Positions 1 to 64,000 of a stretch of 64,000 nt of DNA are shown one piece after another. The position numbers and the translations under genes are program-made. Source of the stretch: Oceanicola sp. (GTDB lineage Bacteria > Pseudomonadota > Alphaproteobacteria > Rhodobacterales > Rhodobacteraceae); NCBI GenBank assembly GCA_017792405.1, contig CP051231.1:908011-972010 (forward strand). Reading direction: 5' to 3'. A model generated the notes under the pieces. That model ran no database searches. It worked only from the letters and a program-made list of their open reading frames with translations, and was not told the origin of the DNA. The first letter of the stretch is position 1. The number at the start of each line of letters is the position of its first letter.

Positions 1-1490
1 AGCGCGACGTGGTGGTGCGCGGCATTGCCGCCAGCCCCGGCGGCGCCATCGGCAAGCTGGTGTTCTCGGCCCATGCGGCGCAATCCCACGCCGCGCAGGG
101 CGAGCCCTGCGTGCTGGTGCGCCGCGAGACCACGCCGGAAGACATTCGTGGCATGCATGTGGCCAACGGCATCCTCACGGAGCGCGGCGGGATGACGAGC
201 CATGCCGCCGTGATCGCCCGCGGCCTCGGGCTGCCCTGCATCGTGGGCGCCAGCGGCATAAGGCTTTCGACCTCCAAGAAGACGCTGCGCACGGTGGACG
301 GGCGGGTGCTGAAGGAGGGCGACCTCGTGACCATCGACGGCTCGACCGGCGAGGTGCTGGCGGGCGAGGTCGACATGCTGGAGCCGGCGCTGGATGACAG
401 CTTTCAGTCGCTGCTCGATTGGGCCGATGAGGCGCGGGACATCGGCATTCGTGCCAATGCCGACACGCCGGCCGACGCGCAGACGGCGCGGATGTTCAAG
501 GCCGAGGGGATTGGCCTCTGCCGGACCGAGCACATGTTCTTCGAAGAGGGGCGCATGATGGTCATGCGCGAGATGATCTTCGCCGATACCGAAGAAGATC
601 GCCGCGCCGCGCTCGACCAGTTGCTGCCGATGCAGCGCGAGGATTTTACCCAACTGTTCGGGATCATGGTGGGCCAGCCGGTGTGCATCCGGCTGTTCGA
701 CCCGCCGCTGCACGAGTTTCTGCCCTCCGACCGTGAGGGCGCGCGGGCGCTGGCGGAGGCGCTGAGCCTGCCGGTGAGCGACGTGATGCACCGGGTCGAG
801 GCGCTGACAGAGTTCAACCCCATGCTGGGCCTGCGTGGTGTGCGGCTGGGCGTGACCGTGCCCGAGATTTACGACATGCAGGCGCGCGCGATCTTCGAGG
901 CGACGGTGGCTGTGGGCCGCAAGGGCGCCCATGTGGTGCCCGAGATCATGCTGCCGCTGGTCAGCGCCCGCCGCGAAGTGGAACTGCTGAAGACCCGGAT
1001 AGACGGGGTGGCGGCCGCGGTGCGCAACGAGACCGGCGCGGACTTTGACTACCGCCTCGGCGTGATGGTCGAGACCCCGCGTGCCGCGCTGCGGGCGGGC
1101 GACATTGCCGGGCATGCGACCTTCCTCAGCTTCGGTACCAACGACCTGACGCAGATGACCTATGGCCTCAGCCGCGACGATGCGGGCAAGTTCATGGGCG
1201 CCTATGTGCAGCAGCAGGTCTACCCGGAAGATCCGTTTCATACCCTCGATCAGGAGGGGGTGGGCGAGCTGCTGATGCTGGGCGCCGAGCGGGCACGGGC
1301 GGCGCGGCCCGGCGTGACGCTCTCGGTCTGTGGCGAGCATGGCGGCGACCCCGACACCATCGCCTTCTGCCGCGAGGCGGGGTTCGACTACGTATCCTGC
1401 TCGCCTTTTCGCGTTCCGGTTGCCAGATTGGCCGCCGCGCACCTCGCGATTCGCGATCAGGTGGGCGACGAGCCGACAGGGCTCCGTTAA
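1..1490 (+). CDS. ppdK: Pyruvate, phosphate dikinase, C-terminal part (5' end outside window)
   Basis: This is the C-terminal half of pyruvate, phosphate dikinase, which interconverts pyruvate, ATP and phosphate with PEP, AMP and pyrophosphate. The frame is open to the window edge, so the N-terminal nucleotide-binding domain lies upstream; about 495 of the usual 870-900 residues are visible. The phosphohistidine domain carries TERGGMTSHAAVIARGLG, with the swivelling His encoded at 201-203. The PEP/pyruvate TIM barrel follows, with GLCRTEHMF, the conserved GTNDLTQMTYG, and SVCGEHGGD, whose Cys is the family's proton donor. PEP synthase and PTS enzyme I share this fold, but the RTEHMFF segment and the CGEHGGD site fit PPDK best. 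All visible catalytic residues are intact. Confidence 0.93.
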   Translation, partial: RDVVVRGIAASPGGAIGKLVFSAHAAQSHAAQGEPCVLVRRETTPEDIRGMHVANGILTERGGMTSHAAVIARGLGLPCIVGASGIRLSTSKKTLRTVDGRVLKEGDLVTIDGSTGEVLAGEVDMLEPALDDSFQSLLDWADEARDIGIRANADTPADAQTARMFKAEGIGLCRTEHMFFEEGRMMVMREMIFADTEEDRRAALDQLLPMQREDFTQLFGIMVGQPVCIRLFDPPLHEFLPSDREGARALAEALSLPVSDVMHRVEALTEFNPMLGLRGVRLGVTVPEIYDMQARAIFEATVAVGRKGAHVVPEIMLPLVSARREVELLKTRIDGVAAAVRNETGADFDYRLGVMVETPRAALRAGDIAGHATFLSFGTNDLTQMTYGLSRDDAGKFMGAYVQQQVYPEDPFHTLDQEGVGELLMLGAERARAARPGVTLSVCGEHGGDPDTIAFCREAGFDYVSCSPFRVPVARLAAAHLAIRDQVGDEPTGLR

Positions 1491-1658
1491 GATTTTCTGC
1501 AACAATCGGGGCCGATTGGTCACGAAACGGAAACAATCTGGGCAAAACCGCGCCTATCGGTCGCGGTTGGTCCCCACGGGGTAGACAGGCCGTTGTGTCA
1601 TCCGCTAAGCGCCCCCTCGGCTTGGCACGAGCCTGGGACGTGCTGCGAATACGAGACG

Positions 1659-2381
1659 ATGATGCTGAACCTGCGCCGGAATATGCCCGCGCTGGTCGTC
1701 ACCTTTTTGAGCCTGACGACCGCGACCGCCCCCGCCCACGCTGAAACCGTGATGTCGACCTCCACCGTTCCGACGGAAGTGATCGAGGCCACGGCCCCCG
1801 CCGATCCGGCGCTGGACCGTCAGCTGGATGCCCTTCTGGGCCGCGAGCGTAAGGCATTTCAGGCGGTGAGCGGCAAGCGGATCAAGCGGCTCGCCACCAC
1901 CCCGCGCAGCAGCTTCGGCACCCCCGGCACGATCAAGGTCAGCTACAGCCGCGACTGGATCGATGGGCAGCCGGCCCGCAAGGGCGGCGCCGAATGGGCC
2001 TGCCTCGCCGAGGCGCTTTACTTTGAGGCGCGCGGTGAGACGGTGAAAGGCCAGTTCGCCGTGGCCGAGGTGATCCTGAACCGGGTCAAATCGGGCCTCT
2101 ACCCCGGCTCGGTCTGCGGCGTGATCCACCAGGGCACGGGCCGCAAGTACCAGTGCCAGTTCACCTATACCTGCGATGGCTACTCCGATGCCATCCGCGA
2201 ACCGGCCGCCTACTCGCGCGTGGGCAAGATCGCATGGCTGATGCTCAATGGCGCCCCGCGCGCCCTGACTGCCGGCGCGACCCACTACCACACCAACGCC
2301 GTGAACCCGGCATGGGCCCGGAAGTTTCCGCGCACGGCCCGGATCGGCGTGCACAGCTTTTACCGCCACCCGCGCTCCTGA
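1659..2381 (+). CDS. SleB-type cell-wall hydrolase (Hydrolase_2), exported
   Basis: A predicted peptidoglycan hydrolase of about 240 residues. The frame opens earlier with a TTG at 1593, but the tandem ATGs at 1659 and 1662 put a normal signal peptide at the N-terminus: basic MLNLRRN, a hydrophobic core, then APAHA before the cleavage point. I chose 1659 for that reason. The C-terminal half has the Hydrolase_2/SleB signature, with the catalytic Glu in [10 protein letters not shown], then AEVILNRV, a conserved CGVIHQG and QFTYTCDG. In spores this family acts as a lytic amidase or transglycosylase; in non-sporulating alphaproteobacteria it is a general wall-remodelling enzyme, probably periplasmic. 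It sits just before an L,D-transpeptidase gene on the same strand, so a shared envelope role is likely. Confidence 0.85.
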
Positions 2382-2511
2382 GCCGCAGCGGCATGGCGGC
2401 GGCGCAACGCTGGCATGTCGTATTCCGTTTCACTGATATGTGAGTAGCGATGCCTGCCCGGACATGGCAGGTGAGGGGCAACCCGATATTCGTGACAGAG
2501 GCACGCATAGC

Positions 2512-3081
2512 ATGATTTCCAGACGACGCCTTCTTGCCGGCACCGCCGCGCTGGCCGCCGCCCCCGCCGTGGGCTGGGCCGAGCAGCTCGACCCGACCGC
2601 CATTCGCAGCCAGGAAAAGGTGCGCCGCAACGCATCGAGCTTTCAGGCGCAGAACTGGCGCGACCACTTCAGCGATCTTGGCAAGGCCACGATCGTTTGC
2701 GACACCATCAGCCGGGCGCTGCACTTCTGGTCGGGCGATGGCTCGATCTACAAGGTCTATCCGACCTCGGTGCCGCTGACCGACGACCTCAAGCGCACCG
2801 GCTACACCGAGATCGTGCGCAAGAAGGTTGGCCCGGACTGGACCCCGACCCCCTCGATGATGAAGCGCGACCCCAGCCTGCATTACATGCCGCCGGGCCC
2901 CGACAACCCGCTCGGCACCCATGCGATGTATCTCAGCTGGCCCGCCTACCTGATCCACGGCACCCATGACACCCGCAAGATCGGGCGCCGCTCGTCTTCG
3001 GGCTGCATCGGCACCTACAACGAGCTGATCGCCGAGCTGTTCGAGCTGACCCCGGTGGGCACGCAGGTGCGCGTGATCTGA
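2512..3081 (+). CDS. L,D-transpeptidase (YkuD/ErfK family), Tat-exported
   Basis: A YkuD-fold L,D-transpeptidase of 189 residues that would form 3-3 cross-links or attach proteins to peptidoglycan in the periplasm. The start is ATG 2512, with AGAGG about 10 bases upstream. It begins MISRRRLLAG followed by an Ala-rich stretch, a twin-arginine signal peptide that a longer upstream start would bury. The catalytic centre is present: HGTHDT, then a basic patch and SSSGCIGTYN, with the nucleophilic Cys near the C-terminus. The usual SxGCxR motif has Gly-Thr in place of Ile-Arg after CI, a minor deviation seen in this subgroup. It lies 130 bases downstream of the SleB-type hydrolase gene and 36 bases before the folate operon. 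Confidence 0.87.
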   Translation: MISRRRLLAGTAALAAAPAVGWAEQLDPTAIRSQEKVRRNASSFQAQNWRDHFSDLGKATIVCDTISRALHFWSGDGSIYKVYPTSVPLTDDLKRTGYTEIVRKKVGPDWTPTPSMMKRDPSLHYMPPGPDNPLGTHAMYLSWPAYLIHGTHDTRKIGRRSSSGCIGTYNELIAELFELTPVGTQVRVI

Positions 3082-3117
3082 TTGATCTTGGCCACGGGCC
3101 GTGATTTGAGGCGAGGC

Positions 3118-3861
3118 ATGGATGAAACCGGCCTCGCCTTTTCCGTTCACGCCCCGCGTGACGTGATCGCTCTTCGTGAACTCTACCGCGACGTGGAGAT
3201 CGGCGCCTTTGCCGATGAGCGCGGCGTGGTGCAGAAGCTGTGCTTCGAGGTGCATGCCGAAGTCGAGGGCGAAGCACCGGCTGACGATGTGGACAAGGTG
3301 GTGAGCTACGACACGCTGATCGGCGCGGTCGATGCCTCGCTCGCCGAGGGCCGGGTGGACCTGCTGGAAACGCTGGTGGACAGGATCGCGGCGCGGGTGT
3401 TCTCGGAGCCGCGCGTGGCCCGCATGGCGGTGCGGATCGACAAGCTGGAGCGTGGCGAGTTCGTGCTGTGCGTCGAGGCGCTGCGGGTGCGGGGCGAGGT
3501 GGAGCCGGTGCCGCTTCCCGCCGCTGTGCCTGAGGTGTGCCTGATGGTGCTGGGCTCCGCCGTGCCGCCCGCCGATGGGCCGGTGCTTTACGTGGTCACG
3601 CCGGGCTACGTGCCCAAGGCGCGGGGCGACGAGGCCAAGGGCCGGGTTATGCTGCTGGCGATGGAGCAGGCGGCCTGGATCGCGGCAGAGGCGGTGGAGG
3701 GCGCGCGCGTGGTCTCCTCGCGCACCGAGATCGGCTTTTGCGCGGCGCAGGGCATCCCGGCCTTCTGGGCGCCCTCGCGGCTGGTGCTCGCCGCCGTGGA
3801 ACAACCCGAGCCGCGCCCCGAGGCGCTGGCAGACTGGATCGCGCGGGAGCTGGCGAAATGA
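3118..3861 (+). CDS. folB: Dihydroneopterin aldolase with a C-terminal extension
   Basis: A folate-pathway aldolase of 247 residues that should cleave 7,8-dihydroneopterin to 6-hydroxymethyl-dihydropterin and glycolaldehyde. I start at ATG 3118 (MDETGLAF), preceded by TGAGGCGAGGC; a TTG at 3082 is possible but has no good ribosome site. Residues 1-130 match the FolB tunnel-fold domain: RDVEIGAFADERG, VVSYDTL, and the RVARMAVRIDKLE strand. The remaining 110 residues (from about VPEVCLMVLGSAV) are an extension absent from the usual 120-residue enzyme, and I cannot assign them. The stop overlaps the folP start (ATGA), so the two are translationally coupled. Confidence 0.85.
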   Translation: MDETGLAFSVHAPRDVIALRELYRDVEIGAFADERGVVQKLCFEVHAEVEGEAPADDVDKVVSYDTLIGAVDASLAEGRVDLLETLVDRIAARVFSEPRVARMAVRIDKLERGEFVLCVEALRVRGEVEPVPLPAAVPEVCLMVLGSAVPPADGPVLYVVTPGYVPKARGDEAKGRVMLLAMEQAAWIAAEAVEGARVVSSRTEIGFCAAQGIPAFWAPSRLVLAAVEQPEPRPEALADWIARELAK

Positions 3862-4853
3862 GATACATCCGCCCGCTGGTGCAGACCGACCCGGCCCGCC
3901 CTGAAGGCGCAGTGACGCTGGCCGGTGGCTGGTGCTGGTTTGACCGGGTAGAGGTGCTGAGCCGCGAGGCCGCGCCTGCGGTGCTGCCGGTGGCGGCGCT
4001 GACGCCGGAAGAGATGGCCCCGCTCACCGCGCCACGCGCGCCCGTGGCCGGGCTGCCGATGGACGCGCCGCGCGTGATGGCCATTCTGAACCTCACGCCA
4101 GACAGTTTTTCGGACGGGGGCAGCCACTTCGGGCAGGAGCTGGAAGACGGGCTGGCGCTGGCCGCCGAGGCCGACATGCTCGACATCGGCGGCGAAAGCA
4201 CGCGCCCCGGCGCCGAGGAAGTTTCGGTTGAGGAAGAAACGCGGCGGGTGGCGCCGGTGATCTCCGCGCTGCGGGAATCCGGCTGCGGCACGCCGATTTC
4301 AGTCGACACGCGCAAGGCCGAGGTCGCCCGCGCCGGGCTGGCGGCGGGGGCGGACATGGTGAACGACGTGTCAGCCATGCTGTTCGACCCTGAGATCGCG
4401 CGAGTAACGGCAGAGGCGGGCGCGCCGATCTGCCTGATGCATGCGCAGGGTAGCCCGGAGACGATGCAGGACGACCCGCGCTACACCGATGTGCTGCTCG
4501 ATGTGTACGACCACCTTGCCGAGCGGGTTGCGGCAGCCGAGGCGGCCGGGATCGCGCGGGCGCGGATCGTGGTGGACCCGGGGATCGGCTTTGGCAAGAC
4601 GATGGCGCATAACCTTGCGCTGCTCGGGCGACTCTCGCTCTTTCATGCGTTGGGGTGCCCGGTGCTGCTGGGGGTGAGTCGCAAGCGGTTCATCGGCACC
4701 ATCGGCGAGGCTGAAGACCCGGTGGCCCGGATGCCCGGCAGCCTTGCGCTGGCCGTGCTTGCCGCAGGGCAGGGGGTGCAGCTATTACGGGTGCATGACG
4801 CGCGGGAAACCCGGCAGGGCCTGAGGCTCGCTGGCGCGCAATGGGGTATGTGA
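3858..4853 (+). CDS. folP: Dihydropteroate synthase
   Basis: Condenses hydroxymethyl-dihydropterin pyrophosphate with p-aminobenzoate to give dihydropteroate; it is the sulfonamide target. The start ATG overlaps the folB stop by four bases. The 331-residue protein has an N-terminal leader of about 75 residues, then the TIM barrel: [68 protein letters not shown] and [11 protein letters not shown]. All pterin- and pABA-binding loops look intact. The N-terminal leader (QTDPARPEG to EMAPL) precedes the barrel and may be structural. Ten bases separate it from glmM, which probably belongs to the same transcript, as in many proteobacteria. Confidence 0.95.
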
Positions 4854-4863
4854 GGGGGCCGCT

Positions 4864-6219
4864 ATGGGCAGGACGCTGTTTGGAACCGACGGGGTGCGGG
4901 GCAGGGCCAACGCCGCCCCGATGACCGCCGAGATGGCGCTGAAGCTTGGCGCAGCGGCGGGCCGCTACTTTCGCCGGGACGGGGCCAGTGGGCACCGGGT
5001 GGTGATTGGCAAGGACACCCGGCTCTCGGGCTACATGTTCGAGAACGCGCTGACGGCAGGGCTGACCTCCACCGGTATGAACGTGCTGCTGCTCGGCCCG
5101 GTGCCGACGCCTGCGGTGGGCTACTTGACCAGCTCGATGCGGGCCGATCTGGGCATCATGATCTCGGCTTCGCACAACCCGGCGCATGACAACGGGATCA
5201 AGTTTTTCGGGCCGGATGGCTTCAAGCTCTCGGACGAAGCCGAGGAGGAGATCGAGGCGCTTGTGGCCTCCGGCGTGGAGCCTGCGGCGGCGGAGAACAT
5301 CGGGCGCGCCAAGCGGATCGACGATGGCCGGTTTCGCTACGTGGAGCGGGCCAAGGCCAGCTTTCCGGTGGGGGCCTCGCTCTCCGGGCTGAAGGTGGTG
5401 GTCGATTGCGCCAATGGCGCGGCCTATAAGACCGCGCCCGAGGTGCTCTGGGAACTGGGCGCCGAGGTGGTGCCGCTGGGCGTTTCACCCAACGGCTACA
5501 ACATCAACGACAAATGCGGCTCGACCTCGCCGCAGGCCGCCGCCGAGGCGGTGGTGGCGCATGGGGCGGATGTGGGTATCTGCCTCGATGGCGACGCCGA
5601 CCGGGTGATGATCATCGACGAGAACGGCGAGATCGCGGATGGCGACCAGGTGATGGCGCTGCTGGCCGGGCGCTGGGGCGAGCTGGGGCTGCTGAAGGGC
5701 GGCGCGCTGGTGGCCACGGTGATGAGCAACCTCGGGCTGGAGCGCTACCTTGAGGGCAAGGGCCTGCGCCTGGAGCGCACCGGCGTGGGCGACCGCTACG
5801 TGGTGGAACGGATGCGCGCGGGCGGGTTCAACCTTGGCGGCGAGCAGTCGGGCCATATCGTGATGACCGATTATGCCACCACGGGCGACGGGCTGCTGGC
5901 GGGCATCCAGTTTCTGGCGGCGATGGTGGGCACAGGCCGCAAGGCGAGCGAGCTGGCCCGCAGCTTTGAGCCGGTGCCGCAGCTGTTGAAGAACGTGCGC
6001 TACGAGGCAGGGGCCGACCCGCTGGGCGCGGCTGCGGTGAAAGCACGGCTGGAGGCGGCGGAGGCCGAGCTGGCCGGGCAGGGGCGGCTGCTGATCCGCA
6101 AGAGCGGCACCGAGCCGCTGATCCGGGTGATGGCCGAATGCGAGGACGAGGCGCTTTTGGAGCGCGTCGTGGATAGCATCGTGGCCGAGGTGGAGGCTGC
6201 CGGAGCGCCTGCTGCCTGA
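4864..6219 (+). CDS. glmM: Phosphoglucosamine mutase
   Basis: Converts glucosamine-6-phosphate to glucosamine-1-phosphate for UDP-GlcNAc, and so for peptidoglycan and LPS synthesis. The 451-residue length is normal. It starts [13 protein letters not shown], the family N-terminus. The catalytic phosphoserine is in [13 protein letters not shown] near residue 102, the metal loop is [13 protein letters not shown], the sugar-binding loop is GGEQSGHIV, and the phosphate-binding loop is [12 protein letters not shown]. GlmM is essential and must be activated by Ser phosphorylation. The gene follows folP closely, the standard folP-glmM pairing. The palindromic CCGGGCGCCCGG after the stop has no U-run, so I do not call it a terminator. 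Confidence 0.97.
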
Positions 6220-6370
6220 TTTCCGGGCGCCCGGTTCAGAAATTGCTCAGTTTCGAGGGATAGGCTGTGGGCGGTCATGCGACCGGCGCAGCAGGCTATG
6301 CTGCACTGCAGAAAGGGCGCAGGCTTGTCTCATGGGAGGACCATTCGAGCAGCCCGCAAGGAGCCTTCCC

Positions 6371-6559
6371 ATGTGCATGACAACCGAAGCCCTCTACCTG
6401 TTTTTGAGCCTGATGCCCGCCCACCTGATGGACCTCTCGGAGGACCGGGTGGTGCTGCGGGCAGAAACCCGCGAGGCGCATTGGGTCTATAACGGCGAGC
6501 GTTGGTGTACGATGGCGCCGCAGATCGACGCAAACGTGCGGCTCGATCCGGCGGCGTGA
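6371..6559 (+). CDS. Small protein of unknown function (62 aa)
   Basis: A short reading frame with a textbook ribosome binding site: AAGGAG at 6358-6363, seven bases before ATG 6371. The product begins MCMTTEALYLFLSLMPAHL and ends APQIDANVRLDPAA. It is not clearly membrane-spanning: a hydrophobic first third is followed by a charged, Trp-containing C-terminal part (HWVYNGERWCTM). It lies in the gap after glmM and ends six bases before a strong hairpin. I do not recognise a family. The Shine-Dalgarno match, the terminator right after the stop and the absence of any other explanation for this gap support a real gene. Confidence 0.55.
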   Translation: MCMTTEALYLFLSLMPAHLMDLSEDRVVLRAETREAHWVYNGERWCTMAPQIDANVRLDPAA

Positions 6560-6565
6560 CGCGTT

Positions 6566-6589
6566 GGGCCTGCCGGTAAGGGCAGGCCC
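6566..6589. terminator. Hairpin between convergent genes
   Basis: A perfect 9-bp stem (GGGCCTGCC / GGCAGGCCC) with a 6-base loop lies between the stop of the 62-aa gene and the stop of the hemerythrin gene, which point toward each other. There is no U-run on either side, so it may be a weak or Rho-assisted bidirectional terminator. Confidence 0.6.
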
Positions 6590-6595
6590 GCGCCA

Positions 6596-7162
6596 TCAGC
6601 CACGCAGCTTGTGGTGCAGGATGATCGGCACCACGAGATCCTCCTCATCCGTCAGGTGACGGGCGAGAAAGGCCTCTGCCGCCACAGCCTCGTCATGGAA
6701 GCCGCGGGCCTCTTCCGCCATGGACGGCGGGTCCAGATGGGCCAGCTGGATGATGCGGTTGCCCTTGCGGGTAAAACGCTCCAGCAGGGCATCCATCTCG
6801 ATGTGGTCGCTTTCCAGCATCTCCAACCCGGCCTCGAAGCGGTCATCCGCCGCGTTCAACTCGGGAAAGAACCGCCGATCCTCCCAAGCGTGGTGGCCGT
6901 GGAGGTTGCGCACCAGCCGGTCGCCATAGCGGGCGAGGGAGCGGGTGAAGGCAGCATCTTCCATCTCCTTGTCGAGATAGGCCTCGGTATCCTCCCGCGT
7001 GACACGGGCGAGGTCGCGGAACATCTGGTGAGCCCCCATCCACTTGGCGACGGAGGCGGCGAAGTTCGGGTGCCCCGGCCAGGTTTCGCGCGGGGTGGCC
7101 CGAAGGAGGGTCTGCATCTCAGTCGGCAGGCCCCCTCTTGTACTCACATGAAGGTTGGTCAT
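6596..7162 (-). CDS. Hemerythrin-like (HHE cation-binding) domain protein
   Basis: A 188-residue helical protein with the spaced His/Glu set of hemerythrin HHE domains: HQMF near residue 46, HGHHAWEDRRFFPEL near 88-102, SDHIEMD near 119, and HLTDEEDLVVPIILHH at the end. These ligate a di-iron centre in the family, for oxygen or NO sensing or iron storage. There is no signal peptide or DNA-binding domain, so it is probably cytoplasmic. It is transcribed alone and converges on the 62-aa gene. I cannot say which small molecule it senses. Confidence 0.85.
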   Translation of the reverse strand: MTNLHVSTRGGLPTEMQTLLRATPRETWPGHPNFAASVAKWMGAHQMFRDLARVTREDTEAYLDKEMEDAAFTRSLARYGDRLVRNLHGHHAWEDRRFFPELNAADDRFEAGLEMLESDHIEMDALLERFTRKGNRIIQLAHLDPPSMAEEARGFHDEAVAAEAFLARHLTDEEDLVVPIILHHKLRG

Positions 7163-7232
7163 GCGGGGCAGATGGGGGCGGTGTTATGTTATATCAATGC
7201 GCGACCCGGCCCAGTGACCTGTGCATTGGCGC

Positions 7233-8150
7233 TCAGGGGCGGCGGAACAGGCGGGTGAGGGCGCCCCACTGGCTGAGGAACACACCCGAGAGGATCAACG
7301 CCATGCCGAGGAACAGCGAGGCGGGCAGTTGCTCTGACAGGATGAGCCAGCCGAAGAGGATGGAGCAGAGCGGGACGAGGTAGTTGGTGAGGCTCATGAA
7401 CACCGGCCCGGCGGAGCGGATCACGAGGATGCGCAGCAGGTTGGCCCCGGCGGTCGGCACAAGGCCGAGCAGCGCCAGCACCAGTAGGCCGTTGAGGCCG
7501 GGGTTGGCGGGTGCGCCGTGGGCGAGGGTGGCGACCGGGATCACCAGCAGCGCCCCGATGGCGAGGGTCGCGAAGGTGAGGCCGATGGGGTCGATCGGGG
7601 GCAGGCGGCGCATCATCACCGAGGAGACGGCATAGCAGCCCGCCGCCGCAAGGCAAGCGGCGCGGCCCCAGCTCTCATTGGCCACGCCGGTGGCCGAAAA
7701 CGCCTCCGGCCCGATCAGCGCCGCCACCCCCGCGAAGCCGAGCAGAAAGCCCAGCGTGCGGCGCAGGGTCATCCGCTCGCCGGGCAGAAAGAGGTGCGCG
7801 AGCGGCAGGATGAACAGGGTGACGCTGGCCATCGAGACCCCGGCGAAGGCCGAGGGCACGAACTGCTGGCCCCAGCTCAGGCACATGAACGGCACCGCCG
7901 AGGAGAGCAGCGCCACGAGGGTCAGGCGCGGCCAGTCGGTTTGCGCAGTGGTGAACATGAGCCCGCCGCGCCAGCGCCAGACGACCCATGTGAGCAGCGT
8001 GGCAAAGCCGATGCGGGCGGAGGCCACCCAGAACGGCGGCGTGGATTGCAGCGCGATGCTCTGCACCATGAAGGTGCCGCCCCAGACCACGCCGAGCGTG
8101 GCAATCATCGCCCAGCTTCTGGCCGTAATGTCAGGGGCTTGCACGTTCAT
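7233..8150 (-). CDS. EamA/DMT-family transporter (10 TM)
   Basis: An inner-membrane drug/metabolite transporter of the RhaT/EamA type. It has two EamA repeats of five helices each, starting ITARSWAMIATLGVVWGG; GGTF in the first helix and the repeated PxxAL-like patterns are typical. Two ATGs are in frame. The second (8150, MNVQAPD) has GGAG six bases upstream, while the first (8156) directly abuts that GGAG, so I use 8150. Its substrate cannot be told from the sequence; relatives export amino acids or metabolites. It lies directly downstream of ilvC on the same strand, but a strong terminator separates them. Confidence 0.88.
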   Translation of the reverse strand: MNVQAPDITARSWAMIATLGVVWGGTFMVQSIALQSTPPFWVASARIGFATLLTWVVWRWRGGLMFTTAQTDWPRLTLVALLSSAVPFMCLSWGQQFVPSAFAGVSMASVTLFILPLAHLFLPGERMTLRRTLGFLLGFAGVAALIGPEAFSATGVANESWGRAACLAAAGCYAVSSVMMRRLPPIDPIGLTFATLAIGALLVIPVATLAHGAPANPGLNGLLVLALLGLVPTAGANLLRILVIRSAGPVFMSLTNYLVPLCSILFGWLILSEQLPASLFLGMALILSGVFLSQWGALTRLFRRP

Positions 8151-8169
8151 CTTCATCTCCGGAAAAAGA

Positions 8170-8195
8170 CACCCCCGGCTTGGTGGCCGGGGGTG
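8170..8195 (-). terminator. Intrinsic terminator of ilvC
   Basis: On the minus strand a perfect 10-bp GC-rich stem (CACCCCCGGC / GCCGGGGGTG, 6-base loop) is followed at once by TCTTTTTCC. It sits 33 bases past the ilvC stop and just upstream of the EamA start, so it should end the ilvC transcript. Confidence 0.88.
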
Positions 8196-8228
8196 CTCGA
8201 TCTTGCATATGGCCCTTGGGGCAGCGCC

Positions 8229-9368
<1,140 letters not shown>

Positions 9369-9387
9369 CTAATCTGGCAACAAAATC

Positions 9388-9843
9388 ATGCTCGATGATC
9401 ACGACAGGCGCATTCTCCGCCAGCTTCAGGCCGAACCCACGCTGAAGGCCGCCGAGCTGGCCGAGCGTGTCGGCCTCTCTGCCCAGCAGGCTTGGCGGCG
9501 GGTGGAGCGGATGGAGCGCGAGGGGGTGATCCGGGGGCAGGAGGCGATGATCGACTGGGAGGCGCTTGGGTTTGCGGTGCGGGTGAGCCTGCGGATCACG
9601 CTCGACAAAACCCTACCACGCGCCTTTGACGAATTCCTTGAAGCCGCGCGCGCTGTGCGGGAAGTGACTGAAATACAAACCTTTCTGGGCCGCGTCGACG
9701 TGCGGCTGGAGGTCATCGCCCGCGACATGGGCCATTGGACGGGCATCTACCGCGAGAAGATCATGGCGCTGCCCCATATCGCCGATATCGAGGCGCTGAT
9801 GCATGTGAGCCGGATCAAAGTGCAGGAGGCGCTGCCGGTATGA
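9388..9843 (+). CDS. Lrp/AsnC-family transcriptional regulator (first of a pair)
   Basis: A 151-residue feast/famine regulator. Residues 1-60 are the AsnC winged helix (LDDHDRRILRQLQ, then AERVGLSAQQAWRRVERMEREGVI). Residues 65-150 are the RAM ligand domain (AVRVSLRITLD, REVTEIQTFLG, HVSRIKVQEALP). There is no clear Shine-Dalgarno before ATG 9388, so it may be leaderless or weakly translated. It is divergent from ilvC and overlaps the second regulator by four bases, so the two are probably co-translated and may form hetero-oligomers. Confidence 0.9.
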   Translation: MLDDHDRRILRQLQAEPTLKAAELAERVGLSAQQAWRRVERMEREGVIRGQEAMIDWEALGFAVRVSLRITLDKTLPRAFDEFLEAARAVREVTEIQTFLGRVDVRLEVIARDMGHWTGIYREKIMALPHIADIEALMHVSRIKVQEALPV

Positions 9844-10307
9844 ACTTGGATGAGCTGGACTGGGAAATTCTCAAGGCATTGCAGGCGGATGGGCGGCTCT
9901 CGGCGGGGGCCGTGGGGCGCCGGCTGGGGCTTTCGCAACCGGCGGCATGGCGGCGGATCAGGCGGCTGCGCGAGGCGGGGGCGATCAGCGGCCAGCGGTT
10001 GCGGCTGGACGCCGAGAAGCTGGGCTTCGGGGTGACGGTGTTTCTGGGCGTGAAGCTGGCCACCAAAGGGCAGGTCTCGCTGGAGGACTTCGAGCGCGCC
10101 GTCAGCGCCATCCCCGAGGTGCAGACGGTGGAGCATGTGCTGGGCCTCTATGACTACCGCCTGCGGGTGACCGCGCGGGATCTGGCCGACTTCGAGCGGG
10201 TGCTGCGGCGGCGGATCATGGCGCTGCCGGGCGTGGGCAACGTTGAGGCCAACGTGCTGCTCACCGAGGAGCGCCGGCCCGGGCCGCTCGGGGGGCCGCT
10301 CGGCTGA
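9840..10307 (+). CDS. Lrp/AsnC-family transcriptional regulator (second of a pair)
   Basis: A 155-residue paralogue of the preceding gene. It opens MNLDELDWEILKALQADGR with the helix-turn-helix GRRLGLSQPAAWRRIRRL, then a RAM domain (VTVFLGVKLATKG, VQTVEHVLGLYDYRLRV, VNVEANVLL-like end). The start codon overlaps the stop of the first regulator (ATGA). Tandem, translationally coupled Lrp genes are uncommon in general but recur in Rhodobacterales. With ilvC divergent, the pair probably senses branched-chain or related amino acids. It precedes a class V aminotransferase gene by 66 bases. Confidence 0.9.
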   Translation: MNLDELDWEILKALQADGRLSAGAVGRRLGLSQPAAWRRIRRLREAGAISGQRLRLDAEKLGFGVTVFLGVKLATKGQVSLEDFERAVSAIPEVQTVEHVLGLYDYRLRVTARDLADFERVLRRRIMALPGVGNVEANVLLTEERRPGPLGGPLG

Positions 10308-10373
10308 CACACGGGCTTTGCTTTGCCGCGCCTTGGGGCTAGCTATGGGCGACCTTAAACGGAGGATCGCCCC

Positions 10374-11504
10374 ATGAGTGCCTTGCGCGGAGATATTGAC
10401 CCGGACGGGCTGCTGGAGTTCTCGGTGGTGTTCACCGACCGCTCGCTGAACCATATGAGCAAGGCTTTTCAGGAGGTTATGCGAGACATCTCATCCGGCC
10501 TGAAAGCCTGCTACAACGCAGCCGCAGTGGCCGTGGTGCCGGGTGGCGGCACCTATGCGATGGAGGCCGTGGCACGGCAGCTGGCGCGCGGCGAGAAGGT
10601 GCTGGTGGTCCGCAACGGGTTCTTCTCCTACCGTTGGAGCCAGATCTTTACCGCAGGCGGCATCCCCTCCGAAGAGATCGTGATGAAGGCCCGACGGGGC
10701 GGCAACGAGGCAACTGCGTCCTTCGCGCCCGCCCCGGTGGAGGAGGTCGTCGCCCGGATCAAGGCCGATGCGCCGGCGCTGGTATTTGCGCCGCATGTGG
10801 AAACAGCGAGCGGGATGATCCTGCCGGACGACTACATCGCTCAGATTTCCAAGGCGGTTCATGAGGTTGGCGGGCTGATGGTGCTGGACTGCATCGCCTC
10901 TGGCTGCATCTGGGTCGACATGGAGGCGACCGGTGTGGACGTGCTGATCTCGGCGCCGCAAAAGGGCTGGTCGGCGCCGCCCTCGGCGGGGCTGGTGATG
11001 CTCTCCGAGCGGGCCGAAGAAAAGGTGGCGGAGACGAAATCCGACAGTTTCGCCTGCGACCTCGGCAAGTGGCTGGCGATCATGCAGAGCTACGAGGCGG
11101 GCGGCCATGCCTACCACGCGACCATGCCGACCGATGCGCTGCGGGTGTTCCGCGACGCGCTCAAGGAAACCGAGGCACGGGGCTTCGGCGAGGTGAAGGC
11201 CGCGCAGCAGGCGCTGGGCGAAGGGGCGCGGGCGCTTCTGGCCGGCAAGGGCCTGAAAAGCGTGGCCGCAGAAGGGTTTGGCGCACCGGGCGTGGTGGTG
11301 GTCTACACCGAAGACCCGGAGTTGCAGACCGGCCGCGCCTTTGCCGCCGAGGGCGTGCAGATTGCCGCGGGCGTGCCGTTGATGGTGGACGAAGGCGCCG
11401 ACTACAAGAGTTTCCGCATCGGGCTCTTCGGGCTCGACAAGCTGGCGGATGTGGAGGCAACGCTCGGACGGCTCGAGCGGGTTCTCGACAAGGTTATCGC
11501 CTGA
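10374..11504 (+). CDS. PLP-dependent aminotransferase, class V (alanine/serine-glyoxylate type)
   Basis: A 376-residue fold-type I aminotransferase. The start ATG 10374 has ACGGAGGATCG upstream. Landmarks are the phosphate-binding PGGGTYAMEAVARQ near residue 60, HVETASGM near 141, the PLP Asp in VLDCIASG, and the Schiff-base Lys in SAPQKGWS near residue 201. Class V members include alanine-glyoxylate and serine-glyoxylate transaminases and phosphoserine transaminase; the sequence alone does not decide the substrate. It follows two Lrp regulators on the same strand, so amino-acid-dependent expression is plausible. Confidence 0.88.
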   Translation: MSALRGDIDPDGLLEFSVVFTDRSLNHMSKAFQEVMRDISSGLKACYNAAAVAVVPGGGTYAMEAVARQLARGEKVLVVRNGFFSYRWSQIFTAGGIPSEEIVMKARRGGNEATASFAPAPVEEVVARIKADAPALVFAPHVETASGMILPDDYIAQISKAVHEVGGLMVLDCIASGCIWVDMEATGVDVLISAPQKGWSAPPSAGLVMLSERAEEKVAETKSDSFACDLGKWLAIMQSYEAGGHAYHATMPTDALRVFRDALKETEARGFGEVKAAQQALGEGARALLAGKGLKSVAAEGFGAPGVVVVYTEDPELQTGRAFAAEGVQIAAGVPLMVDEGADYKSFRIGLFGLDKLADVEATLGRLERVLDKVIA

Positions 11505-11518
11505 AGGTTACGGGCGGG

Positions 11519-12703
11519 TTAACCGCCCATACCTGCCTTCATCACAGCGCGGCGAAGGGGCGGTACATCGGCCACCGCCTTCAGCCCCGACAGCCGCAGT
11601 GATTGCAGCGGCGGCAGGCCGGAGCGGGTGAGGCGGTTGTAGAGCCCGATGGCTGCGACCCGCGTCGCCACATCACGGGCGCGGGATTTTTCATAAGCGT
11701 CAAGATGTTGCCGAGAGCCGAGCGTTTCAGGCGCAGCGGTGTGCAGCAGCGCGGCAAGGTCGTTGAGCGAGGTGTTCAGCCCCTGCGCCCCGATGGGGGG
11801 CACCACATGGGCGGCCTCGGCGATGAGCGCAGTGCGCTGGGCGGTAAGCGCCTTGGCGCGCAGCGTGATGATCGGGAAGAGGGCGCGCGGAGAGGCGAGG
11901 GTGAGCGAGCCTAGAAGCCCGGCGGAGCGGGTGGTGGCCTCGGCAGAAAAGGCCTGTGCGTCAAGGGCTTGCAGGCGCTGCGCCTCGGGGCCTGGGTTCA
12001 TCCAGACCACGGCGGAGGTGGGCGTGCCATCCTCGTCGGGCAGCGGGATGAGGGTGAAGGGGCCGCCCTGGTTGTAGACCTCGGTGGAGACGTTGCGGTG
12101 CGGCTCCGGGTGGGTGACGGAGAAGGCGAGGGCCTTCTGGCCAAAACGGGAGATTTCGGCAGGGATTCCCGCAGCTTCGCGTACTGAAGAGTCGCGCCCG
12201 TCAGCGCCGACTACGAGGCGGGCGCGCAGGCCCGTGCCATCGGTGAGTTGCACCAATGCCTCGCGCTCGCGGGTGACCATCGAGGCAAAGCCTGCGCCCC
12301 AGTGCAACGTGACATTTGGCAGTGATTCCAGCGCGTTGAGCAGCACGTCGGCGATGCGCCAGTTCATAAGGTTCTGCGCCAGTGGGGGCGTGCAGGGGGC
12401 CTCGGAGGCGAAGGCGCGAGAGTCGCGGATTTGCGGGGGCCAGCCGACCGTGTCGGTGATGTGCAGCTCTTGCAGGGGCTGGGCGTGGGGGGCGAGATCG
12501 GCCCAGAGTCCGGCCTCGGTGAAGAGCGCGATGGCCGGATCGAGAAAGGCGGTAGAGCGTTGATCTCCCTGCGTTTTGTCGCGCCGTGGGGCGCTGGGCG
12601 CGGCGAGGGTGACGCTGTAGCCTGCTTGCGCGAAGCAGGCGGCGGCGGTCAGCCCGGCAATGCCGGCGCCCGCGATCAGGATATCGGTAGATTTGCGTGC
12701 CAT
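11519..12703 (-). CDS. UbiH/UbiF-family FAD-dependent monooxygenase
   Basis: A 394-residue flavoprotein hydroxylase, probably for the ubiquinone ring. It has the N-terminal FAD Rossmann motif IAGAGIAGLTAAACFA, the middle VVGADGRDSSVR, and the C-terminal FAD ribityl-binding stretch LIAEAAHVVPPIGAQGLN, where the family usually has GDAAH. Glu-Ala in place of Gly-Asp is a small deviation at a flavin-contacting spot. Which ring position it modifies cannot be read off. The end lies 15 bases from the convergent aminotransferase gene. Its upstream gap of about 200 bases is AT-richer and carries phased repeats. Confidence 0.85.
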   Translation of the reverse strand: MARKSTDILIAGAGIAGLTAAACFAQAGYSVTLAAPSAPRRDKTQGDQRSTAFLDPAIALFTEAGLWADLAPHAQPLQELHITDTVGWPPQIRDSRAFASEAPCTPPLAQNLMNWRIADVLLNALESLPNVTLHWGAGFASMVTREREALVQLTDGTGLRARLVVGADGRDSSVREAAGIPAEISRFGQKALAFSVTHPEPHRNVSTEVYNQGGPFTLIPLPDEDGTPTSAVVWMNPGPEAQRLQALDAQAFSAEATTRSAGLLGSLTLASPRALFPIITLRAKALTAQRTALIAEAAHVVPPIGAQGLNTSLNDLAALLHTAAPETLGSRQHLDAYEKSRARDVATRVAAIGLYNRLTRSGLPPLQSLRLSGLKAVADVPPLRRAVMKAGMGG

Positions 12704-12832
12704 GACAGGGATTTAGGGCGCAGGCCGGGCAATTGCCAAGGGGGCGGATGCGCGCAGGGGGAGGCTTTGCAAAAATGCCTGTACGCCACGGCCGAAACGG
12801 CGTTAACTACGAATTTCCTCAATTCACAACTG

Positions 12833-12865
12833 ATGCACATTCCATGCACATCCGATGCATACGAC
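12833..12865. repeat. Three 11-bp-phased ATGCAYA repeats upstream of the UbiH-type gene
   Basis: ATGCACAT at 12833 and 12844 and ATGCATAC at 12855 are spaced exactly 11 bp apart, one helical turn, in an AT-rich island within GC-rich DNA. They lie 130-162 bases upstream of the minus-strand UbiH-type start, with the next gene ending at 12910. The arrangement suggests cooperative binding of a regulator on one face of the helix. No gene is convincing in this gap. Confidence 0.55.
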
Positions 12866-12909
12866 AAAAATGCAAAACGCCCATAGATGAGCCAACCGAA
12901 CGGTGCGCG

Positions 12910-13554
12910 CTAAAGCGCGCGGAGGAAGCCGGTGAGGTCATTGGTGTGGTGGTGGATGTGCGGCGCCTCCAAAGCCTCGGGCGCGACATGGATGGTGCGC
13001 ATGCCCATCGCGTGGGGCGCGGCGAGGTTGCGCGGGTCATCCTCGAACATGGCGGCGCGGGCCGGGTCCAGCCCGGCCTTGGCGAAGACGGTCTCGAAGG
13101 CGGCGCGCTCGGGCTTGGGGCGGAAGCCAGCGTGCTCGACGCCGAAGACCTCGTCGAAGAGGCCGGAGAGGCCACGGGCGGTGAGCACCCGCTCGGCGTA
13201 AGGTTTGGACCCGTTGGTATAGACGAACTTGCGGCCGGGCAGGGCGGCGATGGCCTCGGCGAGCGCATCGTCGGCCTCGAGATGATCGAGCGAGATGTCA
13301 TGGACGTGGGTCAGATATGGCCCCGGGTCGAGCCCGTGGACCTGCATCAGGCCGGCCAGCGTGGTGCCATAATCGGCCCAGTACTTCTTGCGCAGGGCAT
13401 TCGCCTCGGGCTGGTCGACGCCAAGCGCCTCCATCACCCATGCGGTCATCCGCACCTCGATCTGGTCGAAGAGGCGGGCCTCGGGCGGGTAGAGCGTGTT
13501 GTCGAGGTCGAAGACCCAAGCGGCGACATGGGAGAAGAGGGGGGCGTGCGACAT
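12910..13554 (-). CDS. HAD-superfamily pyrimidine 5'-nucleotidase
   Basis: A 214-residue HAD phosphatase of the SDT1/YjjG pyrimidine 5'-nucleotidase type. I start at ATG 13554 (MSHAPLFSH); the open frame runs 65 codons further up but that part is Arg/Pro-rich and not protein-like. Motif I is FDLDNTLYPP, motif II VYTNGSKPYAERV, motif III FRPKPERAAF and motif IV MFEDDPRNLAAP, so all four catalytic motifs are present. It probably dephosphorylates UMP/CMP or other nucleotides in the cytoplasm. Its last bases fall in a GCGCGC-TAAA-GCGCGC hairpin (12905-12920) that may act as its terminator. Confidence 0.87.
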   Translation of the reverse strand: MSHAPLFSHVAAWVFDLDNTLYPPEARLFDQIEVRMTAWVMEALGVDQPEANALRKKYWADYGTTLAGLMQVHGLDPGPYLTHVHDISLDHLEADDALAEAIAALPGRKFVYTNGSKPYAERVLTARGLSGLFDEVFGVEHAGFRPKPERAAFETVFAKAGLDPARAAMFEDDPRNLAAPHAMGMRTIHVAPEALEAPHIHHHTNDLTGFLRAL

Positions 13555-13686
13555 GGGGCGGACGCTATGGCGGGCGGCGCGGGGCTGCAAGGGGTGGGGG
13601 CGGCAAAGAGGGTGCGGCGCATGGGCCGCTTGCCTCCGGGTGGCGCGGGGGCATAGGCTCGCCGGACGGGACACGGAGGAACCACT

Positions 13687-14328
13687 ATGCCAAGCGCGCG
13701 GCCGCAGCAGAAAGATGCTTACGGGATGATCCTCGAGGCGATCGACCACGGCACCTACAAGCCCGGCGACCGGCTGGTGGAGAGCGAATTGGCGGAGCGG
13801 TTCGGGGTGTCACGCACGCCGATCCGCGAGGCGCTGCAACGGCTGGAGACACAGGCCCTGCTGGTGCGGGACGGGCGCAGCCTTATCGTGGCCTCGCTCG
13901 ATCACAACGAGCTGGCGGAGCTCTACATCGTGCGCGCCGAGTTGGAGGCGCTGGCTGCCCGGCTGGCCGCCCGCCATGCCACTGCGGAGGAGGTGAAGGT
14001 GTTGGGCCAGATGGTGGAGCAGGACCGCGCGCGGGTGAACGACCCGGCCGCGCTGAGCCGCTCGAACCGGCGATTTCATCGGCAGATCCACTTGGCCAGC
14101 CACAACCGCTTTTTGATCCAGCAACTGGACCTCGTGCATCGGTCGATGGCGCTATTGGCGACAACATCGCTGGCTGCCGAGGGGCGGGGCGAGGTGGCGC
14201 TGGGCGAGCATCAGGCGATCGTGGATGCGCTGGCCGCGCGGGACGAGGCGGGCGCGGGCGAGGCGCTGCGGCGGCACATTTCGGTGGCCTTCGAGCAGCG
14301 GCTCAAGCTGGACGCGGCGCAGGACTGA
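13687..14328 (+). CDS. GntR-family transcriptional regulator (FadR/FCD subfamily)
   Basis: A 213-residue repressor or activator. ATG 13687 is preceded by GGAGGA with good spacing. Residues 10-75 form the GntR winged helix (DRLVESELAERFGVSRTPIREALQ contains the recognition helix). Residues 80-205 form an all-helical FCD ligand domain with its metal-binding pattern: the Asp of EQDR, then HRQIHLASHN, and a later His in GEHQAIVDAL. Ligands in the family are carboxylic acids. No catabolic operon sits next to it. Its 3' end overlaps the convergent glycosyltransferase gene by 26 bases. Confidence 0.9.
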   Translation: MPSARPQQKDAYGMILEAIDHGTYKPGDRLVESELAERFGVSRTPIREALQRLETQALLVRDGRSLIVASLDHNELAELYIVRAELEALAARLAARHATAEEVKVLGQMVEQDRARVNDPAALSRSNRRFHRQIHLASHNRFLIQQLDLVHRSMALLATTSLAAEGRGEVALGEHQAIVDALAARDEAGAGEALRRHISVAFEQRLKLDAAQD

Positions 14329-16462
14329 CGGGCTTTGGCCCGGGGCTCACGGGTGCTGGGCCGGGGCGGCGCGGTGTGATCCGCCGGGGTTTGACCGGCT
14401 TTCGCGGGGCGGAGCGCGGCTCGACCACGATCACCGGGGTCAGCACCTCGTCTTCAGGGTTGTGCAGCCCGTGGGTGGTTTTATCCCAATAGAACGGGTT
14501 GGTGACGATCTCCCAGAGCGCCTTGTAGGAGGCGAGCGAGCCGAGCGGGTAATAGAGGTGCAGCGTGGGCACCCATTTGGCGAGCCATTTGTGGCCCGCG
14601 AGCCGGATGCCCATGAGACCGGTGGCGATGGTGACGAGTTCGGAGGCGAAGAAGGTGCCGGCCAAGGTCCAGATCGCCCAGCCGGGGAGCCATGCGGAGA
14701 GCGGGTGCCAGAGGCCGAGCACGATCAGCCAGAAGCTCCAGAGCAACGGCGCGAGGATGAACTGGCTCAGCGTGCCGAGGAACAGTAGCTGGAACCCGGC
14801 AAAGCGCCATGCGCCGAGGTCGCGCCAGAGCCGGGCCGGGCGGCGCATGTGGACGGCCCATGTGAGCGCGTAGCCCTTGAGCCAGCGCGAGCGTTGCTTG
14901 ACCCAGGGCAGGGCGCGGCAGTTGGCCTCTTCGAAGGTGGTGCTCTCGATCAGTTCGGTGCGGTAGCCCAGACGGACAAGGCGCATGCCGAGGTCGGCAT
15001 CTTCAGTGACATTGTGCGCATCCCAGCCGCCGATCCGGTCGAGCGCCTCGCGGCGGAAGAACAGCGTGGTGCCACCGAGCGGCACCGGCCAGCCCAGCCG
15101 TGCCAGCCCCGGCAGCACGACGCGGAACCAGCTGGCATATTCCACCGCGAAGCAGCGTGAGAGCCAGTTGGTGCCGGCATTGTAGAAATCGAGCGCGCCC
15201 TGCAGGCAGGCGACTTCGGCGGGCCGCTCGTGAAAGCGCTGAACCACCTTGTGGATCTGCTCCGGCTCGGGGGCATCCTCGGCATCCCACACGCCGACGA
15301 TACTGCCGCGGGTGAACTCGAGCGCGTAGTTCAGCGCGCGCGGCTTGGTCTGCACCGCGCCGCGCGGCACGATGATGACCCGGATCCAAGGCGGCAGCGG
15401 CGTGCGGGAGAGGGTGAGGCGCGTGGTGCCATCGGTCGATTCCATCACCAGGCAAACGTCGAGCAGCTCCTTGGGGTAGGTCAGCCGGGAGAGGCGCTGG
15501 ATCAGGTGGCTGGCGATATGCTCCTCACGGAAGAGCGGCACCAGAACCGACAGCACCGGCAGTCGGGCGATGGCGGGCCGCGCCCTGCGGCTGTTGAAGG
15601 CGGGGAGGGCGGAGGCGAGCGGGACAGGATCGCGGCTGCCGGGTTTGGCCATGCGGGCCTGCGCCTCAGCCTCCAGCATTTGCGCGGCGCGGGTGCGGGC
15701 GCGGCGCGTGGCCCCCAGCCGGTGCCAGGCCAGCCCGGTGGCGACGGCCTTCAGCCCCATCAGCAGCACGAGGGTGAGCACGGCCCAGCCGGTGAGCAGG
15801 GCGAAGGTGAGCCGGGGCGCGGCGATCACCGCCAGCAGCCCGGCGAGGCAGAGGGCGAAGAGCAGGCGCTGTTTGCGCCGCGAGACGAAATCGCGGCAGC
15901 TCATCGGCGCGTCGACGCGGGTTTCAGCCCGCTTGACCAGCGCTTTGGCGCGGATCTCCTGAACTGCCTGATAGATGTCGGTTTCCTGCGCCAGCGCCAT
16001 GACCACCGGCCCGAAGATCTCGGTCAGCGCCTCGACGTTGCGGGCAAAGAGGTGGGGGCGGGAGGTGACGATGACAGTCAGCGAGCCGAGCCGCCGCCAG
16101 GGCAGGAGCGCATCGCGCAGGCAGGTGGCGGGGCCGAGCATGTCGATCAGCCGGGGATCGGGCGGCTCGAAGCCGACATCGACCACGCGGGCGCGCCATT
16201 GGGTGGAGAGCGCCGCCATCAGCTCGGCATGGGTGATCATGCCTTGGGCTATGAGGATCTCGCCAAGCCGGGCATCCTCGCGGGCCTGCATGGCGAGCCC
16301 CTTCAGCAGGTCGGCCGGAGAGAGCACGCCCATTTCGGTGAGGATGGTGCCGAGGCGGGGGCGATCTGTCTCGACCGGACGCTCGGGCGTGACCAGTCTG
16401 AGGGCACCGTCGGCAGGCGACGGCGCGGCATCGGTGATGCGGCGCTTCGGCAGCGGGCTCAT
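14303..16462 (-). CDS. Membrane glycosyltransferase family 2 with N-terminal MshEN-like (GspE N) domain
   Basis: A 719-residue fusion. The start is ATG 16462 (MSPLPKRR), with GGGGAAGGA upstream. Residues 25-190 resemble the MshEN/T2SSE N-terminal domain, seen twice as LGTILTEMG and LGEILIAQGMIT, a fold that binds c-di-GMP in MshE-type ATPases. Two membrane helices follow (FALCLAGLLAVIAAP, LLTGWAVLTLVLLMGL), then a GT2 catalytic domain with SVLVPLFREE, VCLVMESTDGTT, the metal motif VWDAEDAP, a TEDADLGMRL acceptor motif and KQRSRWLKG (the QxxRW motif). Several helices end the protein. The QxxRW signature marks processive polysaccharide synthases, so it probably makes an exopolysaccharide. It may be gated by a nucleotide second messenger; that is an inference. 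Confidence 0.85.
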   Translation of the reverse strand: MSPLPKRRITDAAPSPADGALRLVTPERPVETDRPRLGTILTEMGVLSPADLLKGLAMQAREDARLGEILIAQGMITHAELMAALSTQWRARVVDVGFEPPDPRLIDMLGPATCLRDALLPWRRLGSLTVIVTSRPHLFARNVEALTEIFGPVVMALAQETDIYQAVQEIRAKALVKRAETRVDAPMSCRDFVSRRKQRLLFALCLAGLLAVIAAPRLTFALLTGWAVLTLVLLMGLKAVATGLAWHRLGATRRARTRAAQMLEAEAQARMAKPGSRDPVPLASALPAFNSRRARPAIARLPVLSVLVPLFREEHIASHLIQRLSRLTYPKELLDVCLVMESTDGTTRLTLSRTPLPPWIRVIIVPRGAVQTKPRALNYALEFTRGSIVGVWDAEDAPEPEQIHKVVQRFHERPAEVACLQGALDFYNAGTNWLSRCFAVEYASWFRVVLPGLARLGWPVPLGGTTLFFRREALDRIGGWDAHNVTEDADLGMRLVRLGYRTELIESTTFEEANCRALPWVKQRSRWLKGYALTWAVHMRRPARLWRDLGAWRFAGFQLLFLGTLSQFILAPLLWSFWLIVLGLWHPLSAWLPGWAIWTLAGTFFASELVTIATGLMGIRLAGHKWLAKWVPTLHLYYPLGSLASYKALWEIVTNPFYWDKTTHGLHNPEDEVLTPVIVVEPRSAPRKPVKPRRITPRRPGPAPVSPGPKPVSPAPRPA

Positions 16463-16620
16463 GGCGCGCAGATCCTTCCCCTGGTGGTACCGGGAACGGA
16501 TTGGCAGCCCCCCGGCAGCATATGAGGCGCAAGGCCCCACGGCTGCCACTGTGCCGCCCTTTTGGTTAAGGAAGGGTTAACCGCGATGAGGCGCGGGCGG
16601 GCCGTAGCCCGCCGGAAGCG

Positions 16621-17778
16621 TCAGGCGGGTGCGCGCTCTTTCATCGCCGCGGCGAAGCGCTCGAAGAGGTAGAAGCTGTCTTGCGGGCCGGGGCTGGCCT
16701 CGGGGTGGTACTGCACCGAGAACACCGGCTTGCCATCGACCGCGATGCCGCAGTTGGAGCCGTCGAAGAGCGACACGTGGGTTTCGCTCACGCCCTCGGG
16801 CAGGGTCTGGCTGTCCACGGTGAAGCCGTGGTTCATGCTGGTGATCTCGACCTTGCCGGTGGTGAGGTCTTTCACCGGGTGGTTGGCGCCGTGGTGGCCG
16901 TGGTTCATCTTGATCGTCCGCGCGCCGAGCGCCAGCGCCAGCATCTGGTGGCCGAGGCAGATGCCGAAGACCGGGATCTCCTTGGCCAGCACTTCGCGGA
17001 TCATCGGCACGGCATAGGTGCCGGTGGCCGCCGGGTCGCCCGGGCCGTTGGAGAGGAATACGCCATCTGGGCCGTGGGCCAGCACCTCTTCCGCCGTGGC
17101 GGTGGCGGGCAGCACGGTCACATCGCAGCCCGCGGAGGCGAGGCAGCGCAGGATGTTGCGCTTGGCGCCGTAGTCGATGGCCACCACCTTGTGGCCCGGC
17201 CCCTCGCGCTTGGTGAAGCCATCGGGCCAAGCCCAGCGCATCTCGTCCCAGCGGTAGCTCTGGGCGCAGGTCACGTCCTTGGCCAGATCGAGCCCCTCCA
17301 GCCCGGAAAACCCGCGCGCGGCGGCGATCAGCGCCTCGAGGTCGAAGTTGCCCTCGGGGTCATGGGCCAGCGCCACATGGGGCGCGCCCTGCTGGCGGAT
17401 CGCACGGGTCAGGCGCCGGGTGTCGAGCCCGCCGATGCCCACCCGGCCGCGCCGGGCCAGCCAATCCTGCAGCTGCTCGGCGGCGCGCCAGTTGGAGGGC
17501 TCCGTCGGATCCCATTTCACCACCATACCCTCGGCCACCGGATCGGCGGTTTCATCATCCTCGGGGTTCACGCCTACGTTGCCGACATGGGGGAAGGTGA
17601 AGGTCACGATCTGGCCGGCGTAGGAGGGATCGGTCATGATCTCCTGATAGCCGGTCATCGCGGTGTTGAAGCACAGCTCGGCGGTGCGGATGCCCTCGGC
17701 TCCGAAGCCCTGTCCGTAGAACAGCGTGCCATCGGCAAGGGCGAGGCAGGCGGTGGGCTTGGGCTGGCTTGAGGGCAT
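16621..17778 (-). CDS. carA: Carbamoyl-phosphate synthase small subunit
   Basis: The glutaminase subunit that feeds ammonia to CarB for arginine and pyrimidine synthesis. At 385 residues it has the normal length. The N-terminal half is the CarA fold (LADGTLFYGQGFGAEG, TAMTGYQEIMTDPSYAG). The C-terminal half is a class I amidotransferase with the nucleophile Cys in GICLGHQM and the His/Glu pair in VQYHPEASPGP. carB is not nearby, as is common in alphaproteobacteria. It is divergent from the yqeY gene across a gap of about 240 bases in which I see no recognisable riboswitch or attenuator. Confidence 0.96.
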   Translation of the reverse strand: MPSSQPKPTACLALADGTLFYGQGFGAEGIRTAELCFNTAMTGYQEIMTDPSYAGQIVTFTFPHVGNVGVNPEDDETADPVAEGMVVKWDPTEPSNWRAAEQLQDWLARRGRVGIGGLDTRRLTRAIRQQGAPHVALAHDPEGNFDLEALIAAARGFSGLEGLDLAKDVTCAQSYRWDEMRWAWPDGFTKREGPGHKVVAIDYGAKRNILRCLASAGCDVTVLPATATAEEVLAHGPDGVFLSNGPGDPAATGTYAVPMIREVLAKEIPVFGICLGHQMLALALGARTIKMNHGHHGANHPVKDLTTGKVEITSMNHGFTVDSQTLPEGVSETHVSLFDGSNCGIAVDGKPVFSVQYHPEASPGPQDSFYLFERFAAAMKERAPA

Positions 17779-18020
17779 CGGCGCGACTCCTTCGGGGCAT
17801 AGGTCAGTGCGGGCAAATCCGCCCGTTCCTAGGCGGGTCCGGGAGAGGCGTCAACCCGCTACCGAAAAGGCGCGCGGGCCGTTGAAACGTGCTGTTTCCG
17901 CCACGTTGCCCGGTGCACGGGTTGCCCCACGCGGGAGGGCGGCGTAAGTTGCGCCCTTGTCTGGCCCGGGGGACGCGCAACCACTCACGCGCGGCGGGCG
18001 CAATCAAGGGTTTTTACCGC

Positions 18021-18485
18021 ATGGATATCCGCACCCGCGTCTCGACGGCGCTGAAGGAGGCGATGAAGGCCAAGGAGGCCGAGCGCCTCTCGACGCTGCG
18101 CCTCATCAACGCCGCGATCAAGGACAAGGACATCGCCGCCCGGGGCGAGGACGGCGGCCTCGAGGCCGGTGTGACCGATGCCGAGGTGCTGGGGATCCTC
18201 GGCAAGATGGTGAAGCAGCGGCAGGAAAGCGCCCGCGCCTACGAGGAAGGCGGACGGCTCGACCTCGCCGAGCGCGAGCTGGCCGAGGTGAAGGTGATCG
18301 AAGAGTTCCTACCGACCCAGCTCACCGAAGACGAGGCCGAGGCCGCGGTGAGCGAGGCGATCGAGGAAGTCGGCGCCGAGAGCATCCGCGACATGGGCCG
18401 GGTGATGGGCATCCTGAAAGAGCGCTACACCGGCCAGATGGATTTCGGCGCCGTTGGCCCGATGGTCAAGGACCGGCTGGCCTGA
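18021..18485 (+). CDS. GatB/YqeY domain protein
   Basis: A 154-residue helical protein of the YqeY family, related to the tail domain of the tRNA amidotransferase subunit GatB and presumed to bind tRNA. The start ATG 18021 (MDIRTRVSTALKEAMK) has CAAGGG upstream; the open frame extends 44 codons further but that part overlaps the promoter gap. Typical features are RLSTLRLINAAIKDKDI, VLGILGKMVKQRQESA, EEFLPTQLTEDEAEAAV and MGRVMGILKERYTGQMDF. It is divergent from carA. A GC hairpin follows 62 bases after the stop. Confidence 0.9.
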   Translation: MDIRTRVSTALKEAMKAKEAERLSTLRLINAAIKDKDIAARGEDGGLEAGVTDAEVLGILGKMVKQRQESARAYEEGGRLDLAERELAEVKVIEEFLPTQLTEDEAEAAVSEAIEEVGAESIRDMGRVMGILKERYTGQMDFGAVGPMVKDRLA

Positions 18486-18546
18486 CGGCCGTCCCGGCGC
18501 CCGGTCGCGCCTGCCTCCTCATTGGTCCGTCAAATATCCCGGGGGT

Positions 18547-18565
18547 GTGGGGGCAGCGCCCCCAC
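18547..18565 (+). terminator. GC hairpin with a CAAATATCCCGGGGG flank
   Basis: An 8-bp perfect stem (GTGGGGGC / GCCCCCAC, 3-base loop) lies between the convergent yqeY and glycosyltransferase genes. It is directly preceded by CAAATATCCCGGGGG. This combination is, as I recall, a repeated intergenic element in Rhodobacteraceae. It has no U-run on the plus strand, so its terminator role is inferred. Confidence 0.5.
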
Positions 18566-18578
18566 TGCGACGGTGGCC

Positions 18579-19490
18579 TCAAGCGTCCAAGGCCGGAAAC
18601 GCAGCCCGGATTTGGGCCTCTTCCTCCGCCGGCACGGCAAACCGCTCCACGAACCGCGCCTTGAAGCTCACCCGCCCGCGCCGCGCGCCGAAGTTCTCGC
18701 CGTGGTTCAGGATGTAGAGCGCCGCCGGGTCATGCAGGGGTGCCAGCTTTCGGCCCGCCAGTGCGGCGAGGTAGGGGAACATCCGGTGCTCATGGGCGGT
18801 GAGCGCCTCCAGAAACGCCGCATCGCCCGGATCGCGGGTGCAGCGGAAGGCGGCGCAGGAGCCGCAGAGCTTCCAGAACGGTTTCTGCCCCGGCTGGGCG
18901 AGGCTGCGGGGGGCGGCGCGGGCGAAGGTGCCGCGCCCGGCGTCCCAGATCCAGCCTTCCTCCACGAGGTAGCCGCCGGGCGCGCGGCGGGCCAGCATTT
19001 CCGCCACCGTGCCGGGGGCGAGCAGGTCATCGGCATCGAAGGGCATCACATAGCCATCTTCCGGCCCCTGCGTTGTCAGGGCGCGGCAGAGGGCGGCGAG
19101 CTTGCGCCATTTGTCGTTGCCCTCCACGTCTTCGGTGAAGGGCAGGAAGGTGATCCGGCTGTCGGCCTCGAGCGCGGGCGGCAGGGCGGGGGCGTCCTGC
19201 CCGCAGATGAGGGCGCGCCAGCGGGAATTGGTCTGGGCGGCGAAGCTGGCCAGCGTCTCGGCCAGACGCGCCTCCACTGTGGCCCAGTCGCCCACGTGGT
19301 GCTTGCCGACCAGCGGCAGGATGAACACCACCTCCGGCGCCGAAGGCGCTGCTTGCAAGGTGCCGCGGCGCGTGAGCGCCGCCTGTTCCGAGGGCGCAGG
19401 CCCGAGCGCGCGCGCCAGCGCTGGCGAGAACGCGGCCGCGGCCCGGAGGGCGGCGCGTTTCCATTTGGGGGTGGCGGGCTGTTGGGCCAT
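18579..19490 (-). CDS. Glycosyltransferase-like protein, GT-A fold
   Basis: A 303-residue soluble protein with a GT2-like nucleotide-sugar fold: a beta-alpha start (EVVFILPLVGKHHVGDW), a metal-binding FDADDLL near residue 153, and GYLVEEGWIWDA. There is no transmembrane helix. Its start overlaps the stop of the DUF2244 gene by one base (TGATG), so it belongs to that transcript. Donor and acceptor are unknown. The conserved Cys pair (KLCGSCAAFRC) is unusual for GT2 and may be structural. Confidence 0.72.
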   Translation of the reverse strand: MAQQPATPKWKRAALRAAAAFSPALARALGPAPSEQAALTRRGTLQAAPSAPEVVFILPLVGKHHVGDWATVEARLAETLASFAAQTNSRWRALICGQDAPALPPALEADSRITFLPFTEDVEGNDKWRKLAALCRALTTQGPEDGYVMPFDADDLLAPGTVAEMLARRAPGGYLVEEGWIWDAGRGTFARAAPRSLAQPGQKPFWKLCGSCAAFRCTRDPGDAAFLEALTAHEHRMFPYLAALAGRKLAPLHDPAALYILNHGENFGARRGRVSFKARFVERFAVPAEEEAQIRAAFPALDA

Positions 19491-19981
19491 CAGTCTCTCA
19501 GCGGCAGCAGGGCGGCAAGCTCGGCGTAGAGCGCCTTGCGTTCCTCTTCGCTGAGAAAGGCCCCGATTTCAACCTCGCGCCCCTTGCCGGAGAGGGTGAC
19601 GTAATAGGGCACCGGCCCGCCGCTGCGGTGCAGGGTGACGCGGACCCAATGCGGATTTTCCTCCCAGCTCAGGGGCGCGCCCTTGGGGTTTTGCCGGGTG
19701 AGCAGCAGCCGATCGGGCCAGAGCGTCAGTTCTTCGAGGATCTCGCCATCGCGGTAGCTCTTTTGCAGCAGGAAATAGAGCAGCCAGAGCGCGCCCAGCA
19801 TGAAAGGCAGCAGGCCCCAGAGGACCGGCGTGCCGAGGGCGGGAATGAGCGGGATGCAGAGCAGCGCCGCCGTGCCGCCGATGAACCAGACGAAGCCGAC
19901 TTTCGGCAGCGACCGGAAGGGCCAGGCCGAGAGGGCCGCGCGGGTGCCGTCAGGCGGCGGAGTTTGCCATGTGTAGGGCAT
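19490..19981 (-). CDS. DUF2244 membrane protein
   Basis: A 163-residue inner-membrane protein with two adjacent helices (VGFVWFIGGTAALLCIPL, LWGLLPFMLGALWLLYFLLQ) and a C-terminal soluble domain (YRDGEILEELTLWPDRLLL, GAFLSEEERKALYAEL). DUF2244 genes are typical neighbours of cytochrome c oxidase genes in alphaproteobacteria, and here it lies downstream of ctaD and the CoxI-like gene on the same strand. Its function is not established; a role in oxidase assembly is a reasonable guess from context. The conserved WENPHWVRV motif is present. Confidence 0.85.
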   Translation of the reverse strand: MPYTWQTPPPDGTRAALSAWPFRSLPKVGFVWFIGGTAALLCIPLIPALGTPVLWGLLPFMLGALWLLYFLLQKSYRDGEILEELTLWPDRLLLTRQNPKGAPLSWEENPHWVRVTLHRSGGPVPYYVTLSGKGREVEIGAFLSEEERKALYAELAALLPLRD

Positions 19982-20080
19982 GGGGGCGAGTTTATCCCCG
20001 CGGCGCGGCGGGGGCGAGAGGGCTGCGCCTCGGCGGCGTGCCGCGCGGCGCGGCGGCTCGTCGCAGCGGTGGGGGCGGCA

Positions 20081-20608
20081 TCAGCCCTTGCGCCGGGCGC
20101 GGAGCCGGAGGGCGATGCCCGTGAGGAGGAGCGCGGCGCAGCACAGGAGGCCGGTGAAGCTGAGCAGTCCGCCCAGTTTGGAGAGCCAGTTCACCATCGC
20201 GATGCTGTCCGGTGTGTCGATGTAGCGGCGGGGCGCGCCACTTGCGTGCAGGGAAAAGGTGGGGAGGATCGTCAGGCAGGCGCCGGTGTGGGCGAGGGCG
20301 AGGGCGGCGGCGCTCCAGCGTGGCAGGGTCAGCGCCCCAGCGGCGCGTACCACCAGCACGACGAGGGCGGTGCCGCCGAGGATGAGGGCCGACGTGAGCA
20401 GGTAATGGCTGTAGGCCACGACGTAGTAGGTGTCGTGATAGGCGCGGTCGATGGTGGTTTCGGACAGGGGCCAGAGTGGGAACAGGGCCGCGATCAGGGC
20501 GATCACCGCCCAGCCTGCCAGCAGGGCTAGCGGCAGCGCGAGCGGGCGGCGGCGCAGCAGGAGCAGCGCGGCGAGCGGTGCGATCAGCAGAATGGTCAGC
20601 AGTGTCAT
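20081..20608 (-). CDS. Small CoxI-derived membrane protein (C-terminal cytochrome oxidase subunit I paralogue)
   Basis: A 175-residue membrane protein with about five helices. It matches only the last part of the neighbouring Cta[20 protein letters not shown] against Cta[39 protein letters not shown] against [19 protein letters not shown], then GGLLSFTGLL, with both ending in RKG. In CtaD the two His of HFH bind haem a3 and haem a. Here the first is Tyr and only the second remains, and all helices carrying Cu-B ligands are absent. It cannot be an oxidase. It has its own ATG and an intact frame, and lies 90 bases past ctaD behind a terminator, so it looks maintained rather than decaying. It may be an assembly or regulatory subunit. 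Confidence 0.8.
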   Translation of the reverse strand: MTLLTILLIAPLAALLLLRRRPLALPLALLAGWAVIALIAALFPLWPLSETTIDRAYHDTYYVVAYSHYLLTSALILGGTALVVLVVRAAGALTLPRWSAAALALAHTGACLTILPTFSLHASGAPRRYIDTPDSIAMVNWLSKLGGLLSFTGLLCCAALLLTGIALRLRARRKG

Positions 20609-20644
20609 CTGGGCTCGAGCATCGTGGAAGGGTCCGGAATGGAA

Positions 20645-20674
20645 AAGGGGCGCGTCGGTGATGACGCGCCCCTT
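20645..20674 (-). terminator. Intrinsic terminator of ctaD
   Basis: A perfect 12-bp stem (AAGGGGCGCGTC / GACGCGCCCCTT, 6-base loop) lies 25 bases past the ctaD stop. On the minus strand it is followed by TTTTCC. It separates ctaD from the CoxI-like gene, so that gene needs read-through or its own promoter. Confidence 0.85.
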
Positions 20675-20698
20675 GATCTTGTTTCTGGTCCCGCCCGC

Positions 20699-22369
20699 TT
20701 AGTGGTGGGCGACCTTGTCCCAGTCCTCGCGCTTGGGGAGGATCTCGAAGGTGTGCTCCGGCGGCGGGGAGGGCAGGGTCCACTCCAGCGTGTCGGCGTG
20801 CTCGTTCCACGGGTTGGCCGCGGGCGAGGGGGCGCCTTTGCGCATCGCGTAGAAGATCGTGACGATGAAGAACACGAAGCTGGCGAAGCTGAGGAAGGCG
20901 CCGATCGACGAGATGTAGTTATAGAAGGCGAAGGCTTCGGGGTAGTCGATGTAGCGGCGCGGCATGCCCTGACGGCCCAGGAAATGCTGGGGGAAGAAGG
21001 TCAGGTTGGCGCCGATGAACATGGCCCAGAAGTGGATCTTGCCTGCGGTCTCCGAGTACATCTTGCCGGTGAACTTGGGGAAGTAGAAGTAGATCCCCGC
21101 GAAGATGCAGAACACCGCACCGAGGCTCATCACGTAGTGGAAGTGCGCCACGACGTAGTAGGTGTCGTGGTAGGCGCGGTCGATCCCGGCCTGCGAGAGC
21201 ACGACGCCGGTGACGCCGCCCACGGTGAAGAGGAACAGGAAGCCGAAGGCCCAGAGCATCGGGGTTTTGAACTCGATGGAGCCGCCCCACATGGTCGCGA
21301 TCCAGGAGAAGATCTTGATGCCGGTGGGCACCGCGATCACCATGGTCGCCAGCATGAAATAGCTCTGCTGGGTGAGGCTCATGCCAACGGTGTACATGTG
21401 GTGCGCCCAGACGACGAAGCCCAGAACACCGATCCCGATCAGCGCCCAGACCATCGGCAGGTAGCCGAAGATCGGTTTGCGGGCGAAGGTGCCGATGACG
21501 TGGGAGATGATCCCGAAGCCCGGCAGGATGATGATATACACCTCTGGGTGGCCGAAGAACCACAGGATGTGCTGGTAGAGGATCGGGTCACCGCCGCCCG
21601 AGGGGGCGAAGAAGGTGGTGCCGAAGTTCCGGTCGGTCAGCAGCATGGTGATGGCGCCGGCGAGCACCGGCAGGGCCAGCAGGATCAGCCATGCGGTCAC
21701 GAAGATCGACCAGCTGAACAGCGGCACCTTGAACAGGGTCATGCCGGGGGCACGCATGTTCAGGAAGGTGGTGATCATGTTGATCGCGCCGAGGATCGAG
21801 GAGGCACCCGAGACGTGGACGGCGAAGATCGCGAGGTCCATCGAGTAGCCGCCTTCGTTGGTCGAGAGCGGCGGGTAGAGCACCCAGCCCACGCCCGAGC
21901 CGAGCTGGCCGTTGCCACCGGGCGAGAGCACCGAGGCCACCGCCAGCAGCGTGCCGGTCACGTAGAGCCAGTAGGACAGGTTGTTCATCCGCGGGAACGC
22001 CATGTCGGGCGCGCCGATCTGGAGCGGCATCAGGTAGTTGCCGAAGCCGCCGAAGAGCGCCGGAATCACCACGAAGAACATCATCAGGATGCCGTGGGCG
22101 GTGACCAGCACGTTCCACAGGTGGCCGTTCGGGGTGCATTCCTCCGCGGAGGGGATCATCCGCGAGCCTTCCATGCACATGAACTGCACTTCGGGGGTCA
22201 TCAGCTCCATCCGCATGTAGACGGTGAAGGCCACCGAGATGAAACCCACCGCCGCGGCGGTGAAGAGGTAGAGGATGCCGATATCCTTGTGGTTGGTCGA
22301 CATGAACCAACGGGTGAAGAAGGACCGGTTGTCCTCGTGGTCGTGACCGTGAACGGTGGCGTCCGCCAT
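20699..22369 (-). CDS. ctaD: Cytochrome c oxidase subunit I (aa3 type)
   Basis: The catalytic subunit of the aa3 terminal oxidase in the inner membrane. The start ATG 22369 ([14 protein letters not shown]) has GGGAGG nine bases upstream; the frame is open higher up but unsupported. The 556 residues and 12 helices are normal. Visible ligands are a haem a His in [11 protein letters not shown], the Cu-B/Tyr cross-link motif [13 protein letters not shown], the Cu-B His pair in [10 protein letters not shown], and the haem pair in VAHFHYVMS. The proton-channel Asn/Asp region ([23 protein letters not shown]) is also intact. No subunit II or III gene is in the window, so it is a stand-alone ctaD locus, as in other Rhodobacteraceae. 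Confidence 0.97.
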
Positions 22370-22564
22370 AGGTGCTGCCTCCCGGCTTGCGTAGGTTGTC
22401 CGAGCGGTCGAGCGAATGGGCCCATGCATCGCGCAGCAAGGCCCGGCTCTCCCTTCAGGACCCGCTTTTAGGCAACGCATTCAGGAACGGCAATGTGCAA
22501 GTGGTCGCAGGGGGTGGAAATTTGCGGCCTCAAACCGGGCAAAGCGCCGGTTGTCTGCGGATTT

Positions 22565-22954
22565 TCAGCCCGGCTGCGGGGAGAGCGCCGCGCGGGCCGC
22601 CAGATGGACCTCTTCGGCGCGGTCTTCCGGGCCGGGGGCTTTGGCGAGTCGCTCCAGCAGCGGGCGCAGCGGAGCGAGGTCGGCCGGGGGCAAGCGGGCG
22701 ATCACGAGTTCGATCAGCCAGTATTTCCACACCGCGTCCTCGCCGTGGAGGATGGTGCGCAGGTGGGGCAGCAGTGCGGCGCCCTCGGCCACCAGCAGGT
22801 CGGCCACCGGGCGGGCGACGGGCCAGTTGGCATCCTGCACCCATTCCAGCAGCCCGGGCAGCAGCGGCGTGCGGGCCTCGGGCGCAAGCGCGGCCGCGCG
22901 GTGAATAGCTGCGATGTCATGCTTGTCGGCGGGCAGGCAGGCGGTGGCGCTCAT
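22565..22954 (-). CDS. DUF5071 (HEAT-like) domain protein
   Basis: A 129-residue all-helical protein matching DUF5071 in pattern: an N-terminal DKHDIAAIHR, LPGLLEWVQDANWPVARPV, LPHLRTILHGEDAVWKYWLIE and a final helix pair. The family resembles a short HEAT repeat and has no known biochemical role. There is no signal or membrane helix. It is a single gene with about 45 bases to its upstream neighbour on the same strand. I rest the call on the DANWPVA and WKYW motifs. Confidence 0.75.
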   Translation of the reverse strand: MSATACLPADKHDIAAIHRAAALAPEARTPLLPGLLEWVQDANWPVARPVADLLVAEGAALLPHLRTILHGEDAVWKYWLIELVIARLPPADLAPLRPLLERLAKAPGPEDRAEEVHLAARAALSPQPG

Positions 22955-22999
22955 GCCGTTCAGCTATGATCTGCGCCGTGAGGCAACAAGGGGGCGTGG

Positions 23000-23398
23000 T
23001 CAGCTGCCCTGAAATTTCAGCATCAGCGCCACCCCGGCCCAAGCCGAGACTCCTGTGAGCACGGTGCCCCATGCGGTGTCGGTCGCCACCATCGCCCAGG
23101 ACCAGTCCTTCATCACCGCCATGGAGGTGAACTCATAGGTGCCATAGGCCATCGCGCCGATGATGGCGCCGTGGAGCAGCGCGCGCATCGGGTCGGCCTC
23201 GCGCAGGGCGGGGGCGGAGACGAGAAACACGAGACCGCCGACATAGGCGAGGTAGAACAGAGCCGCCGGGGCGAGGAGCGGGCCGTCGCGCAGGGCATCA
23301 CCGAGGTGGCGGCTGAAGAGCGGCTTCATCACCTGCGTCAGCATGATGGCGTCTGCGACGAGAAAGATGACGGCGGTTATGATGTAGAGCAGGATCAT
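23000..23398 (-). CDS. DUF2177 membrane protein
   Basis: A 132-residue inner-membrane protein of four helices. It starts at ATG 23398 (MILLYIITAVIFLVADAIML). DUF2177 hallmarks are FLVADAIML near the N-terminus, the GAIIGAMAYGTYEFTSMAVMKDW loop and DTAWGTVLTG near the end. The function is unknown in the family. It is the last minus-strand gene before a 440-base gap with an inverted repeat and the response-regulator operon. Confidence 0.85.
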   Translation of the reverse strand: MILLYIITAVIFLVADAIMLTQVMKPLFSRHLGDALRDGPLLAPAALFYLAYVGGLVFLVSAPALREADPMRALLHGAIIGAMAYGTYEFTSMAVMKDWSWAMVATDTAWGTVLTGVSAWAGVALMLKFQGS

Positions 23399-23838
23399 GG
23401 GGCGGTCCGTTGTGGCTTGGCGCAGAGATAGGGCGCGGGGGCGCAAGGCAAAGGGTGTGCGGGCGTGGCCGTCACGGTGCGGCGGCGCGCCCGCCCGCCC
23501 ACCCCGCGCCGCCGCCCCGCGACGGGGCGCACCGTTATGGGCTCATATCGGGCGCTGCGCGGGGGGCGGTGTTGCGGTGGATATTTGCAGCAAGAAAATG
23601 CAGGCAGGCGCGCGCTTTGCGCATTTTTTTGCTCCAAATATTCCCGCCGGAGGCCTCGAATCTCTTTTGGACGAACCTGGGCTTTGGCGCGGCACGGGCG
23701 AGGGGCGCGGCGCGGGGCGCGTGCCAACCGGGCACCGCGAGGTCTGTCACGCCTGCGGCGGCGGGGCGTTTTGACAGTCGGGGCGGATGAGTGTCAAATG
23801 CCGGGCAGTCGCTGGACGGGGCAAGGGGAGGAGCTCGG
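23399..23838. other. Intergenic stretch without a supported gene
   Basis: Divergent gap between the DUF2177 gene and the receiver gene. Several frames are open on both strands because of the GC bias, but their Arg/Pro/Ala-rich products and lack of ribosome sites argue against them. The only clear structure is the AT-containing inverted repeat at 23579-23644. Promoters for both flanking genes must lie here; I see no firm -35/-10 pair. Confidence 0.6.
23579..23644. repeat. Imperfect inverted repeat, arms of 23-24 nt
   Basis: The left arm (23579-23601) begins GGATATTTGCAGCAAGAAAA. The right arm (23621-23644), read in reverse complement, begins GGAATATTTGGAGCAAAAAA. The 19-base loop is GC-rich. 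The ATATTTG(C/G)AGCAA core recurs, as I recall, in intergenic repeats of Rhodobacteraceae. It could fold as a long hairpin in a transcript from either side. Confidence 0.6.
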
Positions 23839-24207
23839 TTGGGCAAACGGGTGCTCTTGGTGGAAGACGAGCCGAACATCATCGAAGCGATCCGGTTCAT
23901 CTTGAGCCGGGATGGCTGGCGCGTGGATACGCATTCCGATGGCGCCACGGCGCTGGAGGCGGTGGCGCGGGCGCGGCCCGATGTGATGATCCTCGATGTG
24001 ATGCTGCCCGGAAAGTCGGGTTTCGACATCTTGCGCGAGCTGCGGGCCGAGGAGGCCACCGCGGCGCTGCCGGTGCTCATGCTCACCGCCAAGGGGCAGG
24101 GCAAGGACCGGGATCTTGCGCTGCAATTCGGGGCCAACCGCTTCATGACAAAGCCTTTCTCGAACGACGAGGTGCTCGACTGCCTGCGCGAGCTGGCGGG
24201 GGCATGA
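23839..24207 (+). CDS. Single-domain response regulator (receiver only)
   Basis: A 122-residue CheY-like receiver with no output domain. I start at TTG 23839 because GGGGAGGAG lies just upstream with proper spacing and the receiver fold begins at once (GKRVLLVEDEPNIIEAI); a GTG at 23791 would add 16 unrelated residues. The phospho-acceptor Asp is in MILDVMLPGKSG, the acidic pair is EDE, Thr is in MLTAKGQGKD and Lys in MTKPFS. It overlaps the next gene by four bases and is encoded with a CbrA-like kinase two genes on, so that kinase is its likely partner. Confidence 0.9.
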   Translation: MGKRVLLVEDEPNIIEAIRFILSRDGWRVDTHSDGATALEAVARARPDVMILDVMLPGKSGFDILRELRAEEATAALPVLMLTAKGQGKDRDLALQFGANRFMTKPFSNDEVLDCLRELAGA

Positions 24208-24551
24208 GCGCGGGCGAGCCGCCGCGCGGGGCGCAGGCCGCGCCGGGGCAGCGGCTGATCGACATTGCCGACAGTGTGGACGCCGAGGACATTCCGCTCT
24301 TTCTCGCGCGGCAGACCTATCGCCGCCGCCGCCTGATGGATGCCGCCCGGCTGCTGCCGGTGGTGGGCCTTTGCCTGGTGCTCTTTCCGCTGCTCTGGAT
24401 CGGGCAGGGCGAGGGGCCGCAGACGCGGGGCGGGGTGATTTACCTCTTCGGGATCTGGGCGCTGCTCATCGCCGTGGCGGGGCTTGTGGCCGCGCGGCTC
24501 TCGGCCCCGCTTCCGCCCGGCACCGGCGACGAGAGGGACGATGTCGTTTAA
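24204..24551 (+). CDS. Small membrane protein between receiver and symporter-kinase
   Basis: A 115-residue protein whose start ATG overlaps the receiver stop (ATGA) and whose end overlaps the kinase start by 11 bases, so all three are translationally coupled. After a polar N-terminus (IDIADSVDAEDIPLFLARQ) there are two helices: LLPVVGLCLVLFPLLWI and GVIYLFGIWALLIAVAGLVAA. Its size, basic YRRRRLMDA just before the first helix and position recall the small companion subunits found before SLC5-type transporters (DUF485/DUF4212-like). I cannot assign a family firmly. Confidence 0.75.
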   Translation: MSAGEPPRGAQAAPGQRLIDIADSVDAEDIPLFLARQTYRRRRLMDAARLLPVVGLCLVLFPLLWIGQGEGPQTRGGVIYLFGIWALLIAVAGLVAARLSAPLPPGTGDERDDVV

Positions 24552-27231
24552 TCTCCTCGTCGGGGTCTCGCTGCTTTATGTCGGCTTCCTGTTTCTGGTG
24601 GCCTTCCTTGCCGAGCGCCGGGCGCAGAGGGGGATGCCACGCTGGCTCCGCTCGCCGATGGTCTACACCCTGTCGCTCAGCGTGTACTGCACGGCGTGGA
24701 CGTTTTACGGCGCGGTTGGTTATGCCGCGCGTTCCGGCCTCGAATACCTGACTATCTACCTTGGCCCGACGCTGGTGCTCACCGGCTGGTGGCTGGTACT
24801 CCGCAAGCTGGTGCGCGTGGGGCGGACCCAGCGGATCACCTCGATCGCCGACCTGATCTCCAACCGCTACGGCAAGTCCAACGCCTTGGGCGTGCTCGTG
24901 ACCCTGCTCGCGGTGATCGGCACCACGCCCTACATTGCGCTGCAACTCCAATCGGTCACGCTCTCGCTGGAGGTCTTTGCGCAATCGTCGGGCGATGTGG
25001 AGCTTTCGGCCCGGAATGCGCTTTGGGTTGCGGGGGGCCTTGCGCTCTTCACCATTCTCTTCGGCACCCGGAACCTCGATGCCAACGAGCGCCACCACGG
25101 GGTGGTGACCGCCATCGCGGTGGAGGCGGTGGTGAAGCTGGTTGCCTTGCTGGCGGTGGGCATTTTCGTGGTCTGGGGCCTTGCGGGCGGTGTGGGCGAC
25201 ATGCTGGCGCGGATCGATGCCTCCTCGATGGCAGATTGGCCGCTTGTGCCGAGCCGCTGGGCGGGGCTGACCTTTCTTTCCGCCGCCGCGATCCTCTGCC
25301 TGCCGCGGATGTTTCAGGTGCTGGTGGTCGAGAACTCGGACGAGGCGCATCTGGCAACGGCCTCATGGGCCTTTCCGCTCTATCTGCTGCTGATGAGCCT
25401 CTTCGTGGTGCCGATCGCGGTGATGGGGCTGGAGCGGCTGCCCGCGGGCTCCAACCCCGACCTCTTCGTGCTCACCCTGCCGCTCAGCGAGGGGCGGGGC
25501 GGGCTGGCGATGCTGGCCTTTCTGGGCGGCCTTTCCAGCGCGACGAGCATGGTGATCGTGGCGGCGATTGCGCTCTCCACCATGGTCTCCAACCATATCG
25601 TCATGCCGCTCTGGCTGCGGCGCCAGCAGGTGGGCGGGGCGATGATGGCGGGCGATGTGCGGGCGGTGGTTCTGACCGCGCGGCGCATCTCTATCGCGGG
25701 CGTGCTGCTGCTGGGCTACCTTTATTACCGGCTTTCCGGCGGCTCCGAGGCGCTGGCGGCGATTGGTCTGATCTCCTTTGCCGGCGTGGCGCAGGCGCTG
25801 CCCGCGCTGCTGGGCGGGCTGTTCTGGCGCGGGGCCACCCGCAAGGGGGCGATGGCGGGGCTGGTGATTGGCTTCGTGCTCTGGGCGTGGACGCTCTTTT
25901 TGCCCAGTTTCGGCCCCGGCGGCCCGATTGGCGCGACGGTGCTTGCCGAAGGCCCGCTGGGGCTGGAGTGGCTGCGGCCGCGCGCGCTCTTCGGGATCGG
26001 CGGGATGGACCCGCTGGTGCATTCTCTCTTCTGGTCCATCGGGCTGAACACGCTGGCCTTTCTTGGCGTCTCGCTCGCCACCTTCCCCGGCCCGCTGGAG
26101 CGGCTGCAATCGGCGCAGGTGGTCAATGTCTTTGCCCATACCGTGGGCGCGCGGGGCTGGGCGCGGGGCAGCGCCGAGGCCGAAGACCTGCTGATGATGG
26201 CGCAGCGCATCCTCGGTGCGCAGGAGGCGCAGGCGCTGTTCCGGCGCGAGGCCGAGGATCAGGGGCGGCAGGGGCAGTTGCCGGTGATCACCGCCGACTT
26301 TCTTGGCCGGGTAGAGCGGGAGCTGGCCGGCTCGGTGGGCGCGGCCACGGCCCATGCGATGGTGGGCCAGTTGGCGGGCGGCTCCTCGGTGCTGGTGGAA
26401 GACCTGATGCGGGTGGCCGATGAGGCGCAGCAGATCCTCGAATACTCCAGCCAGCTTGAGCAGAAGTCAGACGAGCTGGCGCGCACCGCCGGGCAGCTGA
26501 GGGATGCCAACGAGAAGCTCACCCAGCTCTCGATCCAGAAAGACGCCTTTTTGAGCCAGATCAGCCATGAGCTGCGCACGCCGATGACCTCGATCCGTTC
26601 GTTCAGCGAGCTTTTGCGCGATGGCGGGCTGCCACCGGAGGATCAGGCGCGGTTCGCCGGGATCATCCACGACGAGGCGCAGCGGCTGACCCGGCTGCTG
26701 AACGACCTGCTCGACCTTGGCGTGATGGAGAACGCGCAGGTGAGCCTCAACCTTGGCCCGGCGCGGCTGGGGGACCTGATCGACCGGGCGGTGGCCTCTG
26801 CGGCCCCGGCGGGGGCGGGGCTGAAGATTCATCGCACACCCGCCCGCGAGGCCCGCGAGTTGGTGACCGATGGCGACCGGCTGGTGCAGGTCTTCATCAA
26901 CCTGATCGCCAATGCGGCGAAGTACTGCGATGCCCCCGCGCCGGAGTTGCGGATCGAGGTGGGCGAGGAGGCCGGGCCGGAGGGGCACGAGCTGACGGTG
27001 GACTTCATCGACAACGGATCGGGCATCGCGGAGCGCTCGCGGGAGATCATCTTCGAGAAATTCGCAAGGCTGACAGATACGTCTGCCGCCGGGGGCGCGG
27101 GGCTTGGGCTGGCGATCTGCCGCGAGATCATGGCCCGGCTTGGCGGCGAGGTGAGCTACCTGCCCGGCCACGGCGGCGCGGCCTTCAGGGCGCGGCTGCC
27201 TCTGGCCCGGCGGGCCGGGCAGGCGGCCTGA
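24541..27231 (+). CDS. CbrA-like hybrid: sodium:solute symporter domain fused to a sensor histidine kinase
   Basis: An 896-residue fusion. The start ATG 24541 follows GAGAGGGACG. Residues 1-500 form an SLC5/SSS-type transporter of about 13 helices (NLLVGVSLLYVGFLF, TSIADLISNRYGKS, ENSDEAHLATASWAFPLY). A linker with a coiled-coil stretch (YSSQLEQKSDELARTAGQL) leads to HisKA with the phospho-His in SQISHELRTPMTS near residue 675, then HATPase_c with NLIANAAKYC, FIDNGSGI and GGAGLGLAIC. Characterised relatives (CbrA, CrbS) sense or transport nutrients such as histidine or acetate and control carbon use. The partner is probably the receiver-only protein at the head of the operon; its output remains open. 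Confidence 0.93.
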   Translation: MSFNLLVGVSLLYVGFLFLVAFLAERRAQRGMPRWLRSPMVYTLSLSVYCTAWTFYGAVGYAARSGLEYLTIYLGPTLVLTGWWLVLRKLVRVGRTQRITSIADLISNRYGKSNALGVLVTLLAVIGTTPYIALQLQSVTLSLEVFAQSSGDVELSARNALWVAGGLALFTILFGTRNLDANERHHGVVTAIAVEAVVKLVALLAVGIFVVWGLAGGVGDMLARIDASSMADWPLVPSRWAGLTFLSAAAILCLPRMFQVLVVENSDEAHLATASWAFPLYLLLMSLFVVPIAVMGLERLPAGSNPDLFVLTLPLSEGRGGLAMLAFLGGLSSATSMVIVAAIALSTMVSNHIVMPLWLRRQQVGGAMMAGDVRAVVLTARRISIAGVLLLGYLYYRLSGGSEALAAIGLISFAGVAQALPALLGGLFWRGATRKGAMAGLVIGFVLWAWTLFLPSFGPGGPIGATVLAEGPLGLEWLRPRALFGIGGMDPLVHSLFWSIGLNTLAFLGVSLATFPGPLERLQSAQVVNVFAHTVGARGWARGSAEAEDLLMMAQRILGAQEAQALFRREAEDQGRQGQLPVITADFLGRVERELAGSVGAATAHAMVGQLAGGSSVLVEDLMRVADEAQQILEYSSQLEQKSDELARTAGQLRDANEKLTQLSIQKDAFLSQISHELRTPMTSIRSFSELLRDGGLPPEDQARFAGIIHDEAQRLTRLLNDLLDLGVMENAQVSLNLGPARLGDLIDRAVASAAPAGAGLKIHRTPAREARELVTDGDRLVQVFINLIANAAKYCDAPAPELRIEVGEEAGPEGHELTVDFIDNGSGIAERSREIIFEKFARLTDTSAAGGAGLGLAICREIMARLGGEVSYLPGHGGAAFRARLPLARRAGQAA

Positions 27232-27341
27232 GCGGGGGGCCGGATTTGTGCCGAAAGGCAATCCGGGGTTAACCAATTTCAAACCTCCGCGTGACACAAA
27301 CGGCCTGAACGCCCTGCCCCCGGGGCCTGCCCGATGGAGCC

Positions 27342-28556
27342 ATGACCGAGACCACGCGAGACCTCGTGCTGCGCCGGAAGCTGGATGCCGGTGCGCCCGA
27401 CCCGGCCCTTGCCGTGGCCGGGCTTCCGCCCGTGGCCAAGGCGCTGGGCCTCGCGATGGCGCGGGTGTCGGACAAGCTGATGGAGCTTGTCGCCGCCGCC
27501 GAGAGCACCGGACAGAGCACCCGCAGCCTTGCCGAACTGCTCGATGAGTTGCCCGCCAACGGGCTCTATGCCGTGCTGGAGGGGCCGCAGGAGGCGCAGG
27601 GCGTGATGGTGCTCGACAATGCGCTGATGGGCGCGCTGATCGAGCAGCAGACGGCGGGGGCGCTGGCGCCGGGCGCGCCCACGGCCCGCAAACCCACCCG
27701 CACCGATGCCGCGCTCTGCGCAGACTGGATCGACACGGTGCTGCGCGCCCTTGCCGAAACCTATGCCGAGGCGGCGCAGGCGAGCTGGCTCAGCGGCTTC
27801 GGCTTTTCCTGCCACTTGCCGGATGCCCGGCCGCTGGGGCTGATGCTAGAGGACGAGCCTTACCACGTGCTCGATTTCGCGCTCGACCTTGGCGAAGGCG
27901 CGCGCAAGGGCAGCGGCAAGCTGATCCTCCCGGCGTTGGGCCGCGCGCCGGAGGGGCGGCCTGCGGCCAGCGGCGAGGCGGGGGCGGAGCCGCACCCCGA
28001 TGACCGTGCCGCATGGGAGCGGCGGCTGGAGGGGCAGGTGATGGATGCGGAGGTGACGCTGCTCGCCGTGCTGCACCGCTTCCGCCGAAGCATTGGCGAG
28101 GTGCAGGAGTTTGCAGAGGGCGATGTGATCGCGTTGCCCGAGGGGGTGATCAATGCGCTGCGGCTGGAAACCGGCGATGGCACGGCGGTGGCCGCCGGGC
28201 GGCTGGGCCAGACGGCGGGCGCCCGCGCGGTGCGGCTGAGAGATGCCGACGATCTCTCTGAGCCGGAGGACGAAATGGGCGCGGCGATGGCGGCGCTTGA
28301 CGATCCGGAGGATGACCTGCCTGCCATGCCCGAGGCCGAAGAGCTGCCCGATCTGCCAGACCTGCCGGGCGCGGAGGACGCGGAAGAACGGGTCGATCCG
28401 CTGGCCGGGCTGGAGGACCTGCCGGACATCCCGGAGCTTGATGGCGATTTTGGCGGCCTCGGCGAGGAGGACTTGCCGGAACTGCCCGAACTGGGGGAGG
28501 GCGGATTGCCGGAGCTGCCCGATCTGCCGGACCTCGAGGGGCTGACGGGCACTTGA
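27342..28556 (+). CDS. FliM/FliN-family (SpoA) domain protein with acidic Leu-Pro-rich tail
   Basis: A 404-residue protein that I read as a divergent flagellar motor switch-type protein of Rhodobacteraceae. The N-terminal 220 residues are weakly FliM-middle-like (AKALGLAMARVSDKLMELV, SGFGFSC). Residues 228-305 fit a SpoA/FliM C-terminal domain (LLAVLHRFRRSIGEVQEF, EGDVIALPEGVINALRLETG, AAGRLGQTAGARAVRL). The last 95 residues are acidic and repeat LPDLP/LPELP units, which looks disordered. There are no other flagellar genes in view. The start ATG 27342 has no strong Shine-Dalgarno. It could serve the motor as an accessory switch protein or act elsewhere. Confidence 0.72.
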   Translation: MTETTRDLVLRRKLDAGAPDPALAVAGLPPVAKALGLAMARVSDKLMELVAAAESTGQSTRSLAELLDELPANGLYAVLEGPQEAQGVMVLDNALMGALIEQQTAGALAPGAPTARKPTRTDAALCADWIDTVLRALAETYAEAAQASWLSGFGFSCHLPDARPLGLMLEDEPYHVLDFALDLGEGARKGSGKLILPALGRAPEGRPAASGEAGAEPHPDDRAAWERRLEGQVMDAEVTLLAVLHRFRRSIGEVQEFAEGDVIALPEGVINALRLETGDGTAVAAGRLGQTAGARAVRLRDADDLSEPEDEMGAAMAALDDPEDDLPAMPEAEELPDLPDLPGAEDAEERVDPLAGLEDLPDIPELDGDFGGLGEEDLPELPELGEGGLPELPDLPDLEGLTGT

Positions 28557-28641
28557 GCCGCCCGGTCTGGCGGCGGTGTGGCTGTGCTTAAGACCGCTCG
28601 GCTCGAAGGTCAGCCTTGGCTCGCCTTGGCGCTACCCCCGA

Positions 28642-29070
28642 TCAGCCCTCGTGCAGCGCTTGCAGCCGGGGGGCGAGGGCGGCGAGGTCGTAGCCGGCGC
28701 GGGCGGCAGTTTGGATCAGCTCGGCGGGGGGCGTATCTGGCGCAGCGCCGAGCATCCAGAGCACGGTGCAGCGGGTGCCAGACTGGCAATAGGCCAGCAC
28801 CGGGCCTGCGCTCTCTTCGATCGCGGCGCGCTGGCGGGTCACCACCTCGGCGGTCATCGACGAATGCACCACCGGGTTCACGATGAAGGCCAGCCCTGCC
28901 GCCTCGGCCGCCGCTGCCACATCGGCCGCCTGCAGGCCCGGCGGCACCTCGCCATCCGGACGGTTGCAGATGATCGTCGAGAACCCTGCCTGCGCGATGG
29001 CCTGCACCTCCTCGGGCGAGATCTGCGGCGAGACGGAGAGCTTGGGCGTGAGCTGGCGGGGCGCGGGCAT
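28642..29070 (-). CDS. TIGR01244/DUF442 family phosphatase-like sulfur transferase
   Basis: A 142-residue protein with a cysteine-phosphatase-like fold. The start ATG 29070 (MPAPRQLTPK) has AAAGGA seven bases upstream. Family marks are LSVSPQISPEEVQAIAQAGF, ICNRPDGEVPPGLQ and the active-site loop AYCQSGTRCTVLWML, whose first Cys is the presumed nucleophile, followed by an Arg. Relatives are fused to metallo-hydrolase domains (Blh) and act in sulfide detoxification in rhizobia; here it is stand-alone. An open minus-strand frame continues far to the right of the start but is the antisense of other genes. Confidence 0.85.
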   Translation of the reverse strand: MPAPRQLTPKLSVSPQISPEEVQAIAQAGFSTIICNRPDGEVPPGLQAADVAAAAEAAGLAFIVNPVVHSSMTAEVVTRQRAAIEESAGPVLAYCQSGTRCTVLWMLGAAPDTPPAELIQTAARAGYDLAALAPRLQALHEG

Positions 29071-29202
29071 GAGGTGTCCTTTCTGCGGGCCTTTGACCGG
29101 GCGGATGGAACCGCCGGGCCTCGCCGATTGATATACCTCAAGGACGCCCCGCTGCCAGCGCTTTAGCCTGAGCCGAGGCGCAGCGAATGGAAGGACCCTG
29201 CC

Positions 29203-29520
29203 ATGACCGATGTAAATGCCCGCAAGGCCGCGCTGGAAAAGCGCCTCGCCGAGCTCGACACCCGCCTGCACGAGATTCAGGACGAGCTGGTGAGCCACAA
29301 CTCCGCCGATTGGGAAGAGCTGGCCACCGAGCGCGAAGAGGATGAGGTGCTGGAGGGGCAGGGCGTGAAGGGGCAGGCCGAGATGGCCGCGATCCGCGCC
29401 GCGCTCGCCCGGATCGAGGCGGGGGAGTACGGGTTTTGCACCCAATGCGGCACCGAGATTTCGGCCGCCCGGCTCGATCTGCTGCCGCAGACGCCGTTTT
29501 GCAAGGCCTGCGCCCCCTGA
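29203..29520 (+). CDS. TraR/DksA-type zinc-finger protein
   Basis: A 105-residue protein with an N-terminal coiled-coil (ARKAALEKRLAELDTRLHEI) and a C-terminal CxxC-x17-CxxC zinc finger (FCTQCGTEIS and FCKACAP). The coiled-coil tip carries acidic residues (NSADWEELATEREEDE). It belongs to the DksA/TraR superfamily, whose members enter the RNA polymerase secondary channel. It is shorter than DksA, so it is one of the small paralogues of unknown target. It starts at ATG 29203 (GGAAGGACC upstream) and precedes the fused acyl-CoA enzyme gene. Confidence 0.88.
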   Translation: MTDVNARKAALEKRLAELDTRLHEIQDELVSHNSADWEELATEREEDEVLEGQGVKGQAEMAAIRAALARIEAGEYGFCTQCGTEISAARLDLLPQTPFCKACAP

Positions 29521-29634
29521 GCGGCCTCCGCACCGCGCCCTATCTGCCCGCACGCGCTTGTCTTTCTGCCCCGGCCCGGCTTTGATGCGGCAGGCCGCAG
29601 GGCAGGCGGCGGGAAGAATGCAGAGGGCAGGGCG

Positions 29635-31515
29635 ATGGCATCTCCGGTCAAGCTCAACGTGATGGACGGCGTGGCGCGGATCGTGATCGACGCGCCGCCG
29701 GTGAACGCGCAATCGCTCGCGGTGCGGCGCGGGCTGTGGGAGGCCGTGCGCATGGCCGGGGCCGACCCGAAGGTGACGGCGCTGGCGATCCTCGGGGCGG
29801 GGCGCAACTTTTCCGCGGGTGCGGATATTGCCGAGTTTGGCCAGCCGGGGCAGGACCCGTGGTTTGGCGCGGTCTACACCCTGATCGAGGATTGCCCCAA
29901 ACCTGTGGTCGCGGGCATCGCGGGCGCGGCGCTGGGCGGCGGGCTTGAGCTGGCGATGGCCTGCCACTTCCGCCTCGCGGCGCCCGATGCCCGGCTCGGC
30001 CTGCCGGAGGTGACGCTGGGGCTGGTGCCCGGCGCGGGCGGCACCCAGCGCGGGCCACGGCTGATCGGCGCCGAGGCGGCGCTGCGGATGACCCTGAGCG
30101 GCCAGCCGATGAGCGCCCGCACCGCGGAAAAGCTGGGGCTGGTGGATGGCGTGGTAGAGGGCGATCTGGCCGAGACGACGCTGGCGCTCGCCCGCGAGTT
30201 GGGGCAGGGCGAAGCCGCCGCCCCGCGCCGCAGCCGTGATGTGCGGGACGGGCTGAGCGACCCGCGAGCTTTCGAGGCGGCCATTGCCAAGGCCCGCGCG
30301 GCGCTGGCCAGCGACCCGGAGCGCGCCCGGCTTGAGGCGCCGCACCGGGTGATCGACTGTATCGAGAGTGCGCTGCTGCTGCCGTTCGAGACCGGGCTGG
30401 CCTATGAGCTCGATGCCTTCGAGGAGCTGCGGGAAGGCCGCCAATCTGCCGCGCTGCGCCATGTGTTCTTTGCCGAGCGGGCTGTGGCCCGCCCCGCGCG
30501 GCTGGGGGGCGAGAAGCCGGGCCGGGTGGCGCGGATCGGCGTGGTGGGCGGTGGCCCGCTGGGCGCTTCGCTGGCCGCTGCCGCCGCGCGGGCGGGCGTG
30601 GAGGTGCGGCTGATGGAGCAGGATGCGGCCCATCTGGAAGCCGCGAAACAGCGTGTTGAGGCGCTGCTGACGGGCGAGGCAGAGGCCGGGCGGATGCGCG
30701 CCGAGGAAGTTGGCCCTTCGATGGCGCGGATCGGTGGCACCGAGGAGGATGGCGGGCTGGAGGGCTGCGATATCGTAGTCGAGACCCTGCCCGACGAGAG
30801 CGGGCTGAAGGCGGACCTGCTGGCGCGGCTCTCCGAATTGCTGGGTCCGGGGCCGGTGCTGGCCACGATGGCACGCAGCCCCGATCTGGACCAGCTGGCG
30901 ACCCCGCTGCCGCACCCTGAGCGGTTCATCGCACTGCGCTTCGATGACGCTGCACACCGGGCCGGTCTGCTGGAAGTCGGCGCTTTGGAAAATGCCGGGT
31001 CAGAGGCTGTGGCGGCGGGCTTCGGCCTTGCCAAGGCCTTGGGCATTCAGGCGATTTTTGCCGAGCCTTCCGTGGCTGCGCTGGTCGCTGGCGCGTGCCG
31101 GGCGGCGGCGGAGGAGCAGGTGGCGCGGGGCGAGGCCAGCGAGGCAGAGGTGAATTCCGCCTGGGGCAGCTTCGGGCTGGGCATGTGCTTTGGCGGCGTC
31201 GAAGCGGCCGATCTGCCAGCTTGGAAGGCGAAGGAGATCGTGCGCCCGGCCTGCCTTGCGATGGCGAACGCCGGCGCGTTGATGCTGGCGCAGGGCGCGG
31301 TGGAGAGCGCGGCGGCGCTGGATGTGGCGCTGGTCGCCTCGGGCGGCTTTCCGCGCCACGAGGGCGGGCCGCTACATTGGGCCGAGGCGGAAGGTTTGGC
31401 GCGGGTGGAGGCGGAGCTGGCTGCGCGGGCCGAAAGCCACGGCGATTCGCTCTGGGAGCCTGCGCCGCAATTCGGCGAGCTGGTCAAGAACGGGCAGGGC
31501 TGGGGCGATCTCTGA
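29635..31515 (+). CDS. Fused enoyl-CoA hydratase / 3-hydroxyacyl-CoA dehydrogenase, FadB-like, with altered dehydrogenase residues
   Basis: A 626-residue beta-oxidation-type fusion, a little short compared with the usual 700-730. Residues 1-185 are a crotonase domain with both catalytic Glu ([14 protein letters not shown] and [19 protein letters not shown]) and the oxyanion loop [11 protein letters not shown], so hydratase or isomerase activity is likely. The dehydrogenase half has a Rossmann start [17 protein letters not shown] where GAGxMG is usual. At the catalytic His position of the family (HFFNP) it reads [11 protein letters not shown], with Arg instead. The usual VNR motif after that is not seen. 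I infer loss or change of the dehydrogenase reaction. It is monocistronic. Confidence 0.85.
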
Positions 31516-31531
31516 AGCCGCCGCGCGGCGC

Positions 31532-31774
31532 TTAGCCGAGCAAAAGCCCGATCACCACCAGGGCAAGGCCGATGGCCGAGACGCCGAGAGCGGCCATGTT
31601 CCATGCGCCCATCTTCTGCATATGCGCCACCATCTCGGCGTCGGGCAGCCCGGCGTTACGGGCCTTCATCACCGAGCGGACGCAGGCGAGGATGCCCACC
31701 ACCCCGGCCAGCGCGAGCGCGGCGCCGGGCCAGACGAGCAGGGAGAGGTCGAGGGCACTGGTGGTTTGTTCCAT
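31532..31774 (-). CDS. Small two-helix membrane protein (80 aa)
   Basis: An 80-residue protein starting at ATG 31774 ([15 protein letters not shown]). It has a hydrophobic N-terminal helix ([20 protein letters not shown]), a charged loop ([19 protein letters not shown]) and a C-terminal helix ([21 protein letters not shown]). The two helices with a basic middle resemble small uncharacterised Rhodobacteraceae membrane proteins; I do not know a function. It converges on the preceding gene and is divergent from gapR, with about 100 bases between starts. Confidence 0.7.
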
Positions 31775-31876
31775 GCGCGGGCAGGTACACCGCGCGGTGG
31801 GGCTTTTCAAGCCGTGCGCACGCCGCTACTCAGGGCGCCAAGTCGAAGAACGAGACCGAGGCAGAAGGAGAAACAC

Positions 31877-32143
31877 ATGAGCGATATGGACGAAGGCGGC
31901 TCCCCGAGCACCTACCGCGTGGCGGCTGATGAGCTGCGCCAGTTCATCGAGCGGTTCGAGCGGCTGGAGGCGGAAAAGAAAGACATCGCCGACCAGCAGA
32001 AAGAGGTGATGGCCGAGGCCAAGGGCCGGGGCTACGACACCAAGGTGATGCGCAAGGTGATCGCGCTGCGCAAGCGTGAGCCCGACGACATTGCCGAGGA
32101 AGAGGCCGTGCTCGACATGTACAAGCAGGCGCTTGGCATGTGA
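31877..32143 (+). CDS. gapR: GapR-family nucleoid-associated protein (DUF2312)
   Basis: An 88-residue dimer-forming DNA-binding protein. The start ATG 31877 has AGAAGGAG upstream with ideal spacing. The family core is complete: [41 protein letters not shown] and a C-terminal [18 protein letters not shown]. In Caulobacter, GapR (89 residues) clamps overtwisted DNA ahead of polymerases and helps replication. This copy is in backbone DNA, not in the island. The gene name rests on the clear DUF2312 match. Confidence 0.92.
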
Positions 32144-32224
32144 CAGGCCCCTCTGGCCACCGCGATTGCGCCGCCTCCGGGCGGCGTTTTCATGTCTGCC
32201 GTTCGGGACGCGTCAAGGCGCCGG

Positions 32225-33298
32225 TCAGGCCGCGATGAAGCCCGGCGTGGAGCCGCGCGGCTCGGCGGGCAGTTCGACATCCCACATCAGCGAGGCCAGC
32301 ATCCGGGCTTCGTAGAACCGGAGCGTGGGGCGGGCCAGTTGCAGCGAGCGCTGCCCGCCAAGTTCGCGCAGGGCGATGCTGCCGCTGAGGCCGGGAAAGA
32401 CCGAGGCGATCTCGCGCTGGGCCGCGGTGCCCAGCCGGGCGCGGGCGATATCGCCGAAATAGAGGCTCTCGCAGGCCAGCCCCTCGGCCTCGATCACCTC
32501 GTGCTGGGGCAGCAGAAAATGGGCGTAGCCGATCTCGTGCATGTTCACCATGTCGATCCCCGGCAGGCCGACCAGCGCCCGCGCGGGCACGAAGACCTCC
32601 GCCGCGCCGAAGTGCAGCTCGGCCAGCGGATCGGCCAGAAGCACGCGGTGCTGTTGCGAGAGCACCAGCGACGCCGCATTGCCGAAGGCCCCGGCCTCGA
32701 AGCGCACCGGTGCGGCATCGGCCAGACCGGGCACGAGGCTCTGCCCGATCCAGAGCACCTGCTGCGCGCCGTTGTCATGGGTCAGCACCCGCTGGCCCGC
32801 CCGCAGCCGCTCCACCGGCACCATGCCATCCTCGGTGGCAATCCGGGTGCCGAAGCCGAAGCAGACATAGCCGTATTGCTGAAGCCCGTCCTGATCGGTG
32901 GTGTAGAAGCCCGGCGGGTTCTGCGGATCGTGGTTGGCCCAATACCAGCCTTCGAGGTCGAAGTCGGGAGACCAGACCACCTGCACCAGCTCGCCACTGC
33001 CATCGAGGCCCTGAAACACGACCGCGCCGCCCTGATCGCCGTTGATGTCGACAAAGTCGGAGCGCACCACGACCGCATCCTGCAACGTGCCGCCGCCGCC
33101 ATTGCCGGAATAGGTGAGATCATAGGTGTCGCCCACCGAGAACTGGAAAGGCGAACCGTCTCCCTGATTGGAGGTGATGGTGAGATCGCTGGTGGAATTG
33201 GGCGGGTAATCGAAGGTCGAGGTACCGGGCCCGTTGTTCAGGTTGGACCCGCTGGATATGGCAAACTCGTTGTCGAGCGCGTTGATGGTGATGGGCAA
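32225..33298 (-). CDS. Hint-domain protein with a beta-rich N-terminal region
   Basis: A protein of about 357 residues. I place the start at TTG 33298 (MPITINAL) because GGGAGG lies six bases upstream; an ATG at 33328 has no ribosome site. Residues 1-140 are Ser/Thr/Gly/Asn-rich beta-type sequence (NGPGTSTFDYPPNSTSDLT, DFDLEGWYWANHDP). From about 145 a Hint_2 (hedgehog/intein) domain follows: VCFGFGTRIATEDGMVPVE with the Cys nucleophile, RAGQRVLTHDN, LVLSQQHRVLL and LPQHEVIEAEGL. Hint_2 proteins are common in Rhodobacteraceae and may self-process extracellular proteins. No extein Asn/Ser splice junction is visible at the end. Confidence 0.8.
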   Translation of the reverse strand: MPITINALDNEFAISSGSNLNNGPGTSTFDYPPNSTSDLTITSNQGDGSPFQFSVGDTYDLTYSGNGGGGTLQDAVVVRSDFVDINGDQGGAVVFQGLDGSGELVQVVWSPDFDLEGWYWANHDPQNPPGFYTTDQDGLQQYGYVCFGFGTRIATEDGMVPVERLRAGQRVLTHDNGAQQVLWIGQSLVPGLADAAPVRFEAGAFGNAASLVLSQQHRVLLADPLAELHFGAAEVFVPARALVGLPGIDMVNMHEIGYAHFLLPQHEVIEAEGLACESLYFGDIARARLGTAAQREIASVFPGLSGSIALRELGGQRSLQLARPTLRFYEARMLASLMWDVELPAEPRGSTPGFIAA

Positions 33299-33405
33299 GG
33301 GCAGCCTCCCGTCGGTCAGGGCGGGCATAGGCCGGGGACCACCAAGAGATGGTTAACCGCCGTGGGCGATTTCACTAAAATTGTTGGAAACGGCGCGCGC
33401 GGCGC

Positions 33406-34281
33406 TCAGGGCGCGAGGAAGGTGATGCCTTCGATCATCCGGATGCGCGCGAGATCCTCGAGGTAGAGCGTGGTGAGCGCCTCCACGGTGGCCTCGTTCC
33501 AGCCGGGCAGGTCCATCTCGACCTCGACGGCTTCGGGGCGGGCGTATTTGTCGAGAAACGCGGTGACCACGCGCTGGCGCTGCTGGGCGGTCTTGACCGG
33601 ATGGGAGGCAAGGTAGCTCTCCATCCGCTTCACGCCCTCGTCCGACATGATGGTGGCGAGAAAGTCGTTCTCGCCCTCGATCGGCATGTCGGCGGGCATG
33701 CCGCCCATCTCGCGCAGGATCTCGGGCCAGATCAGCGGGGTATCCTCGTTGCACCACGCGACGATGCGGGCATCGGGCACGGCGGTGCGGATGGCGGTGA
33801 GCGTATCGGACCAGCGCAGATCGGTCGGGGTCACGCCAGCAAGGAAGGCGGAAAAATCCTCTTCCTTGCAGCGCCCGAAGAGGTCGGGGATGAAGGTGGC
33901 CGGGTTGGCGATGCCGATATGAAACTCCGCTGCCGCCTCGGGAAAGAGGTTGCGGATCCACTGCACCTTTTCGCCGATCTGCGGGTAGATCCGGTTTTCG
34001 GCCAGTACCGAATGGGCGGCGCAGATGAATTGCTCGTTGGAGAACACCAGCCGCTCGGCGTGGTCCTCGTCCATCACCGCGGCGAGCAGATCCTCCTGCA
34101 GCTCGGGCGTGGCGGGCACCCCCTTGAGCGCATTGGTGGCCTCGCGCAGCACGCGGCGATAGCGGCCCGGCCCGGAGACCATGGTGCCGATGCCCGCAAG
34201 CGCGCCCTTGTTCTTGAGAAGGCACCGGAAGAGTTTGTCTTCATCGGTGCAATGTGCGCCCAGGTGGTACACGACCTGCAT
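33406..34281 (-). CDS. Uncharacterised protein with a sulfotransferase-like N-terminus
   Basis: A 291-residue soluble protein starting at ATG 34281 (MQVVYHLGAHCTDEDKLFR). The opening strand-loop-helix resembles the PAPS phosphosulfate-binding loop of bacterial sulfotransferases (HIGxHKTGTT), but the Lys-Thr-Gly-Thr is replaced, so binding may be lost or different. Further in are IYPQIGEKVQWIRNLF, FHIGIANPATFIP and RIVAWCNEDTPLIWPEIL. I do not recognise a named family. It is divergent from the ABC permease gene across 153 bases. Confidence 0.6.
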   Translation of the reverse strand: MQVVYHLGAHCTDEDKLFRCLLKNKGALAGIGTMVSGPGRYRRVLREATNALKGVPATPELQEDLLAAVMDEDHAERLVFSNEQFICAAHSVLAENRIYPQIGEKVQWIRNLFPEAAAEFHIGIANPATFIPDLFGRCKEEDFSAFLAGVTPTDLRWSDTLTAIRTAVPDARIVAWCNEDTPLIWPEILREMGGMPADMPIEGENDFLATIMSDEGVKRMESYLASHPVKTAQQRQRVVTAFLDKYARPEAVEVEMDLPGWNEATVEALTTLYLEDLARIRMIEGITFLAP

Positions 34282-34434
34282 TGGATCGTCCCCTTGTTAC
34301 TCGTTTAGCCTCGTCGCGCCCTTCAGGCGGCCCCCGCGCCGGCGTCACAGCACATTATGGCGGATTGCCCTGTAGATAAACCGCTTTCCACCGGGCAGCG
34401 AGGGGGTAATAACGGGGGCGATGAGAGGAAGCCG

Positions 34435-36087
34435 ATGGCAGATGTAGGCGCGGGGGCGCGGGCAGGGCGGCGCTGGCGGTTTGACGGATGGTCGGCCGGG
34501 GCGGTGCTGATTGCCGTGCTGGTGCTGCTGCCGATCGCGGCAGTGGTGGTGATGGCCTTCACCCCCGAAGAGAACATCTGGCCCCATCTCGCCGCCACCG
34601 TGCTGCCGCGCTACCTGCAAAACACCCTGATCCTGATGGTCGGTGTCGGCGCGCTCTCTGCGGCGATGGGCGCGGGGGCGGCGTGGACGGTGGTGATGTA
34701 TCGCTTTCCGGGGCGGCGCTGGCTGGAGTGGGCGCTGTTTTTGCCGCTGGCGGTGCCGGCCTATGTGGGCGCCTATGCACTGGTGGATTTTCTGGAATAT
34801 GCCGGCCCGGTGCAGGGGGCGTTGCGCGAGGCCTTCGGCTGGACCAGCGCGCGGGACTACTGGTTTCCGCAGATCCGCTCGCGCGGCGCGGCGATCCTCG
34901 TGCTCTCGGCCTCGCTCTACCCCTATGTTTACCTGCTGGCCCGCGCCGCCTTTCGCGAGCAACCCGGCGGCGCCTATGAGGTCGCCCGGGCGCTGGGCGC
35001 TGGCCCGGTGGCGCGGTTCTGGCGGGTCGGCCTGCCGCTCGCCCGCCCGGCCATCGCCGCCGCCACCGCCATCGTGATGATGGAGACGGTGAGCGACTTT
35101 GGCACGGTGGAGTTTTTCGCGGTGCAGACGCTGACCACCGGCATCTTCTCGGCCTGGCTGGAGGCGGGCAACGCGGGCGGCGCGGCGCAGCTGGCCTGCG
35201 TGATCCTCGCGCTGGTGCTGGTGCTGGTCACGCTGGAGCGGCTCTCGCGCCGCCGGGCCAAGGTGCACCAGGGCGCGCGCGGCGTGCGGCCCGTGGCCCC
35301 GCAGGAGCTGGGCCCGCTGCGCCGCTGGCTGGCCTTCGGCCTCTGCATGGTGCCGTTTGCGCTGGGCTTCCTGTTGCCCGTGGGCGTGATGGTGCATCAC
35401 GGGCTTGGCCCCAAGGCCGATTGGCTCGACCCGCGCCTGCTGGAGGCGCTCGGCAACACGCTGGTGGTGGGCGGCCTTGCTGCGATGCTGACCGTTGCGG
35501 CGGCGCTCTTTATGGTCTACGGCGTGCGCCTCTCGGGCCATGCCCTGCCGCGCGCCCTGCTGCCGGTCACCACCTTGGGGTACGCCGCGCCGGGCGCGGT
35601 GCTGGGCGTGGGCGTGCTACTGCCGCTGGCCGCGCTCGACCACCGGGTGGCCGATGCGGTGCTGGCGCTCACTGGGTGGGACCCGGGGCTGGTGCTGACA
35701 GGCTCCGCCGCCGCGCTGGTCTTTGCCTATATGGTGCGGTTCTTCGCCATCGGGCAGGGGGCCGCCGACGCCGCCTTCGGGCGGATCTCGCCCAACATCC
35801 CGCTGGCCGCCCGCTCGCTCGGCCGCACCCGGCGCGGCGTGCTCGGGGCGGTCTACCTGCCGCTGATGCGCGCCTCGGTCGGCACCGCGCTGCTGCTGGT
35901 CTTCGTCGATTGCGTGAAAGAACTGCCCGCGACCCTGCTGCTGCGCCCGTTCAACTATTCGACGCTGGCGGTGCGGGTCTACGAGGAAGCCTCACTCGAA
36001 CACCTGCCACAAGCCGCCCCCGCCGCGCTGATGATCTGCGCCACCGGCCTCGCGGCCGTCGCCCTGCTCGCCCGCGCCAACCGCTAG
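34435..36087 (+). CDS. Iron(III)-type ABC transporter permease (two-domain, FbpB/ThiP-like)
   Basis: A 550-residue inner-membrane permease with about 12 helices. The start ATG 34435 (MADVGAGARAG) has GAGAGGAAG upstream. Two BPD-transporter domains carry EAA loops, YEVARALGAGPVARFWRVGLPLARPAI and ARSLGRTRRGVLGAVYLPLMR. NTLILMVGVGALSAAMGAG and AALFMVYGVRLSG begin the two repeats. The closest known use is Fe(III) or thiamine import with a periplasmic binding protein and an ATPase, neither of which is encoded nearby. It is transcribed alone and ends 43 bases before tRNA-Thr, the island entry point. Confidence 0.88.
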   Translation: MADVGAGARAGRRWRFDGWSAGAVLIAVLVLLPIAAVVVMAFTPEENIWPHLAATVLPRYLQNTLILMVGVGALSAAMGAGAAWTVVMYRFPGRRWLEWALFLPLAVPAYVGAYALVDFLEYAGPVQGALREAFGWTSARDYWFPQIRSRGAAILVLSASLYPYVYLLARAAFREQPGGAYEVARALGAGPVARFWRVGLPLARPAIAAATAIVMMETVSDFGTVEFFAVQTLTTGIFSAWLEAGNAGGAAQLACVILALVLVLVTLERLSRRRAKVHQGARGVRPVAPQELGPLRRWLAFGLCMVPFALGFLLPVGVMVHHGLGPKADWLDPRLLEALGNTLVVGGLAAMLTVAAALFMVYGVRLSGHALPRALLPVTTLGYAAPGAVLGVGVLLPLAALDHRVADAVLALTGWDPGLVLTGSAAALVFAYMVRFFAIGQGAADAAFGRISPNIPLAARSLGRTRRGVLGAVYLPLMRASVGTALLLVFVDCVKELPATLLLRPFNYSTLAVRVYEEASLEHLPQAAPAALMICATGLAAVALLARANR

Positions 36088-36130
36088 GGGCTTGCAAGGC
36101 GCTCGGCCCCACGCTACGAGACCGCCAAGT

Positions 36131-36206
36131 GCCCCTATAGCTCAGCTGGTAGAGCAACTGATTTGTAATCAGTGGGTCGGGAGTTCGAGTCTCTCTGGGG
36201 GCACCA
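36131..36206 (+). tRNA. tRNA-Thr (anticodon TGT)
   Basis: A complete 76-nt cloverleaf with encoded CCA. The acceptor GCCCCTA pairs with TGGGGGC, the D-arm stem is GCTC/GAGC, the anticodon stem ACTGA/TCAGT encloses TTTGTAA (anticodon TGT at 36164-36166), and the T arm is GGGAG-TTCGAGT-CTCTC. It serves as the integration site. Its 3' part from 36159 recurs, with a different but paired T stem, at 60363-60410, so the present 3' half was probably supplied by the island. Confidence 0.96.
36159..36206. repeat. Left attachment site (attL) in tRNA-Thr
   Basis: A 48-nt stretch matching 60363-60410 at 42 positions. The first 20 nt (TGATTTGTAATCAGTGGGTC) are identical, as are the T-loop region and the acceptor 3' end with CCA. 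The six mismatches fall only in the two halves of the T stem. The strand exchange most likely occurred in the 20-nt core. Confidence 0.88.
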
Positions 36207-36721
36207 AATAAGTCATAAGTTTCAGGATGATGTCTTGAGCGGTGAAGTCGGCCCGAGGGTCGCGGAGATGCTAGCTTTCACGTGGCTTTCACGCGGTGCC
36301 GCAAGGCTGTCGGTTTACGCTACGGGCTAGGCCGACCTGATGGCCAACTGCTCATAATACGGGATTGACGAACTTCCGAACGCTGACACGTCGTCGTAGG
36401 AATGCCCGGTTCTACTCCAGAGCAAACAGACCAATTCTGCAAATAGGCGATCGCCTTGGCCGGTGGAGCGAACGGTGCAAACATTTCATAGCCCAGGAGC
36501 TTGCGTGGCGGATCCCATCGCTTCAGCAGATCGATCTCGGTCCAGTTGTCCTGTTACATGTAGGCCAGCCAACGCCTCAATACTTAGAGCGATATCAGGG
36601 CCGTTCTTCCATGAGATGTCTGCCGGACAACCAGCTAGATATCATTGGCCAGCGTGGCTTGCGGCCCAGAGCTGCCATCCACCGATCATCAAAATGCTGC
36701 GGTGCGGTTCGTGGGACCTGC
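36207..36721. other. Island left end, no supported gene
   Basis: 515 bases between attL and the first IS. The longest open frame (36365-36724) has no ribosome site and an implausible Arg/Cys-rich product. The only notable motif is the pair of GCTTTCACG repeats at 36274-36293. This may be attP arm DNA or the remains of a lost gene. Confidence 0.55.
36274..36293. repeat. Two GCTTTCACG direct repeats, 11 bp apart
   Basis: GCTTTCACG begins at 36274 and at 36285, exactly one helical turn apart and 68 bases inside attL. GCTTTCAC occurs again at 60239-60246 beside the integrase start. Position at both ends and helical phasing suit arm-type binding sites for the integrase or the AlpA-like factor. 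This role is inferred. Confidence 0.5.
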
Positions 36722-37923
36722 TGACCTGCTCCCCTTGGAGTCCGCGTTTATAGGTTAGCTCTGTTCAGGGTTTGGTCTTCTTTCGACCTTTGGTGATACT
36801 CCCACGGGGTGAGCCCGTCGAGGCTCGTGTGGGGTCGGTGATGGTTGTAGTCGTCTCACCACGCCGCGATCAGACTGCGGGCATGACGCAGGTTGGCGAA
36901 CAGATGCTCGTTGAGGCATTCGTCCCTGAGGCGGCCATTGAAGCTCTCGACAAAGCCGTTCTGCATCGGTTTCCCCGGCGCGATGTAGTGCCATTCGACC
37001 CGGCGATCCTCCTGCCATTTGAGGATGGCGTTCGAGGTCAGCTCGGTCCCGTTGTCGCTGACCAACATGCAGGGATGGCCTCTGACCTCGGCGATCCGAT
37101 CCAGCTCTCGGGCGACGCGGTGACCGGCGAGCGAGGTGTCGACGACCGTCGCCAGGCATTCGCGGCTGAAGTCGTCGATCACGCACAGGATCCGGAAGCG
37201 GCGGCCATCGCTCAGGCTGTCCGAGACGAAGTCCAGCGACCAGCGCTGGTTCGGCCCCTGCGGGATCGCCATCGGTGCCCTGGTCCCCAGCGCCCGCTTG
37301 CGACCGCCCCGTTTACGGACTGTTAAGCCTTCTTCCCGGTAGATCCGGTAAAGCTTCTTCCAGTTCAGCATCCAGCCCTCCCGCCGTAGCAGGATGTGCA
37401 AACGCCGATAGCCAAACCGCCGCCTCTCAGCGGACAGGTCCCGCAGCCGCTCGCGCAACTCCCGGTCCTCCGGCCTGGTCGGCTACCGCCGATACACGCG
37501 CGGGTCAATCCCGACCAGGGCACAGACCCGCCGCTGCGAATAGCTCTTCTCCTTCATGGCCCAGTCCACGGCACGCCGCCTCGAACCGGGCCTCAGAAGT
37601 TTTTTCCCAACATCTCCTTCAGCGTCGCTACATCGAGCATCTGTTCGGCCAGCATCTTCTTCAGCTTCGCGTTCTCGGCCTCCAGCGCCTTCAGCCGCCG
37701 GGCGTCCGACACCTCCATGCCGCCATATCTCGAGCGCCACTTGTAGAAGGTCGCATCGCTGATGCCATGCTTGCGGCACAGCTCCTTCGCGCCCAGCCCG
37801 GCCTGGTGCTCCTTCAGAATGCCAATGATCTGCTCTTCGCTGAACCGGCTTCTCTTCATCGTCTGTCTCCTCGCTTGGAGAACAGGCTAACCTCAAAACG
37901 AGGACTCCAAGGGGAGCAGGTCA
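36722..37923 (-). mobile_element. IS3-family insertion sequence, decayed, with perfect 22-bp terminal repeats
   Basis: A 1202-bp element. The left end starts TGACCTGCTCCCCTTGGAGT and the right end is its exact reverse complement over 22 bp (36722-36743 and 37902-37923). No target duplication is visible next to the ends. It interrupts a second IS3-family transposase gene at its right end. Both ORFs are on the minus strand. The perfect ends suggest recent movement even though the transposase carries stop codons. Confidence 0.85.
36748..37859 (-). pseudogene. IS3-family transposase orfA/orfB with in-frame stops
   Basis: orfA (37593-37859, 88 residues) is intact: MKRSRFSEEQIIGILKEHQ, a helix-turn-helix (KHGISDATFYKW) and a leucine-zipper stretch. 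orfB downstream has the DDE core ([38 protein letters not shown]). A TAG interrupts the linker between VYRR and PTRPED, and a TGA at 36856-36858 replaces the codon between SLIAAW and DDYNHHRPHTSLDGL, before the natural end at 36748. With two stops it is unlikely to make active transposase; the usual orfA-orfB frameshift is not the cause. Confidence 0.85.
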
Positions 37924-38560
37924 GGAGATAAATGTAAAGCGGGTCAGACGATTGTACAATCTCGAAGGTCTCCAGATGCGACTGAAACCGCCTCGGCGCC
38001 GCGTGATGGCGAAGCTCCGGAGCGATCGTAGCGATGCAACCAGGCCGAACCAGGTCTGGGCGACGGACTGGATGTTCGACGAGACTTTTGACGACCGACG
38101 GCTCTGGGTCCTGACCGTGATTGACACTTGGAGCAGAGTCTGCCCGGTGATGCGTGTCTGCCGATCGGCCAAGGCCATGGAGGTAATCAACGCCCTCGAA
38201 GAAGCTTGCGAGCACTACGGACGACCCAAGGCGATCAGGGTCGACCAAGGCAGCCAGTTCACCTCGAAGGAGCTCGATCTCTGGGCCTATAGCAACGGCG
38301 TGGTGCTGGACTTCAGCCGGCGCGGCAAGCCGGCGGACAATGCCTACGCCGAGAGCTACAACGCGATCGTCCGCATGGAATGCCTCGGGCAGCACTGGTT
38401 CCTGAGCCTCGAGGACGCCCGCGAAAAGGTCGAAACTTGGCGCCGCGAATACAACGAAGTGAGACCGCATGGCGCAATCGGTGACAGACCACCGAACGCC
38501 ATGCTACCTTGGCCCGGGACAGCCTTCCGGGCTGTTCAGCCGCTGGGAATCCTCACTTAG
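37924..38560 (+). pseudogene. IS3-family transposase orfB, 5'-truncated by the neighbouring IS
   Basis: A DDE transposase C-terminal part of about 210 residues. The frame is open from the inserted IS boundary (37924) through VRRLYNLEGLQMR into the catalytic core: ATDWMFDETF, IRVDQGSQFTSKE and NAYAESYNAIVRMECL with the final Glu, then YNEVRPHGAIGDRPP. The N-terminal part and any orfA are missing. It belongs to a different IS3 subgroup from the inserting element. IS tail sequence with GGACCACTTCATTGGGGCAG continues to about 38690. Confidence 0.82.
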
Positions 38561-38917
38561 GGTGGTCCAGGTTCCGGGGTGGAGCCACCGGCCCGAAAGG
38601 TCGCGTGAAGCCCGGACCAAAGACGGGGTGAAGTCCAGCCAGTCATGCACTACGATTGAAACCGGACCACTTCATTGGGGCAGGCCAGAGGGATGCTGGC
38701 TATCAGTGACGCCCGCACACTTCAGCACGTGTCACTTCACAGTAGGCTTCGTCGGCCGACCGGTTCCATTTATGCGACAGCCCACGGTGCGCCTCGCCTT
38801 CCAAGTCTCAGGAAAGTTTGGTGTTTTCTTAAACTTTATAAATGCTTATCGTTGATCCGGGAGCGCCTTGGCGCGGCGAGCATGATTGCATTTATGAAAG
38901 CGCGTCGGAGAAAAAGT
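38561..38917. other. IS3 tail and leader of the defence operon
   Basis: Up to about 38690 this is the non-coding end of the truncated IS3. From there the DNA becomes AT-richer (stretch around 38810-38860) and probably carries the promoter of the three-gene operon. No separate gene is supported. The open frame running through it into the ATPase gene starts inside IS-derived sequence and is not protein-like before about residue 80. Confidence 0.5.
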
Positions 38918-40768
38918 TTGTCAGAGAACAGAAATCCACACGTCTACCGAATGGCACGGTTCCTGCCGTTCGACCCCTCCCATGACCAAATCTACGAAGA
39001 GTATCAGGTCGCGAAAGACTCGCTCAATCTTGACACAATCGCATTTCACTACGTGCTTGATGCCGCCAAATCTGGTGCTCCTGTTGTCGTACTGACTGGT
39101 GATGCCGGCCACGGGAAGACACATCTTTGCCGTCGGGTGATTGAGAACTTTCTCGACTATGACGAAGATGAAGCAAGGAAGCTCATCAACGAGGCTTGCG
39201 ATGGCAGGCAGATAATCAAGGCAAAGGACGGCGCATCTGCAACTGCTGCCTTGCGCATCTTCAAAGACTTCTCCGAATTTGCGCCTGAGATCGCAGCCAG
39301 CCTCGTCGAAGCGTCGAACGGCGACGAGGCCGTAACCATCATCTGCGCCAACGAAGGTCGTCTCCGGGCGGTCCTCTCGTCCACCAAGGCCGGAGCCTAT
39401 TGCGCGGAACTGCTCAAGAGCTTCGAGTCAACCTTCGAAGATGGAAAGGCAAGCCGCGACGGACGTACACACGTCGTGAACCTCAACCATCAGTCCACCG
39501 CCGCGGGCGATGATGGGCAGTCTCTTGGGGACCGCGCCATTCGCGACTGGACCTCAGGCGTTAGATGGAGGAGTTGCAATGATTGCGACTCGCGCGACGC
39601 CTGCCCGATTAGCCGCAACCGGGAAATGCTGTCCGAGCGTGCCGGAGAGGAGGTTGCGGTGACAAGAAAGGAAAAGCTTCGCCTGTTGTTCGCAACGCTG
39701 GAGCGGATAGGCTACGTGATCACCATCCGCGACATGCTGATGGCCTTTGCCTATCTTCTGACGGGTGGTTTGAAGTGCGAGGACGTCCACCGGATGCGGC
39801 GCCGGCGCAAGAAGGGCTGGCAACAGGCCTACGCGTTTTACAATCTCGCCTTCGAGGCGCCGGAAACGCTCTCTCGGGAGCAACTGAAGCGCCTGCCTCT
39901 CATGCAGCAGCTCCCCAAACTCGATCCCGGACGGCGGGCAATTCGGGAGATCGACGAGCGCATCGTCAATCAGCAGGACATATTTGCTCACGGACAGCTG
40001 GACTTGCAGTTTCCTGCGCCTCCAACGTCATCAGAGGATCTGATCGATGCTGCGGATGGAATTGACGAGATCATTGGAGATCCGCGTAACAAGAAGCAGA
40101 GAGCGGACGAGGCCGAAAACGTCACGCGCGTCGTGAGGGCGCTCAGGCGTCGGGCCTACATCGACGGCATTGGCGGCGACGCCTTTGATATGGCCCATCT
40201 AGGGTTTCCCTACGGAACTGATTTCCTTGCGATCGTAAACGACAAGATGGATGTGCCGGAACGCACTCTTCTCAAGAAAAGAGTTATCGCCGGACTTCAC
40301 CATATTCAGGGGCTTCAGTTTTCGGAGCAGACACCCATTCTGCATCTCGTCGACCCTGCATTCGGAAGATCAATGTCGGGAACGGCAATCCTGGCCGCGA
40401 GGATCAAGCCGGCAAATGTCGACTTGATCAGGCTCTCTGAAAAGTGGGGAGCGAGCGTTGAAGTATCGCATCATGTAAAGGGCAGCGTCGACTGGATCGA
40501 CCGTCATGTGATCTTGAGGATCATCGATCAGCAGCGCGCGGCACATGACCTTCTGCTCGACCTGATGACCTTTGACTGCATTCTGAGGGCCGCGGCGGGC
40601 CATGTGCCCACCAAGTTCTACGAGCACGACATCCGGCGCGTGGCGAGCTTCCTTGGCCGGATCGCGCAGTCGACCCACTCAAACTCGGACCAGATCAATC
40701 TCATCAGAGACGGTCGGTCCCAGACCATTTCGATCGACGGCAGCACCATCCAGGTCGGCACAGCATAG
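38918..40768 (+). CDS. P-loop ATPase of a putative defence operon (DptF-like in size and position)
   Basis: The first gene of a three-gene operon, about 616 residues. I favour TTG 38918 (MSENRNPHVYRMARF), which has GGAG seven bases upstream; ATGs at 38882, 38894 and 38951 are alternatives. The Walker A is VLTGDAGHGKTHLCRR, followed by an acidic stretch and a Walker-B-like VTIICANEGRLR. A Cys cluster (CNDCDSRDACPISRN) could bind zinc. It then runs helical to the end. The order ATPase, mid-size protein, giant FtsK-type protein recalls dptF-dptG-dptH of phosphorothioation-linked restriction, but I cannot confirm homology by eye. It may power or license DNA cleavage by the operon. Base composition is lower in GC than the backbone. 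Confidence 0.75.
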   Translation: MSENRNPHVYRMARFLPFDPSHDQIYEEYQVAKDSLNLDTIAFHYVLDAAKSGAPVVVLTGDAGHGKTHLCRRVIENFLDYDEDEARKLINEACDGRQIIKAKDGASATAALRIFKDFSEFAPEIAASLVEASNGDEAVTIICANEGRLRAVLSSTKAGAYCAELLKSFESTFEDGKASRDGRTHVVNLNHQSTAAGDDGQSLGDRAIRDWTSGVRWRSCNDCDSRDACPISRNREMLSERAGEEVAVTRKEKLRLLFATLERIGYVITIRDMLMAFAYLLTGGLKCEDVHRMRRRRKKGWQQAYAFYNLAFEAPETLSREQLKRLPLMQQLPKLDPGRRAIREIDERIVNQQDIFAHGQLDLQFPAPPTSSEDLIDAADGIDEIIGDPRNKKQRADEAENVTRVVRALRRRAYIDGIGGDAFDMAHLGFPYGTDFLAIVNDKMDVPERTLLKKRVIAGLHHIQGLQFSEQTPILHLVDPAFGRSMSGTAILAARIKPANVDLIRLSEKWGASVEVSHHVKGSVDWIDRHVILRIIDQQRAAHDLLLDLMTFDCILRAAAGHVPTKFYEHDIRRVASFLGRIAQSTHSNSDQINLIRDGRSQTISIDGSTIQVGTA

Positions 40769-40787
40769 AAGAGGAATACGCCTGACA

Positions 40788-42080
40788 ATGCAGGATGTAT
40801 CGGTAGACAACATCTTGAAGGGTCCCGAGGTTTCCCGAGAGCTGTTCGGGGGGGTCTTGGATTTCGACGCCGCGGGACACTATCCGGGCCTTGAGTTGTT
40901 GAACTTCGTATACTGTGGTGAGGGCGAAGAACCGCTCCCCGCCGGCGATACCGTGAAGATCAAACGTCGGTCGCACGATTTCGGAAGACGTCTGGTCTGG
41001 GACGGCAGCTTCAAGGATGATCCGCGGCGACACAGCGTGCTCCTCGACGACACGGCCGCGGAGGAGACTCTGCGCGAACTGCTCCGCTGTCTTCAGCTGG
41101 ATATTCCCAACGGAACCAAGGAACCCAAGTGGTCGAGGGCACACTTCTTTCCATACACGCCGTCGCTTATTCACTGGGATGCACGGGAGAGATACGGGGA
41201 CATCCGCCTGGAGCGCCTCTACCTGCGTGGAGGAGGAGCTCTGGCTTTCAAGATTCTCAGGTCTGATCCGAACGCGACGCGACTTGAGCGAATTAGGTAC
41301 GGCTTCAAGAAGCTTTACGGAGCGACTGCGGGGAGCCCCCTGGAAATCCTGGGTGACTTCATCAATGGGCAGAGCAAGGCAGACACTCAAGCTGGCCTCG
41401 ATGAAATTGAGAAGGCCACACGCGCGAACGTGGATGACTTCGAGGAGGTCTACAGAAACGGCATTCTGAACATCCTAGAGCAGAAGGATGCTACCTCAGT
41501 CGCGAAGATAAGAGCAGTGATGGGCTGGACAGCGTTCTGGCTTGTCCTCATGCAAAACCGGCGCGCGAGAAAGAGCCTTGGTCTCGATGAAAGTCCGATT
41601 ATCTGCGACTGCGGTGCCGGCAGTCCACAGCTGAGGAGAGTATCCCAACGCTGTTTGCAGGAGGTCCTCGGCAACATTGTGAACGCGGTTGCAAAGCTTG
41701 AGCCAAAGATCCCGAATGCCCAGCGGATCAAGATCCGTAGCTTTTTCTGGGCGACCGCCGCTGCAAATGGGTTTTTGAATGCCTGGCGAGGGCGAAAGCA
41801 CTTCACGCTTTCGGTCGATGCCCTCGAGATGATCGTATTGGCGACGATTCCGACAGGAACGGAGATGGCTTTTGAAAGGTTCGCGACAGAAGTTCTTTAC
41901 GACTGCCTCGGCGTTGCGGTTGGTCGGGGCGCCGCGGAAGCCTCGGGCCTAGTTAATTCCATCGACGCCAGTATCTTCGAGGAAAACGAGGCACAGTTGG
42001 CTCTACAGATGATCGCTGCCGGGTTGGTGACCCAATATTCAGATGCAACGCGAATGGTCAGCCCAAAGTCGGCCTCGTAA
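40788..42080 (+). CDS. Unknown protein, second gene of the putative defence operon
   Basis: A 430-residue protein. The start ATG 40788 (MQDVSVDNILKGPEVSREL) has GAGGAA about 12 bases upstream, 19 bases past the ATPase stop. It has no Walker motif, signal peptide or membrane helix. Recognisable local features are a Cys pair in SPIICDCGAGSPQLRRV, a basic segment (NRRARKSLG) and a helical C-terminal third with ALEMIVLATIPTGTEMAFE. I do not recognise the family. Its place between an ATPase and an FtsK-like motor, and its size, match DptG in a dptFGH operon; an adaptor or nuclease-associated subunit is the likely role. Confidence 0.72.
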   Translation: MQDVSVDNILKGPEVSRELFGGVLDFDAAGHYPGLELLNFVYCGEGEEPLPAGDTVKIKRRSHDFGRRLVWDGSFKDDPRRHSVLLDDTAAEETLRELLRCLQLDIPNGTKEPKWSRAHFFPYTPSLIHWDARERYGDIRLERLYLRGGGALAFKILRSDPNATRLERIRYGFKKLYGATAGSPLEILGDFINGQSKADTQAGLDEIEKATRANVDDFEEVYRNGILNILEQKDATSVAKIRAVMGWTAFWLVLMQNRRARKSLGLDESPIICDCGAGSPQLRRVSQRCLQEVLGNIVNAVAKLEPKIPNAQRIKIRSFFWATAAANGFLNAWRGRKHFTLSVDALEMIVLATIPTGTEMAFERFATEVLYDCLGVAVGRGAAEASGLVNSIDASIFEENEAQLALQMIAAGLVTQYSDATRMVSPKSAS

Positions 42081-42092
42081 TCGGACTTCAAG

Positions 42093-45000
42093 ATGAGTGA
42101 CATTGAAAAGATACTCGCCGGCACGGCTTTCGAGATTGTTGCACGAAGCTTCTCGTCGGATGAAGACTCTGACCGCAACTCCTTCAGGTTGAAGAACCTC
42201 ACCAGAGGCGAGGCTCTTGAGTTCCTTCGCACATGGCAAGAGCAGAGCGACAGCCGCGGTCTGGAGCGCGTTCGACTTCTCGTCGCCAGCGACTCACATG
42301 AGGACTTCCCAAGTGAGTTCAGGGCCGACCCCGACCACTCCATTACATATTATCGAAACAACAATGAACACGGCCTCGTCTACATCGAGACGAAAGTAGA
42401 GAGCGACGAACAGGGCCTGAAGAACCTTTTTACCCTTCGAGACGTGAACTTTCTTGACTGCACGTTCGACGAGGATGGAGAGTTCCTGGTTCCCGAGGAG
42501 ATGGTCAGACAGGCGCTACGCGTCGCTGGTTCCACCAATCCTCAGGGCAACGAGCTCCTGCGCGACCGCCTCGTAGAGGTTCTCCGAGAGCTGAACGCCG
42601 CGGACATGACTGTGCCCGTAAGAAAGTTTGCCGGCTTCGTATCGGCGGCGGCGCATAAGGTGGTTTCCGGCTCCGCTGTCTACTCGCCCGAGGAAACAAA
42701 CACCCTCGTCGGCAGGTGCCTTGTCCATCTCGACATGTTCCCCGACGAACACTGGCGGCAAAGTGCCGGCCGCGTTTCGCGGCGCCTCTCTCTGAACCTT
42801 TTGAGGTCAGAGCTTGCCGCATCGCCGTCGTCCGATCTCGATGCTGAGAAGACCGCGCAGGACTGCGCGCGAACCAAGTTCGTAGATGAGCAGGGTGAAG
42901 CCTACGAGCCCGATGTGCAGGTCCATTGGCGTGAGGAATGTTCCTCATATTGCCTCGCTCCCTCCCGACAGAGACGAGAGGGGATCCCCTATCGGATCTT
43001 CGAACAGGTCTTCAGCAAGGACGTGAAAGGCCTGCCTCTCGGACAGCGCGTGGCTGAAGAAACTATGGACAGCGCGCCGTCGAGAAAACCTGAATTCGAC
43101 GAGCTTGCCGTGGAGACCGGCTTGAACAACCGATCGGGAGACGACGCCCGCAAGTTTCTCGAGAGCGAGCCAGCGGATGTCAGTCTGCTCCCGTTGAAGG
43201 ATCTGCTGTCCAAGCAGACGCTTCGAATGGTCGAGAGACTTGCCGCGCCCGCCGTCGAGAGAGTCGAGAACCCCTTGATAAAGCTATCGAAGGTTGCAGG
43301 AGATTTCCGAGAAAGGAACGTTTTTGAGGATGGCGATTACAGGATCGAGCTACGGATCGGCGCGGGTGCCGGCGATCAACATGCCCCAACCATCGGGCTT
43401 TTTGCTTTCCTCTACGGTCGATCTCTACTCGAAATCAGGAACTCGCTAGCAGATGGGATTGGATCGGTATCCCTCGATATCGATGATCGCCTGACCAGGC
43501 AAAGCCCTGTCCCCCCGCTCAAGAAAGAAATCGATCCTGACGCGGAGACCTCGGATGCCGCGTCATCGGAGGAGGACGAGGGCACGGTCTGGCTGCCTGT
43601 TCCGCTAGAGTTTGTTCTCGTGAATGCAGAAGATGGGACCGAGATTGACAGCGAGGTGTCGGTCGAATGGTTGCCGGAGGATCTGGCCTACCTTGCACTT
43701 TTCTGGATTTCAGTCTGCGGGGAGGACAGAGGTGAGGTCACCGCTGAGCTGCACGCTCCCTCGAACAGGAATGGCGAGGCTTGGATTGAAGAAGTTGCCC
43801 ATCGCGTCCTGCCCTTTGAGAACGGTATGGCGCGTCCACTTCGAGAGGAGGTCCTCCAGCATCCAATCATAAACCGGTTGGTGGAGATCAGATTAGGGTT
43901 CAGGAATGAGGCCGGGAAAGATGGTCTTTCCTCTGAGTTGCTGAACAACGTGTTTGATCAGTGGTCGGCGCTGCTCGCAGAGGCTCGCAGAGCCTTTACC
44001 CCGGACGGTGACAACCCGACCGGCATGATAGAGTTTCTGAACGCTGATTGCGTGCAGGGTTTCGACGGTGACCGCGTGCTCATGCTTCAGTCGCATCCTC
44101 TGAAGCTCAGGTGGATCGCGGCCTATCTTGCGAAGTCGACCCAGCTTGTGGCGGATGCGATCGAAGGCACCCTGCGTCTGAACGAGCAGAATGAGGCGCT
44201 ATATCTGAATTGGATCCAAGGACTTTCGCCGCATCAGCAGCCCTCGATCCACACGGCTGCTGACGGACATATCCTCTTTGCGGACGGCGAACGGGGGTGG
44301 ACGGAGAACTTTCAGAGAGCGGCCTCGTCTGGTGGTACGGCGTCTGGGGACCGGATTCATTCCAGTCTCGTGGCTGAAATTGTCCGTCAGATAACAGCAT
44401 ACCTGCATGCCCATCCCTACAAGGCTGACGGTCTGAGAATCCTTGTTGTCACTGGTGGAGCAAGCGCTCTTCCAGCGGACATCGTCCAAGGCGTACGGAA
44501 AGGTGAATTCAAGAACCTTGCGATGACGATAGAATTCGTCGCGCCGAAGAGTTGCTGGGACGAAGCCGCTCGCCAGTTTGAACTTGTGGATACCGACAAC
44601 CGGCTCTCGGGGGATGGAGCGTTGTTTCCACCTGTTCAGCTCAACCTTCATGACCTCGAGAAGGTCAAGGAAGACGCCAACGAGGCACTCGGGCACCTTG
44701 TCTTCGACCTTTCGATTGTCCCACAGTTTCTCGACGACAACGTCAGTACAGATGTGAAGACCGAAGACGAGTCATCGTCACTTGGGAAGTTCGATCCTCT
44801 CCTGGACGATCCCACGTACATCGCTTCTGGAGCCGGAGCTTCGGCTTTGTGGGTGTCGCTGAGACCAAAGATGTCCGACATGGCGCTGTCGGACTGGTCG
44901 ACCCTGGTGGTCCGGCATGAACGTCGAAATCCAGTTGCCGCGGATCGCCCGGAGGCAACCGACTTCATCGATATTCGGATCAATTTCCACAACACGGCAC

Positions 45001-47225
45001 GCTTCTTCGGGGCGCTGCACAAGCGCTCGCACTGGGTGATCACAGTTGAGCGTCACATAACCAGAGAGCAGATTGAGCGGCTCGAAACTCGTCCCGAGGT
45101 GCTCTCATTGCGTGATGGGGTCGGACCGGGTGGCCTGTTCACGCTGATCGTCTCATCCAACGCCGGCAAGCAGTTCATAATCGATCGCCTGACCAGGAAA
45201 CTGAAGCGAATTGCCACTCTGATCGGGAGACAGGAGCTTGCGCAGCAGCAGGCTCAGCAGCTTGCGCAGAAGATCTACGACGAGGCGAGGCAGATATTGC
45301 CTAGGCTGACCCTGGACGCGCTCGGGATTTCTCGCGTAACCGAGGAAATCCTAGGACTGAGCATAGCCCGGCGAATCGCCGACCGTCAGTTCTCGGCCTC
45401 TGTGAAAGACGGCTTCATCGCTTGGATCTCGCTCGATGAGTATCCGGAATGGTTCGTATCGGCGAATTCGATGCGGGCGGACATGATCAGGCTGGCGGTT
45501 AGCCTTGAGGATGAAGGTCTTTCGGTCGATCTGCTCGTCCTCGAAAGCAAATTGAGAAGGTCCGGATATGAGGCGCACGGGGCAGAACAGGTGCGCAAGA
45601 CCCTGCAAATGTTCAATGCGATCTTCCCACAGGAACCAGAACTGGATTCCATGGACGGTGAGCTATGGAGGGACACACTTCTTTCGGCAGTCGACACCGT
45701 CAGCGAGGATGCAGTTTTCATTCCGCTCGACAAGACATCCGGGCAAATGCCGCGGCGCTCAAGGGTGTCAGAGGAAATCAGAAGTCTCTTCCGGAAGGGT
45801 GACTTTGCCTATGTGAAGGTTGCGGGGCTGTATTCGATTTGCGAGTACTCGCACCCTCGAGAGATGACGATCGAGGCATACGACGCTGACCCCCGCGTTC
45901 AGATCGTCCAGACCGGAGGGAGTGCCCTGCTTGATCGGCCGACCGATCGGTTGGTTCTCAAACCGGCTGCAACGGGAGATGGATCTGAACCTGAGAAAGA
46001 TACTGAAGAACGGCAATCGGGACCCACCGATACGGGTGATGAAGTGTTGGCTCCGCCTGATGTTCCGCCGCCTCCAATGCCCCCTTCAAACGATGAAACC
46101 GTTGATGCGGAAGTGGCCACGGATCAACCCGTGACCAAGGCCAAAGATATTGACCTCGGCAGCGGCCGTGGCCATCTGGGCAAGGCAGAGCTTGATCACA
46201 GGTATCAGATAATCCTCGATACGTTCGGCCAGTACGGTATCAGCGTTAACAAGACCGAACAGGGTATCCAGCACGCCATCGAAGGTCCGGCATCGATCCT
46301 GTTCCGGGTTCTGCCGGGAAGAGGCGTTGAACCGAAGAAGCTGATTGAGAAAAGCGACGCGCTGAAACTTGCGCTCAAGCTGAATGCGTCTCAGGAGATC
46401 CGCTTCGCTATCGACGAAGGTTACATGACGATCGATGTCCCGAAGCTGGATCGAGACAGATACTTCGTCGAAGCTGCCGATCTCTGGTCTCGCTGGAAAC
46501 GCCCGGAGTATGGGCTCAAGGTTCCTTTGGGCGAGGATCGCTTTGGAAGAGTGGTTGAAATTGACTTTACCTCATCGAACTCGCCGCATCTGCTCATTGG
46601 CGGCACCACCGGAAGTGGCAAATCCGAAGCCCTGAACACAATCCTTGCCGGGATGACCCTGCACTATTCCCCCGAGGAGGTCCGACTTCAGCTTATCGAT
46701 CCGAAGGGCACGGAGCTCCAGCACCTCTCGGACTCGGAGCATGTTGACGGTGAGATCGGCTGGGATGAGGAGGACGCAATCAAGATCCTCTCCCGTGCCG
46801 TGGACGAAATGCAGGCACGCTATTCCAGATTCAAGAGCTCGAAAGTCAGATCACTTGGTGACTACAACGCCCAGGCACCAGAAGATGAACGGATACCAAG
46901 GTGGGTCATTGTACTTGACGAATATGCGGACCTAACGTCGGAGCCTGATGCGAAAAAAACGATCGAAGCCCATCTGAGACGTTTGGCTCAGAAAGCCCGT
47001 GCAGCTGGAATTCACGTTGTTATCGCAACTCAGAAGCCGGACGCTTCCGTTATCAGTACCAACTTGAGGTCCAACCTTCCTGCGCAGCTTGCTTTACGCG
47101 TCAAAAGTTCCACCGAGAGCCGAGTCATAATGGATGATCCAGGAGCAGAGTCCCTGACCGGAAAGGGTGATGCGTTCTTCAAAGAGAGCGGAGTGTTGAC
47201 CCGCGTTCAGTGCGCCAAGATCTAA
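42093..47225 (+). CDS. Giant FtsK/SpoIIIE-domain DNA translocase, third gene of the putative defence operon (DptH-like)
   Basis: A 1710-residue protein starting at ATG 42093, 12 bases after the previous stop. The first 1450 residues are unassigned, mostly charged alpha/beta sequence, with a helical Gln-rich part (AQQQAQQLAQKIYDEARQI) near 1055 and an acidic Pro-rich linker (LAPPDVPPPPMPPSNDE) near 1320. The last 250 residues are an FtsK/SpoIIIE motor: LLIGGTTGSGKSEALN (Walker A, about 1503-1512), LQLIDPKGTEL, WVIVLDEYADL (Walker B, about 1604), IHVVIATQKPDASVI, and a final GKGDAFF loop. There is no transmembrane region, unlike cell-division FtsK, so it probably moves on or senses incoming DNA in the cytoplasm. 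It ends 15 bases from the convergent methyltransferase gene. Confidence 0.85.
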   Translation: MSDIEKILAGTAFEIVARSFSSDEDSDRNSFRLKNLTRGEALEFLRTWQEQSDSRGLERVRLLVASDSHEDFPSEFRADPDHSITYYRNNNEHGLVYIETKVESDEQGLKNLFTLRDVNFLDCTFDEDGEFLVPEEMVRQALRVAGSTNPQGNELLRDRLVEVLRELNAADMTVPVRKFAGFVSAAAHKVVSGSAVYSPEETNTLVGRCLVHLDMFPDEHWRQSAGRVSRRLSLNLLRSELAASPSSDLDAEKTAQDCARTKFVDEQGEAYEPDVQVHWREECSSYCLAPSRQRREGIPYRIFEQVFSKDVKGLPLGQRVAEETMDSAPSRKPEFDELAVETGLNNRSGDDARKFLESEPADVSLLPLKDLLSKQTLRMVERLAAPAVERVENPLIKLSKVAGDFRERNVFEDGDYRIELRIGAGAGDQHAPTIGLFAFLYGRSLLEIRNSLADGIGSVSLDIDDRLTRQSPVPPLKKEIDPDAETSDAASSEEDEGTVWLPVPLEFVLVNAEDGTEIDSEVSVEWLPEDLAYLALFWISVCGEDRGEVTAELHAPSNRNGEAWIEEVAHRVLPFENGMARPLREEVLQHPIINRLVEIRLGFRNEAGKDGLSSELLNNVFDQWSALLAEARRAFTPDGDNPTGMIEFLNADCVQGFDGDRVLMLQSHPLKLRWIAAYLAKSTQLVADAIEGTLRLNEQNEALYLNWIQGLSPHQQPSIHTAADGHILFADGERGWTENFQRAASSGGTASGDRIHSSLVAEIVRQITAYLHAHPYKADGLRILVVTGGASALPADIVQGVRKGEFKNLAMTIEFVAPKSCWDEAARQFELVDTDNRLSGDGALFPPVQLNLHDLEKVKEDANEALGHLVFDLSIVPQFLDDNVSTDVKTEDESSSLGKFDPLLDDPTYIASGAGASALWVSLRPKMSDMALSDWSTLVVRHERRNPVAADRPEATDFIDIRINFHNTARFFGALHKRSHWVITVERHITREQIERLETRPEVLSLRDGVGPGGLFTLIVSSNAGKQFIIDRLTRKLKRIATLIGRQELAQQQAQQLAQKIYDEARQILPRLTLDALGISRVTEEILGLSIARRIADRQFSASVKDGFIAWISLDEYPEWFVSANSMRADMIRLAVSLEDEGLSVDLLVLESKLRRSGYEAHGAEQVRKTLQMFNAIFPQEPELDSMDGELWRDTLLSAVDTVSEDAVFIPLDKTSGQMPRRSRVSEEIRSLFRKGDFAYVKVAGLYSICEYSHPREMTIEAYDADPRVQIVQTGGSALLDRPTDRLVLKPAATGDGSEPEKDTEERQSGPTDTGDEVLAPPDVPPPPMPPSNDETVDAEVATDQPVTKAKDIDLGSGRGHLGKAELDHRYQIILDTFGQYGISVNKTEQGIQHAIEGPASILFRVLPGRGVEPKKLIEKSDALKLALKLNASQEIRFAIDEGYMTIDVPKLDRDRYFVEAADLWSRWKRPEYGLKVPLGEDRFGRVVEIDFTSSNSPHLLIGGTTGSGKSEALNTILAGMTLHYSPEEVRLQLIDPKGTELQHLSDSEHVDGEIGWDEEDAIKILSRAVDEMQARYSRFKSSKVRSLGDYNAQAPEDERIPRWVIVLDEYADLTSEPDAKKTIEAHLRRLAQKARAAGIHVVIATQKPDASVISTNLRSNLPAQLALRVKSSTESRVIMDDPGAESLTGKGDAFFKESGVLTRVQCAKI

Positions 47226-47240
47226 CTCGGCAGCCAATCT

Positions 47241-48773
47241 TCAAATAAGAACGGATCTCAAAAAAATTGCAATCTGGCGAGCGAGATAGGGCGGCACGGC
47301 GTTTCCGACCTGGACGTATTGCTGGGTCCGGTTACCCATGAACAGGTAGTCGTCGGGGAAGGTCTGCAGTCGTGCTGCTTCACGCACTGTCAGGCTGCGG
47401 CACTGCATCGGATCGGGATGGATGAAGTAGTGACCGTCTTTCGAGATGTGGCTCGTAATGGTAGTCGAGGTCTTCTGGGCCAGCTGGACCCGGAAGCGGT
47501 CATTAAACACACCGCTGTGCCAATTGCGATGATCCGGGGTCAGCGCGAGCGGAAAATCTGCGGCTTTTGGGCTGTGGCCGTGAACCGCCCCGAACACGGA
47601 GGCGAAGAGGTAGCGGCCAAGATCAGAGGCCATATGTCCCCGTGTCTCGTGCTGAGCGATTGCGCGTAGTTCCGAACGCTCTAGCCAATTCAGAAGTTCG
47701 TCGTTCGAATTGCCGTAGGTCTCATAAAGTCGCGTTTCAGTCCGACTTCTCGGAGCCTCCGTCGCCATGCGCCGTGCTACCGAACTGAATGCCTCGCGGA
47801 GGGAGTGATTATCTTTCCCGGCATGAATGCGCGCCAGCAGTCGCGCAGCATCAACAACCTTCTTACGCCACTCCGCTGCGCTGTCCGGCGCGCGGCTTAT
47901 GCCGCTACGCAAGGAAGGCATCGTGCCAATGACGTCGTCGACGGTTCGCGATGGGCTTGAAACAGCTATATCGACACTTGCCGCCTTTCCAGCCAGATCA
48001 GACCTGATCCCCACGATAATCACCCGGTGACGCCGCTGCGGAACCCCGAAGTCCTCGGCCCGTACGATGAAGTCAGAAGGTCGCGCAGCCTCCTGCAGGC
48101 TGGCCTGCCCACCTTCGACCCGGATGGCACGCAGTTCGTACTTATGGCCATGGCCCTTCCCGAAGGATGACAGATCCTCCATCAGCATCTCGAATACCAG
48201 TCGGCTCTCGACCGTCGAGGACAACATGCCCTTGACGTTCTCCATCACGAAGGCTGCCGGCCGGAGCTTGTCGAGCACCCTGATGTACTCGCGGAACAGG
48301 TAGTGCCGCTCATCCTCCTCAGGCACATAGCCGACCTTGCCCTTCGAGCGGGCCCGACCCACGAGGGAGTAGGCCTGACAAGGCGGGCCGCCGATCAGGA
48401 TCGTATCGTCGTACCTAGCCTTGAGTCTGTCGATGGCGGCGTCAATTGCGTCCGCGGCTGTCTCGGTTCCGAGCTCGAGGGCACGTGCTTCTTCGATAGC
48501 GACTCGCCACGCGTCGTCGTCAACTTCTGACCAGTCTGGTTCAGGAGCGTCTCCCGCATGGAAATCGATGAACTGCCGAGGCAAGGCGCCGTGCCGCGAC
48601 CGATACTCGCGAAGGAATGCACGCAGCGTCAGTGTCCGGTGAGCCGATGCCTCCTTCTCGACTGAGATGCCGATCCGGAACGGCGCGTGGCCATCCTCGA
48701 CAAGGGATGCAAACCCCTCGCCAAGTCCGCCGGGGCCGGCGAACAGATCGACGATGCCGAAAGTCGAAGGCAA
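47241..48773 (-). CDS. DNA (cytosine-5-)-methyltransferase
   Basis: A 510-residue C5 methyltransferase. The start is TTG 48773 (MPSTFGIVDLFAG), supported by AGGAG six bases upstream. The conserved motifs are in order: I DLFAGPGGLGEGF, IV GGPPCQAYS with the catalytic Cys, VI MENVKGML, VIII GVPQRRHRVIIVG, then a target-recognition region of about 200 residues, IX REAARLQTFPDDY and X QVGNAVPPYLARQIA. The large insertion before motif IV (VEDGHAPFR to DRLKARYDD) is longer than in small Dcm enzymes. It converges on the FtsK-like gene and is divergent from vsr across 67 bases, so it is the modification arm of a restriction or defence unit. Target specificity cannot be read. Confidence 0.94.
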   Translation of the reverse strand: MPSTFGIVDLFAGPGGLGEGFASLVEDGHAPFRIGISVEKEASAHRTLTLRAFLREYRSRHGALPRQFIDFHAGDAPEPDWSEVDDDAWRVAIEEARALELGTETAADAIDAAIDRLKARYDDTILIGGPPCQAYSLVGRARSKGKVGYVPEEDERHYLFREYIRVLDKLRPAAFVMENVKGMLSSTVESRLVFEMLMEDLSSFGKGHGHKYELRAIRVEGGQASLQEAARPSDFIVRAEDFGVPQRRHRVIIVGIRSDLAGKAASVDIAVSSPSRTVDDVIGTMPSLRSGISRAPDSAAEWRKKVVDAARLLARIHAGKDNHSLREAFSSVARRMATEAPRSRTETRLYETYGNSNDELLNWLERSELRAIAQHETRGHMASDLGRYLFASVFGAVHGHSPKAADFPLALTPDHRNWHSGVFNDRFRVQLAQKTSTTITSHISKDGHYFIHPDPMQCRSLTVREAARLQTFPDDYLFMGNRTQQYVQVGNAVPPYLARQIAIFLRSVLI

Positions 48774-48840
48774 ATCAGGCTCCTGACGAACTTCATGCAG
48801 CCGGTGTATACTAGGTTCAGGGGCGAAATCCAGGACGCAT

Positions 48841-49314
48841 GTGGCAGATATCGTGGATCAGCAGACCCGATCCCGCATGATGGCAGGGATCAGAGGAAAG
48901 AACACGAAGCCCGAGCTTGCGCTTAGGCGAGCGTTGCACGCGCGCGGCTTCCGCTTCCGGCTCCATTCCAAGAACGTTTGTGGGCGACCGGACCTCGTTT
49001 TCCCAAAGTATCGCGCCGTCGTCTTCGTACATGGCTGTTTCTGGCATCGTCACGAGGGGTGCCGCTACACCACCACACCATCGACCCGCCAAGAGTTCTG
49101 GCGGGCCAAGTTCACCGCAAATGTCGCTCGGGACGCATCTGTTCGCGGGAAGCTTCTGAAAGACGGCTGGCGCGTTGCAACGGTGTGGGAGTGCGCGCTC
49201 AGGAAACCGGATCAGGTGAACGCCACCACCGACCTCTTCTCAACGTGGCTGCGGTCGAACGAGCTTCAGCTCCAGATTGGCGATGAGGATAGCCGCACCA
49301 ATCTAGAAACCTGA
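48841..49314 (+). CDS. vsr: Very short patch repair endonuclease (Vsr)
   Basis: A 157-residue mismatch endonuclease that nicks next to T:G mismatches produced by deamination of 5-methylcytosine. The start is GTG 48841 (MADIVDQQTRSRMMAGI). Family marks are RMMAGIRGKNTKPELALR, GRPDLVFPKYRAVVFVHGCFWH with the catalytic Asp and metal residues, HRHEGC and VWECALR. The His and Cys residues that hold its zinc are present. It is divergent from the methyltransferase gene, the normal partnership, and protects against mutations caused by that enzyme. Confidence 0.93.
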   Translation: MADIVDQQTRSRMMAGIRGKNTKPELALRRALHARGFRFRLHSKNVCGRPDLVFPKYRAVVFVHGCFWHRHEGCRYTTTPSTRQEFWRAKFTANVARDASVRGKLLKDGWRVATVWECALRKPDQVNATTDLFSTWLRSNELQLQIGDEDSRTNLET

Positions 49315-49432
49315 CTCGCAGGCAATGAGCATTTATCAGAAGGGGTATCTTCCGAAACTCGGATGGATGTGCCTTCAACTCTCAACACTTTGCCCCGCCT
49401 AACTTCTCTGAACGTCTTGGCGTCGGGCCTGA

Positions 49433-50386
49433 TTGGCGTATCAATGGCATGAGCGGTTGCGGAGTGACGATTTGCTAAACCCGATCGACGATATGGGCCG
49501 GGAGCTCGATGCGAAATTCACGCTGGAGAAGTTGCCGGACGGATTTGCCCTGACAGTGGAGTCCCGGGGCGGGTCAGACCATGGCCCAAACCGGAGTCGG
49601 AACAAGAACTACATCGACGGGATACTTCTGCACCTGAAACGCATGGCGGAGCATGACATGCGCCTCGATGAAATCCAGGTGGCCAGCGCGCAGGCACTAC
49701 GTCTGCCAGAGTCTGAGCGCGTCGTCTGGCCGGACGGATACCCGCGGCCACTTAAAATGGCCGGTGTCAGCGATTTCAGCGATCTTCGCCTTGCAATAGG
49801 GCGACAGTCCGCGGCGTTTCAGAACACGTCGAACTCCACCGGCAACAACAGCAAGAGAATGAAGCTGATTGTGCGTTCGTCAGAGACGGCCGCCATGACA
49901 ATGGATCAGTTGGAAGCGATCTTTACGGGACGCAGCGGCGCGTCGGTCTGGACGGAAGCCCCAACGTCAGATGAGGAAAAGCTCCGTGAGCGTGTGGCCA
50001 ACGCGCGCCGAGCGGCAAGACGTTCGTCCGCGAAGGGCAAGAAACCTCCTAATGGACAGAACGACGTCAAGCGGGTGAGTAGCTCATTGGAACGCTTTGT
50101 CCGGGACCCGAACGTAATCGCGTGGGTGCTTGAACAGGCCGCTGGATCCTGTGAGGCCTGCAGTGAGAAAGCCCCTTTCCAGCGCGAAGACGGTGAACCG
50201 TATCTGGAGGTCCACCATGTGCGCCCGCTGGCAGAGGGCGGGCCAGACACTGTCGATAACGCGGTTGCCTGCTGCCCGAACTGTCATCGACTCCTGCATC
50301 ACGGCTCAGGACAGGAAAAGCTCAGGCAATCCCTGCTCGAGCGCCTCGGTCGCCTGAAGGACTGGCCGCAAAAGCCCATGGCCTAG
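49433..50386 (+). CDS. HNH endonuclease (McrA-like), putative restriction nuclease
   Basis: A 317-residue protein with a TTG start at 49433 (MAYQWHERLRSDDLLNP); the ribosome site is weak. The N-terminal 230 residues hold an unassigned, probably DNA-recognition region with a basic stretch (NARRAARRSSAKGKKPP). The last 80 residues are a zinc-stabilised HNH nuclease: CEACSEKAPF, LEVHHVRPLAEGGPDTVDN, CCPNCHRLLHHG. The layout fits McrA-like or type II HNH restriction enzymes. It follows vsr on the same strand after 118 bases, so with the C5 methyltransferase and Vsr it may form a complete restriction-modification unit, or it may be an additional effector of the neighbouring operon. Confidence 0.82.
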   Translation: MAYQWHERLRSDDLLNPIDDMGRELDAKFTLEKLPDGFALTVESRGGSDHGPNRSRNKNYIDGILLHLKRMAEHDMRLDEIQVASAQALRLPESERVVWPDGYPRPLKMAGVSDFSDLRLAIGRQSAAFQNTSNSTGNNSKRMKLIVRSSETAAMTMDQLEAIFTGRSGASVWTEAPTSDEEKLRERVANARRAARRSSAKGKKPPNGQNDVKRVSSSLERFVRDPNVIAWVLEQAAGSCEACSEKAPFQREDGEPYLEVHHVRPLAEGGPDTVDNAVACCPNCHRLLHHGSGQEKLRQSLLERLGRLKDWPQKPMA

Positions 50387-50421
50387 CCACAGTCTTTCCG
50401 TTCAGCACAAGCCGCACGCTC

Positions 50422-50796
50422 ATGGGGGCGGCACTGATGGAGTTGGACTTGTCCATGAGTGTCGCGCCGAAGAGCTACGTTCCGTCCGCGGGCGCAACAA
50501 AGCAGTCGATGGGGCTGTCGAACGCGGCCCGCTCATTGAAGTCGCTTTGCTTTTCTCAACCGATCTTCGCTCCCCAAAAGGACGTCTGGTCGGCGGCGAA
50601 GTACCCATCCGCCGCGCGGAAATTGCCCTGCAGCTCGAGCGTGTCACCGGCGGTGAGGCTGACGCTACTTTCGCCCGACATCGTTGTGTCGATCCTGGAC
50701 GGGGAGCAGGGGCCGGGGGCGACGCTCGCGCGGCTGTTGGAGCCGTTTCCGGTTAGATGGGAGGAGCAGCGGAACGCGTCTACGCTGCCGACTTGA
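50422..50796 (+). pseudogene. Remnant of a serine recombinase C-terminal region
   Basis: The frame at 50422-50796 ends with LSPDIVVSILDGEQGPGATL and LLEPFPVRWEEQR, a pattern I know from the C-terminal end of large serine recombinases (APDIVEAILDGRQP...WxEQRR). The upstream part of the reading frame is not recombinase-like, and a neighbouring frame also carries fragments. I therefore take this as the decayed tail of a recombinase. No complete catalytic domain is present in the surrounding 529 bases, and nothing else is supported there. Confidence 0.4.
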
Positions 50797-50915
50797 TCGG
50801 CCCAGAGCTGCCATCAATCGATCGCACCAGATGCTGCAACTGCATCCCGCATTGCGGACATTGGCTTCCGTCCTAGGTGCTTCAATCATCAGGGGAACAT
50901 CCAAGAGGTCTTTCG

Positions 50916-51188
50916 ATGGAACGCGAACCCAACCTTGTCATTTCCAGCGCTTCGCAGCGCGTTGTCGAGGATGGCGTGTCTTTCAAGGTGGATATCTACA
51001 GACTTGAAGGTGGGGACGACGGTTGGTCGCTGGAAGTCGCGACAGAGGAAGGGTCCTCCATTGCCTGGGATGATCTCTTCGAAGGCGATCGAGCCGCATT
51101 CGAGGAAGCATTCAGGACCATTCGCAGTGAAAGTGCAGTCGCCTTCGCCAACGGTCGTTCAAACGACATTCCGTTTAGGCCGTGTTGA
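50916..51188 (+). CDS. Small protein of unknown function, C-terminus altered by IS insertion
   Basis: A 90-residue protein with a convincing start: AAGAGG at 50903-50908, seven bases before ATG 50916 (MEREPNLVISSASQRVVED). The middle is compact alpha/beta sequence (FKVDIYRLEGGDDGWSLEV, WDDLFEGDRAAFEEAF). The IS5-family element begins at 51178, so the last codons come from the IS. Joining the flanks across one TA target copy restores NDIPFRLQRPSATSS and a stop soon after, so the original protein was only about a dozen residues longer at the C-terminus. No family is recognised. Confidence 0.65.
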   Translation: MEREPNLVISSASQRVVEDGVSFKVDIYRLEGGDDGWSLEVATEEGSSIAWDDLFEGDRAAFEEAFRTIRSESAVAFANGRSNDIPFRPC

Positions 51189-52040
51189 CAAACGGTTTTC
51201 ACGCCGACCGGAAGGCGTGATTCAAGCTGGTATCTGCGATGGAGACCAGCTCGGCACGAGACCTTATGTTGGAAGAGGAGTGGGCCTTCTTTGAGCCCTT
51301 CATCCTGGCCGTCCGCGCGCCGAACGGACGCAAACCCGCCAATCACCGCCGCGTTCTGGATGAAATTTTCTGGATCGCCCGGACCGGGGCTCCGTGGCGC
51401 GACCTGCCCTCAGAGTTTGGCAAATGGTCCAGCGTCTACCGGCAGTTTCGACGCTGGACGCTGGCCGGACTCTGGGAGGACTCTGGGAGGATATCATGGA
51501 GCCGCTAAATCGCAGCAGCGCTGTGCCGGACGCGCTTCAGATGATCGATACCACAGTGATCCGCACTCACCATCAGGCAGCAGGCTCATAAGGGGGACTC
51601 CGCGATAGGGTCTCGGCCGTTCTAATGGTGATTTCACGACCAGGATCCACCTCCTCGTCAGCGCGCATGGCCCGCCCATGAGAACCGAGATCACGCCGGG
51701 CCAGACGTCCGACTACGGCGCCTTCGATCTGGTGATGGCCAACAACCTGCCCGCCCCGAGCGTCTTGCTCGCCGACCGGGGCTATGATGCGGATCACATC
51801 CGGACAAATGTCGAACATCGCAATGCTCTACCCGTGATCCCCATGCGGAAATCCCGCAAGATGTGGGTTGGCGTCGACCGGTCTCTCTACAGAGTGCGCA
51901 ATTTGGTCGAGCGCTGCTTCAACAAGCCGAAGAATGCCCGCCGAGTCGCAACCCGATACGACAGGACCGCAAAAAGCTTCTTGGGCTTCATCGACATTAC
52001 GTCGATCCGCCTCTGGCTACGCCATTTGTCGACATGACCT
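51178..52040 (+). mobile_element. IS5-family (IS427-like) insertion sequence, decayed
   Basis: An 863-bp element. The left terminal repeat GGCCGTGTTGACAAACG (51178-51194) matches the right end at 52024-52040 in reverse complement with four differences. A TA dinucleotide flanks both ends and is the likely target duplication. The transposase is broken. It inserted into the small gene at 50916. Confidence 0.82.
51239..52037 (+). pseudogene. IS5-family transposase, disrupted by an 11-bp tandem duplication and a stop
   Basis: The N-terminal part (EEEWAFFEPFILAVRAPNGR, FWIARTGAPWRDLP) is in one frame. ACTCTGGGAGG is duplicated in tandem at 51469-51490; removing one copy restores LAGLWEDIMEPLNRSSAVPD into the DDE part (MIDTTVIRTHHQAAG). 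A TAA after QAAGS and local changes then break the frame again before MRTEITPGQTSDYGAF, LLADRGYDADHIR and the final VERCFNKPKNARRVATRYD. The product would be split, so it is not functional. Confidence 0.85.
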
Positions 52041-52226
52041 AGGTTACAGCGACCGAGCGCGACCTCGTCGACTGGGGCCTGCTGATCTAATCCAGTCTGC
52101 CAGAGCGAATAGCGCCACGCAGCGTTGAACGCGGACCCACTAAACACGCCAAAGTTGCGAATCGGGTCAAATTTGGATAGGCTATTAACCATATCTTAAG
52201 TTTTTTTCTAGTGGACGGTGACCCCA

Positions 52227-52331
52227 ATGAGACTTTTGATCGCTGTAATCATCATCGCGGCTGCAATTGTCGGCACAAAGATGGCCATCGCGCAAGCCAC
52301 CTGCGATCCGTCCGTGTCAAACTGCCGCTGA
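52227..52331 (+). CDS. Tiny exported or membrane peptide (34 aa)
   Basis: A 34-codon frame from ATG 52227: MRLLIAVIIIAAAIVGTKM followed by AIAQATCDPSVSNCR. One hydrophobic helix ending in AIAQA resembles a signal peptide, leaving a nine-to-ten-residue tail with two Cys. It ends 34 bases before the large membrane protein gene and has the same strand. There is no strong Shine-Dalgarno, but the protein-like pattern and placement suggest it belongs to the following module. Confidence 0.45.
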   Translation: MRLLIAVIIIAAAIVGTKMAIAQATCDPSVSNCR

Positions 52332-52365
52332 GCGCGGCTGGTTAGGCCCGGGCCGCCATGTCCTC

Positions 52366-54348
52366 ATGACCGGAAATATTGCCCTCCTCGCCGGCGTGGC
52401 GATCATCCTCATTTTCTCGTTCGAGCGCTTCGACCGCGTCACTGATGAGGGCGGACGCGAACTCGAGCGGGTAGTGCGTCTGCTCTCACCCAACCGGATG
52501 CGGGCGCGCCGCATCGTCGTGCGCGCCTATCTTTTCTATGCGCTGGCGATGGTGGTTATTTACCTGGGGCTCTGCGCCTATGCGGAGTTCCTGCCCTTTT
52601 TAGACGGGCCGAGCTTCTCCTCAGGCGACGATATTGGCGCACAGGGGCTTCCCGAGGCGACAGCTGCCGCTGCAAGCGAGGCGCGCCCCAACGCGGTGAC
52701 GGGCTTCGACCCGCCGAACTCGACCGCCGAGCGCGCGGTCAGCACCGAAGGCGCCGCTGGCATTGCGGCGAATGCCGACCGAATCAAGCCGGAGATTGCC
52801 CTTGGCGTCGCCCTAGTCATTGTCGGGTTCGCGCCGAGCTTTCCGTTGCTGAAACGCGTCGAGAACGGCATCCGCTTCGCCGCGCACCGTTTCGCAGGCA
52901 TCCCGACTCGCGTCATCTCCATCGCGCGGGCGCTCGAGCGGGCGCCGAGCGTCCTGCCGCCGACCCAGGAATGTCTGCCCAAGAACACGCTCCTTCTGCC
53001 GCGCGGAGCCTGGGCGCGGCTCGCCCATTACCGCACCGTCTTTGCCGATCAGGTGATCGCGCCCGAGGAGTTCCGCGAAGATCTGGAATTCATCCTCGCC
53101 ATGTCGTCGTGGCTGCTCGACGGCAAGCTCAAGCTCGAAAACGAGACGATGCGCAGCTCTTTCTACGAGTTGGAGCGCGATCTGGCGCGCCGTGTGAAAT
53201 CGCTCATCGCAGATCTCGACAGCAAGTCGTCCTACTACCGGCCAACAGACGGCGCCTCCGCAGAGGCGCCCGAAGCGCCGGATGTGGGTGCGAGCGATCC
53301 CGACGCGCTCGACCCCGTGCAAGACAGCTGGGAGCGGCTGGCCGAACAGGCCGGCGAGCTCGCCCACGATTTCCGCATCCTCGTGGCGCTCTATCGCGAG
53401 CACGAGATCATCCGCACCGGCGAGGCGGAAGATACGAATGCAAATGAGGAGGGCGCACAAAGCCCCCGGCAGCACACGTTAGCCATGGAGCGGCTGCGCG
53501 CGCTCGTTGCCAACTATCGCGAGGGCGGAAGCGCCGACAGCGCTGTCACGGGGGTCCGCGGCGTGATCTTCGGCTGGGCCATGGCCATCGCGGTGCTGCT
53601 ATCGCTGCTTTGGAGCCTCACCTTCTTCGGCGCGCTCGAGACGCAGCTGCAATGGGCCGGGTTCAGTATGCCCTATCACCTGCGGCTCGGGAATTACGTG
53701 GCCGGCGCCATAATGCAATACGTCGTGCCACTCATGGTGATGCTAGCAATCTACGACAGCGCGCTGCGGTCGGACAACTGGCGCAACCTTGAGGAACGAC
53801 ACTGGTCCGCGATCCTCGGCCAGTTCCTGCTGATGATCCTCGGCACCTGGCTCGTCGCGACGCTTTTCGCGGTGGGCCTGCAGGCGTGGCAGAGCGCCGC
53901 CCGGGTCGGCTGGGGGAAGCAGACGTTGCAGAACGTACGGATCATCGTGGAGAGCAACGGTCCGGCGGTTTTCCGCGGCATCGCGCTCGGCTGGCTCCTC
54001 ATCACGATCGTCGACCGCATCCACGCGCGCGGCAAGGTCGAGCTCGCCAACCTCAAACGCCCTTGGTTGCGGCTCCGGACCGCCACAGGCGCGGCCGTCG
54101 TGATGGCGCTTTTCGGTGCCGTGACGCGGTGGCTCATGTCGCTCTCCTCGGCTAAGAACGCGGTGCCGCCGCGCGCCGGTCTCGATGAGATCGACTTCGG
54201 CCTCATCTTCTATGCCGGCATGCTCGCTGGGCTCATCGGATTCGCTGCTATCTTCTTCGTGACCACTTGGGCCGCCTTTTCCGACGTGGTGAAGGCGCGG
54301 CCCGGCCAGACCGGACACAGCGCCCGACAGCGACTTTCGGGGGCCTGA
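52366..54348 (+). CDS. Large polytopic membrane protein of unknown function
   Basis: A 660-residue protein starting at ATG 52366 (MTGNIALLAGVAIILIF). Predicted helices are one at the N-terminus, one near 52-72 (AYLFYALAMVVIYLGLCA), one near 145-162, then a soluble part of about 220 residues with a Leu/Glu-rich helical stretch (FYELERDLARRVKSLIADL, HDFRILVALYREHEII). At least five C-terminal helices follow (GWAMAIAVLLSLLWSLTF, YVVPLMVMLAIYD, FLLMILGTWLVATLFAVGL, GIALGWLLITIVD, FYAGMLAGLIGFAAIFFV). No transporter or channel motif is recognisable. The next gene, a periplasmic binding-type protein, starts three bases after its stop, so the two probably act together, for example as sensor and effector. 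Confidence 0.75.
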   Translation: MTGNIALLAGVAIILIFSFERFDRVTDEGGRELERVVRLLSPNRMRARRIVVRAYLFYALAMVVIYLGLCAYAEFLPFLDGPSFSSGDDIGAQGLPEATAAAASEARPNAVTGFDPPNSTAERAVSTEGAAGIAANADRIKPEIALGVALVIVGFAPSFPLLKRVENGIRFAAHRFAGIPTRVISIARALERAPSVLPPTQECLPKNTLLLPRGAWARLAHYRTVFADQVIAPEEFREDLEFILAMSSWLLDGKLKLENETMRSSFYELERDLARRVKSLIADLDSKSSYYRPTDGASAEAPEAPDVGASDPDALDPVQDSWERLAEQAGELAHDFRILVALYREHEIIRTGEAEDTNANEEGAQSPRQHTLAMERLRALVANYREGGSADSAVTGVRGVIFGWAMAIAVLLSLLWSLTFFGALETQLQWAGFSMPYHLRLGNYVAGAIMQYVVPLMVMLAIYDSALRSDNWRNLEERHWSAILGQFLLMILGTWLVATLFAVGLQAWQSAARVGWGKQTLQNVRIIVESNGPAVFRGIALGWLLITIVDRIHARGKVELANLKRPWLRLRTATGAAVVMALFGAVTRWLMSLSSAKNAVPPRAGLDEIDFGLIFYAGMLAGLIGFAAIFFVTTWAAFSDVVKARPGQTGHSARQRLSGA

Positions 54349-54351
54349 GCA

Positions 54352-55485
54352 ATGACCTTCCGCGCCCTCGCCCTCTCCGCCTTGCTGCTCTCGGGAACCG
54401 CCGCCGCCCAACAGGAGGCGCTCGACACCGGCAGCCGGAGCACCGTCACCATCGCGGTGCGCAAGGACGGCGCGCCGTTTGTCTGGAAGGATCCCAAGTC
54501 GAACCAGTTCGCCGGGTTCTTCTGGGATCTCTGCACCGAAGCGGCCACTCGTGCGGGCTGGTCCATCGCCGCGCGCGCCATCGACGCGTCCGACCGACCC
54601 CCGTTTCTCGACGGCCAGAGCACAGAATACGACTTGCTCTGCGATCCCACGACGATCAATATCGCCCGGCTGCGCGCCTTTGCGGACAACGATCTGAGCT
54701 TTTCGCCCATCGTCTTTCTTGCCAACGGCGTGCAGATCCACGCGACCGAGCGGCGCGAGACCGGCGCAGGCGCCGGCACGATCACCGGCGAGGCCGCGGG
54801 CGAGCGGGTCGCCGCGTGCGAAGTGGCGCTCGACGGCAACAACACGCGGGCGGAGGCCCCCAACCCTCCCCCGGCCCCGCAAGGCCCCGATGAGCGGCCG
54901 CTCGGGGAGCGTCTGACGGCGTGGTTCGGTGCGCTCGACGAGAAGATCTGGCTGCGCTACCCCGCCCCATCGGACGCCGCCGCGCCGGAGGAGCAGCAAG
55001 CTCGCTACACCATCTACGGCTTCGTCGAGGGCTCCACCAGCGCCGAGATCGTGGCGCGGCAGGCGCACGCCTCGGAGGAGGGCGACTGGATCTGCGGTCG
55101 GGAATATCCGTCCCATCAAGGCGCCGCGAGAGCGCTCTGCGAGGGCGAGATTATGCGCTATTTCGGCGACCTGGAGCTCGCCCGCGCTGCGCTCCGCAGC
55201 CTCGAGAAGCCCTGCGCCTTCGAGGTGGTGGCCGACGCGCCACGCAGTTACGAGCCCTACGCCTTCGTCACTTCGGGCGCGAATTTCGCGGACTTCCCCG
55301 AACGCTTCGCGCTCGAGATCTACGGCATGTTCAGCGACGGGACTGTGGAGCGGCTCTTCGCCGGGCACTTCCCGGAGAACGACAAATCGGGCTTCCTGAG
55401 CACGCTTTTCCGGATCAACGCCGTGCCCGAGGGCCCCCGTGTTGCCGACACGGACGTCCAAGCTGCCTTGCCGGACGCGCCCTGA
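54352..55485 (+). CDS. Periplasmic solute-binding-protein-like (SBP_bac_3 type) protein with insert
   Basis: A 377-residue exported protein. A signal peptide (MTFRALALSALLLSGTAAAQ) is followed by the first lobe of a family 3 binding protein: VTIAVRKDGAPFVWKD, FAGFFWDLCTEAATRAGW, then YDLLCDPTTINIARLRAF, which matches the ligand Arg/Asp area (usually DxxxxGxxxTxxR). A low-complexity insert (NNTRAEAPNPPPAPQGPDE) and extra sequence separate it from the second lobe (YEPYAFVTSGANFADF, ALEIYGMFSDG). Four Cys may form disulfides. It is coupled to the upstream membrane protein with no transporter ATPase present, so ligand sensing rather than import seems likely. Confidence 0.75.
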   Translation: MTFRALALSALLLSGTAAAQQEALDTGSRSTVTIAVRKDGAPFVWKDPKSNQFAGFFWDLCTEAATRAGWSIAARAIDASDRPPFLDGQSTEYDLLCDPTTINIARLRAFADNDLSFSPIVFLANGVQIHATERRETGAGAGTITGEAAGERVAACEVALDGNNTRAEAPNPPPAPQGPDERPLGERLTAWFGALDEKIWLRYPAPSDAAAPEEQQARYTIYGFVEGSTSAEIVARQAHASEEGDWICGREYPSHQGAARALCEGEIMRYFGDLELARAALRSLEKPCAFEVVADAPRSYEPYAFVTSGANFADFPERFALEIYGMFSDGTVERLFAGHFPENDKSGFLSTLFRINAVPEGPRVADTDVQAALPDAP

Positions 55486-56141
55486 GGGAGCCGGCCGGGC
55501 GCGGCTTTTTGCAGGGCTTGGACGGCGCGGAGCCCCTCACCCGGCGAGACGCAGCCTGTAGTCCCTGTCCGGACTCCGTTGGCGGCGGGCGCTGGGCCTG
55601 CCGCACGCGATGTTAATGCGAGAAACGTCTCGGTTAGGCGGCCCAACCGGCCGAAGGTGTGCAGCATTGCGCGGCCAAACCAGCCTAGTGCTATTGCAGG
55701 AGTTCGTCGATTCTGGTGATCTGCGATGTGAGATGGCGCGTCGGTCAGCCAAACCGGTGGCTCGACGCCGTTTACCTTCGCGGTTTCACTCAGTGTGCGG
55801 GCCATTGGCTAAGCGAGGAGCTGAACCTCTCTCGACTGCAGACTTTTCTGCAGCAACCATTTTCGGTAGGGATGTCTGTAAAGAGATCGCCGAGCGTCCG
55901 CTTCGCCCGAGACGGTTCTTAGGCGCTGCAGCCGCAGCGAACTTCCGCTTCCCGCCCTAGGCTGCGGGCGGGGCCTCTCGCCTCGACCGGCCGCTTTCCG
56001 CCCCATTTGTCAGAACGTTTCAAACGGCCCATTGCTGCTCCTCGCTGGCGCACGGGTGCCGCGGTACGGCTTTCCTGGCCTTGACATTGGTATGCTACGC
56101 AGCCTCGGGGCCGGAACACGAGAACCCTAAGGTGCAAGCAT
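55486..56141. other. Intergenic stretch in the island, no supported gene
   Basis: 656 bases between convergent gene ends. Open frames at 55610-55960 and on the opposite strand are Arg/Ala-rich and lack ribosome sites. A stem CCCGCCC / GGGCGGG (55951-55972) could stop transcription from either side. I see no other structure. Confidence 0.55.
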
Positions 56142-56651
56142 CTAGGATGAAACGTCTTGCTTCGATCGAAGAGCTTCCAGTTCCGCCCTTAATTCGGTCA
56201 CAGTCGGTTCGCGTGCATGCTTATGGTCCTCTTCTTGTTTCGCCCGTTCCTTAGATTGAAAGCTATCAAAGTGCCCGAGAGTGCCCCTTGCGTTCGTGCC
56301 CCAAGTGTCCGGGAAACGGCGTCGGAGCACCTCCAGTAGGACTTTTACGTTGGCCTGCTTCTCCCCGAGAGCAACTGCTACGACTTCTGCCGTCCAGAAC
56401 GCCGACAGTGACGTCCAAGCGACACGAACGGCCCGGTCGAACTCGGGGTAGCGATCGGCCCAGCTGTAGCAAGTCGCCATCGAGATGCCCATCTCTGCGC
56501 ACCACTGTTCGGGGAACTGGCCGTCTCGCGCCAGCATTTTCACAAGCGTGCAGTGCTCTTCGCCCTTGTATTTGAGAGCGTTTGAAGCTCGTGGGTCCAA
56601 GCTCAGCGGAAAAATGTTTGAGCGTTTTCTAGGATGATTGGGTCTATTCAA
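56142..56651 (-). CDS. Terminase small subunit-like (TerS-like) protein
   Basis: A protein of about 169 residues with a TTG start at 56651 (MNRPNHPRKRSNIFPL). A shorter form from an internal Met (MLARDGQFPEQWCAEMG) is possible. The N-terminal half has a helix-turn-helix typical of small terminases and related phage DNA-binding proteins: QWCAEMGISMATCYSWADRYPEFDRAV. This is followed by a helical oligomerisation-like stretch and a charged C-terminal helix (EPTVTELRAELEAL). Phage satellites use their own TerS to redirect helper-phage packaging. It lies at the end of an int-alpA-rep run on the same strand, which supports that reading, but I cannot exclude a regulator role. Confidence 0.6.
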   Translation of the reverse strand: MNRPNHPRKRSNIFPLSLDPRASNALKYKGEEHCTLVKMLARDGQFPEQWCAEMGISMATCYSWADRYPEFDRAVRVAWTSLSAFWTAEVVAVALGEKQANVKVLLEVLRRRFPDTWGTNARGTLGHFDSFQSKERAKQEEDHKHAREPTVTELRAELEALRSKQDVSS

Positions 56652-56758
56652 TGTGCCGTTCCATTCGTTGGCGCTCAGTGCTGAAATTTCGATGAGAAGG
56701 TGTCTTGAGGCAAACCTGCAAATTGACGTCGAGCCGGCTTGGCGCCGCTTTTTTCACT

Positions 56759-57775
56759 TCATGGTTTCTTCTTCATGGCAGCCTCTGCACTGCGAGCATC
56801 TTCTGCCAACTTCGATCTAAGAGTTGCCGCAGTCGGGCGGGTTTCAGGTTTCGCGGGCTCTCCAACCTCGTGAGCACGGTTTTGAAGCTCGACGGCGGAA
56901 GCACTGAGGCGCATGTCATCAGTGGACGCGAACGTCGTCTCCGTTCCAGGCGCAGCCGCCGTTTCGGTCTTCGTTTCTTCTAGTTTTCTTGTTGTTTCAG
57001 TCTCGTGTGCCGACAGGGTGCTACGACCCTGTCTACCGGGTCCCGGCACGGTGGGCACAGGGTGTCCCGAGGCTGTGGAAAGGGTGTCGACACCCAGCCG
57101 ACAGGGTGTCGGCAGGGTGGGGGCGGGCAAGCTAGAGGAGGTTTCGCCTAATCCGTTGTGGGTCTGCTGGCTGGCGACAATGAAATCACCGAAAGCCGGC
57201 AGCATAAGCGCGATTTCGTCGCTGGCGCCCCGCTTGTTTCGTGTTGCTTCTTCGACAAGAGCCGCCATGAGTTCATCGCCCAATTGGTCATGCTTTTCGG
57301 GTAGAAGGCTGGTGAGAGCGCGTTGGAGCTTGTCGTGCTCTGAACTGTCCTTGTCCCAACTCTTGGACGCGCGGATGCAGCCAAAAGCGAACTCGGCGAC
57401 AGCATGGGCCTGAAGTTCTGGAGCATCATCGCCCAAGCGCTCAAAGTCCTTCGCAAGGCCGAGCATCCTTGATCCGTTCTCCGGCTGGTTCCGCTTGTAG
57501 AACCAACCGACAACACGAACGATCTCCTCATCGAAGTCGTACTCGATCAACTTGGCTTCTATGAGTAGTTCGGCAATTCCCCGCATGGAGTCCCCGTCCA
57601 ACTGAACTTCATCCGCCCAGACCACAAGTGGATAACGGAAGTGTCCAAGGTAGTTCCCCATGGGCGAAAGGTGCACACTGACATAGGCGAACCGCGCGTC
57701 ATTGTTTGGGAGTCCACGGAACTTCTTCGAAATCAACAGCGAGCCATCGATCTGTGCATAAGGTTTGTTCGCCAT
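56759..57775 (-). CDS. Replication-initiation-like protein with internal iterons
   Basis: A 338-residue protein starting at ATG 57775 (MANKPYAQIDGSLLISKKF). The N-terminal 120 residues (KFRGLPNNDARFAYVSVHLSP, LVVWADEVQLDG, RVVGWFYKRNQPENG) resemble the winged-helix N-terminal part of phage replisome organiser proteins. The rest is helical, then Pro/Ser/Thr-rich and probably disordered (TLPTPCRLGVDTLSTASGH), then a charged tail. The low-complexity part is exactly where the DNA carries five 22-bp-phased iterons, as in lambda-type O genes that contain their own origin. The call rests on context; I see no primase or helicase motif. Confidence 0.55.
   Translation of the reverse strand: MANKPYAQIDGSLLISKKFRGLPNNDARFAYVSVHLSPMGNYLGHFRYPLVVWADEVQLDGDSMRGIAELLIEAKLIEYDFDEEIVRVVGWFYKRNQPENGSRMLGLAKDFERLGDDAPELQAHAVAEFAFGCIRASKSWDKDSSEHDKLQRALTSLLPEKHDQLGDELMAALVEEATRNKRGASDEIALMLPAFGDFIVASQQTHNGLGETSSSLPAPTLPTPCRLGVDTLSTASGHPVPTVPGPGRQGRSTLSAHETETTRKLEETKTETAAAPGTETTFASTDDMRLSASAVELQNRAHEVGEPAKPETRPTAATLRSKLAEDARSAEAAMKKKP
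57013..57122. repeat. Five 22-bp iterons inside the replication-like gene, candidate origin
   Basis: The octamer ACAGGGTG or a close variant begins at 57013, 57035 (ACCGGGTC), 57057, 57079 (AAAGGGTG) and 57101, every 22 bp without exception. The units are palindrome-rich: GACAGGGT/ACCCTGTC at 57012-57033, GGGTGTCGACACCC at 57082-57095, and CCGACA-GGG-TGTCGG at 57098-57112. The 22-bp period is not a multiple of three, so the repeat acts at DNA level and not in the protein. Confidence 0.75.
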
Positions 57776-57871
57776 ATCTTGGTATCCCGGATGGAAAATT
57801 GCGCTTTGTCACATCGGCTCTGCCGGTCCGCCCGGCGAAGTTGGGTTGCCCGTAAACCGACAGCTCGCTGA

Positions 57872-58099
57872 TTAGTCTGTGCCGTACGGCTGGGACGTGC
57901 TCGCGACCGTCCGGGACGTCAGCCACTCCTCGAAAGCACCGCGCTGGTAGCGCACCATCCGGGTGCTGATCTTCACCATCGGCGGGCCGCCGCCGTTGAG
58001 CGCGGCGAGTTCAAGCCAGCGGCGCGACAACCCGTACTGCTCCTGGATCTGGTCTCGGCTGAGGAGTTCGCGGGCGTGGTTGTGCTTGGAAACAGACAT
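57872..58099 (-). CDS. AlpA-like excisionase/regulator (helix-turn-helix, 75 aa)
   Basis: A 75-residue DNA-binding protein starting at ATG 58099 (MSVSKHNHARELLSRD); the frame is open to 58162 but that part is His/Arg-rich and unsupported. The MerR/AlpA-like winged helix is RDQIQEQYGLSRRWLELAA, GGGPPMVKISTRMVRYQRG and AFEEWLTSRTV. AlpA proteins activate integrase expression and excision in P4-type and PICI-type islands. It lies one gene inside the integrase, the usual position. Confidence 0.8.
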   Translation of the reverse strand: MSVSKHNHARELLSRDQIQEQYGLSRRWLELAALNGGGPPMVKISTRMVRYQRGAFEEWLTSRTVASTSQPYGTD

Positions 58100-58234
58100 C
58101 TTGCGGTGGCCTTTGTGTTCGGGATAATGCTCATGGCATCTCCGTTCCACGCCTAGCGTCATGTAGTTCCCGACGCACCGCGCCGAACTTTAACAAATCC
58201 GTGTCAGTTCAGCGCGAAGTATAAGTATCTTATA

Positions 58235-58966
58235 TTAATGTCGTTTCTTGATCGATGTCTCGATGATCATTCTCAGTGCTTCATCGTGAACGGAGCTCGG
58301 AATAAGCGGTCGCGCTAAATCATAGAGTAGATTCGAGATTTCTTCGTCATCGTTGCGGTCACTTCTTGATCCTCGAAGCCAACTCCCCGTAAGTCTATGC
58401 AGTTCACGGTGGAGGCTCGTTACGAGCATCGAGACTGCTGGAAGCCCGCGCCGCTGCCCAAGGGGAACGATAAGTTCGAGTGCTATTCGACCGATCTCTT
58501 CAAACAAGGAATCCGTTGCTCTTGGTTCTAGTTTCGCGAAAACCGAGACCTCTTCTGAGTTCAAGTACTCCAACACTTTCTGAAGAGCTCTCTTGGCCTG
58601 CTTCAGCTTACGTTCTGCATCCCTCTTGGTTTTCGCATTGGCCGGCAGGTGCGGTGACGGTTGATCCTCGGCGACCACCGATGGTTCAACTTCGTAGTCC
58701 GGTCTCGGTGCTTGCGTGGCCTCCAAAAAAATCCTTGCTGAACGGGTATAGCCTCTCAAAGCAATCGCCAGCCGCCGGCATGTCACGGGCTGGTTCGACT
58801 GGTTCCGTGTCTGCAGGAAATGCGTCGCGGACCTTAAGAATGCCTCTCCAAAGACCTTTCGAGGCGACGCTCTTCTGGCATTTTCGACAGTACGCGCCAC
58901 TTTGAGCTTTGGCGCGTATTCGTCATCAAACGCGAGCCCTTCATCCTCCGCTTTATCTTGTGGCAC
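58235..58966 (-). CDS. Unknown protein between integrase and AlpA-like gene
   Basis: About 243 residues, no recognised domain. I start at GTG 58966 (MPQDKAEDEGLAFDDEY), which has GGAGGTAGG upstream; a TTG at 58987 is also in frame. The protein is mostly helical and charged, with a coiled-coil-like stretch (NAKTKRDAERKLKQAKRALQKVLEYL) and a helical C-terminus (RPLIPSSVHDEALRMIIETSI). It lies 27 bases downstream of the integrase on the same strand, so it is expressed with the integration module. Cargo or a regulator of excision are both possible. Confidence 0.65.
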   Translation of the reverse strand: MPQDKAEDEGLAFDDEYAPKLKVARTVENARRASPRKVFGEAFLRSATHFLQTRNQSNQPVTCRRLAIALRGYTRSARIFLEATQAPRPDYEVEPSVVAEDQPSPHLPANAKTKRDAERKLKQAKRALQKVLEYLNSEEVSVFAKLEPRATDSLFEEIGRIALELIVPLGQRRGLPAVSMLVTSLHRELHRLTGSWLRGSRSDRNDDEEISNLLYDLARPLIPSSVHDEALRMIIETSIKKRH

Positions 58967-58993
58967 TCTGCCTACCTCCACCTGCAAGTTGCC

Positions 58994-60223
58994 CTACGAC
59001 TCTGGATACTTTTCCCTTCGAGCAGAACCTGAATAGAGGCGCATCGCCGAGGCGATGTCTTGTCCGATCACCTGCGCCGCATACCTCAAGGGATCGTCGG
59101 ACAAGTGCGCATACCGTGCTGTCGTTGCAGTCTCTCGATGTCCGAGTAGTGCGCCAATCACTGGTAGCGACATGCCAGCCCGGGCGCCGATGCTGGCAAA
59201 GGAGTGCCTCAGGTCGTGCAGCCGCACGTCTTCGAGCCCGGCTGCTTTTCTGATCGCGATCCAACTGTCCTTGACGTTTACCAGGTGCGCACCCGGCTTG
59301 CGCCCGACGATGACGTACGGATTGCCATCTTCCCTTGTGAGATCCTTCAGAATCTGAAGCGCAGCGGGCGGTAGATGGATATCGCGCATGCCGGTTTTGC
59401 TGTCCTCCAATTCCAGGCACCCGCGGTCGAAGTTCACGTCCTCCCAGCGCAGTTGAAGGATTTCGCTACAACGAGCACCCGAGAAGACCAGCAGTCTGAA
59501 GAACGCGGTGACATGCGGAGAATAGTGCCGACTCAGATCTCCGGCGTCGGCCTTGGCCAGAGCCTCCCCGAGGCGCGCGAGTTCGGCTTGCGAAAGATAG
59601 CGCCGCCGTTTCTCTTCCTTGAACCGTCGGATTCCCTTGACCGGATGGTCCCCGCGAGCCACCCACTCCAGATCATCGCAAGCGAAGCTGAAGATCTTCG
59701 ACAGGAGTGCCAGATTGCGATTGGCCTCGTAGGGTTTGTTCTCGAGGCCCGCATGAAACGACCGAATCTGCTGGCGCGTGATTGCATGAACGCGCTGCCG
59801 CCCGAAAGCAGGGCGCAGCCGGTTCTCGATCATTCGGATGTCGTTGCGCAGGCTGGCAGGCTTTTTATGCCGCGCGGCATGATCCGCAAGGTATCGATCG
59901 AAGAGCTGTGCCATCGTCGGTGCGTCGCGATGCGCGCGCCGCTCGGCGAAAGGATCACCACCGTGCCGTACCTGGGCCGCCCAATCTCGCGCGATTTCCC
60001 GGGCCTCCGTCGGAGTGATCTCGCCGAGATCTCCGATCCGAGGCTCCCTGATCTGCGCACCGCGTCCGCCGCCGACACGATAACGATAAAAGAAGGCTTT
60101 TCGTCCGTTCGGATAGACCCGAAGGGAGAAGCCAGGGATCTCGGTGTCACGAACCGCGTGGGGCTTTTCTCCGGCTTCGGTCTTGTCAGCGACCGATTTG
60201 GTCAGTTTGGCTTTCAGGGGCAT
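58994..60223 (-). CDS. int: Tyrosine recombinase (phage/island integrase)
   Basis: A 409-residue integrase of the P4-like type. The start is ATG 60223 (MPLKAKLTK), with GGAAG six bases upstream; a GTG at 60235 is also in frame. The N-terminal DUF4102-like arm-binding domain (DTEIPGFSLRVYPNGRKAFFYRY) is followed by a core-binding SAM-like domain (MAQLFDRYLADHAARHK). The catalytic domain has all residues: Arg in FSGARCSEILQLRW, Lys in LEDSKTGM, HDLRHSFASIG, LGHRETATTARYAHLSDD with the nucleophilic Tyr. It abuts the right attachment site by about 140 bases and should catalyse integration into tRNA-Thr. Confidence 0.96.
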   Translation of the reverse strand: MPLKAKLTKSVADKTEAGEKPHAVRDTEIPGFSLRVYPNGRKAFFYRYRVGGGRGAQIREPRIGDLGEITPTEAREIARDWAAQVRHGGDPFAERRAHRDAPTMAQLFDRYLADHAARHKKPASLRNDIRMIENRLRPAFGRQRVHAITRQQIRSFHAGLENKPYEANRNLALLSKIFSFACDDLEWVARGDHPVKGIRRFKEEKRRRYLSQAELARLGEALAKADAGDLSRHYSPHVTAFFRLLVFSGARCSEILQLRWEDVNFDRGCLELEDSKTGMRDIHLPPAALQILKDLTREDGNPYVIVGRKPGAHLVNVKDSWIAIRKAAGLEDVRLHDLRHSFASIGARAGMSLPVIGALLGHRETATTARYAHLSDDPLRYAAQVIGQDIASAMRLYSGSARREKYPES

Positions 60224-60267
60224 CGTGGCTTCCACACAGCTTTCACCTAAGCCGATACTATACGAAG

Positions 60268-60291
60268 CTTGACGATGTCGACAGCGTCAAG
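60268..60291 (+). terminator. 24-bp near-perfect dyad followed by T-rich run
   Basis: CTTGACG and CGTCAAG flank TGTCGACA, so the whole element is palindromic except for one A/G pair. On the plus strand it is followed by TTTTCTTGTTTTT, which fits an intrinsic terminator that would stop transcription leaving the island to the right. It is also 45 bases upstream of the integrase start, so an operator for integrase control is an alternative. Confidence 0.55.
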
Positions 60292-60362
60292 TTTTCTTGT
60301 TTTTCAGTGATATGACGGGGAAATTAGAAGGGGAGCGAAACTACACGAAATCATCTGACTTG

Positions 60363-60410
60363 TGATTTGTAATCAGTGGGTCCGCGGTTCGAGTCCGTGT
60401 GGGGGCACCA
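60363..60410. repeat. Right attachment site (attR), displaced 3' end of tRNA-Thr
   Basis: A 48-nt copy of the tRNA-Thr 3' part starting in the anticodon arm and ending with GGGGGCACCA. Its T arm reads CGCGG-TTCGAGT-CCGTG, different from the active gene but still self-complementary. This is expected for the original host 3' half pushed away by integration. Confidence 0.88.
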
Positions 60411-61109
60411 TACAAATCTTTATTTTCCGCGCTCTAAGGAACTCCGTTACGGCTACGTGCGGGCGCCGGGAGATATGGCTTCTGCGCGCCTTCGTGCGAG
60501 TGCTTCCGAAAATCCCGTGACTGACGAAGTTTGGAACGTGCCGTTTTGGCACATGGATGAGTGTCCAAATTGGCGTCCAATTTTTCTAGTTTGGTAACGC
60601 TCGATCTCATTCCAAATCAAACTGACTCAGTTTGATAGGCAGCGATGGCTAGGCCTGCAGGAGAATTGGACGCACACCTTTCAAAGCGCACGCGCTTCGG
60701 GACGGGAAGCTCTTTACCAAAGCACGCCGATCCCGGACGAGTCGTTCGACTAGATGAGGGGCAGTGTCGCCCAATAGAACATACGTTCATCATGCGGAAT
60801 TTTCTCTGTACGAAAGTCGGCACTGCACAAGTTTCAGCTCTCTCCGTACAGCCTGATATGAGCGTGTGTCATGATCAATGAATGGTAGTCGCCCCTCAAC
60901 TTCGAAGTTGACGTCGAGACGCGGGTAAGGTCACCGGGCATCGGTGTTGCGTTATACCTCAAGCAAGGGGCGGCATTCACCTCTCTGGTCCCAGCACCCA
61001 AAACAACCCGCATTTCTTCAGTGCCACAACGCACCCAGTACGTCAGACCAAAGTCCCCCCTCGGGTGAACACCTTTTGACTGTATACTCGGCATCAGGAG
61101 AACGTTTTG
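60411..61109. other. Backbone intergenic region upstream of the AcoR-like gene, no supported gene
   Basis: About 700 bases between attR and the regulator gene. Short open frames (for example 60645-60881) have no ribosome site. The stretch holds a perfect 21-bp palindrome at 60616-60636. AT-richer blocks suggest promoter DNA for the regulator. Confidence 0.55.
60616..60636. promoter_or_regulatory. Perfect 21-bp palindrome, candidate operator
   Basis: ATCAAACTGA, a central C, then TCAGTTTGAT: a perfect dyad with 10-bp arms in the gap before the AcoR-like gene. Its size and even arms suit a dimeric helix-turn-helix regulator. It has no following U-run, so a terminator is unlikely. Confidence 0.6.
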
Positions 61110-62849
61110 ATGTTCGAACGACATCACGTGGAGGAAATCGCGCAGGTTCTGGATGGCCGGGCCACCGGGCGCGACAGCTATGTCGATGCCTCTTGGCGGC
61201 GCTGCGTCGAGCTTTACGGCATGGACCCCGCGCGCGCTGAGCCCGCGCATATCGTGACCGATGCCGAGCTTCGGACCCATCGCGACCAGGCCGAGTGGAT
61301 GATCGGCGCGGCCCGTGCCAGCCTGCAAAACCTGTTCCGGCAGGTTGCGGGGCAGAATTACGTCCTGCTGCTGACGGATGCCAAGGGGGTCTGTGTTGAC
61401 TTCTTTGGCGACAGTCTCTTCGCCGATGAGTTGCGCGGGGCCGGTCTCTACCTCGGGTCGAACTGGTCCGAAGATCTTGCCGGAACCTGCGGCGTGGGTG
61501 CCTGCATCGTGACGGGCGAGCCGGTCACGGTTCATCAGGACGATCACTTCGGCAACGCGCATACCGCGCTTTCCTGCACTTCCGCGCCGATCTACGACAG
61601 CCTCGGTCAGATGGCAGCGGTGCTCGATATTTCGCTGCTGCGCTCACCATCGCCGAAGAGCAGCCAGAACCTCGCCATGTCGCTCGTGACGGCGGCCGCG
61701 CGGCGGGTCGAGATGGCGAACTTGATGGCGGCGAGCCGCCGCGAATGGGTGCTGCGGTTTTCGTCCAGTCCGGAGTTTCTCGACGTGGACCCGGAAGGCG
61801 CGGTGGCCCTCGACGGATCGGGCCGGGTGATCGGGGCGACCCACGCGGCCACGCGGATGCTCTCGCGCGAGGGCAGCCTGATCGGAGAGCGGATCGACAG
61901 TCTGCTCGGGATCAGCGTCGACGATCTGCCCGATCTCATGCGTGACCGCCCGACGGAAGACCGCGTGGTCGCCTTGGGCGATGGCGGTGCGGTCTTCGGG
62001 CACGCGATTGCACCGCAGGCCCCGCGCCGCCCTCAGGGGGCGATGATCACGCGCCCCGGCATGGGGGTCGTGACCGGGCTCGCGGGCAGCGATCCCGGCA
62101 TGGAGCGGCTCCTGTCTCGGGCGGAGCGGCTGGCGACCACATCCGTGCCGCTCGTGGTCAGCGGCGAGAGTGGTAGTGGCAAGACCAAGCTCGCCCGTGC
62201 GCTGCACATGGCCTCCGGCCGCGGGGGCTTTCTGACAGTGGAGTGTGCCGGGCTGGAGGCGGGCGAGTTAGCCCGGCTGATCGCTTCGCAGCCCGGCAAG
62301 GCGACGCTGCTGCTTCGGCGCATCGAGGATCTTTCCGACAGTGCCGCCCGCGCCTTGCCCGGGCTCCTCGATGCGCACCCCGAGCTGCGCCCGATCAGCA
62401 CGAGTGGGCTGACGCCCAGTGATCTGATGTCTCACGAGTCCCTGCCATCCGCGCTCTATCACCGGCTCGCCGGGGCGGTGTGCGAACTGCCGCCACTGCG
62501 CGAGCGGCAGGATCTTGGCTGGCTGATCGAGCGGCTGCTGCGGCGGCGCTGCGGCGGGGAGTGGCGGCTTACATTTTCGGCCCGCGCCGAGCTGATGGCC
62601 CGTGACTGGCCCGGCAACCTGCGCGAGCTCGGCAATGTGCTCGACGTGGCCTGCGCGATGGCAGAAGGCGACGTCATCGACCTGCCGGATCTTCCCCCGC
62701 CGCCTCAGCCAACTGAGGCAGAGCCGGATCTCGAGGCGGTGCTCGATGCCTGCAACTGGAACATGGCCCGCGCCGCCCGCAGGTTGGGGGTGAACCGCTC
62801 GACCGTTCTGCGCCGCGTCCGCAAGGAAGGGTTGCGCGCCCCCGGCTGA
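61110..62849 (+). CDS. AcoR-like activator with GAF, degenerate AAA+ core and Fis-type HTH
   Basis: A 579-residue regulator. The start ATG 61110 (MFERHHVEEI) has AGGAG nine bases upstream; TTG 61107 is possible. Residues 60-190 are a GAF sensor (VLLLTDAKGVCVDFFG, GTCGVGACIVTGEPVTVHQDDHF). The AAA+ part has an intact Walker A (VSGESGSGKT, about 350-359) and late motifs (YHRLAGAVCELPPLRER, WPGNLRELGN). It lacks GAFTGA, and the Walker B position reads TLLLRRIEDLS with no Asp-Glu. Residues 535-580 are a Fis HTH (ACNWNMARAARRLGVNRSTV). It probably controls the downstream monooxygenase gene, but not by the usual sigma-54 ATPase mechanism. Confidence 0.88.
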   Translation: MFERHHVEEIAQVLDGRATGRDSYVDASWRRCVELYGMDPARAEPAHIVTDAELRTHRDQAEWMIGAARASLQNLFRQVAGQNYVLLLTDAKGVCVDFFGDSLFADELRGAGLYLGSNWSEDLAGTCGVGACIVTGEPVTVHQDDHFGNAHTALSCTSAPIYDSLGQMAAVLDISLLRSPSPKSSQNLAMSLVTAAARRVEMANLMAASRREWVLRFSSSPEFLDVDPEGAVALDGSGRVIGATHAATRMLSREGSLIGERIDSLLGISVDDLPDLMRDRPTEDRVVALGDGGAVFGHAIAPQAPRRPQGAMITRPGMGVVTGLAGSDPGMERLLSRAERLATTSVPLVVSGESGSGKTKLARALHMASGRGGFLTVECAGLEAGELARLIASQPGKATLLLRRIEDLSDSAARALPGLLDAHPELRPISTSGLTPSDLMSHESLPSALYHRLAGAVCELPPLRERQDLGWLIERLLRRRCGGEWRLTFSARAELMARDWPGNLRELGNVLDVACAMAEGDVIDLPDLPPPPQPTEAEPDLEAVLDACNWNMARAARRLGVNRSTVLRRVRKEGLRAPG

Positions 62850-62862
62850 GCCGTTGCGCGGC

Positions 62863-62876
62863 GTTGCGTTTGCAAC
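62863..62876. promoter_or_regulatory. GTTGC-N4-GCAAC inverted repeat, candidate operator
   Basis: A perfect 5-bp-arm dyad lies 13 bases after the regulator stop and 114 bases before the monooxygenase start. CGTTGCG occurs just upstream as a possible half-site. I see no acceptable -24/-12 promoter in this gap. Confidence 0.4.
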
Positions 62877-62989
62877 ATGCTGCACTGCCGCAAGCTCAAT
62901 GACAGTGAAAATCGCCAGATTGTCGTGGCCGGGCGGTATGCCCGCTCGCCACACTCGCCTCATCACATTGCCTATGAGGAGGATACGCA

Positions 62990-64000
62990 ATGCTCGACTC
63001 GACCGTAACCGCCGAGGTGCAGGACATGCTCGACAGCCTGAACGCCGCCCTGGAGGAGGGAGACGCGCAGGCCGCCAGCGCCCTTTTTGCCACCGATAGC
63101 TATTGGCGCGACCTGATCGCCGTCACCTGGAACCTGAAGACCGTGGAAGGGCCTGCCGAAGTGCAGGATATGCTCGCGGCGCAACTCAAGCACACAAAGC
63201 CAGGCGGCTTTGCCATCCAGAAGGGCGAACTGCCCGGCGAGGATGGCGGCGTCATCACCGCATGGATCACCTTTGAAACCGCCGCAGGCCGCGGTTGGGG
63301 GCTGATGCGCCTCAAGGACGGCCGCATCTGGACCCTGCTCACCGCGATGCAGGAGCTGAAGGGTTTCGAAGAAAACCGGGGTACGCGCCGCCCGATGGGG
63401 GCCGAACACGGTGCCGCGAAGAACCGCAAGTCATGGAAGGAAAACCGCGAGGCCGAAGCGGCCGAGCTTGGCTATACCGATCAGCCCTACACCGTCATCA
63501 TCGGCGGCGGGCAGGGGGGCATCGCGCTTGGTGCGCGGCTCCGGCAGCTCGGCGTGCCGACCATCGTGCTCGACAAGCACGACCGCCCCGGCGACCAGTG
63601 GCGCTCGCGGTACAAGTCGCTCTGCCTGCACGACCCGATCTGGTACGACCATCTGCCCTACATCAAGTTCCCCGACAACTGGCCGGTCTTCACGCCAAAG
63701 GACAAGGTCGGCGACTGGCTCGAGATGTACACCAAGGTCATGGAGATCAACTACTGGACCCGGTCCGAGGTGCAGAAGGCCAGCTTCGACGAGGCCAGCG
63801 GCACATGGGAGGTGAAGGTCAACAGGGGCGGCGAGGAGGTCACGCTGCGGCCAACACAGCTGGTTCTGGCCACGGGCATGTCGGGCAAGGCCAACCTGCC
63901 GTCCTTCCCGGGCATGGAGAGCTTCAAGGGCACGATCCAGCACTCCTCGCAGCACGAGGGTCCGGACGCGTGGACCGGCAAGAAGGTGGTCGTCGTCGGC
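62990..64000 (+). CDS. Flavin-containing monooxygenase with NTF2-like N-terminal domain (3' end outside window)
   Basis: The frame runs open to the window end; 337 residues are visible. The start ATG 62990 has GAGGAGGA upstream. Residues 1-125 resemble an NTF2/SnoaL-type fold (LNAALEEGDAQAASALFATD, SYWRDLIAVTWNLKT, GWGLMRLKDGRIWTLLTA). A FAD Rossmann domain follows (YTVIIGGGQGGIALGARLRQ), then PGDQWRSRYKSLCLHDP and the FMO signature region FKGTIQHSSQH. The NADPH-binding loop begins at the last residues (KKVVVVG). It may oxidise ketones, amines or sulfides; relatives in acetoin-type clusters act on small carbonyl compounds. The AcoR-like gene just upstream is its likely regulator. Confidence 0.9.
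   Translation, partial: MLDSTVTAEVQDMLDSLNAALEEGDAQAASALFATDSYWRDLIAVTWNLKTVEGPAEVQDMLAAQLKHTKPGGFAIQKGELPGEDGGVITAWITFETAAGRGWGLMRLKDGRIWTLLTAMQELKGFEENRGTRRPMGAEHGAAKNRKSWKENREAEAAELGYTDQPYTVIIGGGQGGIALGARLRQLGVPTIVLDKHDRPGDQWRSRYKSLCLHDPIWYDHLPYIKFPDNWPVFTPKDKVGDWLEMYTKVMEINYWTRSEVQKASFDEASGTWEVKVNRGGEEVTLRPTQLVLATGMSGKANLPSFPGMESFKGTIQHSSQHEGPDAWTGKKVVVVG

Follow-up and report, generated by a model that had tools for sequence, protein, structure and literature searches.

The 64,000-nucleotide stretch of the Oceanicola sp. genome analysed here (the window) carries three adjacent genes, F, G and H, homologous to sspF, sspG and sspH, next to a gene for a C5-cytosine DNA methyltransferase. 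By profile comparison, the trio is a distant branch of SspFGH, which is its nearest family, rather than of DptFGH. Because the cytosine methylase adjoins the trio instead of sulphur-mark genes, the self-mark of this system is probably an ordinary methyl group, and the adjacent enzyme its probable maker. We estimate a probability of about 73% that the locus encodes a restriction–modification system in which an SspFGH-type complex is combined with C5-cytosine methylation, replacing phosphorothioation as the self-mark.

F (616 aa, 38918–40768, TTG start), G (430 aa, 40788–42080, ATG at 40788) and H (1710 aa, 42093–47225, ATG at 42093) run in the same direction on the forward strand, separated by gaps of 19 and 12 bases; an ORF check returned the frames, sizes and gaps as claimed in a preliminary description of this DNA. 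The longest ORFs of F and G open at 38675 and 40602. H stands tail-to-tail with the methyltransferase gene (510 aa, 47241–48773, reverse strand), 15 bases away, and beyond it lie forward-strand genes for a Vsr endonuclease (48841–49314) and, beside Vsr, an HNH endonuclease (49433–50386), which PADLOC labels Type IV methyl-directed (6.5e-33), an odd label next to a methyltransferase.

The defence genes are inside an island of ~24 kb at a tRNA-Thr gene. The tRNA (36131–36206, forward strand; ARAGORN) marks the left end of the island and an 88% identical repeat of its last 48 bases (60363–60410, forward strand) the right end. The island integrase is a phage-type protein of 413 aa (58994–60235, reverse strand; PF00589, 84.9 bits against a cut-off of 27.1), and transposase genes or fragments of the integrase-core and DDE types (36755–38560 and 51239–52037) flank the defence genes within the island. 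In the sister genome G002, the DNA after the same tRNA gave no match to the window island at 1e-10, and the sequence to the right of its own tRNA repeat corresponds to the right flank of the window (94.6% over 3638 bases). Sister genomes G002 and G005 (L157–L159) carry a second, partial tRNA-Thr copy ~28 kb and 8.5 kb downstream, so the site looks like an integration hotspot with other DNA.

PADLOC names all three proteins, F as SspF (4.2e-42), G as SspG (6.4e-12) and H as SspH (4.6e-90), the longest ORFs of F and G being used in the scan, which agrees with the earlier view of the trio as a candidate defence system. When clade profiles were compared with those of ordinary SspF, SspG and SspH using hhalign, probabilities were 100, 99 and 100 over 523, 394 and 1587 columns; F itself is only ~19–24% identical to ordinary SspF. 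The preliminary description had likened the trio to dptFGH. The gene order and sizes behind that likeness are real, and the modelled fold of G agrees with it, but the sequences and profiles do not. No NCBIfam dnd_assoc model matched F, G or H at E ≤ 1, by which we rejected an identity as DptF, DptG or DptH, and TIGR03238 had no match in the window's own genome. Nor did the clade profiles match the DndFGH proteins of the single comparator locus (L167; 530, 434 and 1712 aa, found with the dnd_assoc_3 model), reaching at most 28% (H to DndH) against single sequences on the Dnd side.

G had no Pfam match above cut-off, and its profile had no match in the PDB. Its AlphaFold2 model (pLDDT 91) aligned over the whole length with the solved DndG structure 7exx in VIA-align (Z 15.2, rmsd 6.1, 332 residues), the next chain scoring Z 3.6; a Foldseek search with G returned nothing significant and did not list DndG. 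G is mostly helical, and the tool warns that helical models reach high Z by chance, so the match to DndG rests on its length, its margin and the fitting identity of the protein found. Judged from its model, G shares the DndG fold, a deeper fold relation than that seen in the sequences.

In F, residues 61–68 make up an intact Walker A motif (GDAGHGKT), and there is a cysteine cluster (C220, C223 and C229-P230), invariant in all 43 aligned window-clade F proteins among the best 80 of 224 relatives; these are the P-loop and the Cys cluster of the ATPase noted earlier. Of 30 ordinary SspF proteins, 29, 26 and 30 retain the respective cysteines, and the best PDB match of the F profile was pachytene checkpoint protein 2 (E 0.0054).

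The only Pfam match above cut-off among the trio proteins is the FtsK/SpoIIIE motor of H (residues 1468–1649; 46494–47039, forward strand; 123.5 bits against a cut-off of 24), confirming that this 1710-aa protein ends in such a motor, the residues of which are intact; the H profile also retrieved FtsK translocases from the PDB (8e-73). Upstream of the motor, residues D1130, E1151-x-K1153 and Q1166 are invariant in 44 of 44 clade SspH proteins (best 80 of 224 relatives) and in 27 of 27 ordinary ones. We take this pattern to be that of a PD-(D/E)XK nuclease, with a predicted core at residues 1128–1166 (45474–45590, forward strand), and predict H to be a nuclease joined to an FtsK-type translocase. 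A structural model of residues 860–1260 (pLDDT 75) gave no significant Foldseek match, and its VIA-align scores (Z 4.3–6.6) are graded middling by the tool: the first 165 residues are weakly SAM methyltransferase-like (Z up to 6.6, 82 residues), and the remainder weakly matches HamA (Z 5.2) and PaqCI (Z 4.3). Given this weak fold match, H perhaps mirrors the order inactive methyltransferase–nuclease–HerA/FtsK described for DndH in the available text of PMC10853773.

The gene adjoining H is a C5 methyltransferase, as the preliminary description had held (PF00145, 157.3 bits against a cut-off of 22); its nearest PADLOC model is DrmMII (1.1e-84). The Vsr gene, which that description did not mention, was identified by TIGR00632 (143.1 bits against a cut-off of 97.85). 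We tested 41 methyltransferases, the window's own and one from each linked locus among the best 80 of 224 relatives; all 41 match PF00145, and the catalytic Cys column and ENV motif are invariant throughout.

To survey gene neighbourhoods, we used an SspF alignment headed by the window's F on 84,980 species genomes, which yielded 224 confirmed relatives, the best 80 of which were analysed. We classed a locus as window-like if its F matched over the full length at 28% identity or more (44 loci: L058–L099, L102 and L133), three partial loci (L100, L101 and L103) having been set aside beforehand. The other 33 SspF loci (L104–L132 and L134–L137) match at 22–31% in the best segment, most of them over part of F. 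Among these best 80 of 224 relatives, and with profiles built from the same loci and run in six frames, 40 of the 44 window-like loci proved to have a C5 methyltransferase no more than 3 kb from the trio, against none of the 33 others; for Vsr the counts were 29 and none, respectively. That such trios travel with C5 methyltransferases, a point raised by the preliminary description, is thus borne out within this sample. SspB, SspC or SspD, sought like the drm genes among non-overlapping ORFs with single reference sequences, occurred in none of the 44 window-like loci but in 28 of the 33 others, all three together in 17 (again among the best 80 of 224). The 44 loci span four phyla (Pseudomonadota, Verrucomicrobiota, Thermodesulfobacteriota and Actinomycetota), and about a quarter of the survey rows are Streptomyces. 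Two loci, L097 and L098, are copies from one assembly, and without L098 the C5 count becomes 39 of 43; a Fisher p of 1e-17 for the linkage takes no account of kinship, and we base no claim on it.

The four loci lacking a nearby C5 gene fall into two pairs. In L067 and L074 the contig starts ~0.5 and 0.2 kb ahead of F; the L067 genome also has, close to the terminus of a different contig, a 57% relative of the methyltransferases linked to the trio in L069 and L071. The two Nocardia loci (L084 and L088) have none within their 10-kb flanks and one each elsewhere, of another subfamily. The weakest of the 40 linked enzymes (L064; 88 bits, 333 aa, 1.2 kb away) passes PF00145. The flanks of the three partial loci contain no clear C5 methyltransferase, L103 having a 35-bit fragment; there is one elsewhere in the genome of L101 and none in that of L100. 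The actinomycete loci L077, L078 and L080 each have two C5 methyltransferases near the trio. Vsr is absent from the examined flanks of 15 of the 44 window-like loci; together with the two Nocardia loci and the weak fold matches of the nuclease region of H, this counts against the reading we prefer. Since Vsr repairs T:G mismatches that arise from deaminated 5mC, its presence in the other 29 fits real 5mC in the hosts.

Searches with single queries found few relatives. G alone matched none of 397 other genomes of the phylum, F gave one remote match (G537) besides its own genome among 385 genomes of the class, and whole H, in 147 genomes, had a full-length match only in its own, the rest being essentially FtsK-motor matches. 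Plasmid searches gave remote matches only, with F in six records and H residues 1–1390 in one. The SspF family model matched 12 of the 397 other genomes, including ordinary SspF loci and NERD-kinase fusions. In L052 (4819–15850) and L053, SspF-like NTPase domains are C-terminal in proteins of ~1300–1400 aa that resemble NERD-kinase fusions, and in L052 an SspH-like giant lies downstream of the fusion. In L050 (8906–19898), the first gene of another multi-gene cluster, one with no SspH match, encodes an SspF-like NTPase of 643 aa.

In a 77-row tree of F, the 44 window-clade rows (40 C5-labelled) form one group with support 99 and 30 ordinary rows (28 SspB/C/D-labelled) another with support 100, while three very long unlabelled rows (L110, L113 and L115) join the window side; the tree, which includes the window and omits L098, was built rapidly, has long branches and carries no bootstraps. 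With unlabelled rows left out, one change separates the two marks.

The nearest methyltransferases of the 40 linked loci occur in three layouts, 9 downstream and tail-to-tail, 12 upstream in the same direction and 19 upstream and divergent, with the methyltransferase frame of L063 overlapping the longest F frame by 8 bases. They form nine single-linkage clusters at 45% identity. The three layouts and several unrelated subfamilies indicate that the C5 link has been kept through rearrangement and replacement. Between L087 and L091, for example, F is 91% identical and the methyltransferases 28%, and of the 140 locus pairs whose F proteins share 75% identity or more, 67 have methyltransferases that are <45% identical or aligned over <200 residues. 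Comparison of identities within and between methyltransferase types revealed no clear segment in any of the three proteins that varies together with the type; the strongest dip, at H 576–600 (L087 numbering), has identities of 0.90 and 0.95 within types and 0.74 between them, and the between-type pairs there are also more distant overall. Divergent methyltransferases beside near-identical F-G-H, with no co-changing recognition block, are odd for a site-specific pair and count against the reading we prefer. Two readings fit: the swapped enzymes have a common target, or F-G-H is less strict in reading methylation than classical restriction enzymes are. As a tentative suggestion that we would not press, F-G-H might read 5mC in general, by its presence or density, which would leave unrelated methyltransferases swappable, and the C5- and phosphorothioate-linked clades might be one machine whose mark has changed.

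The computed homology, the conserved catalytic residues, the linkage to C5 methyltransferases and the absence of SspB, SspC and SspD at the loci are the observations from which we propose the following scheme. The adjacent methyltransferase would methylate cytosines of the host DNA, and Vsr would repair T:G mismatches after 5mC deamination. F, an NTPase, G, DndG-like and presumed to bind DNA, and H, with its FtsK motor and putative PD-(D/E)XK nuclease, would form a complex that engages DNA, translocates and breaks DNA without methylation. Four points of the scheme are inferred: 5mC would restrain F-G-H, H would cut, F would gate the reaction with ATP, and phage or other incoming DNA would be the target. 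According to the available text of PMC8092258, Vibrio SspFGH without SspBCD impairs growth and damages DNA, and SspBCD relieves these effects; on the strength of homology, the window's F-G-H would be expected to attack unmarked DNA. The central proposal of the preliminary description, that cytosine methylation may serve as the self-mark, is supported by the neighbourhood data, and we still infer it from sequence.

The methyltransferase and Vsr could also belong, with the HNH endonuclease beside Vsr, to a separate Type II-like system, leaving the trio to stand alone and sense nucleotides or DNA ends. The wider distribution of the methyltransferase–Vsr pair gives this some substance. In Shinella sp. 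PSBB067, an 85% identical methyltransferase with Vsr adjoins DISARM-type genes (encoding DrmA, DrmB and a NERD-UvrD protein), again tail-to-tail as in the window, and F has no match in that record. In Yoonia sediminilitoris (L060, 1–12245), partial DrmA, DrmB, NERD-UvrD, an 81% identical methyltransferase, Vsr and F are side by side, in a stretch that ends before G and H are complete; there, DISARM-type genes and F flank one methyltransferase–Vsr pair, as if two modules shared a mark. On an Agrobacterium plasmid (pDG3-1d; L056, 11457–20914), a 52% relative of the methyltransferase and Vsr lie beside MzaB-E, with AbiE-type genes adjacent. These are other neighbours of the same METHYLTRANSFERASE, the methyltransferase–Vsr pair thus standing beside at least three different restriction modules, and its occurrence with DISARM-type and Mza genes indicates that the pair moves on its own. 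DndFGH has moreover been argued to act stand-alone, without a modification partner (PMC10853773, available text), a precedent for a stand-alone trio that counts against our preferred reading. Set against this, a search of the ORFs at the 80 loci gave the HNH protein just two relatives, both weak (L060, 35 bits; L067, 30 bits), whereas the C5 gene accompanies 40 of the 44 trios and none of the 33 ordinary SspF loci, and unrelated enzymes refill its slot, so that we consider a stand-alone trio unlikely.

Retention of the methyltransferase would fit equally well if 5mC were an activating signal, F-G-H being licensed by the methylated host mark much as SspE of the Ssp system works via phosphorothioate (PMC8092258, available text). 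The same source describes the homologous SspFGH as toxic without its mark, which is the opposite behaviour, and makes an activating role of 5mC quite improbable in our view.

It is very improbable that the system still uses phosphorothioation with its genes elsewhere and the methyltransferase as a bystander, as might be supposed from the fact that the characterised SspFGH systems in the available text of PMC8092258 all use phosphorothioate, given that the window's genome (one contig, 4.31 Mb) has a single PAPS_reduct match, located in a CysH-like ORF whose neighbour is sulphite-reductase-like, that the DndC model has no match in it, and that SspB, SspC and SspD occur at 0 of 44 related loci (at the loci themselves, best 80 of 224). 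The names CysH-like and sulphite-reductase-like are our reading of the sequences. DndC and SspD are the sulphur-transfer enzymes of Dnd and Ssp (PMC8092258, available text), and the PAPS_reduct and DndC searches of the window's genome showed no gene of either type. Neither dndBCDE nor sspBCD was found among the window proteins scanned, and the sspBCD part of SspABCD-SspFGH phosphorothioation defence is thus missing from both the window proteins and the genome-wide PAPS_reduct search. The preliminary description was right that dndBCDE are lacking among these window proteins; its statement that there are no ssp genes holds for sspBCD only, since the trio itself is sspFGH-like.

A restriction–modification system of the kind we favour would share features with several known ones. 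SspABCD-SspFGH of Vibrio anguillarum FF-93 (PMC8092258, available text) has the same three-gene order and aligns with the window trio in full-length profiles, and ordinary Ssp loci share the Walker A of F, the FtsK-like C-terminus of H and the D/E-x-K/Q residues. The window-type loci differ in having no SspBCD and, in their place, a C5 methyltransferase, often with Vsr. DndFGH/DptFGH resemble the trio in order, sizes, the FtsK motor of H and the alignment of the G model with DndG, but not in sequence or profile, and the window lacks their dndBCDE partners. DISARM and Mza share the methyltransferase type and Vsr but pair them with restriction modules of another kind, unrelated to F-G-H. DrmB-type proteins contain the MZB domain (PF09369), which had no match in the window's genome, and no Drm helicase was present among the window proteins scanned, by which DISARM was rejected. 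The CxC ABC-ATPase/DndE systems (PMC10853773, available text) follow the same idea, with cytosine methylases where phosphorothioation genes would be; unlike the window trio, their core consists of an ABC ATPase, DndE and an HKD nuclease. In the available text of that paper, cytosine methylases go with CxC-DndE and are not connected with DndFGH, and neither SspF nor SspFGH occurs as a string.

Within the open-licence PMC literature, as distinct from subscription papers, most preprints and supplements, we found no description of SspFGH or DndFGH with a cytosine methyltransferase partner. The Vibrio study sought sspFGH only beside sspBCD (PMC8092258, available text), so that a clade like that of the window would be missed. 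SspFGH itself is already known; what appears to be new is an SspFGH-type machine with a cytosine methyltransferase replacing the phosphorothioation genes. The SspF, SspG and SspH annotation calls for the window and a Streptomyces member, which reflect individual models rather than PADLOC system rules, may cause loci of this kind to be catalogued under phosphorothioation.

This type of trio has so far been tied to sulphur marks, and here, as in dozens of distant bacteria, it stands beside a cytosine methylase. If our reading is right, evolution would have joined a single restriction machine to two self-marks of unrelated chemistry, a sulphur in the DNA backbone and a methyl group on cytosine, and whether these complexes need a mark could be tested with ordinary methyltransferases.
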